From a virus, in IMG/VR virus record IMGVR_UViG_3300028610_001276, positions 1-38,946 of that record: a stretch of DNA of 38,946 nt. The stretch is one strand, 5' to 3'. Within the stretch, counting starts at the first letter, position 1. Each line of letters begins with the position of its first letter. Shown piece after piece: positions 1 to 38,946 of this stretch. Position numbers and translations under genes: made by a program. The notes beneath the pieces are model-generated. The model ran no database searches. It was given only the letters and a program-made list of their open reading frames with translations, and was not told the origin of the DNA.

Positions 1-102
1 AGCTCTCGCGCCATAGAGGTCCCCTCGTGGCTGTTGTGCTTCTACGTAGCCAAATGCAAGAACAGTTGCGACAATCGCAAGAACAACTATGAGCTGTTTC
101 AT
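1..102 (-). CDS. Signal-peptide small protein, cut by window edge
   Basis: The gene starts with ATG at 102 and runs off the left edge after 34 codons. The N terminus MKQLIVVLAIVATVLAFGYV is one charged residue followed by a hydrophobic core, then a likely cleavage region (VEAQQ), so it looks like a Sec signal peptide. An SD (AGGT) lies upstream within the end of the neighbouring gene. If the window is circular, the frame continues into the right end and stops after three more codons (Q-T-P), giving a 37-residue product whose TGA overlaps the GTG of the next gene. It sits in the late operon beside two other signal-peptide genes. Function unknown. Confidence 0.6.
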   Translation of the reverse strand, partial: MKQLIVVLAIVATVLAFGYVEAQQPRGDLYGARA

Positions 103-107
103 CTCAC

Positions 108-587
108 TTACCTCGCGTTGTAGATGACGTCGATGTCTTCGACAATCGCATCACCGCCGTCATCCGCTGTCCCGATTTCCATTCCTAGACGAAACTGAGT
201 CACTTCATCAGGCAGTCTGACGAACTGATTGTCTGTTGCGGCAACGGTCTTGTTGATGAGGTTCATCAGGATAATCGCAGGCGACATGGTCCCATCGTCT
301 TCCTGAACACGGACTTGAATCTGAATGTCCAGTCCCCCAGTCACCCCGATAGTAGTGATAGCTATTCCAAGGACTTTGTTCACATGACGGTTGACAGGAA
401 TCCATCCGTCTTCCGCTGCAACGCCAGTGACACAAACGGGCATCAACGCTGGAATATCAGTCGGATCACAAAAGACGAAGGCGACAGCGTCTAGGTCGTA
501 GTTCGTAAAGATGTTCGCCGTATGGTTCTGTGCCGTTGCGGCAACGGCGAAGAGAAGAAAGGCTAATGTAATCAGTAACTTACGCAC
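108..587 (-). CDS. Exported late protein with signal peptide
   Basis: I chose GTG at 587 (159 aa) because TAGGGGG sits seven bases upstream and the product then begins with a clean signal peptide (VRKLLITLAFLLFAVAATAQ, cleavage likely after ATA). Starting at the frame's first codon would place untypical residues before the signal. The mature part is acidic, rich in V, I, D and T, with two cysteines near residues 40-55 and alternating hydrophobic residues typical of a beta-sandwich. It lies among virion genes in the late operon, five bases from the next gene. I do not recognise a family. It could be a virion surface protein or a secreted host-envelope factor; export of a virion protein would be unusual. 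Confidence 0.75.
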   Translation of the reverse strand: MRKLLITLAFLLFAVAATAQNHTANIFTNYDLDAVAFVFCDPTDIPALMPVCVTGVAAEDGWIPVNRHVNKVLGIAITTIGVTGGLDIQIQVRVQEDDGTMSPAIILMNLINKTVAATDNQFVRLPDEVTQFRLGMEIGTADDGGDAIVEDIDVIYNAR

Positions 588-605
588 TGCAAACCCCCTA
601 AAGAG

Positions 606-635
606 GTGAGGCTCCCCGCGAACGAGGAACCCCAC
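606..635 (-). other. Intercistronic RNA hairpin in late transcript
   Basis: On the minus strand GTGGGGTTCC (635-626) pairs with GGAGCCTCAC (615-606): ten pairs including two G-U, with a ten-base loop. It lies between two late genes, just upstream of the SD of the 587 gene. No U-tract follows, so an RNA-processing or stabilising role is more likely than termination. Confidence 0.5.
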
Positions 636-644
636 ATCAACCTC

Positions 645-1925
645 TTATTGGATACCGAACTCAAAATAGACGAAGTCAACCTGTTGAGCCGCAGCCGTTG
701 CGTCGTTCAAATCCCAAAAGAACGGAATCACTACATCAGCCGCGGTAAAGGTCGTAGCAGGCTGAGCCGCAGCAAGCACTCCATCCTCGTAAGTTGTACA
801 AACACCGGCAGCGGAAATCTGAACCTCCAACGTATGGGTCTCTCCATCGGCCCAAACGCCATTGGTAGCAGTGACACTCGTTCGCGCAATGCCGGCGTTG
901 CCGATCTGCGTCACAGTGGCGATTTCATAGTCCGCTCCATCTGCCCGGTCACCATAACCGATCCCGCACAGCTCCTCGTAATCCTCGAGGTCGTCGTCCG
1001 AGTAAGCTCCGGCCTCGCGGAAGCCAAGCCAAAAGCCATCGCTCTCGGCAACAGTCTCCTGCGTCACGCGAATCCTTGTGTAAACGGCAGGGTCCGTTCC
1101 TATCGTGTAGGCAGCGGGAGAAGCAGCAGTAATTCCGAAGGTCCACTCAAAGCCGTCATTTGCAGTGACATCCGTAGTCATTCGGGCGCCCTCTGCGACT
1201 ACGAACGTAGGTGCGCAAACAGTGAGGGTTGCCTTGGCATCACTCTCCATCGTATAGGGCATTCCGCCCTGCACCATGTAGTTGATTGCAGTTGCAGAGC
1301 AAGCTTGATAACCAGCAGTGGTAGTCGGAGCTATGCTCGTAAAGAGTGGTCCTTGACGGAACCACACCTTCGTCTGTGACTTCGAACCAATCACATGAGC
1401 GTAATCGTTAGGAGGAAGCTCAGTCGCAGCCGCTCCGCCAAGAGCGTCGATTCCTCCAGTCGACAACAGCTCATACGTTCCCGCAACCTCTGCATTCAAC
1501 GCATAGATAACGTCCGTGCCTACGTCCTCAGTAGTGAGAATGGACTCGAACCCATCAGCCGTCGCACCTTCAAAAATCAACTGAGACGTTCCACCCCAAA
1601 CGCTGTTTGCGACATCGACCGAATTCGTCACGAGAGTAGTCGGCATATTAGCCGCACCCGCAATCGGGCTCATCGGAATCCAAGCCGCATTCGTGTTCGA
1701 GTACATGTAGCGAACCGGATTAGCCGTGGCCCCTGATACCAGCAACGTAAACTTGTCCCCGTCTGCAGGATTTCGTCCGAAGTCATCTGTCGCAACGGGC
1801 AACGTAGGGCCGAAGCCGTCCAACAGATGCCCACGCGGACTCACCTGCATATCGTAAGGAACTTGTGCAAACAACAGCCCCGCAGCAAGTGCTAGGAGGC
1901 TCAAAGCAATCATCCATCTCTTCAT
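645..1925 (-). CDS. Large exported late protein with beta-sandwich C terminus
   Basis: ATG at 1925 follows GGAGGAG at ideal spacing and yields 426 aa beginning MKRWMIALSLLALAAGLLFA, a textbook signal peptide. The rest is poor in Lys and rich in A, T, G, V and D with few cysteines, typical of secreted or virion beta proteins. The last 170 residues (pattern DGFWLGF...YGDRADG... then GETHTLEVQ and FVYFEFG at the end) resemble a concanavalin/LamG-like jelly roll, a fold often used for glycan binding; this is by appearance only. It is transcribed with the capsid genes. It may be a host-binding or decoration protein exported before assembly, or a secreted factor. No enzyme motif seen. Confidence 0.8.
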   Translation of the reverse strand: MKRWMIALSLLALAAGLLFAQVPYDMQVSPRGHLLDGFGPTLPVATDDFGRNPADGDKFTLLVSGATANPVRYMYSNTNAAWIPMSPIAGAANMPTTLVTNSVDVANSVWGGTSQLIFEGATADGFESILTTEDVGTDVIYALNAEVAGTYELLSTGGIDALGGAAATELPPNDYAHVIGSKSQTKVWFRQGPLFTSIAPTTTAGYQACSATAINYMVQGGMPYTMESDAKATLTVCAPTFVVAEGARMTTDVTANDGFEWTFGITAASPAAYTIGTDPAVYTRIRVTQETVAESDGFWLGFREAGAYSDDDLEDYEELCGIGYGDRADGADYEIATVTQIGNAGIARTSVTATNGVWADGETHTLEVQISAAGVCTTYEDGVLAAAQPATTFTAADVVIPFFWDLNDATAAAQQVDFVYFEFGIQ

Positions 1926-1929
1926 TTTC

Positions 1930-2265
1930 TTACTCCTCCACGTCGAAGTTGATAGTGGCCCCAAACGCTCTGGGACCCCCACCGTCTACTCCGACAGTTG
2001 ACATAAACCAATTAGGTCTGCCTACAACAACGTAGTGACCCACCCCGAGATTCGTGGCCGCTATAATCCCACCCGCTGCCTGAACCAACAAGGCGTTGAA
2101 CTCCGCAGGATTCGGTCCTGCAGCACCTAGAAAGTTGAAAAGGTTCGCGTCAGCCGCAAACACATCAACAGTCAACCTTGAAGACCCAGAGCGGTACATC
2201 ACCCCAGCAACAACAACAGTTGTCGAAGATTGAATTGCCACAGTTTGAGAATGTCTTAGACTCAT
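1930..2265 (-). CDS. Small late protein, possible virion component
   Basis: ATG at 2265 overlaps the TGA of the upstream gene (ATGA) and is preceded by GAGGAGG, so this start (111 aa) is preferred over a longer one. The product MSLRHSQTVAIQSSTTVVV... is beta-rich, with many V, A, G and T and almost no charge until the C terminus (FDVEE). The stop lies five bases before the next gene's start. Coupling to the carbohydrate-binding-like gene suggests a small fibre, cap or decoration protein. No family recognised. Confidence 0.7.
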   Translation of the reverse strand: MSLRHSQTVAIQSSTTVVVAGVMYRSGSSRLTVDVFAADANLFNFLGAAGPNPAEFNALLVQAAGGIIAATNLGVGHYVVVGRPNWFMSTVGVDGGGPRAFGATINFDVEE

Positions 2266-3218
2266 ACCCGTGCCTCCTCTCCGCCCATCTGCCATGTGGG
2301 ATTCTGCCACCAGAACCTACCGAGGTCGATTACTTGTGCGCCAGCAGTCCCATTGGACACTTGCCACAAGAAGTAACGTATCCCAGGGGGCGCCTCAAAG
2401 TTCACCCCAAAAGAGCGCCACTGTGACGACAGTTGGAAGGTTCTCTGTGCAGCCGCCGCCTGCCAAACGCCATCAGCGCTCAGATAGGTAGCGATTGCGT
2501 AGTCCGTGTCCAATCCGATTACTCTCACTCTTAGTAAGTTCCCAGGAACAGAACCTCGAGCAACAACGGAGAACTGATATTGCTTTCCTTCATACGCTCG
2601 ATACTTCTGATTCCCCGGAGCCGGTGTGTCCGACGTATAGGCCAATGCACCAGTGTCGTTCGCCGTATACCCTAGAAGTCCTGCGGCGGTTGATATGCCC
2701 CAGTCGATGTTGAGCACCCCTGCATGGGTCATGGTGAACAGTCTACCGATGCCGTCAAACGTACTGACTACTGCCAAGCCTGACGACGCCAAAAAGGCCG
2801 CATCTACCGCAGCCCCTAACGTAACGGCGTTGTAGAAGCCATCTGCGATTTCAGCAGTAAACGGCAGCCCTCCGATGTCGTGCTCAATCATGTCGTTCGT
2901 CCCCGGAATCACAGAGAACGGTCCAACGTGTGTCACATCAAACTCATTCCCTACAACCTCAGGTGAGGGCCACAATCTCCAATCGTTGATTGCCGCAGCA
3001 GCAGCGAGAGTAACTCTGTAGCTATTGTAACCTTCGTAAACGAAAGGTCCTCTTGCCCCAATAGCCTCAGACGGAATGGTCAGCCGTGCCGGATGGTTCC
3101 GTAGGAATGACTTCTGGAGCTGAAGCTCTACAGCATTCGTCAACTGTGTGTCGAAGCTAAGAGGAGTTCCAGCGAGCCATCCCCCGAAAGCATGATTTCT
3201 GACCGTGTTTAGAAACAT
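2262..3218 (-). CDS. Virion protein with carbohydrate-binding-like C-terminal domain
   Basis: 318 aa from ATG at 3218 with SD AAGGAAG. The N-terminal half is Ala/Gly-rich with many aromatic residues. From about residue 210 to the end the sequence follows a CBM-like jelly-roll pattern: GKQYQFSVVARG, then LLRVRV, W near the middle, FQLSSQWRSFGVNFEAPPG and FLWQVSNG, DLGRFWW. This resembles carbohydrate-binding module 4/9-type folds common on phage tail and capsid proteins. The likely role is receptor or glycan binding on the particle. It overlaps the next gene by four bases, so the two are co-translated. Confidence 0.75.
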   Translation of the reverse strand: MFLNTVRNHAFGGWLAGTPLSFDTQLTNAVELQLQKSFLRNHPARLTIPSEAIGARGPFVYEGYNSYRVTLAAAAAINDWRLWPSPEVVGNEFDVTHVGPFSVIPGTNDMIEHDIGGLPFTAEIADGFYNAVTLGAAVDAAFLASSGLAVVSTFDGIGRLFTMTHAGVLNIDWGISTAAGLLGYTANDTGALAYTSDTPAPGNQKYRAYEGKQYQFSVVARGSVPGNLLRVRVIGLDTDYAIATYLSADGVWQAAAAQRTFQLSSQWRSFGVNFEAPPGIRYFLWQVSNGTAGAQVIDLGRFWWQNPTWQMGGEEARV

Positions 3219-3229
3219 TTTCTTCCTTT

Positions 3230-3670
3230 CTAAAAGTCAGCGAAAGCCGGGTCGTCCGTAACCTCAGTAAACACATGCGGAAGCTTCTTAGCTGTCAGCT
3301 CTGCAAGAACCTCTCTGAGCCTAAGTGCCTGATCCTCATCAGGAGTTTTGAAGAACCCAGGAGGTCCATCAGTGTCGCGCCCGAAAGAGCAGAGTTCCGG
3401 AGGCTCCAGAACATAACCTCCGTACTGATCCGTAGGCTTCCTGTGCCCTCTCTTAGAAGTCATCTGAAGCAGCTCCGTATTCGGGGAGACGAACTTGAAA
3501 TACTTGATGATATTCCCTTCTGCGTCCCTGTCAGGTTCCTTCTCCTTAGGCTCCTCCGGCTCGTCCTTCTTGAGTAGGACCTCAAAGATCTTGTCCAACC
3601 TCGAGTCCATTGCGTCGACCCGCTGCGTCAACGTCGGTTTCTTTTCTTTCTTCTCAGCCTTCTTGTTCAT
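3230..3670 (-). CDS. Basic/acidic late protein with N-terminal coiled coil
   Basis: 146 aa, ATG at 3670 with SD GGGAG. Residues 1-40 are Lys/Glu-rich and amphipathic (LTQRVDAMDSRLDKIFEVLL) and should form a coiled coil. The segment EPEEPKEKEPDRD is a charged linker. The C-terminal half contains KYFKFVSPN, GHRKPTDQYGG and a final helix. No family recognised. Its place between capsid-type genes and beta-rich surface proteins suggests a structural connector or small tail component. Confidence 0.7.
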   Translation of the reverse strand: MNKKAEKKEKKPTLTQRVDAMDSRLDKIFEVLLKKDEPEEPKEKEPDRDAEGNIIKYFKFVSPNTELLQMTSKRGHRKPTDQYGGYVLEPPELCSFGRDTDGPPGFFKTPDEDQALRLREVLAELTAKKLPHVFTEVTDDPAFADF

Positions 3671-3683
3671 TGTTTACTCCCTT

Positions 3684-3705
3684 GTGAGGAGGGCGGTGGC
3701 CTCAC
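3684..3705 (-). other. Intercistronic hairpin upstream of the 3670 gene
   Basis: GTGAGG (3684-3689) is the exact inverse of CCTCAC (3700-3705), with a ten-base loop. In the late transcript the hairpin sits just 5' of the SD of the 3230-3670 gene. No U-tract follows, so it is more likely a processing or stability element than a terminator. Confidence 0.45.
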
Positions 3706-3756
3706 GAACGGGCCTAAAAGGCTACCGAAACGAAGACTCCTACCCTCCAACACAGA

Positions 3757-4656
3757 CTAAGCTACGTTCACCCTTCCGCTAACAGTCAACGGACTAACCG
3801 CAAACGCACCTGTTCCCGTCGACTCCACGAAGAGAGGAGACCCCATCGGTCCAACGATAGGATTACTCCAACCCACGACTTCGTCCGGAACATCGTTGAC
3901 TACGAGGAGTGGGTTGTAGGTCCAAATCAAGTTGTCCCAAACGTCGTAAACCTCAATGAGCCGTGTCGTACCCCACTGAGCGCCCATGTGGATACCTGTG
4001 ATGTAAACCTGCATCTGCGAAGTAGGCTGCTCCTCTTGCCTGCGTCGCTGAGAGAACCGATTCCGTGTCACGACTCCAAGAGTCGTGCTTCGGTAATCAG
4101 ACTCAAAGTGATCAGGCAACAGAAGCCCCGTACCACGAGCAGTCCCAATCAAGGGAATCCCGATACTTTGGATTTCCACATCAGCGTGTGCCGTCTGGTT
4201 CGCGGTGATGGCCATTCCAACGTGGTCCTCGCCAAGCAGCGCATTCGCAGCAGCTACGACATTCCCATCTCCAGCACCAATCACATAGCCTGGGCGAAAG
4301 TCGCCCAAGCCCGCCTTCCATCGGTTGAACGTAGTCCCTGCAGCCACCATCCCAGCCCCAAGGCCGTTGATGGTGTCAATCAGGTTCCGAATAGTCCCGA
4401 TGTTGGCATCTACATAATTGATACCGTTAGCGGCTGCAGTAGACCCTGTGTAGGTTCCGATCACTACCTCACCGGCAGCGTTCACCGTGAACAGCAGTCC
4501 GTTTACAGCCTGTGCGATGGTTGCAGCAGTGACGTCGACTCCGGCAGCGTTCTGCCTCGCAACATACTTCGCGTAGCACATTACGCCTTCGTCTTCGCCT
4601 ACCGAACGGGAGAAATACTTTCCGGGTCCTTCGATGATAGATGTTCTTGCAAGCAT
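3757..4656 (-). CDS. Probable minor capsid or capsid-associated protein
   Basis: 299 aa, ATG at 4656, SD AAGGGGGAAG. It directly follows the major capsid gene (11 bases apart). The sequence is neutral, rich in A, G, V, T and N, with repeated beta-type stretches such as VNGLLFTVNAAGEVVIGTY and a C-terminal region with PLLVVNDVPDEVVGW and GPMGSPLFVES. A basic run RNRFSQRRRQEE lies near residue 200. High expression and position fit a decoration, head-vertex or head-completion protein. I do not recognise a named family. Confidence 0.7.
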   Translation of the reverse strand: MLARTSIIEGPGKYFSRSVGEDEGVMCYAKYVARQNAAGVDVTAATIAQAVNGLLFTVNAAGEVVIGTYTGSTAAANGINYVDANIGTIRNLIDTINGLGAGMVAAGTTFNRWKAGLGDFRPGYVIGAGDGNVVAAANALLGEDHVGMAITANQTAHADVEIQSIGIPLIGTARGTGLLLPDHFESDYRSTTLGVVTRNRFSQRRRQEEQPTSQMQVYITGIHMGAQWGTTRLIEVYDVWDNLIWTYNPLLVVNDVPDEVVGWSNPIVGPMGSPLFVESTGTGAFAVSPLTVSGRVNVA

Positions 4657-4667
4657 CTTCTTCCCCC

Positions 4668-5843
4668 TTATCCGGTAATGCCGGTCATAACCATGTTGAC
4701 CCGCTCGTGAATGCCTTGCAAAGTCAGTTCTGAGAAGAACTCATCTTTGCGCCTATCTGCGTCGTTAGCATGGATGTTCTCAATTCTCTTGCAGTAAGCA
4801 GAACCCTGATATTTCGCAGGTCTTCCTGATTCCGGACCCGCCCGCAAATAACGGACAATCCAGTAATCCGGATCAAACAACAGTCCATACCCTCCGTAGA
4901 TTGTTCCCTTCATTTCTCGGTCGGTAACAATGTCCACGGTTCCTGAGTGGCTTTCGTAACGTCTCAAAACCATTCCATAAGACTCGTCTTCCGGAACAGT
5001 CTCAAGTCGATTACGAGCAAAGTTTCCAATTGCCCTCCCAACTTTGGGAGCACAAATAAGCAGCTTCCGTGCGGAACCGAACTGGAACCCGAGCTCCAGA
5101 GCAGCTTCGAACTCGCCTTCTCCCAAGATGCCATCAACAGCTACCCTGTTAATCTGCACTCGTTCAAAGACGCCGCCCATGGTCCTCATGTACTGACCAT
5201 TAACGGTCTGCCTATCGAAGCGACCAAACTTGAAGAAGTACTCCATCTGCTTCTTATGTTCAATCAACTTCTTCTCAGCTTGGTCTTCAAAGTCCCCTCC
5301 CAACTGACGAGTCGCCAACTGAGTTCCTGTCCCCTCGAGAGAGTTCCGAATAATCTGACAATAATGAGTAAACGGAATCTCCAAAGTGTTCAGTGCTTCG
5401 CGGGAGCTCGCGCCCTCTTCTAAAGCACAACCAAGAATCCAAATTGGGTCGTTGTCGTTAATCTGGGCGGGGGGTGTCTGTCCGATACCCCTCGTGACTG
5501 TAATGGGCGAAACACCCGCTGCAGTCGTTACCCGCATGTTCTCACCCGTCCTGGGAATATGCAATATATCCCCAACCAGGTAGAACGCGGGATTATCCAC
5601 GTTGAGTGCGAACACAGCAGGAGTATGCGCCCCAACTGCCAAGTCGATACTCGGTAAGAGCTCATCCTCAGCGTGCTGGGGTTCCGGCGTATCCGTCGCA
5701 ATCACCTTCTCCAGGTGATTCATCAACGTGGTAAGGGGCCGAGACGAGGTCTCCAGAACGGCGACCTTGGCCATCATCTCCTGAACGATTAAATCCTCCA
5801 GAAGATCAATGGTTCCTTTCGGCCCTGTTTGAACTGTAGGCAT
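4668..5843 (-). CDS. Major capsid protein, DUF5309-like
   Basis: 391 aa, ATG at 5843 with SD TGAGGAG. The N terminus (QEMMAKVAVLETSSRPLTTLM) is followed by the DUF5309-type pattern: FYLVGDILHIPRTGENMRV, then ITVTRGIGQTPP, a glutamine/glutamate-rich helix with GDFEDQAEKKLIEHKKQMEY (the capsid spine-helix position), TMGGVFERV, LLICAPKVGRAI and a C-terminal DPDYWIVRYL. In other phages this family forms the HK97-fold shell. The scaffold gene precedes it immediately. Length and context agree, and family assignment is from pattern memory. Confidence 0.85.
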   Translation of the reverse strand: MPTVQTGPKGTIDLLEDLIVQEMMAKVAVLETSSRPLTTLMNHLEKVIATDTPEPQHAEDELLPSIDLAVGAHTPAVFALNVDNPAFYLVGDILHIPRTGENMRVTTAAGVSPITVTRGIGQTPPAQINDNDPIWILGCALEEGASSREALNTLEIPFTHYCQIIRNSLEGTGTQLATRQLGGDFEDQAEKKLIEHKKQMEYFFKFGRFDRQTVNGQYMRTMGGVFERVQINRVAVDGILGEGEFEAALELGFQFGSARKLLICAPKVGRAIGNFARNRLETVPEDESYGMVLRRYESHSGTVDIVTDREMKGTIYGGYGLLFDPDYWIVRYLRAGPESGRPAKYQGSAYCKRIENIHANDADRRKDEFFSELTLQGIHERVNMVMTGITG

Positions 5844-5873
5844 CTAAATTCTCCTCAGTTAGTTTAGACACCC

Positions 5874-5888
5874 TCTCGCGGAGCGAGA
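5874..5888 (-). other. Hairpin between scaffold and capsid genes
   Basis: TCTCGC (5874-5879) and GCGAGA (5883-5888) form a six-pair stem with a three-base loop in the spacer just after the scaffold stop and before the capsid SD. No U-tract. It could set the ratio of scaffold to capsid mRNA by processing or partial attenuation. Confidence 0.45.
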
Positions 5889-5890
5889 AC

Positions 5891-6709
5891 TTACTTAGGG
5901 GACATCTTAGCTTTACGACCAAAGCTCTTCCCGATTGTGCCGCTTCCGATGTTCTTAGCAAACTCATGTTCCCGCTTCAACTCAGGGTGGTCCTTAAAGG
6001 GATCTTCATCCCCTGTTGCAGCAGTAGATGCGGGCTTCTTGGTCCCTCCGGCCAGAATATCCTTTATCCGTTCAGCTTCGCTTGGCGCCGCGGGCTGTTT
6101 ACCTTTGAGAATGTCCGGGTCCTCCGCAACGCAGATGTTCCACACACGTTTGTGAATAGCTTCCCAATGATCCTCACCATCAGGGATAAACATCCGCTTC
6201 GCGTGGTACAGACTCAGAACATTTTCCATCACGCTGCCCCACTGTTCGGTATTCTTCAGCTTCTCGTAGCCCTTCAGGTTCTCTTTCGCCCACGCATCGG
6301 TTTCGGAGTGCTTCTTGTCCGCACTACGCTGCGCAGACATCCTTCCCGCAATCTTCTCATTGTTCTCCGTGAGAATCTCCAACACTCTTTCTTCCGTTAG
6401 GGGCGTACCTTCCTTGGTCTCTGCGTCTACAACCTTCTTCTCCTCAAGTCCAGTCAAAGGCTTGTTGTCAATCAGCTTCTGAATAATCTTCTGACCAACT
6501 TCCCCTGAATCCCTCAACCTGAGAATAAGGTTGACATAAGGCGCTGACTCCAGTGTCTTTCGTTCCGCTTGGGCTACTCGTTGCCTTAGAGTTTCATTCT
6601 GACTTTCGAGGGACTTGCCCTCACCACCACCTCCAGCATTCCCTTCTTCGGAACCTGAGGCTGCCGCTTCCTTCATCAAGGCCGACAGGTTTGTTCCTTC
6701 TGAACTCAT
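5891..6709 (-). CDS. Capsid scaffolding protein (likely)
   Basis: 272 aa, ATG at 6709 overlapping the TGA of the preceding gene, with SD GGGAGGAG. The composition is scaffold-like: very acidic and basic, Gly/Ser-rich N terminus (SGSEEGNAGGGGEGK), a coiled coil at about 30-75 (LESQNETLRQRVAQAERKTL), long charged helices, a disordered Pro/Ala/Thr linker near 210-235 and a basic C terminus (GKSFGRKAKMSPK), the usual capsid-binding end. It sits directly before the major capsid gene, the standard position. Assignment rests on composition and order, not on homology. Confidence 0.75.
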   Translation of the reverse strand: MSSEGTNLSALMKEAAASGSEEGNAGGGGEGKSLESQNETLRQRVAQAERKTLESAPYVNLILRLRDSGEVGQKIIQKLIDNKPLTGLEEKKVVDAETKEGTPLTEERVLEILTENNEKIAGRMSAQRSADKKHSETDAWAKENLKGYEKLKNTEQWGSVMENVLSLYHAKRMFIPDGEDHWEAIHKRVWNICVAEDPDILKGKQPAAPSEAERIKDILAGGTKKPASTAATGDEDPFKDHPELKREHEFAKNIGSGTIGKSFGRKAKMSPK

Positions 6710-7110
6710 TTCTTAACTCCTCCCTTCTCTGATATCGCTCTCGCTTGATCCTTCTTGTCCATCTTGTTCACCATCTCCAGTTGCTTCTGGAAAATCTCGT
6801 ACTTCAGCTTCATGCTTTTCAGCGCTTCCAGTTTCGCCGTCCAATAATTGCTTACCGCCCTGAAGCACATCCAGAGCTGCATAATCTCTTGCTGGTTCGT
6901 AGGCGGCGTCATCTTCATTTCTGTCAACGCTGCGACGAACTTTCCATATCGGTCTACTTCTCCTATTTGCCATGACCATTCTCTCAGTAAATCAAGCTCC
7001 CCCTCGATTGTCTTCAGCCACGTCAGAAACGTCCTGTCCTCCTGCAGAATCAGATACGGTTTCAGCTTCGCCATCTCCGACGCCGGGTCCACCTTCCCTA
7101 CTTGTCCCAT
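6706..7110 (-). CDS. Helical late protein between portal and scaffold
   Basis: 134 aa, ATG at 7110 with SD GGGAGG. Mostly alpha-helical with many W, K, E, L and M residues (TWLKTIEGELDLLREWSWQI; LEALKSMKLKYEIFQKQLEM), ending in a charged tail. Four-base overlap with the scaffold gene. No family recognised. The position between portal and scaffold fits a small head-assembly or head-tail joining protein. Confidence 0.7.
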   Translation of the reverse strand: MGQVGKVDPASEMAKLKPYLILQEDRTFLTWLKTIEGELDLLREWSWQIGEVDRYGKFVAALTEMKMTPPTNQQEIMQLWMCFRAVSNYWTAKLEALKSMKLKYEIFQKQLEMVNKMDKKDQARAISEKGGVKK

Positions 7111-7198
7111 TTCTAAAAGCCTCCCTTAATGGATCAAACACAAACAGACCCCAAAGCAAAATCATTAACTCGTTGGCTACAACTTTAACACACTTCAC
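6992..7198 (-). CDS. Doubtful small membrane-type ORF after portal
   Basis: GTG at 7198 overlaps the portal TGA (GTGA) and AGGAGGGGG lies seven bases upstream, although that run also encodes the glycine-rich portal C terminus. The first 28 codons give a hydrophobic segment (VVANELMILLWGLFVF) in the 84-base gap before the next gene. The rest overlaps the 7110 gene in another frame and looks like shadow sequence. It could be a real short membrane peptide or only a coupling leader. Confidence 0.3.
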   Translation of the reverse strand: MKCVKVVANELMILLWGLFVFDPLREAFRNGTSREGGPGVGDGEAETVSDSAGGQDVSDVAEDNRGGA

Positions 7199-9345
7199 TG
7201 AGCACCCCCTCCTATCTGCGCTGCCATATCTCCCTCTGATGGCGTCCTCATATTCCCAGGATTCGGCTGCTGTCCGGGACCCCCCTGCATCCCAGGCTGC
7301 TCCTGAGGAGGTGTTCCTCCCCCAGCGGCTGCAGGCTGAACATACATTCTGTGTTTCTTAATGTGGTCCTGCAACGCTTCCAATCCTCTGTCGTCTCTAA
7401 CCTCACTCGCCCCAGCCGTGTGAGCTTGCAGATGCTCGGGATGATTATCGTTCTGAAGAACCGGAACAAACTCGCCTCTGACCAAGACCATATTCTCTTG
7501 GTCTGGACTCCACGTTCTGTCCGGAGGAGGGATAGTGAAACGCTCTGGGAACCTTGAATCGAAATGCTTCCAAAGCTCGAGCCAGATTTCGGAAACGTTG
7601 GCCACTTGAAGGATAGCTGGGTTCTGCCCAATAAGCGCCAAACCCTGAAGCATCTGCTGTCTAATGACCTCCTTGCCAACATGCGTTGTGCTTCCTCTGG
7701 GCATGAAGTCATAGTCACCTACAATCTCCTGAATCTCCAATTTCTTGAAATTGACTCCATCTTTTCCAAGAATCCTGAAGACCTGTCCCTCTTTAAAATA
7801 CTGTTGCCTTCGCCAGAAGAACTTCTTGGCAACCTGCTGCAGAAAAGTCTCTTCTCCTATGAGGTTGCCCAACTGGACCCTCTGCTCCTCAGCAGCCCCC
7901 ATCATCTTAGCTTCAGTCGCCGTATCTATTCCTCTACTTCCGGCGCCCCCCATGCGCAGGGAAGACCTAGCCACAGCTCTCTGAATATCGGCAAGCAAAC
8001 GATCTTCATAAATCTGCGACTCCGGTGGCAAAGGCCTCCCCTGCATCAAGGGAACGATAGAAGGTTTTCCGTTGGCGAAAAATGGAATCTGAAGCACGTC
8101 GCCGGGGCTTACCTCTGTCGCCTGCTCCGGCAAATCAATAGTCTCATCGACACCCCAAACATTCATTGCGTTCAGTCTCGCCTGACGCATGTTCAAATTT
8201 CGATAGCTGTTTACCTCTTCTTGAGACTTTCGAATGGGATGTATGTAACCCATCCCCCAGAAATATCCTTCAAGGGGAATACAAGGAGTGGCGACGAAGG
8301 GTTTTCTCTTATCGTCGTATGGATTTTCGCCATCGTGAACGACCGCAGTTCCGTTGCAGATGACGACTTTTCGGTCATCTTCGTAGTAAGTAATCCTTTC
8401 GATAGCCGCATCTCTGTCTCTATCAATATCTCTGACTTGTACGTATCGCTGCTTCTTAAACCCTCCAAGATTAGTCCAACCCATTGCTTCAGAGGTGTCG
8501 TCGCTTGCGTCGAGCTCATAAACTCCCTCCGCGAATCCCTTAGCTATCTTCGGAATCAAATCAAGATTCTTGTATAATTTCTTACCCGTCAGTTCCTTCC
8601 ATTGTTCATCTTCCTCTCCCAGCGTCTGCCTGTCCGTCCAGTCTCTCTTCCAGCAGTAACGCATCCTGTCGAGTTCATAATAAAGAGGGTCGACGCCGAA
8701 GTTGAAAGGACTCACCCAATCAAGAGAGGGACCGTCAAAATCAATGACGGTCTCCATCCGCTTGAAGTATTCCCACTTCGACATCAGCTTTCTGAACTTG
8801 TCGAATCCTGTAGGAACTTTCTCCTTATACCGTTTTCTAACCTTATGAGACTCATACCTGTAAGTGACTTCACCGATTCCCGTTCCGTATTTGAACATTG
8901 ACTTCGCATAGGGAATTGCTTGCAGAAGCGTTCGCGCTCGTTCGAAGTCATAGTCAAGCATCTGAGTAACAGCCTCAGCCCTGTCTTGGTCATCCTGAGT
9001 CCTCCCCATTACGTCGACAAAAGGCCTCTGCCCGAACTGCGCAAAAATCCAAGACGGAATAAGCGACTCAATCACAGAGAACGTGATCGGTACGAATAAA
9101 TCCGGGTCATCCTGCCTCCCGGTTATGATTGCCCTGTCGTTGTCTCGTGCCTCAACAGCCGGAGACAGACTCAAATAATACCTGTTCAACTGTCTGAAGA
9201 GATTATTCTGCCCCCCAAACGCACTTATGGAATCGCCTATTCTGTCCCGCACAAAATCAAGAGTCTTATTATCTTGGGAGCCCATCCGGAACGCATGAGT
9301 CATCAGACCCGGTCCGGTGTCAACGTGGTCTCTCGCCAGTCTCAT
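7195..9345 (-). CDS. Portal protein
   Basis: 716 aa from ATG at 9345, which overlaps the TGA of the phospholipase-like gene and has AGGACGGG upstream; the open frame continues further 5' but that part is the overlapping gene. Portal-like features include an early segment on assembling the wing (FVPITFSVIESLIPSWIFAQ), Tyr-rich beta strands, DSVDFDGPSLD-like clip residues (TVIDFDGPSLDWVSPFNFGVDP), SQEEVNSYRNLNMRQARLNAM in the stem/crown region, and a Pro/Gly/Gln-rich C terminus (PPQEQPGMQGGPGQQPNP). The size matches large podovirus portals. It forms the dodecameric DNA channel at one capsid vertex and docks the terminase. Start codons of this gene and its upstream neighbour are near duplicates. 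Confidence 0.85.
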   Translation of the reverse strand: MRLARDHVDTGPGLMTHAFRMGSQDNKTLDFVRDRIGDSISAFGGQNNLFRQLNRYYLSLSPAVEARDNDRAIITGRQDDPDLFVPITFSVIESLIPSWIFAQFGQRPFVDVMGRTQDDQDRAEAVTQMLDYDFERARTLLQAIPYAKSMFKYGTGIGEVTYRYESHKVRKRYKEKVPTGFDKFRKLMSKWEYFKRMETVIDFDGPSLDWVSPFNFGVDPLYYELDRMRYCWKRDWTDRQTLGEEDEQWKELTGKKLYKNLDLIPKIAKGFAEGVYELDASDDTSEAMGWTNLGGFKKQRYVQVRDIDRDRDAAIERITYYEDDRKVVICNGTAVVHDGENPYDDKRKPFVATPCIPLEGYFWGMGYIHPIRKSQEEVNSYRNLNMRQARLNAMNVWGVDETIDLPEQATEVSPGDVLQIPFFANGKPSIVPLMQGRPLPPESQIYEDRLLADIQRAVARSSLRMGGAGSRGIDTATEAKMMGAAEEQRVQLGNLIGEETFLQQVAKKFFWRRQQYFKEGQVFRILGKDGVNFKKLEIQEIVGDYDFMPRGSTTHVGKEVIRQQMLQGLALIGQNPAILQVANVSEIWLELWKHFDSRFPERFTIPPPDRTWSPDQENMVLVRGEFVPVLQNDNHPEHLQAHTAGASEVRDDRGLEALQDHIKKHRMYVQPAAAGGGTPPQEQPGMQGGPGQQPNPGNMRTPSEGDMAAQIGGGAQ

Positions 9346-9719
9346 GGTCCCGTCCTGGGATACCGATGACCGTATCCCCATCGCGCCAGCTTGAGTGGGA
9401 TCCACCCCACACCACCGATTCTGACGCCGCGGTAATAGATTCGACTGGTCATCCAAGCAGCCCACATGGGCCAACGTCGCTGTAAGCAGCGTTCGTCGAT
9501 GCAGTCTCGGAGGCGCCTATCACTGGCGAGGCGCTCCTCCCTCGTGCCACCCATCCAGTAGTCCTTGTCATGAGCCTCGCAACACTGCCGCCACACGCCA
9601 TCAGGAACTCCCGTGCATCCATCTGTGCGGAAAGGATAAACCGGCTTCATCAAAACACCCCCCGCCCGCTTACGACCTGTCGCCGATTCAGTATCAACGT
9701 GGTCTCGTGTCAACCTCAT
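9342..9719 (-). CDS. Phospholipase A2-like protein
   Basis: 125 aa from ATG at 9719 (ATGA overlap with the upstream gene, GGGGG SD-like run); an internal ATG at 9650 (MKPVYPF) is an alternative. The core DGCTGVPDGVWRQCCEAHD contains Cys35, Cys46-Cys47, His50 and Asp51, the CCxxHD active-site motif of secreted/prokaryotic phospholipase A2, where His and Asp drive calcium-dependent ester hydrolysis. Asp67 and Cys73 (ASDRRLRDC) match the second helix of the family. The C terminus is rich in W, R, Y and G. No signal peptide is seen. It neighbours the portal and membrane/holin genes. It may act on host membranes at lysis or on entry; enzymatic activity is inferred from motif only. Confidence 0.75.
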   Translation of the reverse strand: MRLTRDHVDTESATGRKRAGGVLMKPVYPFRTDGCTGVPDGVWRQCCEAHDKDYWMGGTREERLASDRRLRDCIDERCLQRRWPMWAAWMTSRIYYRGVRIGGVGWIPLKLARWGYGHRYPRTGP

Positions 9720-10009
9720 GGGATACCCCCAGCAGAAGGAATCATCTTCTCCATCAACTTAAAGATTTTTTCGTTGCCTTCACGTATGTCCTTCTTGACC
9801 TCTATGAACTGCGCGTCGGTGCTTCGCTTATGTTCGTCGAGCTTATCACTGACAACCAATATCTGTTTACAGAACTCGTTCTCCTGCTCCTTACATACCT
9901 TGTGGTGCTCGCTCCTCGTCATGACATTGCGGCCCAAAACAAGATAGGCTCCCCCTCCAACCACAAGGGCTGAAAGGAGAGCCGAAACAAAGTATCCAAG
10001 ATGCTCCAT
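9716..10009 (-). CDS. Single-pass membrane protein with coiled coil, lysis-associated candidate
   Basis: 97 aa, ATG at 10009. Residues 6-27 form one transmembrane helix (YFVSALLSALVVGGGAYLVL), followed by a long charged coiled coil (LDEHKRSTDAQFIEVKKDIREGNEKIFKLMEK). This topology matches phage spanin- or XhlA-like accessory lysis proteins, anchored in the inner membrane with a periplasmic or cytoplasmic coil. The stop overlaps the phospholipase-like start. No lipobox. Function inferred from topology and neighbours. Confidence 0.7.
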   Translation of the reverse strand: MEHLGYFVSALLSALVVGGGAYLVLGRNVMTRSEHHKVCKEQENEFCKQILVVSDKLDEHKRSTDAQFIEVKKDIREGNEKIFKLMEKMIPSAGGIP

Positions 10010-10014
10010 CCCCC

Positions 10015-10260
10015 CTACGTCTTCTGCTTTGAAGCTTCCTTCTCTGCCTTCTTTGCCTTCGCAGCAGCCTTACGTTTTTCCTTCTCTGCCGCGTCCATCC
10101 TTTCCTCACGCACCTTTGGGTCCCTAGGCGCCTTCGGGGGTTCGTCACCAGGAACCTCAGGATTCGATTCGACCCAAGCCTGCCACCTAGCTTCCCACGT
10201 CTCAGGATATTTAGCTTGAAACCACCTTTGTTTCTTCTCCAGGTACTCAGATTTGAACAT
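10015..10260 (-). CDS. Highly charged small late protein
   Basis: 81 aa, ATG at 10260 with SD GAGGGGAG. The N-terminal half is aromatic (YLEKKQRWFQAKYPETWEARWQAW), then a Pro-rich spacer (PGDEPPKAPRDP), then an almost pure Lys/Ala/Glu helix to the end (KEKRKAAAKAKKAEKEASK). The tail could bind nucleic acid or form a coiled coil. No family recognised. It lies in the cluster between terminase and portal. Confidence 0.65.
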   Translation of the reverse strand: MFKSEYLEKKQRWFQAKYPETWEARWQAWVESNPEVPGDEPPKAPRDPKVREERMDAAEKEKRKAAAKAKKAEKEASKQKT

Positions 10261-10277
10261 CTCTTAATTCTCCCCTC

Positions 10278-10499
10278 TTAACCTGAAGAACCAGTCTTCA
10301 TCGGAATGCTTCTTCCTTTACCCCCAGGCCCAAACCTGGTTTCTCCCTTACAGTAGCCCGTTCGCGCTTCCGCCGTTCGAACCTTCTCTCTTCCCAAGAA
10401 CCCAGGAATACTTCGCTTCCCTGCATCCCTCGGAAGCTCCGACTTACCTCCACCCTTTCCTCCAAAGCCTTTGGCTGATGTACCACTTCGCTTACCCAT
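10278..10499 (-). CDS. Gly/Lys/Arg-rich basic small protein
   Basis: 73 aa, ATG at 10499 preceded by an excellent SD (AAAAGGAGGTGA), one of the strongest here. The protein is strongly basic, rich in G, K, R and S (GKGGGKSELPRDAGKRS; GPGGKGRSIP), with no hydrophobic core, so likely disordered and nucleic-acid-binding, perhaps packaged with DNA. No family recognised. Confidence 0.6.
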   Translation of the reverse strand: MGKRSGTSAKGFGGKGGGKSELPRDAGKRSIPGFLGREKVRTAEARTGYCKGETRFGPGGKGRSIPMKTGSSG

Positions 10500-10518
10500 C
10501 TAGAATCACCTCCTTTTC

Positions 10519-10719
10519 TTACTTGAATGCTACCCTTTCTCTCCTGATATAGCCACCCAGGAACGACAACCCCGCCGCAATCAAAGCCGTCATGAAGGCT
10601 ATCATCTCAGGACCCAACTCAACCCCTTGAGACTTCAACCCAGCAACAATGAGTCCTACGACAAGCCCCGCAAAACCCGCACCCGCCGCCCCAGCTTTTA
10701 CTTTCGAAAAAATAGGCAT
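10519..10719 (-). CDS. Holin candidate, two transmembrane helices
   Basis: 66 aa, ATG at 10719, SD GGAGGGAG. Two hydrophobic helices at about 12-29 (GAGFAGLVVGLIVAGL) and 39-57 (MIAFMTALIAAGLSFLGGYI), joined by a short polar turn and ended by a basic tail (RRERVAFK), the class II holin layout. Holins assemble in the inner membrane at a set time to release or trigger lysis effectors. Neighbouring membrane coiled-coil and phospholipase-like genes support a lysis cluster. Small size makes homology-free assignment moderate. Confidence 0.7.
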   Translation of the reverse strand: MPIFSKVKAGAAGAGFAGLVVGLIVAGLKSQGVELGPEMIAFMTALIAAGLSFLGGYIRRERVAFK

Positions 10720-10722
10720 TTC

Positions 10723-10932
10723 TTACTCCCTCCTTGCTATTGAAGCATTCGCCCACATTATGGCCTCCTCCAACTTAGTGAAGGCCAAGCTCTTCTCCCT
10801 CGACTCAGGACATCCGTTCTCAATTTCGATTGCCAGACGCTTTCCGAAACTCCTCAAGCGTTCGTACTTCACCTGTTGCCCTTCTTTCGGCGGATGGTAC
10901 GTAAACCGTGTTTGCAGCTCCTCATTGTCCAT
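10723..10932 (-). CDS. acb2: Acb2-like anti-CBASS cyclic-nucleotide sponge
   Basis: 69 aa, ATG at 10932, SD GGGGAG. The sequence carries the signature of the Acb2 (Vs.4/DUF7681) family: FTYHPPKEGQQ near the N terminus, a helix with R and A residues, CPESREKSLAFTKLEEA and MWANASIAR at the C terminus. Characterised members form hexamers that bind signalling cyclic di- and trinucleotides and so block CBASS (and some related) host defences. Length fits the family. Its late-operon position next to the holin candidate is odd for a defence inhibitor that should act early. Assignment is by remembered motif, unverified by alignment. Confidence 0.75.
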   Translation of the reverse strand: MDNEELQTRFTYHPPKEGQQVKYERLRSFGKRLAIEIENGCPESREKSLAFTKLEEAIMWANASIARRE

Positions 10933-10935
10933 AAG

Positions 10936-11373
10936 TTACTCCCCTTTCTTAAGGATAGCAGTCTCGTGGGGGGATAAATCTGCACCTGTTGCTTTCTTAG
11001 CTCTAAGTTCACGTTCAAGTTCGTCCTGATATTGTGTCGTTGTCGCCAAGACCCAACCACGGATAGCTTTGTCCTTTACCCCTTCAGCGATTGCTTGCTC
11101 CTCATCTCGCAGATGACCATGAAGCCTCTCTGCTTCCTTATCCGAGGTTCTCTCATCCACGCCCGTTCTGCTCTTTACGAGAAACCGCAGAGCCCCCACC
11201 TCTTCGCGTGTCAGATTGTAATTCCACAGGTAACTTAGCGCAATACGAACGCCTACCTTTACGGGAAAAGCGTCCATGATGCGTCTGAGGGGGTGCTGAT
11301 GTGCGTAAACAAGTTCCAGGAATTCCCCATCCGATGCAAACTCAATCTCCTTTTTCTCCCAATCAACCTTCAT
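10936..11373 (-). CDS. Unknown protein following terminase
   Basis: 145 aa, ATG at 11373, SD AAGGGAG. N terminus MKVDWEKKEIEFASDGEFLELVYAH is strand-like, with a middle VRIALSYLWNYNLTREEVGALRFLV and a charged helical C terminus (QYQDELERELRAKKATGADL). Thirteen bases downstream of the large terminase gene. It could be a terminase partner, but no helix-turn-helix is evident and I do not recognise the family. Confidence 0.65.
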   Translation of the reverse strand: MKVDWEKKEIEFASDGEFLELVYAHQHPLRRIMDAFPVKVGVRIALSYLWNYNLTREEVGALRFLVKSRTGVDERTSDKEAERLHGHLRDEEQAIAEGVKDKAIRGWVLATTTQYQDELERELRAKKATGADLSPHETAILKKGE

Positions 11374-11385
11374 TTTCTTTCTCCC

Positions 11386-13002
11386 TTAAACCCTCGAATG
11401 AGGATAAATGGTTCTTCCCTTATTGAAAGAACCAATCTTTATTCCTTGTCCTGGCTTTCTCCTCCTTTTCGGCTTGTCCATTCCCTTCAGCCAGATCATA
11501 GCCTCCATGTCCGCCCAATCATCATGAACCTTCCCGCCCGGCTTCCATTTTAATTGTTGAATTTCGAGCTTTGAATTTCGCAAATTCATTGCATGAAAAA
11601 TCTGTCGATACTGATACGGCGTCACCGTCGCCTGAATTCTATCTTTCTTCGCATCTCCTTTGCCCCAATTTACTTCCTCGTAAGGAACATGAATTCCTTC
11701 TATCCGAGCACGTTTCAAAATGGGGTCCAAAAGCCAATCCTTCGCCATATTCGTTTCAATAAAAACCTTGACAGGTCGCCACTTCTTCAGTAGGATAAAA
11801 AAATGTTCGATGACTCTATCAGTCTTCCATCTCCCACCAACAGCATCGACCATCCACAACTGCGGCGTCGGTCCAACCCAACGACCAAAGCCAACACCCA
11901 TAACCGAATCGTCACCGCGCTCCAACATCTCTTTACCGCCAGCAGCATCAAGCGCCATATACGGCAACCCTTCACTCAACTCATCAATTAAGTGAATCGA
12001 GCCCTTCTTATAGGGCTCAAAGTATTGATAGTTTTCTCTGTCGAAATAACGCGACTCGGCAGGAGTGGGGTCATTGAGAATTTGAGACGAGAACAGCTCA
12101 GGAGGCCAAATCTCCTGATAATGCTTTATCTCCTCTTCGTTCAGAATTCCAGGAAACAAGGGCTCTCCAATTTCCGCCGTAGACAACCTGAAGAATTCCT
12201 TATCTCCATCAACCGCATAAGCCCCAAAAAACCCTCTTCCTCCGGGAGCGACCCATTGTTTACCTTCCGCGGCCTTCTCCAAAATCTTTCCTGCGGGGTC
12301 ATCCTCACCCCACCTTGTACCGTTAAAAATTCCAATTCCGTCTTGTCTCAAAACGGGCATACACGCAGCCACCTTATCGTTGACCTTCTTGAAGCCCATC
12401 AAATCATTCGTTTCTTCCCCAACCAAATCGTCCCAAACAATAATGTCCGGATGTCCGCCCTGAACAGGAACCTCAAGACCAGAGGCCCAAATCGTCGGGT
12501 CCCTCCTGTTAGCCGTTCTCTGACAAACAGTAAGCTCTTCCTTACCCCAACCCCGAGGACCTTTGAACTTTCCATAACATTGAATCACCCTCGGACTTTC
12601 GAGCCAATCGGCAATCATCTCAATAGTCTTCGTAGCCATCCACTTCAGCTCGCACATCAACATAACAGCTATATTGGGATTAATGATTATCTTCCTGCAG
12701 AGTACTGCGGCAAGGCAGACAGTCTTCGCTGTAAACCTCGGAGAGCTCCAATAAATCAAATGTCTCCGAGTCTTGGGAAGATTTTTAGGGCGGGGTTGGT
12801 CGAACCATTCAAGCAAGGGACGAATCTCATGCTCGGCTCGGGGAAGTTCTTCTTCTTTACCTACTCTGAGAATCTCGGTCTCAAAGTAGTAAATATCCTG
12901 AAGGCCTCTCTTGGCCTCTTCTTGAATGAGCTCAATGTCCGTCATTGGAGGCAAGTGTGGCGCACTTATCGACGAAGCCTGAGCCACTTCGACCAACCCC
13001 AT
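11386..13002 (-). CDS. terL: Terminase large subunit
   Basis: 538 aa from ATG at 13002; an internal ATG at 12945 is possible. The ATPase has a degenerate Walker A at 86-94 (SSPRFTAKT, with Ala in place of the usual Gly before Lys-Thr), Walker B IIVWDD (187-192) and coupling residues soon after. The C-terminal RNase H-like nuclease shows acidic residues in ALDAAGG, VFIETNMAKDWL and HDDWADMEAM. It packages DNA through the portal and cuts the concatemer. It is the first gene of the late operon, facing the early operon across 63 bp. There is no clear SD at 13002, and a -10-like GATAAA ends nine bases upstream, so the mRNA may be leaderless. Confidence 0.9.
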   Translation of the reverse strand: MGLVEVAQASSISAPHLPPMTDIELIQEEAKRGLQDIYYFETEILRVGKEEELPRAEHEIRPLLEWFDQPRPKNLPKTRRHLIYWSSPRFTAKTVCLAAVLCRKIIINPNIAVMLMCELKWMATKTIEMIADWLESPRVIQCYGKFKGPRGWGKEELTVCQRTANRRDPTIWASGLEVPVQGGHPDIIVWDDLVGEETNDLMGFKKVNDKVAACMPVLRQDGIGIFNGTRWGEDDPAGKILEKAAEGKQWVAPGGRGFFGAYAVDGDKEFFRLSTAEIGEPLFPGILNEEEIKHYQEIWPPELFSSQILNDPTPAESRYFDRENYQYFEPYKKGSIHLIDELSEGLPYMALDAAGGKEMLERGDDSVMGVGFGRWVGPTPQLWMVDAVGGRWKTDRVIEHFFILLKKWRPVKVFIETNMAKDWLLDPILKRARIEGIHVPYEEVNWGKGDAKKDRIQATVTPYQYRQIFHAMNLRNSKLEIQQLKWKPGGKVHDDWADMEAMIWLKGMDKPKRRRKPGQGIKIGSFNKGRTIYPHSRV

Positions 13003-13065
13003 TCTTTGGTTTTATCACATCTTGTGCGTAAAGCGCAAGGCCCTACAACATATAGGAGGTAAGCA
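13003..13065. promoter_or_regulatory. Divergent promoter spacer between late and early operons
   Basis: This 63-bp spacer separates the terminase and first early gene. On the minus strand TTGCGC, 17 bases, then ATAAAA resembles a sigma70 promoter that would start close to the terminase ATG. The sequence CTTGTGCG...CGCAAG (about 13021-13038) is an imperfect inverted repeat. No equally good plus-strand promoter is visible before the SD at 13055. Confidence 0.45.
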
Positions 13066-13260
13066 ATGGTTAAGTCTGAAAAAGAGGAAAAGACGTACAA
13101 CTATTTGCCCAAGTCTTTGGTTGAAGTATCAATATGGGCGGAAAATGAGGGCCTGCTGTCCCACCTTATAGAATATGTAGAGAAGCTCCCACACGACCCG
13201 GAGACCTGCCGCCTATGCGGTACGTTCAAGGAACTCCAAGACATGGGCGGCTTCCCTTAG
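13066..13260 (+). CDS. Small early protein with CxxC
   Basis: 64 aa, ATG at 13066 with the phage's extended start context AGGAGGTAAGCAATG. Charged N terminus (MVKSEKEEKTYNY), central helix (LIEYVEKLPHDPE), then ETCRLCGTFKEL with one CxxC pair. It may bind one metal per dimer. First gene of the plus-strand operon. Unknown function. Confidence 0.7.
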   Translation: MVKSEKEEKTYNYLPKSLVEVSIWAENEGLLSHLIEYVEKLPHDPETCRLCGTFKELQDMGGFP

Positions 13261-13302
13261 AGAGTGTATCCCACGCAAGAGGATACAAAAAGGAGTTAAG
13301 CA

Positions 13303-13650
13303 ATGCCTTTACTGCTGGAAATAATAGCCAGTAAGGGGTTCAAAGAGTTCATGGAAATCCGCAACGAGGATCTTCAGCGCAGAACATGGAAGGTAATGAA
13401 CGACTATGAGAAGGAAGGAAAAAATATGACCAAAAAGGTCAGACTTTGGCGTGCTACCAAAGGTGACGCCGTAGGTGGATTCGAAACAGCAGCAACTTCA
13501 GGTCCGCACGAATACGTATGCAAGTACGCACCTGTTCTTAGGTATCACTGCACTGTGGCCTGTGGACGCCTACCCAACGTCATAAAGAGTTTGAAGAGGG
13601 CCGGCTGGTCCATCGAGGAGGTTTTAGATGATAAAGAAAATCAGGCTTAA
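13303..13650 (+). CDS. Unknown early protein
   Basis: 115 aa, ATG at 13303 with AAGGAGTTAAGCAATG. The first 40 residues are helical and charged. From M42 (MTKKVRLWRATKGDAVGG) a different, compact-looking domain begins, preceded by AGGAAGG, so two starts or two modules may exist. The latter part contains CKYAPVLRYHCTVACGRLP, with three cysteines. Overlaps the next gene by 23 bases. Confidence 0.65.
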   Translation: MPLLLEIIASKGFKEFMEIRNEDLQRRTWKVMNDYEKEGKNMTKKVRLWRATKGDAVGGFETAATSGPHEYVCKYAPVLRYHCTVACGRLPNVIKSLKRAGWSIEEVLDDKENQA

Positions 13651-13876
13651 GAAAAAGGACTTGAAGTTTGAGATTGACTGTCTCATGAGTAAGCAAGGAA
13701 TGCTTGAGACGCGAATCAAAGTCCTCGAGGCAAACATTCGAGGTCTAAACACCTTTAATATGGGCTTTCAACAGCAACTAGAAACCATTCGTCGCGAGTT
13801 TGAAGTCCTCAAGAAAATAACCCTCGAAATCAAAAGGTGTCCGAAGTGTCAGGGAGTCAAAGATGAACAAAGCTAA
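13628..13876 (+). CDS. Coiled-coil protein with terminal CPKC
   Basis: 82 aa, ATG at 13628, SD GAGGAGG within the preceding gene. An almost continuous basic coiled coil (MIKKIRLKKKDLKFEIDCL, then LETRIKVLEANI and LETIRREFEVLKK) ends in KRCPKCQG, half of a zinc site. Overlaps both neighbours. Likely a dimeric accessory protein; unknown. Confidence 0.65.
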   Translation: MIKKIRLKKKDLKFEIDCLMSKQGMLETRIKVLEANIRGLNTFNMGFQQQLETIRREFEVLKKITLEIKRCPKCQGVKDEQS

Positions 13877-14165
13877 GCGAATCAAAACCTTAGAGGGCTA
13901 TTCGAAGAGCCTTGAGGAAAGAATTGAGAAGCTTGAAAGGCTCATGGAGAGGCCGAAAGACGTTTGGCTCCCAGATCACTTCAGGAAGAAGCGAGAAGAG
14001 GCTTCAGAAAATCAGTTTCTGAACGACCCCGATCCGAAGACAGCTCGCTTCTTCGCACACTTTCTGAAGCACGCTGCAGACGGGATAGACTGTCATGACG
14101 AAGAGCGCTGTTCCAACTGTAAGATCCTACACAGGTTGATTCGCAGGTGGTTCAAAAGTGCGTAA
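13863..14165 (+). CDS. Coiled-coil protein preceding the AAA+ ATPase
   Basis: 100 aa, ATG at 13863, overlapping the previous gene by 14 bases. N-terminal coiled coil (SLEERIEKLERLMERP), Asp/Pro linker (NDPDPKTARFF), then HAADGIDCHDEERCSNCKILHRL with a Cys/His cluster that could hold zinc (C90-region CxxC with flanking H and C). Eight-base overlap with the ATPase suggests a partner role. No family recognised. Confidence 0.65.
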   Translation: MNKAKRIKTLEGYSKSLEERIEKLERLMERPKDVWLPDHFRKKREEASENQFLNDPDPKTARFFAHFLKHAADGIDCHDEERCSNCKILHRLIRRWFKSA

Positions 14166-15342
14166 GATAAGGGACCAAATAGTGGCCGAGTTCGCCAAGT
14201 GGCTCTCCCTTCCTGACTATTACGCTGTAGAGGTCGTTATGGCCACCGTGATTGCCAACCGTTTACCGGGTGAGCCTCTCTGGCTGGCCATTGTGGGTCC
14301 TTCCAGCTCGGGGAAGACGGAGATAGTCAGGGCGCTCTCAGGCGTCAGGAGAACGCATTCTGTGGACAAGTTCACTCGAGCAACCTTTGCAAGCGGCTTC
14401 CGCCCAGACGGCAACGTTCCCAAGGTAAACGGCGAAGGAACTCTGGCCGAATACGGCCTTTTGGCCAAGATGCAAGATGGCAAACCCCATATATTAACCA
14501 TAGAGGACTTTTCCTCTGTATTTGGTAAGTCATCGGATCAAAAATCCGAAATAATGTCCGATTTAAGGAGGGTTTATGACGGAAAGTACGAAGTACCGTT
14601 TGGGAACGGGGTCAACGTTCTCTGGAAGGGTAAAATGGGACTCATCGCTTGTTCAACAGGACAATACGACACCGAGATGGGAGCTCAAAGTAAGTTTGGA
14701 GATAGGTTCCTTGTTTACAGAAACCTCCCCGGAGATCCTGTTGCGGTCGCTGAGAAAGCTGGTAGAAACTCTGAGGAAACCGACAGAATGCGACTTCAAA
14801 TCCAAGAAGCCGTCTCCAAAATTGACAAACTCAGAATTCCAAAGAAGCCAATCGACCTCCCTCTCCCCGTCAGAACAGTCATCGCCCGACTCTGCGCTTT
14901 TGTGGCTCGATGCAGAACTCAGATACCGCGCCACCCTTACTCCCGAGAAGTTGAAGGATTACCTGAGATTGAGGGAACTGCAAGAATGTCAGCGCAGCTC
15001 CATCAACTCCTTAGAGGAATCGTGATATTCAGGCAAACCAAAACAGTCACGGACGCCGAAATTCAAATCGTAGAGGCAGTCGCCATGTCGACTATCCCTT
15101 CGCTCAGAATGTCCATCATCAGAGCAGTCGACCCCGCGAACGGAACCGAGGCTAAGGACATAGGAGAGATAACCAAAATTCCGCGGGCAGTCATGTACAG
15201 AGTCCTAGACGACATGAAAATGTTAGACCTTTTGGAGTGGCACCATCAAGAACGTCCTCGGGCCGCAAGAATAGGAAAATATTGTGCGACCTCGGAGTAC
15301 GCGGGATTCTTCAAACAAGCTCAAAACTTAGGAGGGGGTTAA
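14158..15342 (+). CDS. AAA+ ATPase with C-terminal winged helix, replication-type
   Basis: 394 aa from GTG at 14158, coupled to the previous gene. Walker A GPSSSGKT (47-54), Walker B ILTIED (113-117 region), sensor-1 stretch LIACSTGQYD (about 162-171) and arginine FGDRFLVYR (about 180-188) form one AAA+ module. After a long helical part, residues 320-385 (TEAKDIGEITKIPRAVMYRV, then LLEWHH) look like a winged helix-turn-helix. This resembles phage replication initiators or helicase-like ATPases that open the origin. No separate primase or DnaB-type helicase is recognisable, so it may be the phage replicative ATPase. Helicase activity is inference. Confidence 0.75.
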   Translation: MRKIRDQIVAEFAKWLSLPDYYAVEVVMATVIANRLPGEPLWLAIVGPSSSGKTEIVRALSGVRRTHSVDKFTRATFASGFRPDGNVPKVNGEGTLAEYGLLAKMQDGKPHILTIEDFSSVFGKSSDQKSEIMSDLRRVYDGKYEVPFGNGVNVLWKGKMGLIACSTGQYDTEMGAQSKFGDRFLVYRNLPGDPVAVAEKAGRNSEETDRMRLQIQEAVSKIDKLRIPKKPIDLPLPVRTVIARLCAFVARCRTQIPRHPYSREVEGLPEIEGTARMSAQLHQLLRGIVIFRQTKTVTDAEIQIVEAVAMSTIPSLRMSIIRAVDPANGTEAKDIGEITKIPRAVMYRVLDDMKMLDLLEWHHQERPRAARIGKYCATSEYAGFFKQAQNLGGG

Positions 15343-15344
15343 AA

Positions 15345-15590
15345 ATGAGTAAAGAAGCCTTAACTCAAGAAGAGCGGACGTGGATGGAGCAAGGTGGGGT
15401 GACAATTTTTAACAAGCCGTACAACGGGGTAGACGTCTGCATCCGTTGCCTCAAGCCCGCACGTCAATGGTCCGGACACGTCATTTGCGGCAAAAAGAAA
15501 CGCGCCGCCGGCTGGTGCAGCTTTCGCTGTCAACTCGTAAAAGGCTTTTTCGGTCGGTTTGTCGAAGCTCAATCAATTCAAGGAGGTTAA
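15345..15590 (+). CDS. Small zinc-finger-like protein
   Basis: 81 aa, ATG at 15345 preceded by GGAGGGGGTTAAAA. Cysteines in VCIRCLKP, HVICGKKKR and GWCSFRC give three to four ligands spaced like a small zinc knuckle. A basic central run (GKKKRAAGW) could contact nucleic acid. Two bases after the ATPase. Unknown. Confidence 0.65.
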   Translation: MSKEALTQEERTWMEQGGVTIFNKPYNGVDVCIRCLKPARQWSGHVICGKKKRAAGWCSFRCQLVKGFFGRFVEAQSIQGG

Positions 15591-15593
15591 AAA

Positions 15594-16019
15594 ATGAAAA
15601 TAAAGGAAATCTTGGAGAAGTCAAAAACATTAACCCTCGAGAAGGGAAAGTCTTATCTGATGTTGATTGACGAAAGCGCCGCTTGCGCAGAAAGCGTCGA
15701 AAGGATTACGGAAGCGATAGAAGATAAACTCGATATCAACATCTTAGTAGCCACTGTCGACAGCCTAGACAACTTCAGAATCTTCGAACTGGAGAAATCA
15801 AATGAAGAGAAGAAGTCTATTCAAGCTTCTCCTTGGACTGCTTCCGATGTCCTGGATGCCATCGACAAGGATGAAGCACGTAGCCGAAAACGTGATAAAG
15901 GAAGAGATGATCAGGAGAATAAAAGTGCTGAGGCCGACCCATCAGCCGCTGACGGCGCTCTTGGTGAGGATGAACAAGATGAAAAACCCAACACGCAAAG
16001 AACCGGAAAAAGAGGATAG
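15594..16019 (+). CDS. Unknown protein, folded N terminus and disordered tail
   Basis: 141 aa, ATG at 15594, SD AAGGAGGTTAAAAA. Residues 1-75 look folded and alternate strand/helix (GKSYLMLIDESAAC; INILVATVDSLDNFRIFELE), like many small phage proteins with this ending. The last 65 residues are low-complexity acidic/basic sequence that overlaps another frame (15802-16050), so the tail may exist only because no stop occurs there. Function unknown. Confidence 0.65.
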   Translation: MKIKEILEKSKTLTLEKGKSYLMLIDESAACAESVERITEAIEDKLDINILVATVDSLDNFRIFELEKSNEEKKSIQASPWTASDVLDAIDKDEARSRKRDKGRDDQENKSAEADPSAADGALGEDEQDEKPNTQRTGKRG

Positions 16020-16050
16020 CCGAAAACGTCCAGAAAACAGAAATGTTTGA
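15802..16050 (+). CDS. Overlapping ORF with hydrophobic N terminus
   Basis: 82 aa, ATG at 15802 with GGAG nine bases upstream. The N terminus MKRRSLFKLLLGLLPMSW looks like an export signal or membrane anchor with paired arginines, followed by helical charged sequence (AENVIKEEMIRRIKVL). It lies mostly in the +1 frame of the preceding gene, whose own sequence there is low-complexity. Both may be real; evidence is composition and SD only. Confidence 0.4.
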   Translation: MKRRSLFKLLLGLLPMSWMPSTRMKHVAENVIKEEMIRRIKVLRPTHQPLTALLVRMNKMKNPTRKEPEKEDSRKRPENRNV

Positions 16051-16103
16051 TTCTCTAGGAGACAATCAACTCAATGTCGTTCAAAAGAAAGGGGTTAGCC
16101 AAA

Positions 16104-16328
16104 ATGCGGTGGGAAATGAACCGCTCTACGGCCCATATTTGGCAAAAAGAGGCCGCTTTCCATCAGTACAGATCGGAGCGTTTTATCCAAAATATGGTCG
16201 AATTCGAGGGTATTTCTGCTGTTGAGTGCATAATCCGACACACTTCAAAGGTAAAAAAATTGCTTGTAAAGGATAGGGAGGAAAGCGATTGCGAGCTTTT
16301 TTCACACGACACACTTTTTACATATTGA
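16104..16328 (+). CDS. Last gene of the ATPase operon, unknown
   Basis: 74 aa from ATG at 16104 (AAAGGGG upstream); ATG at 16074 would add ten residues. Helical, with aromatic and His residues (HIWQKEAAFHQYRSERFIQ; VECIIRHTSKVKKLL). The stop is followed within 20 bases by a strong terminator. Unknown. Confidence 0.5.
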   Translation: MRWEMNRSTAHIWQKEAAFHQYRSERFIQNMVEFEGISAVECIIRHTSKVKKLLVKDREESDCELFSHDTLFTY

Positions 16329-16344
16329 CGTAACGACCCTTTTG

Positions 16345-16379
16345 AACCCGCATGAGGCCCGCTGTTCATGCGGGTTTTT
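16345..16379 (+). terminator. Intrinsic terminator
   Basis: AACCCGCATGA (16345-16355) pairs perfectly with TCATGCGGGTT (16366-16376), a ten-base loop between them, followed by a T run (16375-16379). Ends the first plus-strand operon 17 bases after its last stop. Confidence 0.9.
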
Positions 16380-16634
16380 CTTGTTTTAGGGCCAAAACGG
16401 GTCTCCGCAGCCTATACCCCCCAGTGTGTACTCTCTTATTAAAATAGTTATATAGTCAGTATAGAGCTTCCGGGGACTCTCTTTTTCTTCCTTTCGTCTT
16501 TTTCGCTTCGTCCGCGAAGGGCGGGGAAGGGGACTGAAGCTAAGACGTTTAGATAATGTGACTTAGGACTTAGATGGTCATGCCAGCCTTTTTCCTCGAG
16601 AGGGGTAGGGGGCAGCTTGAGTGTGGGGATCGTA

Positions 16635-16658
16635 ATACGTACGCTATTACGTACGTAT
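16635..16658. repeat. Nested inverted repeats around TACGTA
   Basis: ATACGTAC (16635-16642) is the exact inverse of GTACGTAT (16651-16658), eight-base spacer. A second, overlapping inverted pair GTAATA/TATTAC is centred in the same place. Looks like a protein-binding site or cruciform. Confidence 0.6.
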
Positions 16659-16661
16659 GGC

Positions 16662-16692
16662 GGGCATGAGTGAGCACGCAGCTCTCATGCCC
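16662..16692. repeat. Hairpin GGGCATGAG/CTCATGCCC
   Basis: Nine perfect pairs between 16662-16670 and 16684-16692, with GAGC/GCTC able to extend the stem inside the loop. No T run on either side, so more likely an origin or regulatory element than a terminator. Confidence 0.55.
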
Positions 16693-16832
16693 TATGTAAC
16701 CCACAGCCTCAGCAGACCTTATCCTTATTAGTGGACAAAAAAATAGCGGAAGTATGTATTTAGCGCAAACTGATGCCAGCGCCCTAAAATTGTTTGATTT
16801 TTATCGCGTTACAGGTTTAACCTTAAGAAGCA

Positions 16833-17222
16833 ATGACACCAGCACAATTTGCTCGCCATCTCTCAGATCAAAAGCTGCCGAAGTACGGAGTCAGTCTCGA
16901 TCCGGAATGCCCTTTGGACCGATGGATTACATACGCGGTAAAGGTTCTGCGTGATGAGGGCATTGAAACCTATGAATCATGCCATGGCGGGCCAGGGCAC
17001 TCGTATCCCGAACCAACCGTGCGGTTTCATGGGGCGTCTTCAGAAGGATATCGAGCTGTGGCAATCGCTATGACTTACGGGTTGCCGGTTAGATCACTGC
17101 GCCGCTTGTGGCATGTTGACGGGAGTGAGCTTGAGGGGCCGACTTGGGAGATTGTATTTCGCTCGTTGGGTTCTTTGAAAAAACTCCAACAAAAGGCTGA
17201 AGCGGAAGGATTGTTAGTATAA
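16833..17222 (+). CDS. Lone accessory (moron-type) gene, unknown
   Basis: 129 aa, ATG at 16833, with only a weak AAGAAG SD. It sits alone between a noncoding region and a hairpin, as independently transcribed accessory genes do. The sequence has ESCHGGPGHSYPEPTVRFHG near residues 50-70, then helix YRAVAIAMTYGLPVRSLRRLW, and DGSELEGPTWEIVF. I have the impression that hypothetical proteins with this CHGG/EPTVRFHG pattern are widespread in bacteria and phages, but no function is known to me. Confidence 0.7.
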   Translation: MTPAQFARHLSDQKLPKYGVSLDPECPLDRWITYAVKVLRDEGIETYESCHGGPGHSYPEPTVRFHGASSEGYRAVAIAMTYGLPVRSLRRLWHVDGSELEGPTWEIVFRSLGSLKKLQQKAEAEGLLV

Positions 17223-17226
17223 AATA

Positions 17227-17262
17227 CCGACTCTGAGCAGGATGCGCCCTGCCCAGAGTCGG
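17227..17262. terminator. Long hairpin between convergent genes
   Basis: CCGACTCTG (17227-17235) pairs with CAGAGTCGG (17254-17262); inside, GCAGG pairs with CCTGC after one A-C mismatch. On the minus strand the stem is followed by TATTTTATA, so it could end the 17274-17585 transcript; on the plus strand there is no T run. Confidence 0.6.
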
Positions 17263-17273
17263 ATGAAGGCTAA

Positions 17274-17585
17274 TTAAAGCCTCTTACAGTGATCACACTT
17301 GGGGCGACCGTCCGTTCCCTGTTTTCTGTTCTTTGCCTCGATGTTGTTGCCTTCGGTGCAAAGCGTGTTGTCGTGGTAAACAGGTTTGTCGGTCTTCTTG
17401 ATGGAATGCCACGGTTTGGTTTTCATCGTTCTCACCCCCTTTCTTTCTTTGGATGGGCGCTTTCGTTTTAGCGCCTTTTTGACCACCTCTTCCCAGCTCC
17501 CTTCCAGCTTGAGGCGGTTTGGGTCTGGCCCCGTCTTGGCCTTCTGGCTTTCTTTGATCTGTCCCTCGCTCGTCTTGCGTTTCAT
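17274..17585 (-). CDS. Two small-protein modules in one reading frame
   Basis: 103 aa from ATG at 17585 (weak SD GGGTGA). Residues 1-45 (PDPNRLKLEGSWEEVVKKAL) look like one small conserved type of protein. From M54 (MKTKPWHSIKKTDKPVYHD, then CTEGNNIE, then GRPKCDHC) they look like another, a Cys/His-rich protein widespread in bacteria and phages by my recollection. An SD AAGGGGGTGAG stands right before M54 (ATG at 17426), so a separate 50-residue product is likely. No stop separates the two, so a fusion may also be made. The Cys motif suggests one zinc site. Opposite strand to the flanking early genes. Confidence 0.65.
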   Translation of the reverse strand: MKRKTSEGQIKESQKAKTGPDPNRLKLEGSWEEVVKKALKRKRPSKERKGVRTMKTKPWHSIKKTDKPVYHDNTLCTEGNNIEAKNRKQGTDGRPKCDHCKRL

Positions 17586-17645
17586 TCATCACCCGTTTCT
17601 GGCTCTATTGGCTCTTATGCGAGGAACGAGGAAGTATTCATCCGG

Positions 17646-17756
17646 ATGGGCGGAAACACGTTTGGGTTGATTGGGATGGAACTACAGGAGAATGAAAGAG
17701 AAGAGCCGCAGAATCCATTTGATGATCTACTGGCCGTGGGTGACAAGGAAAAATGA
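17646..17756 (+). CDS. Very short acidic ORF before the tRNA
   Basis: 36 codons from ATG at 17646, with GAGGAAG 11 bases upstream. The product (MGGNTFGLIGMELQENEREE, then PQNPFDDLLAVGDKEK) is acidic and ends seven bases before the tRNA. It may be a real small protein or chance. Confidence 0.3.
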   Translation: MGGNTFGLIGMELQENEREEPQNPFDDLLAVGDKEK

Positions 17757-17762
17757 AGATGT

Positions 17763-17864
17763 GGGCGCGTGGCGAAATTGGTAAACGCGTCAGACTTGGA
17801 ATCTGTTGGGCCGAGGCACTCCAACCTCACACGGCCCTTGCGGGTTCGAATCCCGCCGCGCCCA
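17763..17864 (+). tRNA. Class II tRNA, anticodon TGG, leucine-like body
   Basis: Acceptor GGGCGCG (17763-17769) pairs perfectly with CGCGCCC (17857-17863), discriminator A at 17864. D stem GCG/CGC. Anticodon stem CAGA/TCTG with loop CTTGGAA, so anticodon TGG at 17797-17799. T arm GCGGG-TTCGAAT-CCCGC. A variable region of 33 bases (17807-17839) with stem GGGCC/GGCCC is far longer than the usual class II arm. CCA is not encoded (CAC follows). TGG reads proline codons, but the class II body, A73 and A37 (normal proline tRNAs have G37) resemble leucine tRNAs with one changed anticodon base. Charging identity is uncertain: Leu, Ser or none. Confidence 0.8.
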
Positions 17865-17893
17865 CACCCAAAACTAATCTTGGCATACTGGCT

Positions 17894-17907
17894 GCTTGTA
17901 TACAAGC
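17894..17907. repeat. 14-bp palindrome after the tRNA
   Basis: GCTTGTATACAAGC is a perfect palindrome and is followed by CTTTT. It may fold as a weak terminator for the tRNA transcript or act as a protein-binding site. Confidence 0.4.
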
Positions 17908-17963
17908 CTTTTCCCTTCAGCAGATCGAATCGCAACCCCTGAGCCTATAAAGGCGGCTATGTG

Positions 17964-18350
17964 CTACTGACCTATCTTCTCTACGTGCTTCGTTCCCGCA
18001 CGCTCGTATCCGAGGCCGCCTTCGCGTAACACGTCCAGACCTTTCTTGATGACGGCCTGATTCCCGAACAGCTGGTCATACTTCTTGACATACTCCTTAC
18101 CGCGCTTGTAGTCGCCGTCAATCTTGATTTCGACCTTGCACTCTTTCGACTCGTCTGGCACCCAATTAGGCGGCGGATTCCCTTTCTTGCCATTCCCACC
18201 TTCGTTCTTAGAGGTGGCTACCAGTTCAAACCTGATCTCGCCCGCTCCGTTGTTGGCTGCCTTCTGCGCAAGCTCCTTCAACCTATTGTCGCTGACTACT
18301 TGCTTGGCCTCCAGTTCCGCGATTCGTTCCTTCAGTTGTTCGGTGGTCAT
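17964..18350 (-). CDS. Minus-strand protein with N-terminal coiled coil
   Basis: 128 aa, ATG at 18350, SD AAAGGAGAA. Residues 1-32 form a coiled coil (LKERIAELEAKQVVSDNRL), then a strand IRFELVATSK, a Gly/Lys/Asn/Pro loop (GGNGKKGNPPPNW) and a charged C-terminal part (KVEIKIDGDYKRGKEYVKKY). Faces away from the next early operon across a 420-bp spacer. Unknown; could be a regulator given its position by operator-like repeats. Confidence 0.65.
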   Translation of the reverse strand: MTTEQLKERIAELEAKQVVSDNRLKELAQKAANNGAGEIRFELVATSKNEGGNGKKGNPPPNWVPDESKECKVEIKIDGDYKRGKEYVKKYDQLFGNQAVIKKGLDVLREGGLGYERAGTKHVEKIGQ

Positions 18351-18772
18351 GGTTTCGTTCTCCTTTGTTTTGACCTACGGCGTTTTGCCGCTGCAGTCGA
18401 TACCTGCCTCTACTGCACGAACTGTGCCACAACCCATTTTCCTTTAGATTCAACACCTTAGCCCGAATCCCGAAATCGACATCGTTTAAAATTTAAACGG
18501 TTCTTACATCCGAAAACGTGAAAACCGTTTAATTTTGAAATGCCTCCTTCTGCAAGACGCCTTACCAATGAGACATAACTGCTTTACTATCGGGAAAAAC
18601 CCGGCATGATTTTTGCACCGTCTCGTTTCCGAAATGTCCGCAACAAAACCCGCCCCCAACAAACCCTCTAAGCCACCTATAAGCTCTATAGCACGCGCAT
18701 TCAACGGAATTAAGCAATCAGCGCGTAAGAACGCGCCTACCATAAACCCATACAGCCAGGAGGAATTAAGCA
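18351..18772. promoter_or_regulatory. Control region between divergent small-gene operons
   Basis: Noncoding region of about 420 bases. It holds the operator-like repeats at 18483-18532 (listed separately), an AT-rich core, a short hairpin CGGG-AAAAA-CCCG near 18594-18606, and the SD of the 18773 gene. Divergent promoters for the minus gene and the large plus operon are expected here; exact boxes could not be fixed. Confidence 0.45.
18483..18532. promoter_or_regulatory. Operator-like repeats of AACCGTTTAA
   Basis: CGTTTAAA-A-TTTAAACG (18483-18499) is a perfect 17-bp palindrome. Its right half, extended to TTTAAACGGTT (18492-18502), is inverted as AACCGTTTAA at 18523-18532, giving three copies of one half-site within 50 bases. 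This is the pattern of a dimeric repressor site. Confidence 0.55.
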
Positions 18773-19105
18773 ATGGAAAGTTACAAGAACCCTCAACGTG
18801 TTGTCCTAGTCGAAGACGACTTTGAGCCCATTGGATTCGACAAGGAAGGTTGCGCCTGTGATGACCCTAGAGACAACCATGACCAACTACGCCTACTCGC
18901 CACACTGAGTATCAACGGCACCCTGTTCCATGTCGAGGCCGTAGCTGTGTATAGAGGCACAGATGGGATTCAGCGGGCCGAATGCCTCTCATGGAAAGAG
19001 CGCCTTGAGAGCTTCTCTGTCACCTTCGAGCCAGATGGCGGATGGATGACTGTTGAGTTGTTCGGCCGTTCCTATGTACTGCTTATGGAGCCTTACTCGG
19101 ATTGA
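18773..19105 (+). CDS. Acidic small protein opening the large early operon
   Basis: 110 aa, ATG at 18773, context CAGGAGGAATTAAGCAATG. Strands and acidic residues (RVVLVEDDFEPIGFDKEGC; LRLLATLSINGTLFHVEAV; WMTVELFGRSYVLLMEP) suggest a compact beta protein. First gene after the operator region, so probably early and highly expressed. Unknown. Confidence 0.7.
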   Translation: MESYKNPQRVVLVEDDFEPIGFDKEGCACDDPRDNHDQLRLLATLSINGTLFHVEAVAVYRGTDGIQRAECLSWKERLESFSVTFEPDGGWMTVELFGRSYVLLMEPYSD

Positions 19106-19141
19106 ATAAGAGAACCCTTGAATCAGAACAGGAGGCAAGCA

Positions 19142-19351
19142 ATGACTAAGTTCCCTAAGCTGTCCAACTCGCCCTCAAAGCTCCACGTATGGGAGACCAT
19201 CCGAGGTAAGAACTTCAACAACTACCACGAGCACTGCTTGCGTTGTGGCTCTCGCTGGTCTCCCAAGGGCTTTGACAGAGCAGCCTTTTACTGCAACCCG
19301 AAACCCGAATGGCTCAAAGAACACCCTGACGACGACATGGAAGAGTTCTAA
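19142..19351 (+). CDS. Small protein with zinc-ribbon half
   Basis: 69 aa, ATG at 19142, context AGGAGGCAAGCAATG. HVWETIRGKNFNNYHEHCLR then CGSRW and YCNPKPEW give two or three Cys and several His. Acidic C terminus (HPDDDMEEF). Possibly metal binding. Unknown. Confidence 0.7.
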   Translation: MTKFPKLSNSPSKLHVWETIRGKNFNNYHEHCLRCGSRWSPKGFDRAAFYCNPKPEWLKEHPDDDMEEF

Positions 19352-19383
19352 CCCCTCAACCCTAAACTATCTGGAGGCAAGCA

Positions 19384-19536
19384 ATGACTTACAAGGTGTG
19401 GGTGTCCATTGAGGAATATGAGGACGAAGACACACTAACCTACGATATCTGTGAGCTTATACCCTACGGCGAATTCGAGACAGCAGAAGAGGCTCAGAAC
19501 TTCGTAGACCTACTGCTAACGGAGGTGCCCAAGTGA
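19384..19536 (+). CDS. 50-residue acidic protein
   Basis: ATG at 19384, context GGAGGCAAGCAATG. MTYKVWVSIEEYEDEDTLTY is followed by CELIPYGEFETAEEAQNFVD, a strand-helix pattern common in small phage proteins. TGA overlaps the next GTG. Unknown, but the start context and coupling make it a confident gene. Confidence 0.7.
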   Translation: MTYKVWVSIEEYEDEDTLTYDICELIPYGEFETAEEAQNFVDLLLTEVPK

Positions 19537-19802
19537 CTAGAAAAACCTTCAAGAAACATAAATGGGGTTTATCTCGCATAAAGGGCTGCCAGTATGTTAA
19601 AACTTGCCTTCGCAATGGATGTGGCGCCTGGGCAGTCGCTACGCGACGAAACCTCTGGAGTATCTATGACAAATCCTATAACCAAGAATGTAACGCTTTC
19701 GCACAGCAAAGGACCTTACAGCGAATACACCACCGCCCACGAGGAAGCTCTGCGGCTCCAACGACGTGGGGCGAAGTCTATCAGAATCGACAAGCTCGCT
19801 GA
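19533..19802 (+). CDS. Basic Cys-containing small protein, 3' part overlaps next gene
   Basis: GTG at 19533 overlaps the preceding TGA. The first 50 residues (HKWGLSRIKGCQYVKTCLRN, GCGAWAVATRRNLW) look conserved, with three cysteines. From about residue 45 on it overlaps 19666-19869 in another frame and the sequence becomes featureless, so the tail may be incidental. Unknown. Confidence 0.6.
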   Translation: MTRKTFKKHKWGLSRIKGCQYVKTCLRNGCGAWAVATRRNLWSIYDKSYNQECNAFAQQRTLQRIHHRPRGSSAAPTTWGEVYQNRQAR

Positions 19803-19869
19803 TAAAAAGTGGTGGGTAAAATACGTCATCGAGGACGACTCTCAGGAGGCAAGACATGAAAGACGCTAA
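19666..19869 (+). CDS. Small protein, unknown
   Basis: 67 aa, ATG at 19666 with TGGAG six bases upstream. MTNPITKNVTLSHSKGPYSE, then HEEALRLQRRGAKSIRIDKL and KKWWVKYVIED: a helix followed by strands, which looks like a genuine small fold. In the +1 frame of the preceding gene. Chosen over a longer in-frame start because of the SD. Confidence 0.6.
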   Translation: MTNPITKNVTLSHSKGPYSEYTTAHEEALRLQRRGAKSIRIDKLADKKWWVKYVIEDDSQEARHERR

Positions 19870-20122
19870 GGCAAACTTGCAGGACATCCTCAACATACCG
19901 GATTGCTTCGTAGACTGCACTGTGACATCTGACGGTGTGTTCCTTGCGCAAGCATCAGGCGATTGCGGCTTCAATCACTTCTTAGGTAAGCCATCGTTTC
20001 ACCAAGGCCCTGGTAAAGAACGCTCCCAATCAGTTTGGAAGAAGCTCTCTTTTCGTGAGAAGAGAGCTCTTGTTCGTTTGGCACCCCGTTATGGGCTAAG
20101 CCTAAGGGAGGTGCTTAGGTAA
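19856..20122 (+). CDS. Small protein, unknown
   Basis: 88 aa, ATG at 19856, context AGGAGGCAAGACATG. The middle (CFVDCTVTSDGVFLAQASGD) is strand-rich; the C-terminal 40 residues are basic and helical (WKKLSFREKRALVRLAPRYG LSLREVLR), like a short helix-turn-helix or wedge. Stop overlaps the next start by one base (TAATG). Confidence 0.65.
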   Translation: MKDAKANLQDILNIPDCFVDCTVTSDGVFLAQASGDCGFNHFLGKPSFHQGPGKERSQSVWKKLSFREKRALVRLAPRYGLSLREVLR

Positions 20123-20253
20123 TGGCGAAAACGAGGAAGGAGAAGCGAAAGTATAGGCGCTATTGTGACTGCTGCTCGGAGGACTGCCCTTGCAGATACG
20201 ACGGCCCTTGTAAGTGTCCCTGTCATGACAAGAAGACAGAAGATAGGAGGTAA
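20122..20253 (+). CDS. 43-residue Cys-rich protein
   Basis: ATG at 20122. The basic N terminus (MAKTRKEKRKYRRY) precedes nine cysteines in CDCCSEDCPCRYDGPCKCPC, a metallothionein-like density. Could bind zinc, copper or iron-sulphur. Its TAA is part of the next SD (GGAGGTAAGCCATG). Confidence 0.65.
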   Translation: MAKTRKEKRKYRRYCDCCSEDCPCRYDGPCKCPCHDKKTEDRR

Positions 20254-20256
20254 GCC

Positions 20257-20499
20257 ATGTCTCAAGAATACAGTGACGAGAGCAGAATAGACGAGCCCTA
20301 CGCCCTACCCGATATTGAAATATGGCATCAAGACAAAGCGGTGCTAGCGGACGAAGAGTTAGCCATTCCGCCCTACGAGATAGGCTGGTACTATTGGTTT
20401 TGCTTCCCCGGTTGCCTGCCTGACAATGAAGCAATGGGTCCGTTTGAGACTCACGAAGAGGCGCTGGCAGGCGCGAGAGGTGACGAAGATGGATCCTAA
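20257..20499 (+). CDS. Acidic aromatic small protein
   Basis: 80 aa, ATG at 20257 in the extended context. Very acidic (pI low), with a strand-rich middle (YEIGWYYWFCFPGCL) and FETHEEALAGAR, a motif typical of single-stranded small phage folds. Unknown. Confidence 0.65.
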   Translation: MSQEYSDESRIDEPYALPDIEIWHQDKAVLADEELAIPPYEIGWYYWFCFPGCLPDNEAMGPFETHEEALAGARGDEDGS

Positions 20500-20647
20500 C
20501 GCAGCATTAGAGGCTATCTTAGGCGCTATCGAAGATGTTGGGTATGGCGATGACCGTGAAACACTTCGGCGCATGGTTGAAAACTTTGAGGCTCTCGACG
20601 AGTGGCTCTCAAAGGGGGGCTTCTTGCCCGAGAGGTGGAAAAGATGA
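20489..20647 (+). CDS. 52-residue helical acidic protein
   Basis: ATG at 20489 with GAGAGGTG seven bases upstream, overlapping the previous gene by 11 bases. MDPNAALEAILGAIEDVGYG and DRETLRRMVENFEALDEWL are two amphipathic helices. Coupled to the next gene by ATGA. Unknown. Confidence 0.6.
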   Translation: MDPNAALEAILGAIEDVGYGDDRETLRRMVENFEALDEWLSKGGFLPERWKR

Positions 20648-20790
20648 CTAACTCTAAGGCAGAGAACGAGTTAAGAACTAACCTCGAGTGTCACATGAGG
20701 TTAGCTTTCTATGCGTTGAACCGCTTGATCCGGCTCAGCCGGGCGTGGCTTGGAGTGTGGACGCGGAGGAGGGCTGAGTGGCTCGCGTAA
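20644..20790 (+). CDS. 48-residue basic helical protein
   Basis: ATG at 20644 overlaps the preceding TGA. One or two amphipathic helices (MRLAFYALNRLIRLSRAWLG), Arg- and Trp-rich, possibly membrane-associating. Overlaps the next gene by 13 bases. Unknown. Confidence 0.5.
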   Translation: MTNSKAENELRTNLECHMRLAFYALNRLIRLSRAWLGVWTRRRAEWLA

Positions 20791-20987
20791 AAGTTAACGC
20801 GCACAAGTGTCCTGATTGCGAAGGTTTGGTCATGATCAAGATAGGAGACAAGTACGAGATGGTTCTCAATGTCGCCGAAGCTGTCTCTCTGATGCAAGGT
20901 CTCGGAAGTCAGCTAGGAATTCCAGAGGGCTCAAACGGAAGAGCGCAACATATCAAGCGCCTTCTGGAAGAAGAAAGAGGAGGTTGA
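20778..20987 (+). CDS. Small protein with CxxC
   Basis: 69 aa, GTG at 20778 with GGAGGGCTGA upstream. HKCPDCEGL provides one CxxC, then strand VMIKIGDKYEMVLNV and helix. Unknown. Confidence 0.6.
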   Translation: MARVKVNAHKCPDCEGLVMIKIGDKYEMVLNVAEAVSLMQGLGSQLGIPEGSNGRAQHIKRLLEEERGG

Positions 20988-20988
20988 C

Positions 20989-21171
20989 ATGACGTGGAAA
21001 TCCATGAACGGATGTGAGTCTCCGAAGGATCAGAAGGATTTCAGGTTCTCAGAGAAGCTCAAGCATGAAGACCACAGCGAGAGCTGGATGGAATCCCAAT
21101 GGAAATCAGAGGAGGATTTCGAAGCGCGTACCGGTTTCGGTGAGGAGGAAGAAAATGAAAGCAAAGGTTAG
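20989..21171 (+). CDS. Very acidic small protein
   Basis: 60 aa, ATG at 20989, SD AGAGGAGGTTGAC. Rich in E, S, K and W, without hydrophobic core (HEDHSESWMESQWKSEEDF), likely disordered, possibly a DNA mimic or inhibitor. Unknown. Confidence 0.55.
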   Translation: MTWKSMNGCESPKDQKDFRFSEKLKHEDHSESWMESQWKSEEDFEARTGFGEEEENESKG

Positions 21172-21478
21172 AAACGGTGAACAGTGGAAGCTTCAGCATA
21201 ACTTGGCAGTGAGCAGGTACTGTCCTGTAATGAAGGTAACACATGAAAATGCCTACTTGCGTATGCTTCAAGGTTGGGAGGGGTACGCCACGGTACACAA
21301 GTCTGAATTTGAATCTTCCATAGGCGACGATAACGTCTTGGGTCCTGCGTGGGAAGCAATAGGCGATAGCTTGCGCGAGCTGCTCAACGGTGAAGTTGGC
21401 CCCCGTTTGGACTGCGGAACACTTGACTCCTTCATCCTGAACACAATGAGAAGCAACACGCCGCAGACACGGAGGTAA
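21155..21478 (+). CDS. Unknown protein
   Basis: 107 aa, ATG at 21155 with GAGGAGGAAG upstream inside the previous gene. Folded-looking with mixed helix and strands (MKVTHENAYLRMLQGWEGYA; AWEAIGDSLRELLNGE). Ends in a basic tail (NTPQTRR). Unknown. Confidence 0.65.
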   Translation: MKAKVRNGEQWKLQHNLAVSRYCPVMKVTHENAYLRMLQGWEGYATVHKSEFESSIGDDNVLGPAWEAIGDSLRELLNGEVGPRLDCGTLDSFILNTMRSNTPQTRR

Positions 21479-21479
21479 A

Positions 21480-21641
21480 ATGAACTTTGAATCTGCCTTA
21501 GGAAGGGAACTTCACATCCGCCTGGAAGAGGTGAAGTCCGAAGGCTGGGTAGAGGGCTTCCGACTTGGCGTGTTTGTCGGTGTCGCCATTGGCGCGATAG
21601 CGGCGTTCGCTCTGAGCTATTTGATAACCGTTTGGAGGTAA
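21480..21641 (+). CDS. 53-residue membrane protein
   Basis: ATG at 21480, SD GGAGGTAAA. Charged amphipathic N terminus (LGRELHIRLEEVKSEGWVEG), then one transmembrane helix (FVGVAIGAIAAFALSYLITV). TAA lies within the next SD (GGAGGTAAGTCATG). Probably inner-membrane, single pass. Confidence 0.7.
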   Translation: MNFESALGRELHIRLEEVKSEGWVEGFRLGVFVGVAIGAIAAFALSYLITVWR

Positions 21642-21644
21642 GTC

Positions 21645-21806
21645 ATGAAAGTTTTTGAGTATAAATTGTTGAAGGCGCAATCTCTCATGTCCGCTGAGCA
21701 GTTGGATGAACTTGGGAAAGCGGGTTGGGAGTTGACAACCATAATCCCCGCCGATGATGACGCCTTTTATTTCTTTTACTTTAAGCGGGAGGTGTTGAAG
21801 CAGTGA
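21645..21806 (+). CDS. DUF4177-like small protein
   Basis: 53 aa, ATG at 21645. MKVFEYKLLKAQSLMSAEQL followed by DELGKAGWELTTIIPADD and FYFFYFKR matches the strand-helix-strand pattern of DUF4177-type proteins (ELGKxGWEL core), small beta proteins of unknown role common in bacteria and phages. GTGA overlap to the next gene. Confidence 0.65.
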   Translation: MKVFEYKLLKAQSLMSAEQLDELGKAGWELTTIIPADDDAFYFFYFKREVLKQ

Positions 21807-21985
21807 CAACTATCAGAGAGGACCTAGAGATAGCTCGGGAGGACCTGAAGAAGGTCTACTCGAGGCTCGGAAAGTATCGCAAGATAGATGAAATGGCGGA
21901 GCACGCCAAGGCTATGAAAGTCATCAGAGATCGAATCATGGAAGACATAGAGGTGCTTCAAGAGTTCATTGAGAGGAATTTCTGA
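21803..21985 (+). CDS. Coiled-coil small protein
   Basis: 60 aa, GTG at 21803. Nearly all helical, charged (REDLEIAREDLKKVYSRLGK; RDRIMEDIEVLQEFIERNF), an antiparallel helical pair or dimeric coil. Unknown. Confidence 0.65.
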   Translation: MTTIREDLEIAREDLKKVYSRLGKYRKIDEMAEHAKAMKVIRDRIMEDIEVLQEFIERNF

Positions 21986-21996
21986 GGAGGTAAGCC

Positions 21997-22203
21997 ATGA
22001 TGTTAGAGGGTGTAGAACTGGTAATCACTTACACAAGTCAAGCGGGCACCAGAGAACATAAGGTAAAGGCGTCTATTGATAGTACTGGAACGTGGCAGCA
22101 GTGGGGAGTTCCTAAAGAAGTTCTGACCGGAAATGTTGACTTACTGGACGACATTACAGCAGCCGTCTGCCAACACCTTGAGGGGGATGATTATGAGAAT
22201 TGA
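21997..22203 (+). CDS. Small beta protein, unknown
   Basis: 68 aa, ATG at 21997, context GAGGAGGTAAGCCATG. Strand-rich (GVELVITYTSQAGTREHKV KAS), then an acidic helix (DLLDDITAAVCQHLEGDD). Overlaps the next gene by 11 bases. Confidence 0.65.
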   Translation: MMLEGVELVITYTSQAGTREHKVKASIDSTGTWQQWGVPKEVLTGNVDLLDDITAAVCQHLEGDDYEN

Positions 22204-22495
22204 AGAGCACGTCGCTTGGATGACTCGAGACATCAACGTGGGCGAGTACAGAAGGCCGGCTGAACACCTTGTCATGATGCACCCGTTGAAAGCTGCTCTT
22301 ATTATGCCGTTTCTGTATGACAGGCTCCATTCAACGGAGAAGGTCAGCTTTATCAACGAGTTACAGAGGATGCTTTTAAAGCACTTTGTGGTTGAAAAAC
22401 ATAACGTAAACGTGAGAGAATTCGCAAAGCTCAACTTAGCCAAGCTTTGGGCAGACAAGAACAATGGCGCACGACTTGTCGAGGGAGAAAAATGA
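22193..22495 (+). CDS. Helical unknown protein
   Basis: 100 aa, ATG at 22193 with AGGGGGATG region upstream. Helices with conserved-looking HPLKAALIMPFLYDRLHSTE and LLKHFVVEKHNVNVREFAKL. ATGA overlap with the next gene. Unknown. Confidence 0.65.
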   Translation: MRIEEHVAWMTRDINVGEYRRPAEHLVMMHPLKAALIMPFLYDRLHSTEKVSFINELQRMLLKHFVVEKHNVNVREFAKLNLAKLWADKNNGARLVEGEK

Positions 22496-22695
22496 AACTT
22501 CAGCTCGTCAGATGGGCAAAACGAGTAGGGAAAACTGTCTCCTGGGGGAACATCGTAGGCCCATACTCCGGACAGTCTTTTTTAGAAATCTTTCAGACAA
22601 TAGACGAAGCTCGGGAACGTGAACGTCAGGCTCTCGCCAAAGAACCTATCGGTTCGGACAGACTTCCGGTAGCTTTAAGCAGGGAGGAAATTTAA
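22492..22695 (+). CDS. Small basic protein
   Basis: 67 aa, ATG at 22492, SD GAGGGAGAAA. Lys/Arg-rich start (LVRWAKRVGKTVSWG), Gly/Tyr loop, then helix TIDEARERERQALAKEP. Unknown. Confidence 0.6.
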   Translation: MKLQLVRWAKRVGKTVSWGNIVGPYSGQSFLEIFQTIDEARERERQALAKEPIGSDRLPVALSREEI

Positions 22696-22697
22696 AA

Positions 22698-22919
22698 ATG
22701 GTACACCCACGCGGACGAATAGTATGCCCAAGATGCAACGATCCGGCGACGGTACCAATTGGGACGCACACAGCTTACTGCCTCAAATGCATGTCGGACA
22801 GGGTGCCGAGTGCCCCCACGTGTAAGAAAGTGATACCAATGGATAAGGGAAGCTTTTGTTTCGGTGTACTTATTGGGTGGATAGGAATGCTCTTGGCTTT
22901 CTGGATCTGGAATAGCTAG
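22698..22919 (+). CDS. Zinc-ribbon membrane protein
   Basis: 73 aa, ATG at 22698, SD GGAGGAAATTT. CPRCNDPATVPIGTHTAYCL followed by KCMSD is a four-Cys zinc ribbon (CxxC...CxxC). After a polar linker, residues 53-71 are one transmembrane helix (CFGVLIGWIGMLLAFWIW). A membrane-tethered zinc ribbon facing the cytoplasm is likely. Confidence 0.7.
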   Translation: MVHPRGRIVCPRCNDPATVPIGTHTAYCLKCMSDRVPSAPTCKKVIPMDKGSFCFGVLIGWIGMLLAFWIWNS

Positions 22920-23545
22920 TGAAAAGTAGATTCTATCAAGAGCGAGTAAACACAGCCTGCCGCCTTAAGCGACCTTCCGTTTGCAAAGACTGCATGGGAA
23001 ATCCTGATTCGGACTCTCACAATCCTATGGTTTCCGGAGGCCATATCCCTCCTTCAGGTCCTATAGATGCTCCTCTTATGCTGATAGGTATAACTGGAGG
23101 AGTTGAGGAAGAGGAAAGAGGCGAACCTTTCGTTGGTAAGTCAGGAAGGAAAATCAAAGCGGTTATCAGATGGGCAGTTGAGGAGTTCGGTTCTAAGTCG
23201 TTGCCTATCAGGAAATATAATATTTACAACTGCCGCGCTACTACAACGGGTTACGGAGGACGAATCGTCAACCGAAAATCAGGAGGCATGACTGTTAGAG
23301 AGATGAAATCTTGCGCTTCGCGCTGGTTGTTGCCTGAACTAAGAAAGACTAAAGCGAAAGTTGTTCTCGTTCTCGGAACTGAAGCCTTCTCGTTTCTGAT
23401 AGGAAAGAGGTTCGACAACTTCAACAAGGCCATGGGGTATAGATTGTATGTTCCGCAAAGTGGAATTAGTCCGGAGGGGTTAGGCACGGAGATCTGGTCC
23501 TTTGATACCGAGGTGGATTGGTCGGACGCAATGTACGATAAATAG
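22919..23545 (+). CDS. Uracil-DNA glycosylase-like protein (family 4/5 type)
   Basis: 208 aa from GTG at 22919 (TAGTG overlap). Cys22, Cys25, Cys105 and Cys132 fit the Fe-S cluster of the thermophile/bacterial family 4 type. GVEEEERGEPFVGKSG (61-76) matches the uracil-pocket motif GxPFxGxxG, NIYNCRATT (101-109) and KVVLVLGTEAFSFLIG (147-162) the central strands. The usual C-terminal HPS/HPA catalytic loop is not visible. It would excise uracil, or in phages guard or alter DNA; loss of the His motif may mean a non-catalytic or altered role. Cluster assignment is by pattern. Confidence 0.75.
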   Translation: MKSRFYQERVNTACRLKRPSVCKDCMGNPDSDSHNPMVSGGHIPPSGPIDAPLMLIGITGGVEEEERGEPFVGKSGRKIKAVIRWAVEEFGSKSLPIRKYNIYNCRATTTGYGGRIVNRKSGGMTVREMKSCASRWLLPELRKTKAKVVLVLGTEAFSFLIGKRFDNFNKAMGYRLYVPQSGISPEGLGTEIWSFDTEVDWSDAMYDK

Positions 23546-23555
23546 GAGTTAAGCA

Positions 23556-23855
23556 ATGATCAGGTTCTACAATCGAGAAGGGAATGAAATCGGACTTCTG
23601 GAGTGGGTCAAAACGTCTGTGGACCTCGAATACAAAGTGGTCAAAAGGACCGAAGTAGGAAAGACAAGCATCAGTACAGTCTGGTCAGGGTTGGACCACA
23701 ACTTCAGAAAAGGCCCCCCGTTGATTTTTCAGACGATGATTTTCGATAAGGATTCTGAGCTGGATCAATGGCAGAAGGGGTACTCGACTTTAGGAGAAGC
23801 AGAGGCAGGTCACCTAAGAGCGGTTGCCTTGGTGAAGAAGGTGAAAAAGAAATGA
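23556..23855 (+). CDS. Conserved hypothetical, WxGLDHNF-type
   Basis: 99 aa, ATG at 23556, context AGGAGTTAAGCAATG. STVWSGLDHNFRKGPPLIFQ followed by TMIFDKDSELDQW matches a small protein type that I recall from many phages and bacteria, function unknown. The C terminus is basic (KKVKKK). ATGA overlap. Confidence 0.7.
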   Translation: MIRFYNREGNEIGLLEWVKTSVDLEYKVVKRTEVGKTSISTVWSGLDHNFRKGPPLIFQTMIFDKDSELDQWQKGYSTLGEAEAGHLRAVALVKKVKKK

Positions 23856-24091
23856 AGTTAGCACTTTACATGCAGCACGGAACAACAGAAGTCATCATCA
23901 CCCCTGAAACTGATTGGGAGAAGGACACTCTGGAGAAGATTCCGACAGGCGGAAAGTACACCCTCTATAGAGGCCCCTTCTACGAATGCCAAGGAGGTTG
24001 GATTAGACAAGGAACCGGCTTTGGGTCTGGCTCCCCCTCTCGAGACGAAAGCCTTATATTCCGTATCGACGTAGAGAAGGAGGAAGAGTGA
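23852..24091 (+). CDS. Small protein, unknown
   Basis: 79 aa, ATG at 23852 (ATGA). MKLALYMQHGTTEVIITPET, then GGKYTLYRGPFYECQGGWIR, Gly/Ser loop and a C-terminal strand (SLIFRIDVEKEEE). Probably a small beta fold. Coupled to the next gene by GTGA. Confidence 0.6.
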   Translation: MKLALYMQHGTTEVIITPETDWEKDTLEKIPTGGKYTLYRGPFYECQGGWIRQGTGFGSGSPSRDESLIFRIDVEKEEE

Positions 24092-24342
24092 CCTTACGAA
24101 TCATGACAGTTTTGATTCTGGCCCTCATACTCTTCCTGATGACGATGTTCATGAGTTGTTCCTCGGAAGAGGCTACTGCACAAGTGCGCTCACCTGTAGT
24201 GTCTAGTGTCTTTGTTCTTGCAAAACGCCTTAGTGCGGCAGAAGAGAGAATCCACAATCTTGAGATTCAGATTCAGCTCTTAGCTGAAGGGGAACGGGAG
24301 AGGGCTGCTCTCTTACATGGCTTTGAAACAATAGGGAGGTAA
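24088..24342 (+). CDS. Lipoprotein-like membrane protein with coiled coil
   Basis: 84 aa, GTG at 24088 coupled to the previous stop. Residues 5-22 are hydrophobic (IMTVLILALILFLMTMFMSC), ending in a lipobox-like FMSCSS, then a charged coiled coil (AAEERIHNLEIQIQLLAEGE). If lipidated it would be a periplasm-facing anchor; a small Rz1- or exclusion-type role is possible. Inference only. Confidence 0.6.
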   Translation: MTLRIMTVLILALILFLMTMFMSCSSEEATAQVRSPVVSSVFVLAKRLSAAEERIHNLEIQIQLLAEGERERAALLHGFETIGR

Positions 24343-24346
24343 GAAG

Positions 24347-24532
24347 ATGAAAAGAGAAGTGTTCGATCTTGTTGACGACTACTGCGAACACGATAACAAC
24401 AAGGAGGACTGCGACGTACCGTGCTCGGGCTGCGACCATGACTGCTCAATGCACGAGGGCTTAGCGTGCAGCGGTCCTGTTATGCATGCAGGTGTTGACC
24501 TGGAGTGTGACTGTGAAGAATTCGAAGATTGA
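24347..24532 (+). CDS. Cys/His/Asp-rich metal-binding protein
   Basis: 61 aa, ATG at 24347, context GGGAGGTAAGAAGATG. Eight cysteines (YCEHDNNKEDCDVPCSGCDH, DCSMH, LACSG, LECDC) with several His and Asp, strongly acidic. Likely binds metal. Unknown. Confidence 0.65.
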   Translation: MKREVFDLVDDYCEHDNNKEDCDVPCSGCDHDCSMHEGLACSGPVMHAGVDLECDCEEFED

Positions 24533-24767
24533 GAAGAGAGTTTTGGCTTTAGGGGATAATTACCGCTTGGTCGAGGTGGGAGAGACCGACTTCGTACTCG
24601 AGAGGTTCGGCATAGATGCACTTGGAACACGTCATTATGCGCGTGTTGGCAGGTTTAGTACGCATGAAGGTAGGCTTAGCACAAACATTGACGGGCAAGA
24701 GGGGGAGCTAGGAGTCGTGCTGTTCCTCATTATCGAGTACCTGTTTCAAGTAACTTCTGATGCCTAG
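24513..24767 (+). CDS. Small protein, unknown
   Basis: 84 aa from GTG at 24513 with TGGAG eight bases upstream, overlapping the previous gene. Strand-rich (LALGDNYRLVEVGETDFVLE), then a hydrophobic C terminus (GVVLFLIIEYLFQVTS). Its 3' end overlaps the convergent minus-strand gene by 38 bases. Start uncertain. Confidence 0.55.
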   Translation: MKNSKIEKRVLALGDNYRLVEVGETDFVLERFGIDALGTRHYARVGRFSTHEGRLSTNIDGQEGELGVVLFLIIEYLFQVTSDA

Positions 24768-25239
24768 CTACAATCTCCTGACGTTCCTCGATAGAGAGAT
24801 GGTGGATGGTTGTGGAACGCTCGCTGACGGGAAAGATTCGATCCTCGATGTCCTGAGCCACGGCTCGAGCTGTCTTGATGTCGAAGTTCTGAAACATCCA
24901 ATGAAGTCTCATGTGAGCAATGGCCTGCTCAGTAGAGGTGAAGCTATCAAGGCAAGGCTTGCCTCCTTCGTCAGTCCAAGCACAGACGTTCCTTCTTTTG
25001 AGCTCTTTTTCGTATATGTCCCTGAAGCGCTCGCATTGATCGTCATTACGGACGGTCTCCGTCATCGTAATCTGAGCAGTTTCAGACTGAACGAGTTGGG
25101 CGTTTGCTCGAGTTTGTTCTTCGGAGAGCTCGAACTTTTTAGCCTCCAGAGAAATGTCGAGATGGTCTTCAAGGGAAAAGGGCTTGGGAGGAATGAGTTC
25201 GACTTTCTTTCTCGTTACTTTCTTTTTTCTCTTGACCAT
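24730..25239 (-). CDS. Reversed C2H2 zinc-finger-like protein
   Basis: 169 aa, ATG at 25239, on the minus strand inside the plus-strand array. N terminus strongly basic (MVKRKKKVTRKK). Residues 86-113 have Cys86-x9-Cys96-x12-His109-x3-His113, with Trp88 and Phe100 in Gli-like positions (CAWTDEGGKPCLDSFTSTEQ), a C2H2-like finger. The remainder is charged helix. The opposite strand over this stretch has no good gene. No SD precedes it (the complement GAAGGGAG serves the plus gene at 25254). Likely a regulator or RNA/DNA-binding protein with its own promoter. Confidence 0.65.
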   Translation of the reverse strand: MVKRKKKVTRKKVELIPPKPFSLEDHLDISLEAKKFELSEEQTRANAQLVQSETAQITMTETVRNDDQCERFRDIYEKELKRRNVCAWTDEGGKPCLDSFTSTEQAIAHMRLHWMFQNFDIKTARAVAQDIEDRIFPVSERSTTIHHLSIEERQEIVARHQKLLETGTR

Positions 25240-25253
25240 GAAGGGAGTCTAAC

Positions 25254-25373
25254 ATGCCTTTAGTGGAAATTGTATCTATTCTCTTAACCGTCGCCTGCTT
25301 GCTTGTGGTGGTTGGCTGCTTCTTTGCCCTTATTGTTTGGATGGTAGTCCTTTACAGATGGCTCGATAAGTAG
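25254..25373 (+). CDS. 39-residue membrane protein
   Basis: ATG at 25254, SD AAGGGAGTCTAAC. One long transmembrane helix (SILLTVACLLVVVGCFFALI VW) with a basic end (YRWLDK). Very short; starts 14 bases from the reversed gene's start. Confidence 0.6.
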   Translation: MPLVEIVSILLTVACLLVVVGCFFALIVWMVVLYRWLDK

Positions 25374-25382
25374 GAGTTTAAC

Positions 25383-25748
25383 ATGACACAGAACAAACTA
25401 TACAAGCTACTCTGTTTTGGGTCGGCATCGGTACTCTTGCTTACCTACTGTGTCCATTTGTGGTTTGCGATCCCAACTGTGCCTCCGATTCACGAGAGAC
25501 CCTATGTCACTTTCAACAACGGCATCAACCGAGGTGTGTGGGGCGATCTCGAATACTACGACGGTGGAGATTGGGTAACCAACCTTGATACACCATTTTA
25601 CTGGACCTGGTATGGAATTCAGAACGTTGCGATTGTCCACTGGTCATATGGTCCTGACGGAACCGAGGAATGTGTCATCCACGTCAAGTGGACCAACGGA
25701 ATGGAGACCTGTTTGAACGCACCTAGTGTTCAGAAGGGAGGAAATTAA
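25383..25748 (+). CDS. Membrane-anchored or exported small protein
   Basis: 121 aa, ATG at 25383 (TAGGAGTTTAACATG). Residues 8-30 are hydrophobic (LLCFGSASVLLLTYCVHLWF), a signal anchor. The rest is aromatic and strand-rich (YVTFNNGINRGVWGDLEYYD; NVAIVHWSYGPDGTEECVIH) with two Cys, fitting a periplasmic beta domain. Unknown. Confidence 0.65.
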   Translation: MTQNKLYKLLCFGSASVLLLTYCVHLWFAIPTVPPIHERPYVTFNNGINRGVWGDLEYYDGGDWVTNLDTPFYWTWYGIQNVAIVHWSYGPDGTEECVIHVKWTNGMETCLNAPSVQKGGN

Positions 25749-26141
25749 GTGAAAAAGCCGAGCTTTGAGCACTGTTTCGCGGCGTTTGGGGCAGCAGTGG
25801 CGATACTGGCTGTCTTCGGCTTCCTGAAACTCACTTACGAGGCGGGTTATCAGAGCGGCCACGTAATAGGTCATAAGGAGGGGACAAGCGAAGGCTACGA
25901 AATTGGACGTCAGATGGAACCTGTTGAGGTATCAGGGACCGAACCCGACGTTGCAACCGACATCGGCGCCTTAATCATGGACGAAGCGCCATTCCTCATA
26001 GAAATAGACGATACGCCGCCGCACTTTGTGGTCGGTCCTGAGTTCTGGAATGGTGTCTCAAAGGAGATAACTGAAGTTGAGTTCGAGGTTGATGGGTACA
26101 TCATCAGAGTGGTTAGACCCGTTCGAGAGGGGGAAAAATGA
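25749..26141 (+). CDS. Membrane-anchored protein
   Basis: 130 aa, GTG at 25749 with GGGAGGAAATTAA upstream. Residues 8-27 form a transmembrane helix (CFAAFGAAVAILAVFGFLKL), then a Gly/His-rich stretch (GYQSGHVIGHKEGTSEGYEI) and an acidic folded C terminus. Coupled by overlap to the nuclease gene. Unknown; possible exclusion or envelope function. Confidence 0.65.
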   Translation: MKKPSFEHCFAAFGAAVAILAVFGFLKLTYEAGYQSGHVIGHKEGTSEGYEIGRQMEPVEVSGTEPDVATDIGALIMDEAPFLIEIDDTPPHFVVGPEFWNGVSKEITEVEFEVDGYIIRVVRPVREGEK

Positions 26142-27118
26142 AGAGGGGAATTGAAAAGCTAATTTTTAATCCGTCACGTCTTCGTGACTATGCTGCGTGC
26201 AAGTTCAGATACTTCACGAAATACATCAAGAAACTCGCCGCTCCCTTTAGGGTAGCTGCTCCACGAGAGTTGGGGAGCTTTATCCACGCTGGCGAAGCCG
26301 CAGTGGACGAAGGCAAGCCAATAACGGCTGCAATCAGGCGCTCCTTGAAGGCCTTCAAATTATCCGGGGGGTATCAGTCGGCAGATGCCGCTGTGCTTGA
26401 ACAGTTGGCACACGAGGCTGGGCAAATCATCGAAGGGGGCATATGGGTCAACGGCAAAGGGCGACGGAGTTCAAACGAATCCTATCAGCAGTGGAAGCGT
26501 GAGAACTTCAGACTCAAAAGTAAGAATCCTGGCAGCAGAGCGAAGATTCTCTTTGTGGAAAAGAGGTTCTTCACCGATATCGGACCTTTGATTCTGGCCC
26601 CTAAACTCGATATGGGATTGCAGACTCAGATGTGGGCAAGAGAAGAGAACGAAGTTTGGGCTGTTGAGAAGAAGACTACTACGAAGTGGGCCACTGAGGG
26701 TGACGCTCAGGTTGCATGGAAGCGTAAATGGGTGATGGACATTCAGACTACTGTTCAATATGTTGTGCTCGAGAAGGAAGGCTACAACGTGATAGGCTGC
26801 ATGGTTCAACCGATTGTCTATTCGAGGCAGGCCTGCAAAGGGAAGAAAAATCCCCAGCCTATTGGCAAGGTGAGCAGACCTCCGCTTGTGTGGACCAGGA
26901 AACCCGCCGCTGTGATAGCTCACTTTAAGGCATGGATGGAAGACCTCCCCAAGGAGGTTCTTCAAAGAACTCAATCAAATTATTGGCCGGCGGATGGAAT
27001 GGCCAACGGCTCCTGCGACCTCTGCAACTTAGCTGCATATTGCAGAAATGAGGGAAACCTTGTGCGTAGAGAGGATGACGAGGTCGACATCTATCGACAG
27101 AAAAGGGGCTGGGAATGA
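26138..27118 (+). CDS. PD-(D/E)XK nuclease, Cas4/RecB-like with Fe-S type cysteines
   Basis: 326 aa, ATG at 26138 (ATGA). Early SRLRDYAACKFRYF (Cys21), His50 in GSFIHAGE, Asp158 in LAPKLDMGL, Glu177-x-Lys179 in WAVEKKT and a Q-xxxx-Y helix (DIQTTVQYVV, 201-210), followed by Cys293, Cys296 and Cys302 (GSCDLCNLAAYC). This order is the RecB-nuclease core plus four Fe-S cysteines of Cas4/AddB-type exonucleases. With the downstream RecA-like ATPase it probably processes ends for phage recombination. Catalytic residues are intact. Confidence 0.85.
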   Translation: MKRGIEKLIFNPSRLRDYAACKFRYFTKYIKKLAAPFRVAAPRELGSFIHAGEAAVDEGKPITAAIRRSLKAFKLSGGYQSADAAVLEQLAHEAGQIIEGGIWVNGKGRRSSNESYQQWKRENFRLKSKNPGSRAKILFVEKRFFTDIGPLILAPKLDMGLQTQMWAREENEVWAVEKKTTTKWATEGDAQVAWKRKWVMDIQTTVQYVVLEKEGYNVIGCMVQPIVYSRQACKGKKNPQPIGKVSRPPLVWTRKPAAVIAHFKAWMEDLPKEVLQRTQSNYWPADGMANGSCDLCNLAAYCRNEGNLVRREDDEVDIYRQKRGWE

Positions 27119-27357
27119 CAGAGAGAAAGAAGTGTCTTCGGTGTGACAATCTCGTCTTCGAGTCGCAACAGCGGTTGCACGAGTATGTCTACAACTGCAT
27201 GGGTTTCTGCCATAAAGGATGTGATCCAAAACTTTGTAAGGAGGCTTCGAGAAGCCAGACGGAGGAAATGTGGAAGCAAGGAGAGGAAACATGCGAAGAG
27301 CACACCGAAAGGATAGTAAAGACGCTGGCGGATGCGTTGCTAAAAAGTTCAGAGTGA
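27115..27357 (+). CDS. Cys-rich small protein
   Basis: 80 aa, ATG at 27115 (ATGA). CLRCDNLVFESQQRLHEYVY then CMGFCHKGCDPKLC: six Cys with His, a likely zinc-binding N-terminal domain, and a helical acidic C terminus. Overlaps the next gene by 67 bases. Confidence 0.6.
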   Translation: MTERKKCLRCDNLVFESQQRLHEYVYNCMGFCHKGCDPKLCKEASRSQTEEMWKQGEETCEEHTERIVKTLADALLKSSE

Positions 27358-27494
27358 TTCTTCGCTTGGAAGACCCTGAGGAGGAATTTGAGTTTGAAGT
27401 TCCGGATCAGTTCGAGGATGACTTGTTGAAATGGCTTGAATGGGTTCAGAAATATGGAGAGGTAAAGAATGACGACAAAACCGAGAGCGCCTGA
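27291..27494 (+). CDS. Small acidic protein
   Basis: 67 aa, ATG at 27291 with GAGAGG upstream. Basic N terminus then FRVILRLEDPEEEFEFEVPD and FEDDLLKWLEWVQKYG, strand then helix. Overlaps both neighbours, including the ATPase by 26 bases. The first 20 codons may be only overlap; start uncertain. Confidence 0.5.
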   Translation: MRRAHRKDSKDAGGCVAKKFRVILRLEDPEEEFEFEVPDQFEDDLLKWLEWVQKYGEVKNDDKTESA

Positions 27495-28275
27495 TGAAGA
27501 TAAGCGAAGGATAACCCTTTATGGACCGCCGAAGAGTTGGAAGTCGACGAGCCTGGCTACGATTCCGAAAGGGGACAAAATCTACATTGTCGACTTGGAC
27601 AGGCAGCTAGGAAGTTTCAGGAAAGAATGGGAAAGGAGGAAGCATCCGATAAAGAACAGGAAGATTGTCACGATTGACTCGTCAGGTGACAGGTCGACGT
27701 GGGACATCGTGCAGGACATCAAGGAAGCCATGTGGGCGCCCCCTAAAGGCTTTGACTGGTACGCGGTGGACTGCATGACGACCGTGGGATTGTTGATGAC
27801 CCATGAGTTCATCGGGAAAGGAGAGGATAGAGAATATAACATGCGGAACAACACTGAGTTGCTGAGCTGTATGACTGACTATTTCTGGCAGTTCGTGCAG
27901 ACAGCAGAACAAGAAGGGGCTTGGACGGTTTTGATTTTTCACGAAAAGTGGATGGAGTATGAAGATGGGATGACGGACCCGAATTCGAAAGAGGCGTGGA
28001 AGAACAAGAAGTCCACGCTGGTCCCCGAAGTCGCGTCGAGTGCAAAAACTATTATCCCCGGACAGTGCCCCTTCGTTTGGCATGTGGAGAAAGGAAGGGA
28101 GGTGCGAAACAAAATATCTACATCGTGTTCTTTTGTACGAACTCAGGGAACTCCCTTCATCATGGCTTCGTCTACGGGCTATGACGATGAGTTGAACATT
28201 CTGGAGCCTCTCGATTTCGACAAGCTGATGACGAAGATGAAACTGAAAGGAGGAACAAAGAGGAGGAAACGATGA
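27469..28275 (+). CDS. Sak4-like RecA-fold recombination ATPase
   Basis: 268 aa, ATG at 27469 with GAGAGGTAAAGA upstream. Walker A GPPKSWKST (19-27), IYIVDLDRQLG (38-48), a Walker B-like FDWYAVDC (94-102) and a conserved-looking VLIFHEKWM region. This matches phage single-strand annealing/recombinase ATPases of the Sak4 type, which pair with an SSB-like protein. It follows an exonuclease and precedes candidate partner genes, a classic recombination order. The C terminus is basic (GGTKRRKR). Confidence 0.8.
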   Translation: MTTKPRAPDEDKRRITLYGPPKSWKSTSLATIPKGDKIYIVDLDRQLGSFRKEWERRKHPIKNRKIVTIDSSGDRSTWDIVQDIKEAMWAPPKGFDWYAVDCMTTVGLLMTHEFIGKGEDREYNMRNNTELLSCMTDYFWQFVQTAEQEGAWTVLIFHEKWMEYEDGMTDPNSKEAWKNKKSTLVPEVASSAKTIIPGQCPFVWHVEKGREVRNKISTSCSFVRTQGTPFIMASSTGYDDELNILEPLDFDKLMTKMKLKGGTKRRKR

Positions 28276-28457
28276 AAAGGAAGTTCAAGAAAATTCGTAT
28301 TCCCAAAGAGCTTTTGAAACTGCTCCACGCAATGTCGGTAAGGGAGAGCGTTCGTACCGGCTACGCCATAACAGAGGAAACTATAGTGGAGATGTTGGTT
28401 TCGGTCGCTTGGAATGACTACAGAATCGAAGAAGAACAAAAGAAAAAGGAGGTTTGA
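28272..28457 (+). CDS. Small ribbon-helix-helix-like protein
   Basis: 61 aa, ATG at 28272 (ATGA). KIRIPKELLKLLHAMSVRES, then GYAITEETIVEMLVSVAWND: one strand then two helices, as in RHH DNA-binding proteins. Too short for certainty; may be a partner of the ATPase. Confidence 0.55.
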   Translation: MKRKFKKIRIPKELLKLLHAMSVRESVRTGYAITEETIVEMLVSVAWNDYRIEEEQKKKEV

Positions 28458-29021
28458 ATGTCACTTAAAGGTGGATGGAAGGCAGCGCACACGTCAGACG
28501 ATGTTCCTGAACGTGATTATCGAGTGAAGGGAATCGAGTACATCGGTCCGAGAAAGCAACGTGACGATGATGATCCAGACAAATTCAAGTGGTTGAATGA
28601 GCAGTTGAAGATTGCGATCCTCGACGAACCCGTACAGTATGAAAAGTCCCCTGACAAGGGCAATCGACCGGACAAGGAGGTAGTCGGGCGGCGAATAAAG
28701 ATCTATCTCGGTAATGAGAAAAGAGGCCACAATATCGGCTACATGCAAGTTAGCATGGCTCTTCAGTTAGATGGAGATAGGGACATCCAAGGAGAAGAGC
28801 TGGTGGGCCTCCCTTTCGAGGCCTCGTTCTTCTACAAGGATAGCGACGACCCGAAATCGGACAGGCGGTTTCTAAACTGCAAGCCTATCATTGACTATGA
28901 TTGGGTGAGCGGTGAGGAATCGAAGGGAGGTAAGAAAGGGACGAAGAAGAAAGCTTCAAGGAGTCGTGCGTCAAAGACGCAGAGCTCCGAGGCTCGCAGA
29001 CAGCGAAGGCGCCAGGGGTAG
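28458..29021 (+). CDS. Putative single-strand DNA-binding/recombination partner
   Basis: 187 aa, ATG at 28458, SD AAAGGAGGTTTGA. Residues 20-150 alternate strands and charged loops (RVKGIEYIGPRKQRDDDD; GRRIKIYLGNEKRGHNIGYM; GLPFEASFFYKDSDDPKS), compatible with an OB-type or DUF669-like fold. The last 35 residues are a Lys/Arg/Ser tail. It directly follows the Sak4-like gene, where SSB-like partners usually stand. Role inferred from position and fold guess. Confidence 0.5.
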   Translation: MSLKGGWKAAHTSDDVPERDYRVKGIEYIGPRKQRDDDDPDKFKWLNEQLKIAILDEPVQYEKSPDKGNRPDKEVVGRRIKIYLGNEKRGHNIGYMQVSMALQLDGDRDIQGEELVGLPFEASFFYKDSDDPKSDRRFLNCKPIIDYDWVSGEESKGGKKGTKKKASRSRASKTQSSEARRQRRRQG

Positions 29022-29040
29022 CTCGGTTTGGGGGTCCCCT

Positions 29041-29057
29041 GAGGAGGGGGCCTCCTC
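29041..29057. repeat. GC-rich hairpin after the recombination genes
   Basis: GAGGAGG (29041-29047) is the inverse of CCTCCTC (29051-29057) with a GGG loop; a second short palindrome GGGGTCCCC lies just before. No T run. Possibly attenuates the transcript between the 28458 and 29073 genes. Confidence 0.4.
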
Positions 29058-29072
29058 CCTACGGGAGATAAA

Positions 29073-29219
29073 ATGAAAGAAGAAGAGGTTCCAACCTGTC
29101 CAGTCTGTGACCAACCCTTCTACGACAAGAAGTGTCGAGGCTGTGGCTTTGATGGGGAAAAGGATGCCGATTGGCTGCAGGGACTACGTGACGACTTTGA
29201 TGAGGACCTAAAGAAATGA
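29073..29219 (+). CDS. 48-residue zinc-ribbon protein
   Basis: ATG at 29073, SD GGGAGATAAA. TCPVCDQPFYDKKCRGCGFD is a four-Cys zinc ribbon (CxxC-x8-CxxC), followed by an acidic helix (LRDDFDEDLKK). ATGA overlap with the next gene. Confidence 0.65.
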   Translation: MKEEEVPTCPVCDQPFYDKKCRGCGFDGEKDADWLQGLRDDFDEDLKK

Positions 29220-29581
29220 ACCAGAGGTCTGAGACTCTTGAGCTGAGGGTTCGGGTAGTCGATGCTGACGCAATTGCGAGGATGGCGAAGGTGTGCGGTA
29301 TTGGATTTCAGACCTACGTGAGAGAGATTCTTGAGGTGTTCGTTGCGGAGAAGGGAGGAAGGCTTGACAAAGAAGGGAGATGCCGTATCTGTCCGCTGCA
29401 AGGTTCATGGGAACAGAAAGTTGATAATAGGGACCGATATTTCAGAAGAAGAAGGGAGCCAAGCAAGTTGTCCATACTGTCGGGAGAATCCGACAGGCCC
29501 GCTGATGTGCGGGATGGGTTGGGTAAGCCAACAAGGGGTCCAGTACATAGTGGACGAACAGGGGAGGATAAGGCACTTTGA
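29216..29581 (+). CDS. RHH-like N terminus, 3' half overlaps another gene
   Basis: ATG at 29216 (ATGA). Residues 8-50 give a strand and two helices (LELRVRVVDADAIARMAKVC GIGF; YVREILEVFVAEKGG), like a ribbon-helix-helix protein. From about residue 50 the frame overlaps 29364-29687 and becomes low-quality Arg/Gly/Ser sequence. The intended protein may be short, with the rest a read-through tail. Confidence 0.55.
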   Translation: MNQRSETLELRVRVVDADAIARMAKVCGIGFQTYVREILEVFVAEKGGRLDKEGRCRICPLQGSWEQKVDNRDRYFRRRREPSKLSILSGESDRPADVRDGLGKPTRGPVHSGRTGEDKAL

Positions 29582-29687
29582 AAACCTCTCTGAAGTTGAA
29601 GCTGAGCGAATCAGAGAAGGCAAAAAGAAAGTGATAGAGGTTTTTGAAACACGCGAGAGAAACAGGAGGGAGAAGTATGAAGTTTGA
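29364..29687 (+). CDS. Small protein with zinc-type cysteines
   Basis: 107 aa from TTG at 29364, chosen for its GGGAGGAAGG SD at close spacing. TKKGDAVSVRCKVHGNRKLI, then SCPYCRENPTGPLMCGMGW, then IVDEQGRIRHFENLSEVEAE and a basic helical tail. CxxC with a further Cys suggests metal binding. Overlaps 218 bases of the previous frame. Unknown. Confidence 0.55.
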   Translation: MTKKGDAVSVRCKVHGNRKLIIGTDISEEEGSQASCPYCRENPTGPLMCGMGWVSQQGVQYIVDEQGRIRHFENLSEVEAERIREGKKKVIEVFETRERNRREKYEV

Positions 29688-29862
29688 CTTGCGCAGAATC
29701 ACACGTACCTGTTGGAGGCCTAAATGCAACAAAATGGCGGAGGTTGAGCTTTACAACGATAAAGAAACCCACTATGGGGATTTTTGTTTCCCTCATGGAA
29801 AAGAGGCGAGGGACAGGAATACCAAAAGGGTACAGGAGGAGGAGAAAGCGAATGGTGAGTAA
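29677..29862 (+). CDS. Small Cys/His-rich protein
   Basis: 61 aa, ATG at 29677 with AGGAGGGAG upstream, overlapping the previous gene by 11 bases. TCWRPKCNKMAEVELYNDKE then CFPHGKEARDR: C, C, C and H as a likely zinc site, then a charged helix. Same reading context as small zinc proteins near recombination genes. Confidence 0.6.
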   Translation: MKFDLRRITRTCWRPKCNKMAEVELYNDKETHYGDFCFPHGKEARDRNTKRVQEEEKANGE

Positions 29863-30604
29863 ACAGACAGCGACGGAGGTAGCGATGCTGGAGCCTCGAG
29901 TCGCACAGGCCGCAAGAGAAAACGCGGAAGCAGAAGTAAAGTCGCTGACGGTAACGGCAAAAAGCGTTCCCGCAGTCATTAAGACTCAAGATGACCTCGA
30001 TGTCGTTTCGGATTTCACGCAGAAGATTGCGACAACCAAGAAGAACATCATTGCTGAGGAGAAAAAGGCAACCAAGCCTTTGGATCAAGTCAAGAAGTTA
30101 ATCAAGAGCTGGTTCAAGCCGATGCATGACGAGCTCGATTACCACAGAGGGGCATCGGATCAGAAGATTCTTGGTTATGAGGAGATGCTCTGCGAGAAGG
30201 CCGAGGTTGAGCGGCAGATAGAAGTCAAGAAGGAGGAGAAGAGGTTAGCCGCCTTGAGGCGCAACGAGGAGAAGAAGTTAGCTGAAGCTCGGTCTCGAGA
30301 GGAGCGGGCGAGGGTCAAAGCTGCCTATAAGGAGAAGCAGGAAGCTGTCGCCAACGAATTGAATGCAGCCTTGAATCAGATAGTTGAAGAGGAGCCTCAG
30401 ATGCAAGGGGTTTCGATTGTCAAGAGATGGAAAGTTGAACTTGTTAACATCGACGATGTTCCAAGGGAGTACCTAAGGATACAACTAAATGAGAAGCTGA
30501 TCCTCGATACTTGTAGAGAACAGGCCGCAAGAGGGCAAGAGCCGCGAATAAGGGGACTCAGGTTTTTTCAGGAGTCATCCACTGCTGCAAAGAGTTTGAA
30601 TTAG
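29852..30604 (+). CDS. Coiled-coil recombination-associated protein (DUF1351-like)
   Basis: 250 aa, ATG at 29852 with AGGAGGAGGAG upstream; GTG at 29855 is an alternative. SLTVTAKSVPAVIKTQDDLD is followed by a long charged helical central part (about 50-170) and a C-terminal compact piece (VKRWKVELVNIDDVPREYLR; IRGLRFFQESSTAAK). This domain order is found in DUF1351-like phage proteins next to Sak4/RecT-type recombination genes. Probable dimeric coiled coil; biochemical function unclear. Confidence 0.65.
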   Translation: MVSKQTATEVAMLEPRVAQAARENAEAEVKSLTVTAKSVPAVIKTQDDLDVVSDFTQKIATTKKNIIAEEKKATKPLDQVKKLIKSWFKPMHDELDYHRGASDQKILGYEEMLCEKAEVERQIEVKKEEKRLAALRRNEEKKLAEARSREERARVKAAYKEKQEAVANELNAALNQIVEEEPQMQGVSIVKRWKVELVNIDDVPREYLRIQLNEKLILDTCREQAARGQEPRIRGLRFFQESSTAAKSLN

Positions 30605-30617
30605 AAGGAGGAATGAA

Positions 30618-30824
30618 ATGCCGACAGACCAAGGACCAATGATGAAAGGTACGCAGATTACGAAAATAGGTTTGCCCCCAATGACCGAGCGCCTCAATAG
30701 GAAGAAAGCGCAGTTGACGGCAGAGTTGCAGGCTGTCAACGAAGCGTTGGGTATTCTGAAGGAACATCCGGACCTTGAGAAGCTGCTCAACGCTTTGAAC
30801 AGAGTTGAGTCCATGAGGTACTGA
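30618..30824 (+). CDS. Small helical protein
   Basis: 68 aa, ATG at 30618, SD AAGGAGGAATGAA. TERLNRKKAQLTAELQAVNE and LGILKEHPDLEKLLNALNRV are amphipathic helices; N terminus disordered. Unknown. Confidence 0.6.
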   Translation: MPTDQGPMMKGTQITKIGLPPMTERLNRKKAQLTAELQAVNEALGILKEHPDLEKLLNALNRVESMRY

Positions 30825-30827
30825 TCG

Positions 30828-30980
30828 ATGGCCGACGACACCACACGGGCCAGGTTGTTTGAGACAGAACTCCATAGGTTGCTGTCCGCTTACGAGAACA
30901 TCAAGGACTGGGATGAATGGTGGGAGCGTGAGATGGAGAGTGTTAAGAAGTTGCTCGAAGATTATGGAGTCAAGCAATGA
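30828..30980 (+). CDS. 50-residue acidic helical protein
   Basis: ATG at 30828 with no strong SD (TGATCG) and close coupling to the previous stop. Helical, Trp-rich and acidic (LFETELHRLLSAYENIKDWD; WWEREMESVKKLLEDYG). Its TGA overlaps the next ATG in the extended context GGAGTCAAGCAATG. Confidence 0.55.
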   Translation: MADDTTRARLFETELHRLLSAYENIKDWDEWWEREMESVKKLLEDYGVKQ

Positions 30981-31288
30981 AGGAGCGTACATTTGGAGAC
31001 TGGCACAAAGGGAAGATTGGAGAGTCCGAAGCCTTCTTTGTTTCTTATTCCTATTCGGACCCCGATTCCAACATGACGGACTCCAGAACTGTCAAGGTTC
31101 TGACCAAACAAGGCAAGAAAGGTGCCGGAGAGCGGGTGGTGAGACAGATTAAGCGCAGATATCCCAGGGCGCGGGTGACTGTTAGGAGGATTTGGAAACC
31201 TGGAATGTCACCCGGAGGAATCTACCTGCCTCCTGGGTTTGAATGGATCGATGATGGGGTAAAGGGAAAGGGGAAGAAGAGTCAATGA
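30977..31288 (+). CDS. Basic unknown protein
   Basis: 103 aa, ATG at 30977. Strands then basic helices (EAFFVSYSYSDPDSNMTDS; KVLTKQGKKGAGERVVRQIK; ARVTVRRIWKPG), Lys-rich C terminus. May bind nucleic acid. Coupled by ATGA to the next gene. Confidence 0.65.
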   Translation: MKERTFGDWHKGKIGESEAFFVSYSYSDPDSNMTDSRTVKVLTKQGKKGAGERVVRQIKRRYPRARVTVRRIWKPGMSPGGIYLPPGFEWIDDGVKGKGKKSQ

Positions 31289-31515
31289 AGATTCTTGAGG
31301 TAGTTTGGGAGGACTCCTTTTACAATTCGGGTCCGATTGCCGCGGACGAAATTGATGAAGAGCTGATGTTGATGCACCTTGTAGGATATTTTGTAAAGGA
31401 GACAGATAAGCTGTTGGTACTTGCGGGAGAGTACATTCCGACAGATGGGAGGTGGCGTTATGTAAACGCCATAGACAAGAAGGTAATCAAAAGTAGAAAG
31501 GTGTTGAGAAAATGA
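31285..31515 (+). CDS. Small beta protein
   Basis: 76 aa, ATG at 31285 (ATGA). KILEVVWEDSFYNSGPIAAD and HLVGYFVKETDKLLVLAGEY IPT give alternating strands, basic tail. The pattern of context-dependent strands resembles small barrel proteins common in phage operons. Unknown. Confidence 0.65.
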   Translation: MKILEVVWEDSFYNSGPIAADEIDEELMLMHLVGYFVKETDKLLVLAGEYIPTDGRWRYVNAIDKKVIKSRKVLRK

Positions 31516-31760
31516 AAGTTACATTCATACTTACTGACGGTACGGAGCATGTAGTTGAAGAGGGGGGATACAACTTTGACAACTTACGGAATGAACTGCA
31601 CAACTCAGAGGAGAGCCTAATTCTAGTGGGCTACACAAACTCCGAGGTAGGGCTCACTCAGACTCTCCGTCGGCTTAAAGATGTGAGAGAAGTGGTAGTT
31701 TGCGATGAACTAGTGGTGGTTCCGAAGGAACGGGAAGAAGAGGAGATTCCTCCCGTATGA
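31512..31760 (+). CDS. Small acidic protein
   Basis: 82 aa, ATG at 31512 (ATGA). Strand-rich (KVTFILTDGTEHVVEEGGYN; SLILVGYTNSEVG; VREVVVCDELVVVPK), acidic C terminus. Unknown. Confidence 0.6.
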   Translation: MKVTFILTDGTEHVVEEGGYNFDNLRNELHNSEESLILVGYTNSEVGLTQTLRRLKDVREVVVCDELVVVPKEREEEEIPPV

Positions 31761-31807
31761 AGAAACTTCCGATGACGAAAACCAACAAGAGAGGAAAGGA
31801 GGTGTAA
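31757..31807 (+). CDS. 16-codon ORF ending in the polymerase SD
   Basis: ATG at 31757 overlaps the previous TGA; the product MKKLPMTKTNKRGKEV is basic. Its last codons contain the SD AAAGGAGGTG for the ATG at 31811, so it may be a leader that couples translation to the polymerase gene. Confidence 0.35.
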   Translation: MKKLPMTKTNKRGKEV

Positions 31808-31810
31808 AGG

Positions 31811-32465
31811 ATGTCGCGTGAAAAACTTTTGTTCATGAACACGTGGCATCCGTGAGCCGGCTTATGTAGGATATGATCCTGCGCGAAGCAGGAGGAGCTT
31901 CGTTTACCATGTGAGGAAGGCAGTCAGGATAGCGCTCGGGCAGAAAGAAGAAAGGCTGCCGGATATTCTCTATAATCCTTCAGTGAGAGAAGCTGTTGAG
32001 GTATTCGGAGAGTGGAAAGATGGTTTCGCCTGCGACATCGAGACCCCTTCTCTCCAGGATCATAGAATGCTCTCTGTTGCTGTCTCTGGCGAAATAGACA
32101 GAGCAATGGTCTGGGATCTGAGGGACTCAAAGAGCCGAAGGCTGATGGGTCCACTGAGGAAATATCTACAAGCGGTCTCCCCTAGAAGGATTGTCTTCCA
32201 GAACGGCGAGTTCGACATTCCTATTCTTCAGAAGCACGGCTACAAGGTCAACCTCGACGTGTGCTGGGATACTATGGTAGAGAATCAAATCCTGTGGCCC
32301 GACGAGCCTGTCAATCTTTCGTTCCTCGGTTCGATGCACACCGACATGGAGGCATGGAAGCATCTGAGGGGTTCGAGACTTTTATTCTATAACGCGCTCG
32401 ACGCAAATGTAGACTGGAAAGTTTACGTCGGAAGCGACGAACATTATGAGGAGTATGATGAATAA
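31811..32465 (+). CDS. DNA polymerase A 3'-5' exonuclease part, +1 frameshift at CCG-TGA
   Basis: ATG at 31811 has a near-perfect SD (AAAGGAGGTGTAAAGG) but the frame stops after 14 codons (MSREKLLFMNTWHP, then TGA at 31853-31855). One base forward, the sequence continues as EPAYVGYDPARSRRSF and runs open to 32465, joining smoothly (NTWHP-EPAYVGYDP). That frame alone starts only at a GTG (31911) with poorly spaced SD. The protein holds all exonuclease motifs: CDIETP (Exo I), FQNGEFDIPIL (Exo II) and YNALD (Exo III), so proofreading is intact. With the shift it is about 217 aa. A sequence error or internal start is possible. Confidence 0.7.
31878..31892 (+). other. Hairpin downstream of the frameshift site
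   Basis: CCTGC (31878-31882) pairs with GCAGG (31888-31892) around loop GCGAA, extended by T-A at 31877/31893; an overlapping AGGAT-ATG-ATCCT hairpin covers 31868-31880. They lie 13-22 bases after the CCG-TGA, farther than typical stimulatory structures. Confidence 0.4.
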
Positions 32466-33924
32466 AGAAGATAGCTGCCCTGATTGTGGTGCAGAAGTGA
32501 ACTCTATGAGGGAGTACGTCAACAGAAGGATGCCGATGGTCTGGAACCTCATCATGCCTCTCAATCAGAGGGGTGTGATGTTGGATGTGACGCAGTTGAG
32601 AATCTTTCAGGCGGATCGGGCAAAGAAGATGAAGACTTGGAGGAAGAGGGCTGAAAAACATTTTAAAGAACTTAGCTTGGGAGAATATGATAAGAAGCTG
32701 AAGACTCTGTTGCCTATCGGCCTAAAGGGAGGGTTCTCCAATAAGAAGTTGCGGAGACTCGTCTATGAGGAAATGGATTTGCCGGAGCAGCTCAATCCTG
32801 AAGGAAACGTAACCTGTGACAAGGATGCTCTCAAGAGGTTGGCAAAGATAGACTCAACAGGAACGATTGACCTCTTGCGAGAAACGACTGCCTTTCAGGA
32901 ATCAAGGAATGCCTTGATGGTTAAGCCCCATCCTGATGGCAGAGTCAGAACACGCTTTGTGTTCGGAGGAGATGAGAAATGGACAGAGGACGAAGTAGGA
33001 CGAGAGAGCCCTGGTTCAGGGAGACTCGCTTCGAGAAACCCAAACCTGCAAAACATAAAAGATTGGGTACGTGCTATCTATGTCCCGAGGAGCAGGGGGA
33101 GGTGGCTTATCAAAGCGGACTATTCACAGATAGAAATGAGGCTGATTGCCATCCTGTCTGGCGACCCGGAACTTTTGAAAGCGATAGAGACTGATGCTCA
33201 CCTCTACATCATGTATCTGGTGGACAAAGCCACAGATTTATATGGCCTCCACAAAAGGGGTTTTCCCCAACTTCTCAAGGACTACAGAAGGGGTGACTCT
33301 GAAGTTGTATTCGCGCGGGATGAGACCAAGAGAACAGATTATGGATGGGGATATCGAATGGGCGTCAAGACCCTCGAGAACGTCAGAGGAGTCCCCGTTG
33401 ATCGAGGCCTCCGTGCGCTTGCTGCGCTCAACAGAGAGTTCCATTATGTCGTTGAGTGGTGGAACTCACTTGAGGCGGAAGTCAGAAGAACCGCGGCAGG
33501 CACTGGAATGGGATACCTCCAAAACCAGTACGGACGCGTCCGTCATTTTTTCACGGACGACAAGAAGTGGGTTCCCAAGGCCTGTAACTTCTTCCCCCAA
33601 GGTCTGGCCGCCGACATACTCTATGACGCTATGGAGACGCTTGAGAAGAATCTTCATCGTTTCGATTCAGAGCTGGTCCTTACGTGTCATGATGAGGTTG
33701 TTATCGACTGCCCTGCAAATCCAGAAGAAGTCATTCCTTACATCAAAGAAGTCATGGAGAGACCGGTTCCTGAGTTGGATGGCTTAGTCGTTCCAGTTGA
33801 CATCATGTTGGGAAGGAACTGGGCCAAGTTTCATAGACACGGCAAGGGATGTAAGAAACATTGTGCGAAGCACGAGAACGTTAAGGGACAGCGTAACTGG
33901 AAGGAGGCTCTCAATGCTGCATAA
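32458..33924 (+). CDS. Family A DNA polymerase, polymerase part
   Basis: 488 aa from ATG at 32458 (SD GAGGAG at 32448-32453). An unusual CPDCGAEVN zinc-knuckle half opens the protein, then MPMVWNLIMPLNQRGVMLDV as in PolA. Motif A is KADYSQIE, followed by RLIAILSGD. Motif B is RDETKRTDYGWGYRMG, where Lys is followed four residues on by Tyr at the position of E. coli Phe762 (as in T7), so the polymerase may accept dideoxynucleotides more readily. Motif C is CHDEV. It overlaps the exonuclease stop by eight bases in the +1 frame. Replicates the phage genome; exo and polymerase are separate chains or joined by frameshift. Confidence 0.9.
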   Translation: MNKEDSCPDCGAEVNSMREYVNRRMPMVWNLIMPLNQRGVMLDVTQLRIFQADRAKKMKTWRKRAEKHFKELSLGEYDKKLKTLLPIGLKGGFSNKKLRRLVYEEMDLPEQLNPEGNVTCDKDALKRLAKIDSTGTIDLLRETTAFQESRNALMVKPHPDGRVRTRFVFGGDEKWTEDEVGRESPGSGRLASRNPNLQNIKDWVRAIYVPRSRGRWLIKADYSQIEMRLIAILSGDPELLKAIETDAHLYIMYLVDKATDLYGLHKRGFPQLLKDYRRGDSEVVFARDETKRTDYGWGYRMGVKTLENVRGVPVDRGLRALAALNREFHYVVEWWNSLEAEVRRTAAGTGMGYLQNQYGRVRHFFTDDKKWVPKACNFFPQGLAADILYDAMETLEKNLHRFDSELVLTCHDEVVIDCPANPEEVIPYIKEVMERPVPELDGLVVPVDIMLGRNWAKFHRHGKGCKKHCAKHENVKGQRNWKEALNAA

Positions 33925-34207
33925 AATAACAGAAGGAGACAGGTCGCGTACAGGACTCAATCTAATGGCAGACGAAGACGGCAAGCTGATTGCGATTAGT
34001 GTTTACTTGAGTCGTAGATTCCACCTTTGCTTGTCGAGAGATAAGCGTTTCAGGGCCTTTTACTCGGACTTGACGTTGGACCACAAGATGTATCGTCCGA
34101 ACGACATGGACAATAAAGGAGGCCTGGTGTGTCGTAGGTGTGGAGAGCACAGTAGCGAAGCGCGTCCTAACTGTCGAGGCCGAACCTTTATGTGGATAAG
34201 AAGATGA
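33914..34207 (+). CDS. Small protein with C-terminal zinc-type motif
   Basis: 97 aa, ATG at 33914 with AAGGAGGCTCTC upstream, overlapping the polymerase stop by 11 bases. Strand-rich (KLIAISVYLSRRFHLCLSRD), then LVCRRCGEHSSEARPNCRG with three Cys, and a basic end. ATGA overlap to the next gene. Unknown. Confidence 0.65.
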   Translation: MLHKITEGDRSRTGLNLMADEDGKLIAISVYLSRRFHLCLSRDKRFRAFYSDLTLDHKMYRPNDMDNKGGLVCRRCGEHSSEARPNCRGRTFMWIRR

Positions 34208-35493
34208 ACATCAAGGATATGGAGAAGGAGATTCAGGAAGTCATTAAGGACCTCGTCGGTAGCACAGAGGGGGCTTCGCTTGAGGGTAAGGCTCGAGCCA
34301 TGACGATCGCTTCAGATTATTTGTTTGAATTTTGGAAGCGGGCAGCGGCCAGTCTGCCGGCGAAAAAAGCTAGGGTCAAAGCGATGGAGGCGATGCACAG
34401 GAAGCTAATAACTAAGGAGAAGGAAGAAGACTTAGTTCAACTTCAGAAGGATATAAAGGAGGCAAGCAATGTTTTCAACACAAAGGATAAGGGAGACGTG
34501 GAAAGCGCTGTTTCCGAAGAGGGAAAAGATGACGTGCTTGGACTGCGCAACGACGTGGACGATACGAGCGAACGCCTCGAAGGAAGTGAAACGGGTACGC
34601 GACTACAAGTGTCAAAGCGGGCCGTTCAGCGAACAGGCGAAGAAACAACAGCAAAAAGCAGTTCTGCTGTGGTCCATCCTGAGGCACCTGAAGGACGTTC
34701 AAGGACCGAACTGGGACAAGCCGTGGATCAAAAGGAGGATATCAGAACATCGACTGGAGGGAGACCACCTGATGAAAGAGCTGAGTCTACTCCTCTTACC
34801 ATTCTCCCAGCGGACGGTCCCTTGGATGGTGGAGAGCGACACGACAGTTCAGGAGGATTTGGAGAAGATAAGCAGGGACATCAACTCAATGGAGCCGCCG
34901 CTGTTCAAAGAGAGCGGGGGAAAAATGTTGGACGCAGTGAAACTGAAGCTAGAAGAGGATGGAAAGACTCCTCTGCCAAAGGAAGAAAGAAAATGTACGA
35001 CTCCAGGATGCTTCAGCCACGACCCGCCGAAGGAGTTCGAACCGAACATGGTGATTTCAATATGCAACCTGAACGAGCTGATGGGAGACGTAAAGGCGAA
35101 GGAAGAGAAGTTCCAGATGGCGACGTGCTGCTACTGCAACCTGTCGTATCAACAGGAGAGGGACGTGAACAACCCGTACTGCCCGACGTGCGTAGCGGCG
35201 CAACGGAGGAGGTAGACGAGATGTCGAAGAACTTTAGAGAGATGGACGAAACGGAGCTGACGGAAAAGATTGACCAGGTTCTGAGAAGCAAGTCAGACGC
35301 AATGGAAGGCTTCGACGGAACGGACATCAAGGAAGTAAGAAACGTTCGTGTCGGAAAAGGCGCTCTGGGAACTGCTAATCAGAACGTAATTGTCGGCAGA
35401 AAGCGCTGTGTCAACTGCTCTTTCGAACTGCCCGGATATGAGACGGTGTGTGTTGCGTGTAAGCAGCCACAACCTTTGATAAAGAAGCCTTAA
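34204..35493 (+). CDS. Long open frame containing a nested gene
   Basis: 429 codons from ATG at 34204 (ATGA overlap; GTG at 34192 also possible). Codons 1-90 encode a helical protein (MNIKDMEKEIQEVIKDLVGS; YLFEFWKRAAASLPAKKARV) that looks real. Codons about 95-335 overlap 34469-35215 in another frame and are low-complexity G, E, R, S and D. The last 90 codons are in frame with the 35221 gene. The frame may be one protein with a disordered linker, or an upstream gene that by chance meets no stop until the downstream gene's end. Confidence 0.45.
   Translation: MNIKDMEKEIQEVIKDLVGSTEGASLEGKARAMTIASDYLFEFWKRAAASLPAKKARVKAMEAMHRKLITKEKEEDLVQLQKDIKEASNVFNTKDKGDVESAVSEEGKDDVLGLRNDVDDTSERLEGSETGTRLQVSKRAVQRTGEETTAKSSSAVVHPEAPEGRSRTELGQAVDQKEDIRTSTGGRPPDERAESTPLTILPADGPLDGGERHDSSGGFGEDKQGHQLNGAAAVQRERGKNVGRSETEARRGWKDSSAKGRKKMYDSRMLQPRPAEGVRTEHGDFNMQPERADGRRKGEGREVPDGDVLLLQPVVSTGEGREQPVLPDVRSGATEEVDEMSKNFREMDETELTEKIDQVLRSKSDAMEGFDGTDIKEVRNVRVGKGALGTANQNVIVGRKRCVNCSFELPGYETVCVACKQPQPLIKKP
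34469..35215 (+). CDS. Zinc-finger protein in the +1 frame of another ORF
   Basis: 248 aa, ATG at 34469 with the phage context AAGGAGGCAAGCAATG. Cysteines in MTCLDCATTW (CxxC), CTTPGCFSHDPP and CCYCNLSYQQERDVNNPYCP-TC form several zinc sites. The middle is helical (KQQQKAVLLWSILRHLKDVQ; LMKELSLLLLPFSQ; TVQEDLEKISRDINSMEPPL). Sequence quality and SD show this is a true gene; it is entirely inside the 34204-35493 frame. Possibly a DNA-binding or late-gene regulatory protein near the end of the early operon. Unknown family. Confidence 0.75.
   Translation: MFSTQRIRETWKALFPKREKMTCLDCATTWTIRANASKEVKRVRDYKCQSGPFSEQAKKQQQKAVLLWSILRHLKDVQGPNWDKPWIKRRISEHRLEGDHLMKELSLLLLPFSQRTVPWMVESDTTVQEDLEKISRDINSMEPPLFKESGGKMLDAVKLKLEEDGKTPLPKEERKCTTPGCFSHDPPKEFEPNMVISICNLNELMGDVKAKEEKFQMATCCYCNLSYQQERDVNNPYCPTCVAAQRRR
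35221..35493 (+). CDS. Small protein with zinc-ribbon C terminus
   Basis: 90 aa, ATG at 35221 with GGAGGAGGTAGACGAG upstream, five bases after the nested gene's stop. Helical N terminus (FREMDETELTEKIDQVLRSK), then basic stretch and RCVNCSFELPGYETVCVACK, a four-Cys zinc ribbon (CxxC-x10-CxxC). Same frame as 34204-35493. Its TAA abuts the stop of the minus-strand gene at 35494. Confidence 0.65.
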   Translation: MSKNFREMDETELTEKIDQVLRSKSDAMEGFDGTDIKEVRNVRVGKGALGTANQNVIVGRKRCVNCSFELPGYETVCVACKQPQPLIKKP

Positions 35494-36666
35494 CTACTTG
35501 AGGGAACCTCTGAGCTTGTTAAGGTCTAGACCCATTTCTGTTCCTATCTTCGTCAGCTCTTCGGTAGATAGAGACTTCTGTATGCCGAGTTCCTTTCCTT
35601 CCATAATGTCCTGTACCAAACGGGCTAGTTGTTCATAGGGCCGGTCCGAATATTCTTTGAGCCAACCCCTCTTCTGCATGGCTTCACTCAACTTAGGATT
35701 ATGCGGGAGTCGGCTACCACCTGCGAATATTTCCAGGTCTCCGGAGTGTGTAATCTCATGGGCCACGCTTCCAGGACCCGCATCGGGTCTCGTTGCAATC
35801 TCCGGCGTGCGAGCCTCCCTGAACTTGAGGTCTATCCCCCAGTCTTCCTGTCGTTTAAACTGCTTCTCTCTATGTCGCATAAGGCGGGGAATGTGTTTTT
35901 CCCGTTGAGCAATTTCGGCTGCCGTTTCTGCAGCTTCGCGTTCGAAGAGTGTAGCTGCCTCTAAGTCCGGATAGGCATGTTTATAAGCAGCCTTTTCCAT
36001 CGTCGTTACGTCCTTGCTGAGTCTGGAGGTGGGTGTCTCCAGAATGTCACTGATCGGGAGGTCTTGTGTGTACGTAGCCTTCGACCCAGATGCCCTCGGT
36101 TTGCCGCCGAAGACTGCACCCAGTTTCAACTCGTCGAGCAAGTCCTTTACGAATTTTCCTCTACCTGCTTCACCAGGGAGCTTGGCCTTCTTAAATGCCT
36201 TCAGCACTTCTTTTCCTGCTGTTCGTTGCGCTGGAGAACCTAACAGCATAGAACCTGCCATCATTCCTGGACCCTCAAACAAATCCGGAACATAGCTGAC
36301 TAAGTCCATGAACTTCTGCGTTCGCGTCATCTCATCTGACTCCTGCTCCTTCATGCGCCTCTGATAATCCTGCCAGTTTCGTTGCATCTCATCGACTTCG
36401 GCAGCAGGTTTGCCGACGCCGCGGTTCATCATCTGAATCCAGGACTCGTCGAGGTACTCAGGAGGAGCAGACATTTCAGGGGCGCCCGCAGGAGGAAAGT
36501 AAGCTCCAGCTCCATGAGGCTCCATGTCAGGAGCGACGTTGTTCAAGTAAGATTGAGCCCTCTGCATCTCTTGCGGAGACTGAGACTCTTTGTACTGCTG
36601 CCAGGCTCCGGGTCCAAAGACATCTACGTTGTTCAGATACTCAGAGGGGTCCTTTGGGAAGGGCAT
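35494..36666 (-). CDS. Virion protein with HExxH metallopeptidase motif
   Basis: 390 aa, ATG at 36666; SD only AGGT. N-terminal 150 residues are Pro/Gln/Met-rich and disordered (PQEMQRAQSYLNNVAPDMEP; GAGAYFPPAGAPEMSAPPEY), then a hydrophobic helix segment, and a C-terminal zincin-like domain with VAHEITHSGDLEIF (HExxH) and RPYEQLARLV about 40 residues on (possible third ligand Glu). Phages keep such domains in large injected virion proteins. It may cleave host or virion proteins after DNA entry. It abuts the plus-strand operon end without a gap. Confidence 0.7.
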   Translation of the reverse strand: MPFPKDPSEYLNNVDVFGPGAWQQYKESQSPQEMQRAQSYLNNVAPDMEPHGAGAYFPPAGAPEMSAPPEYLDESWIQMMNRGVGKPAAEVDEMQRNWQDYQRRMKEQESDEMTRTQKFMDLVSYVPDLFEGPGMMAGSMLLGSPAQRTAGKEVLKAFKKAKLPGEAGRGKFVKDLLDELKLGAVFGGKPRASGSKATYTQDLPISDILETPTSRLSKDVTTMEKAAYKHAYPDLEAATLFEREAAETAAEIAQREKHIPRLMRHREKQFKRQEDWGIDLKFREARTPEIATRPDAGPGSVAHEITHSGDLEIFAGGSRLPHNPKLSEAMQKRGWLKEYSDRPYEQLARLVQDIMEGKELGIQKSLSTEELTKIGTEMGLDLNKLRGSLK

Positions 36667-36667
36667 C

Positions 36668-38938
36668 TTATCTACCTATGAGCTTCATGAACTTCTCGTA
36701 GCCTGCAGGTTCCCCTCCATACGGAAGTAAGGTTCCCAATCCAGGAGTCCTTCGGGTTATCTGACGCCACAGCTTATCCCAAGGGATTTCTCCTTCAGGA
36801 GCTTTGGAGCCTGCGGCTACGCCTTCGACCACGTCTGTCAAGTCGCCCACTGTAGGACCAAGGAACCAACCTGCCAAGTCTCTCCTGGCGGCACGTTCCG
36901 CGAGGTCTCCCGCTATGCCCAAGCCACCGACGTACATGGTTCTTTGAAGGAGTTCCCAAGTTGGATTCTCCTCATCCCACTCTCGAGGCTCATGCTCCTC
37001 GCCTGTTAGGTCAGCAATCCCAGAACGGATTTTATCCCTCAACTCGTAAACTGCGGTACCGCCTAAACCTGTGAGTACACTCCAACGTGCCAAGGGTCCT
37101 ATGCTTCCCTCTTTGCCGTTCGAAAGGAACCACTTCCTTGCGGGACCCAAAACCTCCCGAGCGATGAAGCGACTCTGCTGATAGACGAACGACTTGTACT
37201 GAAGGGCTATCCTTGCGGACGGAGTCTGCCAGAAGAGAGGAATATCTTTCCAGTGGGTTGCATGTTGCGTAGCATCCGATCCTATAAGGGCTACTCTATC
37301 TGCCACGTCGTCGAGTAACTTGCCGCCGTTCTCTATGGTGCTGATGATGTCCTTATTGGTAATACCCCTCTTGATGAGGTCGTCTGTCAGCTTGCCGCCC
37401 TTCATAATCATCTCTTCGGCGGTGACTATTGCAGAGTTCGCGGAGAGAAACCTGTTAATTTTTTCTTGTGTGTTAAAACCAACTGCCGTGAGGAACCTGT
37501 TCGCCCATGTGCCCTGTCCGCCAGCTATCTTCATGAAGGCGTCGTGAATCCCTCTCTGATAGGCCACAGTACCGGCTCGCTGACCCGGTTCGCTTAGTGT
37601 TCGAAGTATACCCTTGGTGAAATTAATACCGCCGTCTTTGACGATGGGGTTTATGCTTTGGGTTGCGTTGGAGAGCGTACTTAAGGGACCCATCTTGGTC
37701 ATGACCTGGAAGCCCATGACCTTGCGGGCCACGTCGTCAAAGACGGAGTCCCTTGGAGTATGACCTTTTGCGAAGTCTCCTAAGGCGCTACCCCACGAGG
37801 CGTTAAGCCCCTCATGCGCGACAGAGTCCTTCAAGAGATTGTCGAAGCCCTCACCTGCTAGGCCAAACTCCTTGCCGAAGGCCATGCGTCCGTAGAGTCT
37901 TTCGGTATATACAGGTAACAATTTAATAGGGTCTCTTTCGAGCCAATCTTCCGGGAAGTTTCGCATACGAGCGTACTCTATGTTCCCCGCGCGACTGGGA
38001 TGTTGCATATGTTCGATAATCCTCTTCGCTTCAGGAACCGAGATGTGGTTATCCTTTGCCATCTGTTCGGCGAACTTGGAGAAACCCTCCGGATTGAACT
38101 CCGGGTTTAGTTCCTTCATCCCTTTCTCTGAGAGCTTCTGAGGAACGTAATCCTTTAAAGGCTTGAAGTCATGCGCGTAGAAACCTTTATTGTTTTTAGG
38201 GTTTACGAATACGGAAGCTCCCTCTGCGTAACGGGCATTCTCGAACTTGTCCAATTTGTTTTTCATCTGACGGTAGGCCTTACCTGCTACTTCGCCTGAA
38301 CCCCTGAAGGTTTCGTCGCCTGCTAAGAGAGCCTTCCACATCTGCTCGCGCATCTCTTCTTTGTCCTTACCCATGAGGTTCTTCTTGTAGAAGAGCTTTC
38401 TTATGGCCTTCTGCACTGCCTGCAACCCTGGATACATAGTCTTGAACTTCTCTCCGAAGGCATCCTTGTAGTTGATGGCGTCGTTCCTCATCATCGCCAT
38501 CTGATCGCTCCATGTTTGAGCGACCGCTTGAATTCTCGAATCGTCATGCGCGTAACCCAAACGAAAGTCACCTGTCTGAATATGATCCAGGGCCTGCATT
38601 CGAATGGACTCTGCCTCCTTAGCTCCTTTGCCCCACGACTTATTAAGCCCTTGTTCCTTGAGAGTCTTCCTTAAAGCGTCTTCTGGGAAGGCAGTCTTCG
38701 TTCTCTGCCCTACGTACATTTTCTCAATTCCCTCCGCCAACCTGTTAGCGGAACCCCCTTTTCCTGGAGCTCGAGCAGACACGCGCCTGAGTGTAGTCGT
38801 TATCGGAAGGACGAGCCTGTCGAGAGCCTGAATGTAGCCAGCAGGTAGTTTCTTTCCTACTGTGCCTGCTACTTTGCTCACACCCTTAATGACACCAGCA
38901 ACAATAGGCCTTCCAACGGGAGTGAAGGCCCACGTCAC
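36668..38938 (-). CDS. Large internal virion-type protein
   Basis: 756 aa from GTG at 38938; the frame is open to the window edge, so the start is not certain. If the window is circular, GTG overlaps the stop of the gene at its left edge. Long helical protein, with early hydrophobic part (GVIKGVSKVAGTVGKKLPAG), middle stretches with many H, W, K and D residues, and a C-terminal half like injected virion proteins of podoviruses (HWKDIPLFWQTPSARIALQY; PLARWSVLTGLGGTAVYELR). It probably travels into the cell with the DNA and helps form the ejection channel. No lytic transglycosylase motif recognised. Confidence 0.7.
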   Translation of the reverse strand: MTWAFTPVGRPIVAGVIKGVSKVAGTVGKKLPAGYIQALDRLVLPITTTLRRVSARAPGKGGSANRLAEGIEKMYVGQRTKTAFPEDALRKTLKEQGLNKSWGKGAKEAESIRMQALDHIQTGDFRLGYAHDDSRIQAVAQTWSDQMAMMRNDAINYKDAFGEKFKTMYPGLQAVQKAIRKLFYKKNLMGKDKEEMREQMWKALLAGDETFRGSGEVAGKAYRQMKNKLDKFENARYAEGASVFVNPKNNKGFYAHDFKPLKDYVPQKLSEKGMKELNPEFNPEGFSKFAEQMAKDNHISVPEAKRIIEHMQHPSRAGNIEYARMRNFPEDWLERDPIKLLPVYTERLYGRMAFGKEFGLAGEGFDNLLKDSVAHEGLNASWGSALGDFAKGHTPRDSVFDDVARKVMGFQVMTKMGPLSTLSNATQSINPIVKDGGINFTKGILRTLSEPGQRAGTVAYQRGIHDAFMKIAGGQGTWANRFLTAVGFNTQEKINRFLSANSAIVTAEEMIMKGGKLTDDLIKRGITNKDIISTIENGGKLLDDVADRVALIGSDATQHATHWKDIPLFWQTPSARIALQYKSFVYQQSRFIAREVLGPARKWFLSNGKEGSIGPLARWSVLTGLGGTAVYELRDKIRSGIADLTGEEHEPREWDEENPTWELLQRTMYVGGLGIAGDLAERAARRDLAGWFLGPTVGDLTDVVEGVAAGSKAPEGEIPWDKLWRQITRRTPGLGTLLPYGGEPAGYEKFMKLIGR

Positions 38939-38946
38939 GGGGTCTG

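Follow-up and report, generated by a model that had tools for sequence, protein, structure and literature searches.

A uracil-DNA glycosylase (UDG)-like domain precedes the exonuclease in many phage polymerases. In UDG-exo-pol proteins, this domain, a 3′-5′ exonuclease and a family A polymerase share one reading frame; the last elements of the UDG-like domain are a strand bearing T-x-HP-A and a helix, after which comes the D-x-ET motif of the exonuclease. Family A polymerases can also be split, as in the OM43 phages MEP401 and MEP402, where the cut lies inside the polymerase domain and a small ORF sits between the parts (PMC10580990).

Other systems join reading frames during translation. In prfB, the +1 shift takes place at CTTT-GA, with AGGGGG three nucleotides ahead of it and a C following the stop (PMC12421855); in the antizyme gene of the yeast Kluyveromyces waltii it takes place at CCG_UGA_C (PMC5009743). 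On 70S ribosomes, but only when RF2 is absent, a hairpin adjacent to the E site promotes +1 shifting (PMC6321510). The known uses of translational bypassing are few, namely T4 gene 60, yeast mitochondria and candidates in Streptomyces phages, and gene 60 depends on a signal in the nascent peptide, 25-30 residues ahead of the P site (PMC5009743).

The window analyzed here is the whole of a 38,946-base IMG/VR virus record, in which tailed-phage genes for terminase, portal and major head protein are present. Its family A polymerase is spread over three ORFs, and the frame is broken at the head of the middle one. The plausibility assigned below to each explanation of this break is our judgement rather than a computed quantity.

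A family A polymerase in three ORFs

The domains that the fusions hold in one frame are distributed here over ORFs at 22919-23545, 31811-32465 and 32446-33924, with the following contents.

22919-23545, plus strand: UDG-like N-lobe ORF, 208 aa; its GTG start overlaps the TAG of the preceding gene
31839-32465, plus strand: exonuclease frame, with the UDG-like C-terminal helix and then the 3′-5′ exonuclease (Pfam PF01612, E 7e-7; alignment A3; structural model)
32446-33924, plus strand: polymerase-domain ORF (family A; Pfam PF00476, E 1.3e-37), its 5′ part overlapping the end of the exonuclease ORF

The hallmarks of a family A polymerase with a 3′-5′ exonuclease are all in place. The exonuclease ORF carries the motifs D-x-E (DIET), N-x-x-x-D (within QN..FD, here QNGEFD) and Y-x-x-x-D (YNALD), and polymerase motifs A (DYSQIE) and C (HDE) supply the invariant columns D225-E230 and H415-D416 of alignments A1 and A2. 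The C-terminal helix of the UDG-like domain is predicted at about residues 23-41 of the joined protein. The exonuclease and polymerase ORFs overlap at 32446-32465, a segment that contains an internal Shine-Dalgarno sequence (SD; GAGGAG, 32448-32453) and a start codon (ATG32458); because the polymerase ORF thus has its own ribosome-binding site, this split needs no frameshift.

Among about 285 surveyed loci, the UDG-like domain, exonuclease and polymerase lie in one ORF in 86, a UDG-exo ORF accompanies a separate polymerase ORF in 4, and in 7 the UDG-like domain has an ORF to itself; the window alone has all three apart. Two surveyed loci show a possible insertion into the polymerase gene: L121 (2474-7483), with about 2 kb between its UDG-exo and polymerase ORFs, and L130 (minus strand, 4339-7238), whose polymerase ORF has an extra HTH-like head. 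The nearest polymerases, those of L141 and L017, are about 31% identical or less among the matches listed, and single-sequence and profile searches of phage records, IMG/VR and GTDB genomes, from which the records closest to the window may have been absent, yielded no close relative among the matches listed.

A UDG-like fold apparently divided between two genes

The first ORF matches the Pfam UDG profile PF03167 (E 7.8e-12) over profile positions 1-101 of 141, a match that ends before T-x-HP; in alignment A4 the ORF has neither the last strand with its T-x-HP motif nor the C-terminal helix. Its AlphaFold model is good for about residues 41-160, with pLDDT below 50 over residues 175-208, and a Foldseek search with this model has family-4/UdgX glycosylases as its top fold matches (family-4 UDG 1ui0, E 6.6e-9) and also recovers the phiLo polymerase (9qhs, E 9.6e-4).

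The catalytic motif of an active family 4 UDG is degenerate in this ORF, and the HP-x-x-x-x-R strand is absent from the chain, a partial motif being found 8.3 kb away at 31811-31880. Because the GEAPG of relatives is replaced by GITGG, the N-lobe product is probably inactive as a uracil-DNA glycosylase. A single UDG-like fold appears to be divided between two phage genes 8.3 kb apart (22919-23545 and 31811-31910), with the cut at the loop where the relatives L017, L019 and L023 have a long insertion.

The break at the head of the exonuclease frame

The break lies among the following elements.

31795-31804, plus strand: SD AAAGGAGGTG, serving ATG31811
31811-31855, plus strand: 14-codon ORF MSREKLLFMNTWHP followed by TGA (31853-31855), encoding the UDG-like T-x-HP strand
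31836-31838, plus strand: TGA that closes the exonuclease frame on its 5′ side
31850-31859, plus strand: CCG-TGAG-CCG, the same Pro codon on either side of the stop and the best direct junction against the family profile
31911-31913, plus strand: GTG, the sole ATG/GTG/TTG start of the exonuclease frame ahead of the catalytic motif

The first-pass annotation had described an ATG with the best SD whose frame soon meets a TGA, a stop closing the exonuclease frame upstream, and a badly spaced GTG as the only start of that frame, all of which are indeed found. When 36 starts of the window were scored, ATG31811 proved to have the strongest SD (-12.6 kcal/mol, spacing 6), and it is very likely where translation begins. 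Codon usage of the 14 codons is coding-like (+2.2 bits, versus -12.4 and -5.3 in the other frames); the exonuclease frame, which is +1 relative to that of ATG31811, is only mildly coding-like over 31839-31910 (0.06 bits, versus -5.9 and -15.0). The SD of GTG31911 (-10.3 kcal/mol) has a spacing of 14, whereas well-placed strong SDs in the window stand at 3-9. A start at this GTG would truncate the predicted helix at residue 34; the exonuclease domain begins 3′ of the GTG and is complete from it.

Three hairpins surround these elements.

31809-31851, plus strand: hairpin of 12 bp with two G-U pairs and a 19-nt loop, containing ATG31811 and ending within the last sense codon, CCG
31866-31882, plus strand: hairpin GTAGGAT-ATG-ATCCTGC, 3′ of the break
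31883-31903, plus strand: hairpin GCGAAGC-AGGAGGA-GCTTCGT, whose loop holds the SD AGGAGG (31890-31895)

The last two correspond to hairpins reported earlier at 31868-31892; they are present, with unremarkable stability (z -0.9 to -1.5). The first, absent from that annotation, reaches -23.7 kcal/mol over 71 nt (z -3.2); it ranks third on the plus strand, inside the range of shuffles, and such stems are expected somewhere in 39 kb. By stem score, the strongest hairpin of the window is at 17227-17262 on the minus strand (16 bp, loop of 4).

Rfam finds no intron or known RNA element at the break, only a tRNA elsewhere in the window. This tRNA gene (17763-17864, plus strand; 61.5 bits) is missed by ARAGORN at default settings and called tRNA-Trp(cca) when an intron is allowed. 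It looks chimeric, having a long variable arm, a Leu-like D arm, A73 and an anticodon loop, CUUGGAA, with the anticodon UGG (Pro codons) and A37, a pattern not found in other IMG/VR contigs. The codon at the break (CCG, 31850) is a Pro codon as well; no link between the two is shown.

Sequence likeness across the break

The last residues of the short ORF are NTWHP, and the exonuclease frame goes on with a helix, SFVYHVRKAVRIA, that matches those in UDG-exo-pol ORFs of other phages (alignment A3). T-x-HP occurs in 0.2% of the open 14-codon windows of the genome and immediately before a stop at only 1 of the 2380 stops in the window. Its HP is separated from D-x-ET by 61 residues; in the relatives measured this distance is 57-66 residues, a range that leaves out L017, one of 11 relatives, which the pattern mis-measured. 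For the fused N terminus that had been deduced earlier, T-x-HP does match relatives, but HP-EP-AY fits worse than HP-AY.

A profile built from 34 relatives served to score every direct join of the two frames, together with variants in which the TGA is dropped. The best direct junction, at 12.1 bits, removes 7 nt (TGAGCCG; WHP-AYVGY): when the first CCG is joined to the codon after the second, 7 nt are skipped and the exonuclease frame is entered, giving the deduced peptide NTWHPAYVGYDPAR. The product of a +1 slip, NTWHPEPAYVGYDPAR, scores 3.0 bits and has two extra residues in an invariant motif (WHP-EPAY; HP-EP-AY versus HP-A). Only two variants, both dropping the TGA and switching frame, score above 12.1 (12.2 and 12.5 bits). 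A 12.1-bit fit was reached by 7 of 1500 dinucleotide-shuffled regions given equal freedom of junction choice, a test that covers the choice of junction, picked after the data were seen, and not the choice of motif. The region 5′ of GTG31911 adds only 1.4-1.9 bits to a match with the phrog_17 profile; as sole proof of homology this gain was set aside, the junction test and the spacing doing better.

These comparisons support, at a level of order p = 0.005 and not beyond doubt, the view that the short ORF and the exonuclease frame both derive from a single ancestral coding sequence. To that extent the earlier interpretation is supported; the junction of its +1 slip is the weaker one.

A possible tolerated insertion

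Our first choice, though a tentative one, is that the seven nucleotides are a real insertion and that the exonuclease is started at GTG31911. The ancestor would have been a phage with a fused UDG-like/exonuclease/polymerase gene, which would now be represented by the three ORFs for the N-lobe, for the C-lobe and exonuclease, and for the polymerase. At the head of the middle ORF, seven extra bases (TGAG and the second CCG) after the CCG of T-x-HP would have broken the frame. The break would be tolerated: ribosomes that load at the very strong SD of ATG31811 would translate a leader of 14 residues as far as TGA31853, and re-initiation or coupling would then let the exonuclease begin at GTG31911, with the AGGAGG of the hairpin loop as its SD.

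The alignment over the break, the 61-residue spacing and the shuffle result are consistent with such a history, as is the finding that the best direct junction is the one with 7 nt removed between two CCGs. The many single-ORF loci, against a window that alone has three, point the same way, and with a motif as degenerate as GITGG, loss of the C-lobe may be tolerated. In addition, the exonuclease domain begins after GTG31911, which is preceded by a strong SD, and the break is at most 42 nt from the start, the least harmful place. Less easily accommodated are the 14-nt distance of that SD, an outlier in this phage, and the cut that a GTG31911 start makes in the predicted helix. With no C-lobe made, the intact N-lobe ORF would be left without its last strand, retention of the strongest SD of the set at ATG31811 is odd for a dead leader, and the phrog_17 gain before GTG31911 is small. 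A real insertion followed by initiation at GTG31911 accounts for the same data with no need of recoding, and we infer that the living phage has the break and uses this GTG.

Possible ribosomal recoding

Somewhat unlikely, in our judgement, is that the ribosome itself joins the frames, by a hop over the stop or by a +1 slip. The hop is the better-fitting form, although taken singly it is decidedly unlikely: peptidyl-tRNA-Pro would leave CCG (31850-52) with UGA in the A site, re-pair at CCG (31857-59) and continue with GCT, to give NTWHP-AYVGYDPARSRR. Its product is the best of the direct junctions, and matched codons with a stop right after the take-off codon also occur in T4 gene 60 and synthetic stop-hops (PMC5009743). 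What the hop treats as matched codons over a stop is, for the insertion, a DNA insertion with a 3-nt duplication, which would leave matched CCG codons equally well. Recoding would account for the strongest SD at ATG31811 and would supply the C-lobe that the intact N-lobe ORF needs. It is also conceivable that the 12-bp hairpin adjoining the site pushes the mRNA or acts as an E-site duplex, as in the +1 shifting stimulated on 70S ribosomes when RF2 is absent (PMC6321510). Where gene 60-type bypassing has a 5′ stem-loop behind the take-off site, the window has this hairpin, but it extends into the take-off codon, and genome-wide it is within shuffle expectation and not exceptional. Moreover, a nascent chain of 14 residues leaves no room for a gene 60-type peptide signal, the site has no internal SD, its stop is followed by G (TGAG), and no relative with the same site was found among the matches listed, so that no conservation speaks for it.

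The slip, giving NTWHP-EPAY, is the less likely form and has a slim chance. The first-pass annotation had likened it to prfB, a likeness that finds no support at CCG-TGA: no SD is found about 3 nt before the shift codon (the sequence is CACGTGGCATCCGTGA), CCG TGA G takes the place of a slippery CTTT or TTTT with C after TGA, and CGU, the triplet in the +1 frame, is a poor match for tRNA-Pro. As the best junction, a prfB-like +1 slip is ruled out by motif, signals and profile score. CCG is not an impossible +1 shift codon, since K. waltii antizyme uses CCG_UGA_C, and this counts in favor of recoding. A fuller proposal, which we consider improbable, is a short programmed stop-hop at CCG-UGAG-CCG by which the exonuclease subunit would carry the missing UDG-like strand and helix, the domain being completed in trans within a three-protein polymerase complex.

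Error, chance and readthrough as rival explanations

An assembly or sequencing error in a gene that is truly in one frame is unlikely. The coverage of the IMG/VR record is unknown, and frame breaks in L067, L102 and L186 suggest a base rate of roughly 1-2% in the surveyed records. No close relative against which the inserted bases and the frame relation could be checked was found among the matches listed, and a search for near-identical contigs in which 0-12 nt separate the two halves of the motif gave none. However, correcting a single wrong base (T31853) would leave HP-EP-A, unlike relatives; seven bases are needed to restore the motif, an unlikely read error outside a repeat, and the break lies next to the start codon rather than at random in 2 kb. 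The breaks in L067, L102 and L186, all IMG/VR polymerase genes, fall in conserved domains and are probably simple indels, that of L186 near a CCCC run.

We also find it hard to credit that the 14-codon ORF is an unrelated leader or RNA control element, with a hairpin over its start codon, and resembles T-x-HP by chance. The hairpin at 31809-31851 does span the whole short ORF with its start codon, its 3′ arm encoding TWHP, and the profile scores are low in absolute terms. Set against this are the rarity of T-x-HP in open 14-codon windows and directly before stops, its proper distance from D-x-ET, and the junction test. An alternative code or TGA readthrough was rejected, the frame after the TGA closing at 31871-31873 and never reaching the exonuclease, even if HP-(TGA)-AGLCR also resembles the motif.

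Comparison with known systems

Like prfB (RF2), the window has a short first ORF that ends in TGA and a continuation in the +1 frame, but it is without the AGGGGG, the CTTT, the TGAC and the logic of RF2 regulation. T4 gene 60 bypasses a 50-nt gap, as opposed to the 7-nt hop envisaged here, and the chain in the window, which is known from sequence alone, is far too short for the KKYK signal. If real, the 7-nt hop over a stop in this phage polymerase would add a small natural case of bypassing that is easily tested.

The closest likeness is to the UDG-exo-pol fusions (PHROG 17; Thermus phage phiLo, PDB 9qhs; L141, L017), which have the same domains, motifs and spacing and whose polymerases are up to 31% identical to that of the window, L141 and L017 being nearest among the matches listed. 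The window differs from them in its three ORFs, in a UDG-like fold apparently encoded in two pieces with 8.3 kb between them, and in the frame break within the second piece. As in the split family A polymerases of L026 and of MEP401/402, the polymerase occupies more than one ORF. L026 is likewise cut between exonuclease and polymerase, its ORFs overlapping at a new ATG, but leaves the UDG-like domain undivided and joined to the exonuclease; this fission (9062-9086) is of the same kind as that at 32446-32465, in a slightly different place. Even without recoding, the window appears to present one UDG-like fold shared out between separate phage genes, and a replicative polymerase encoded in three ORFs.
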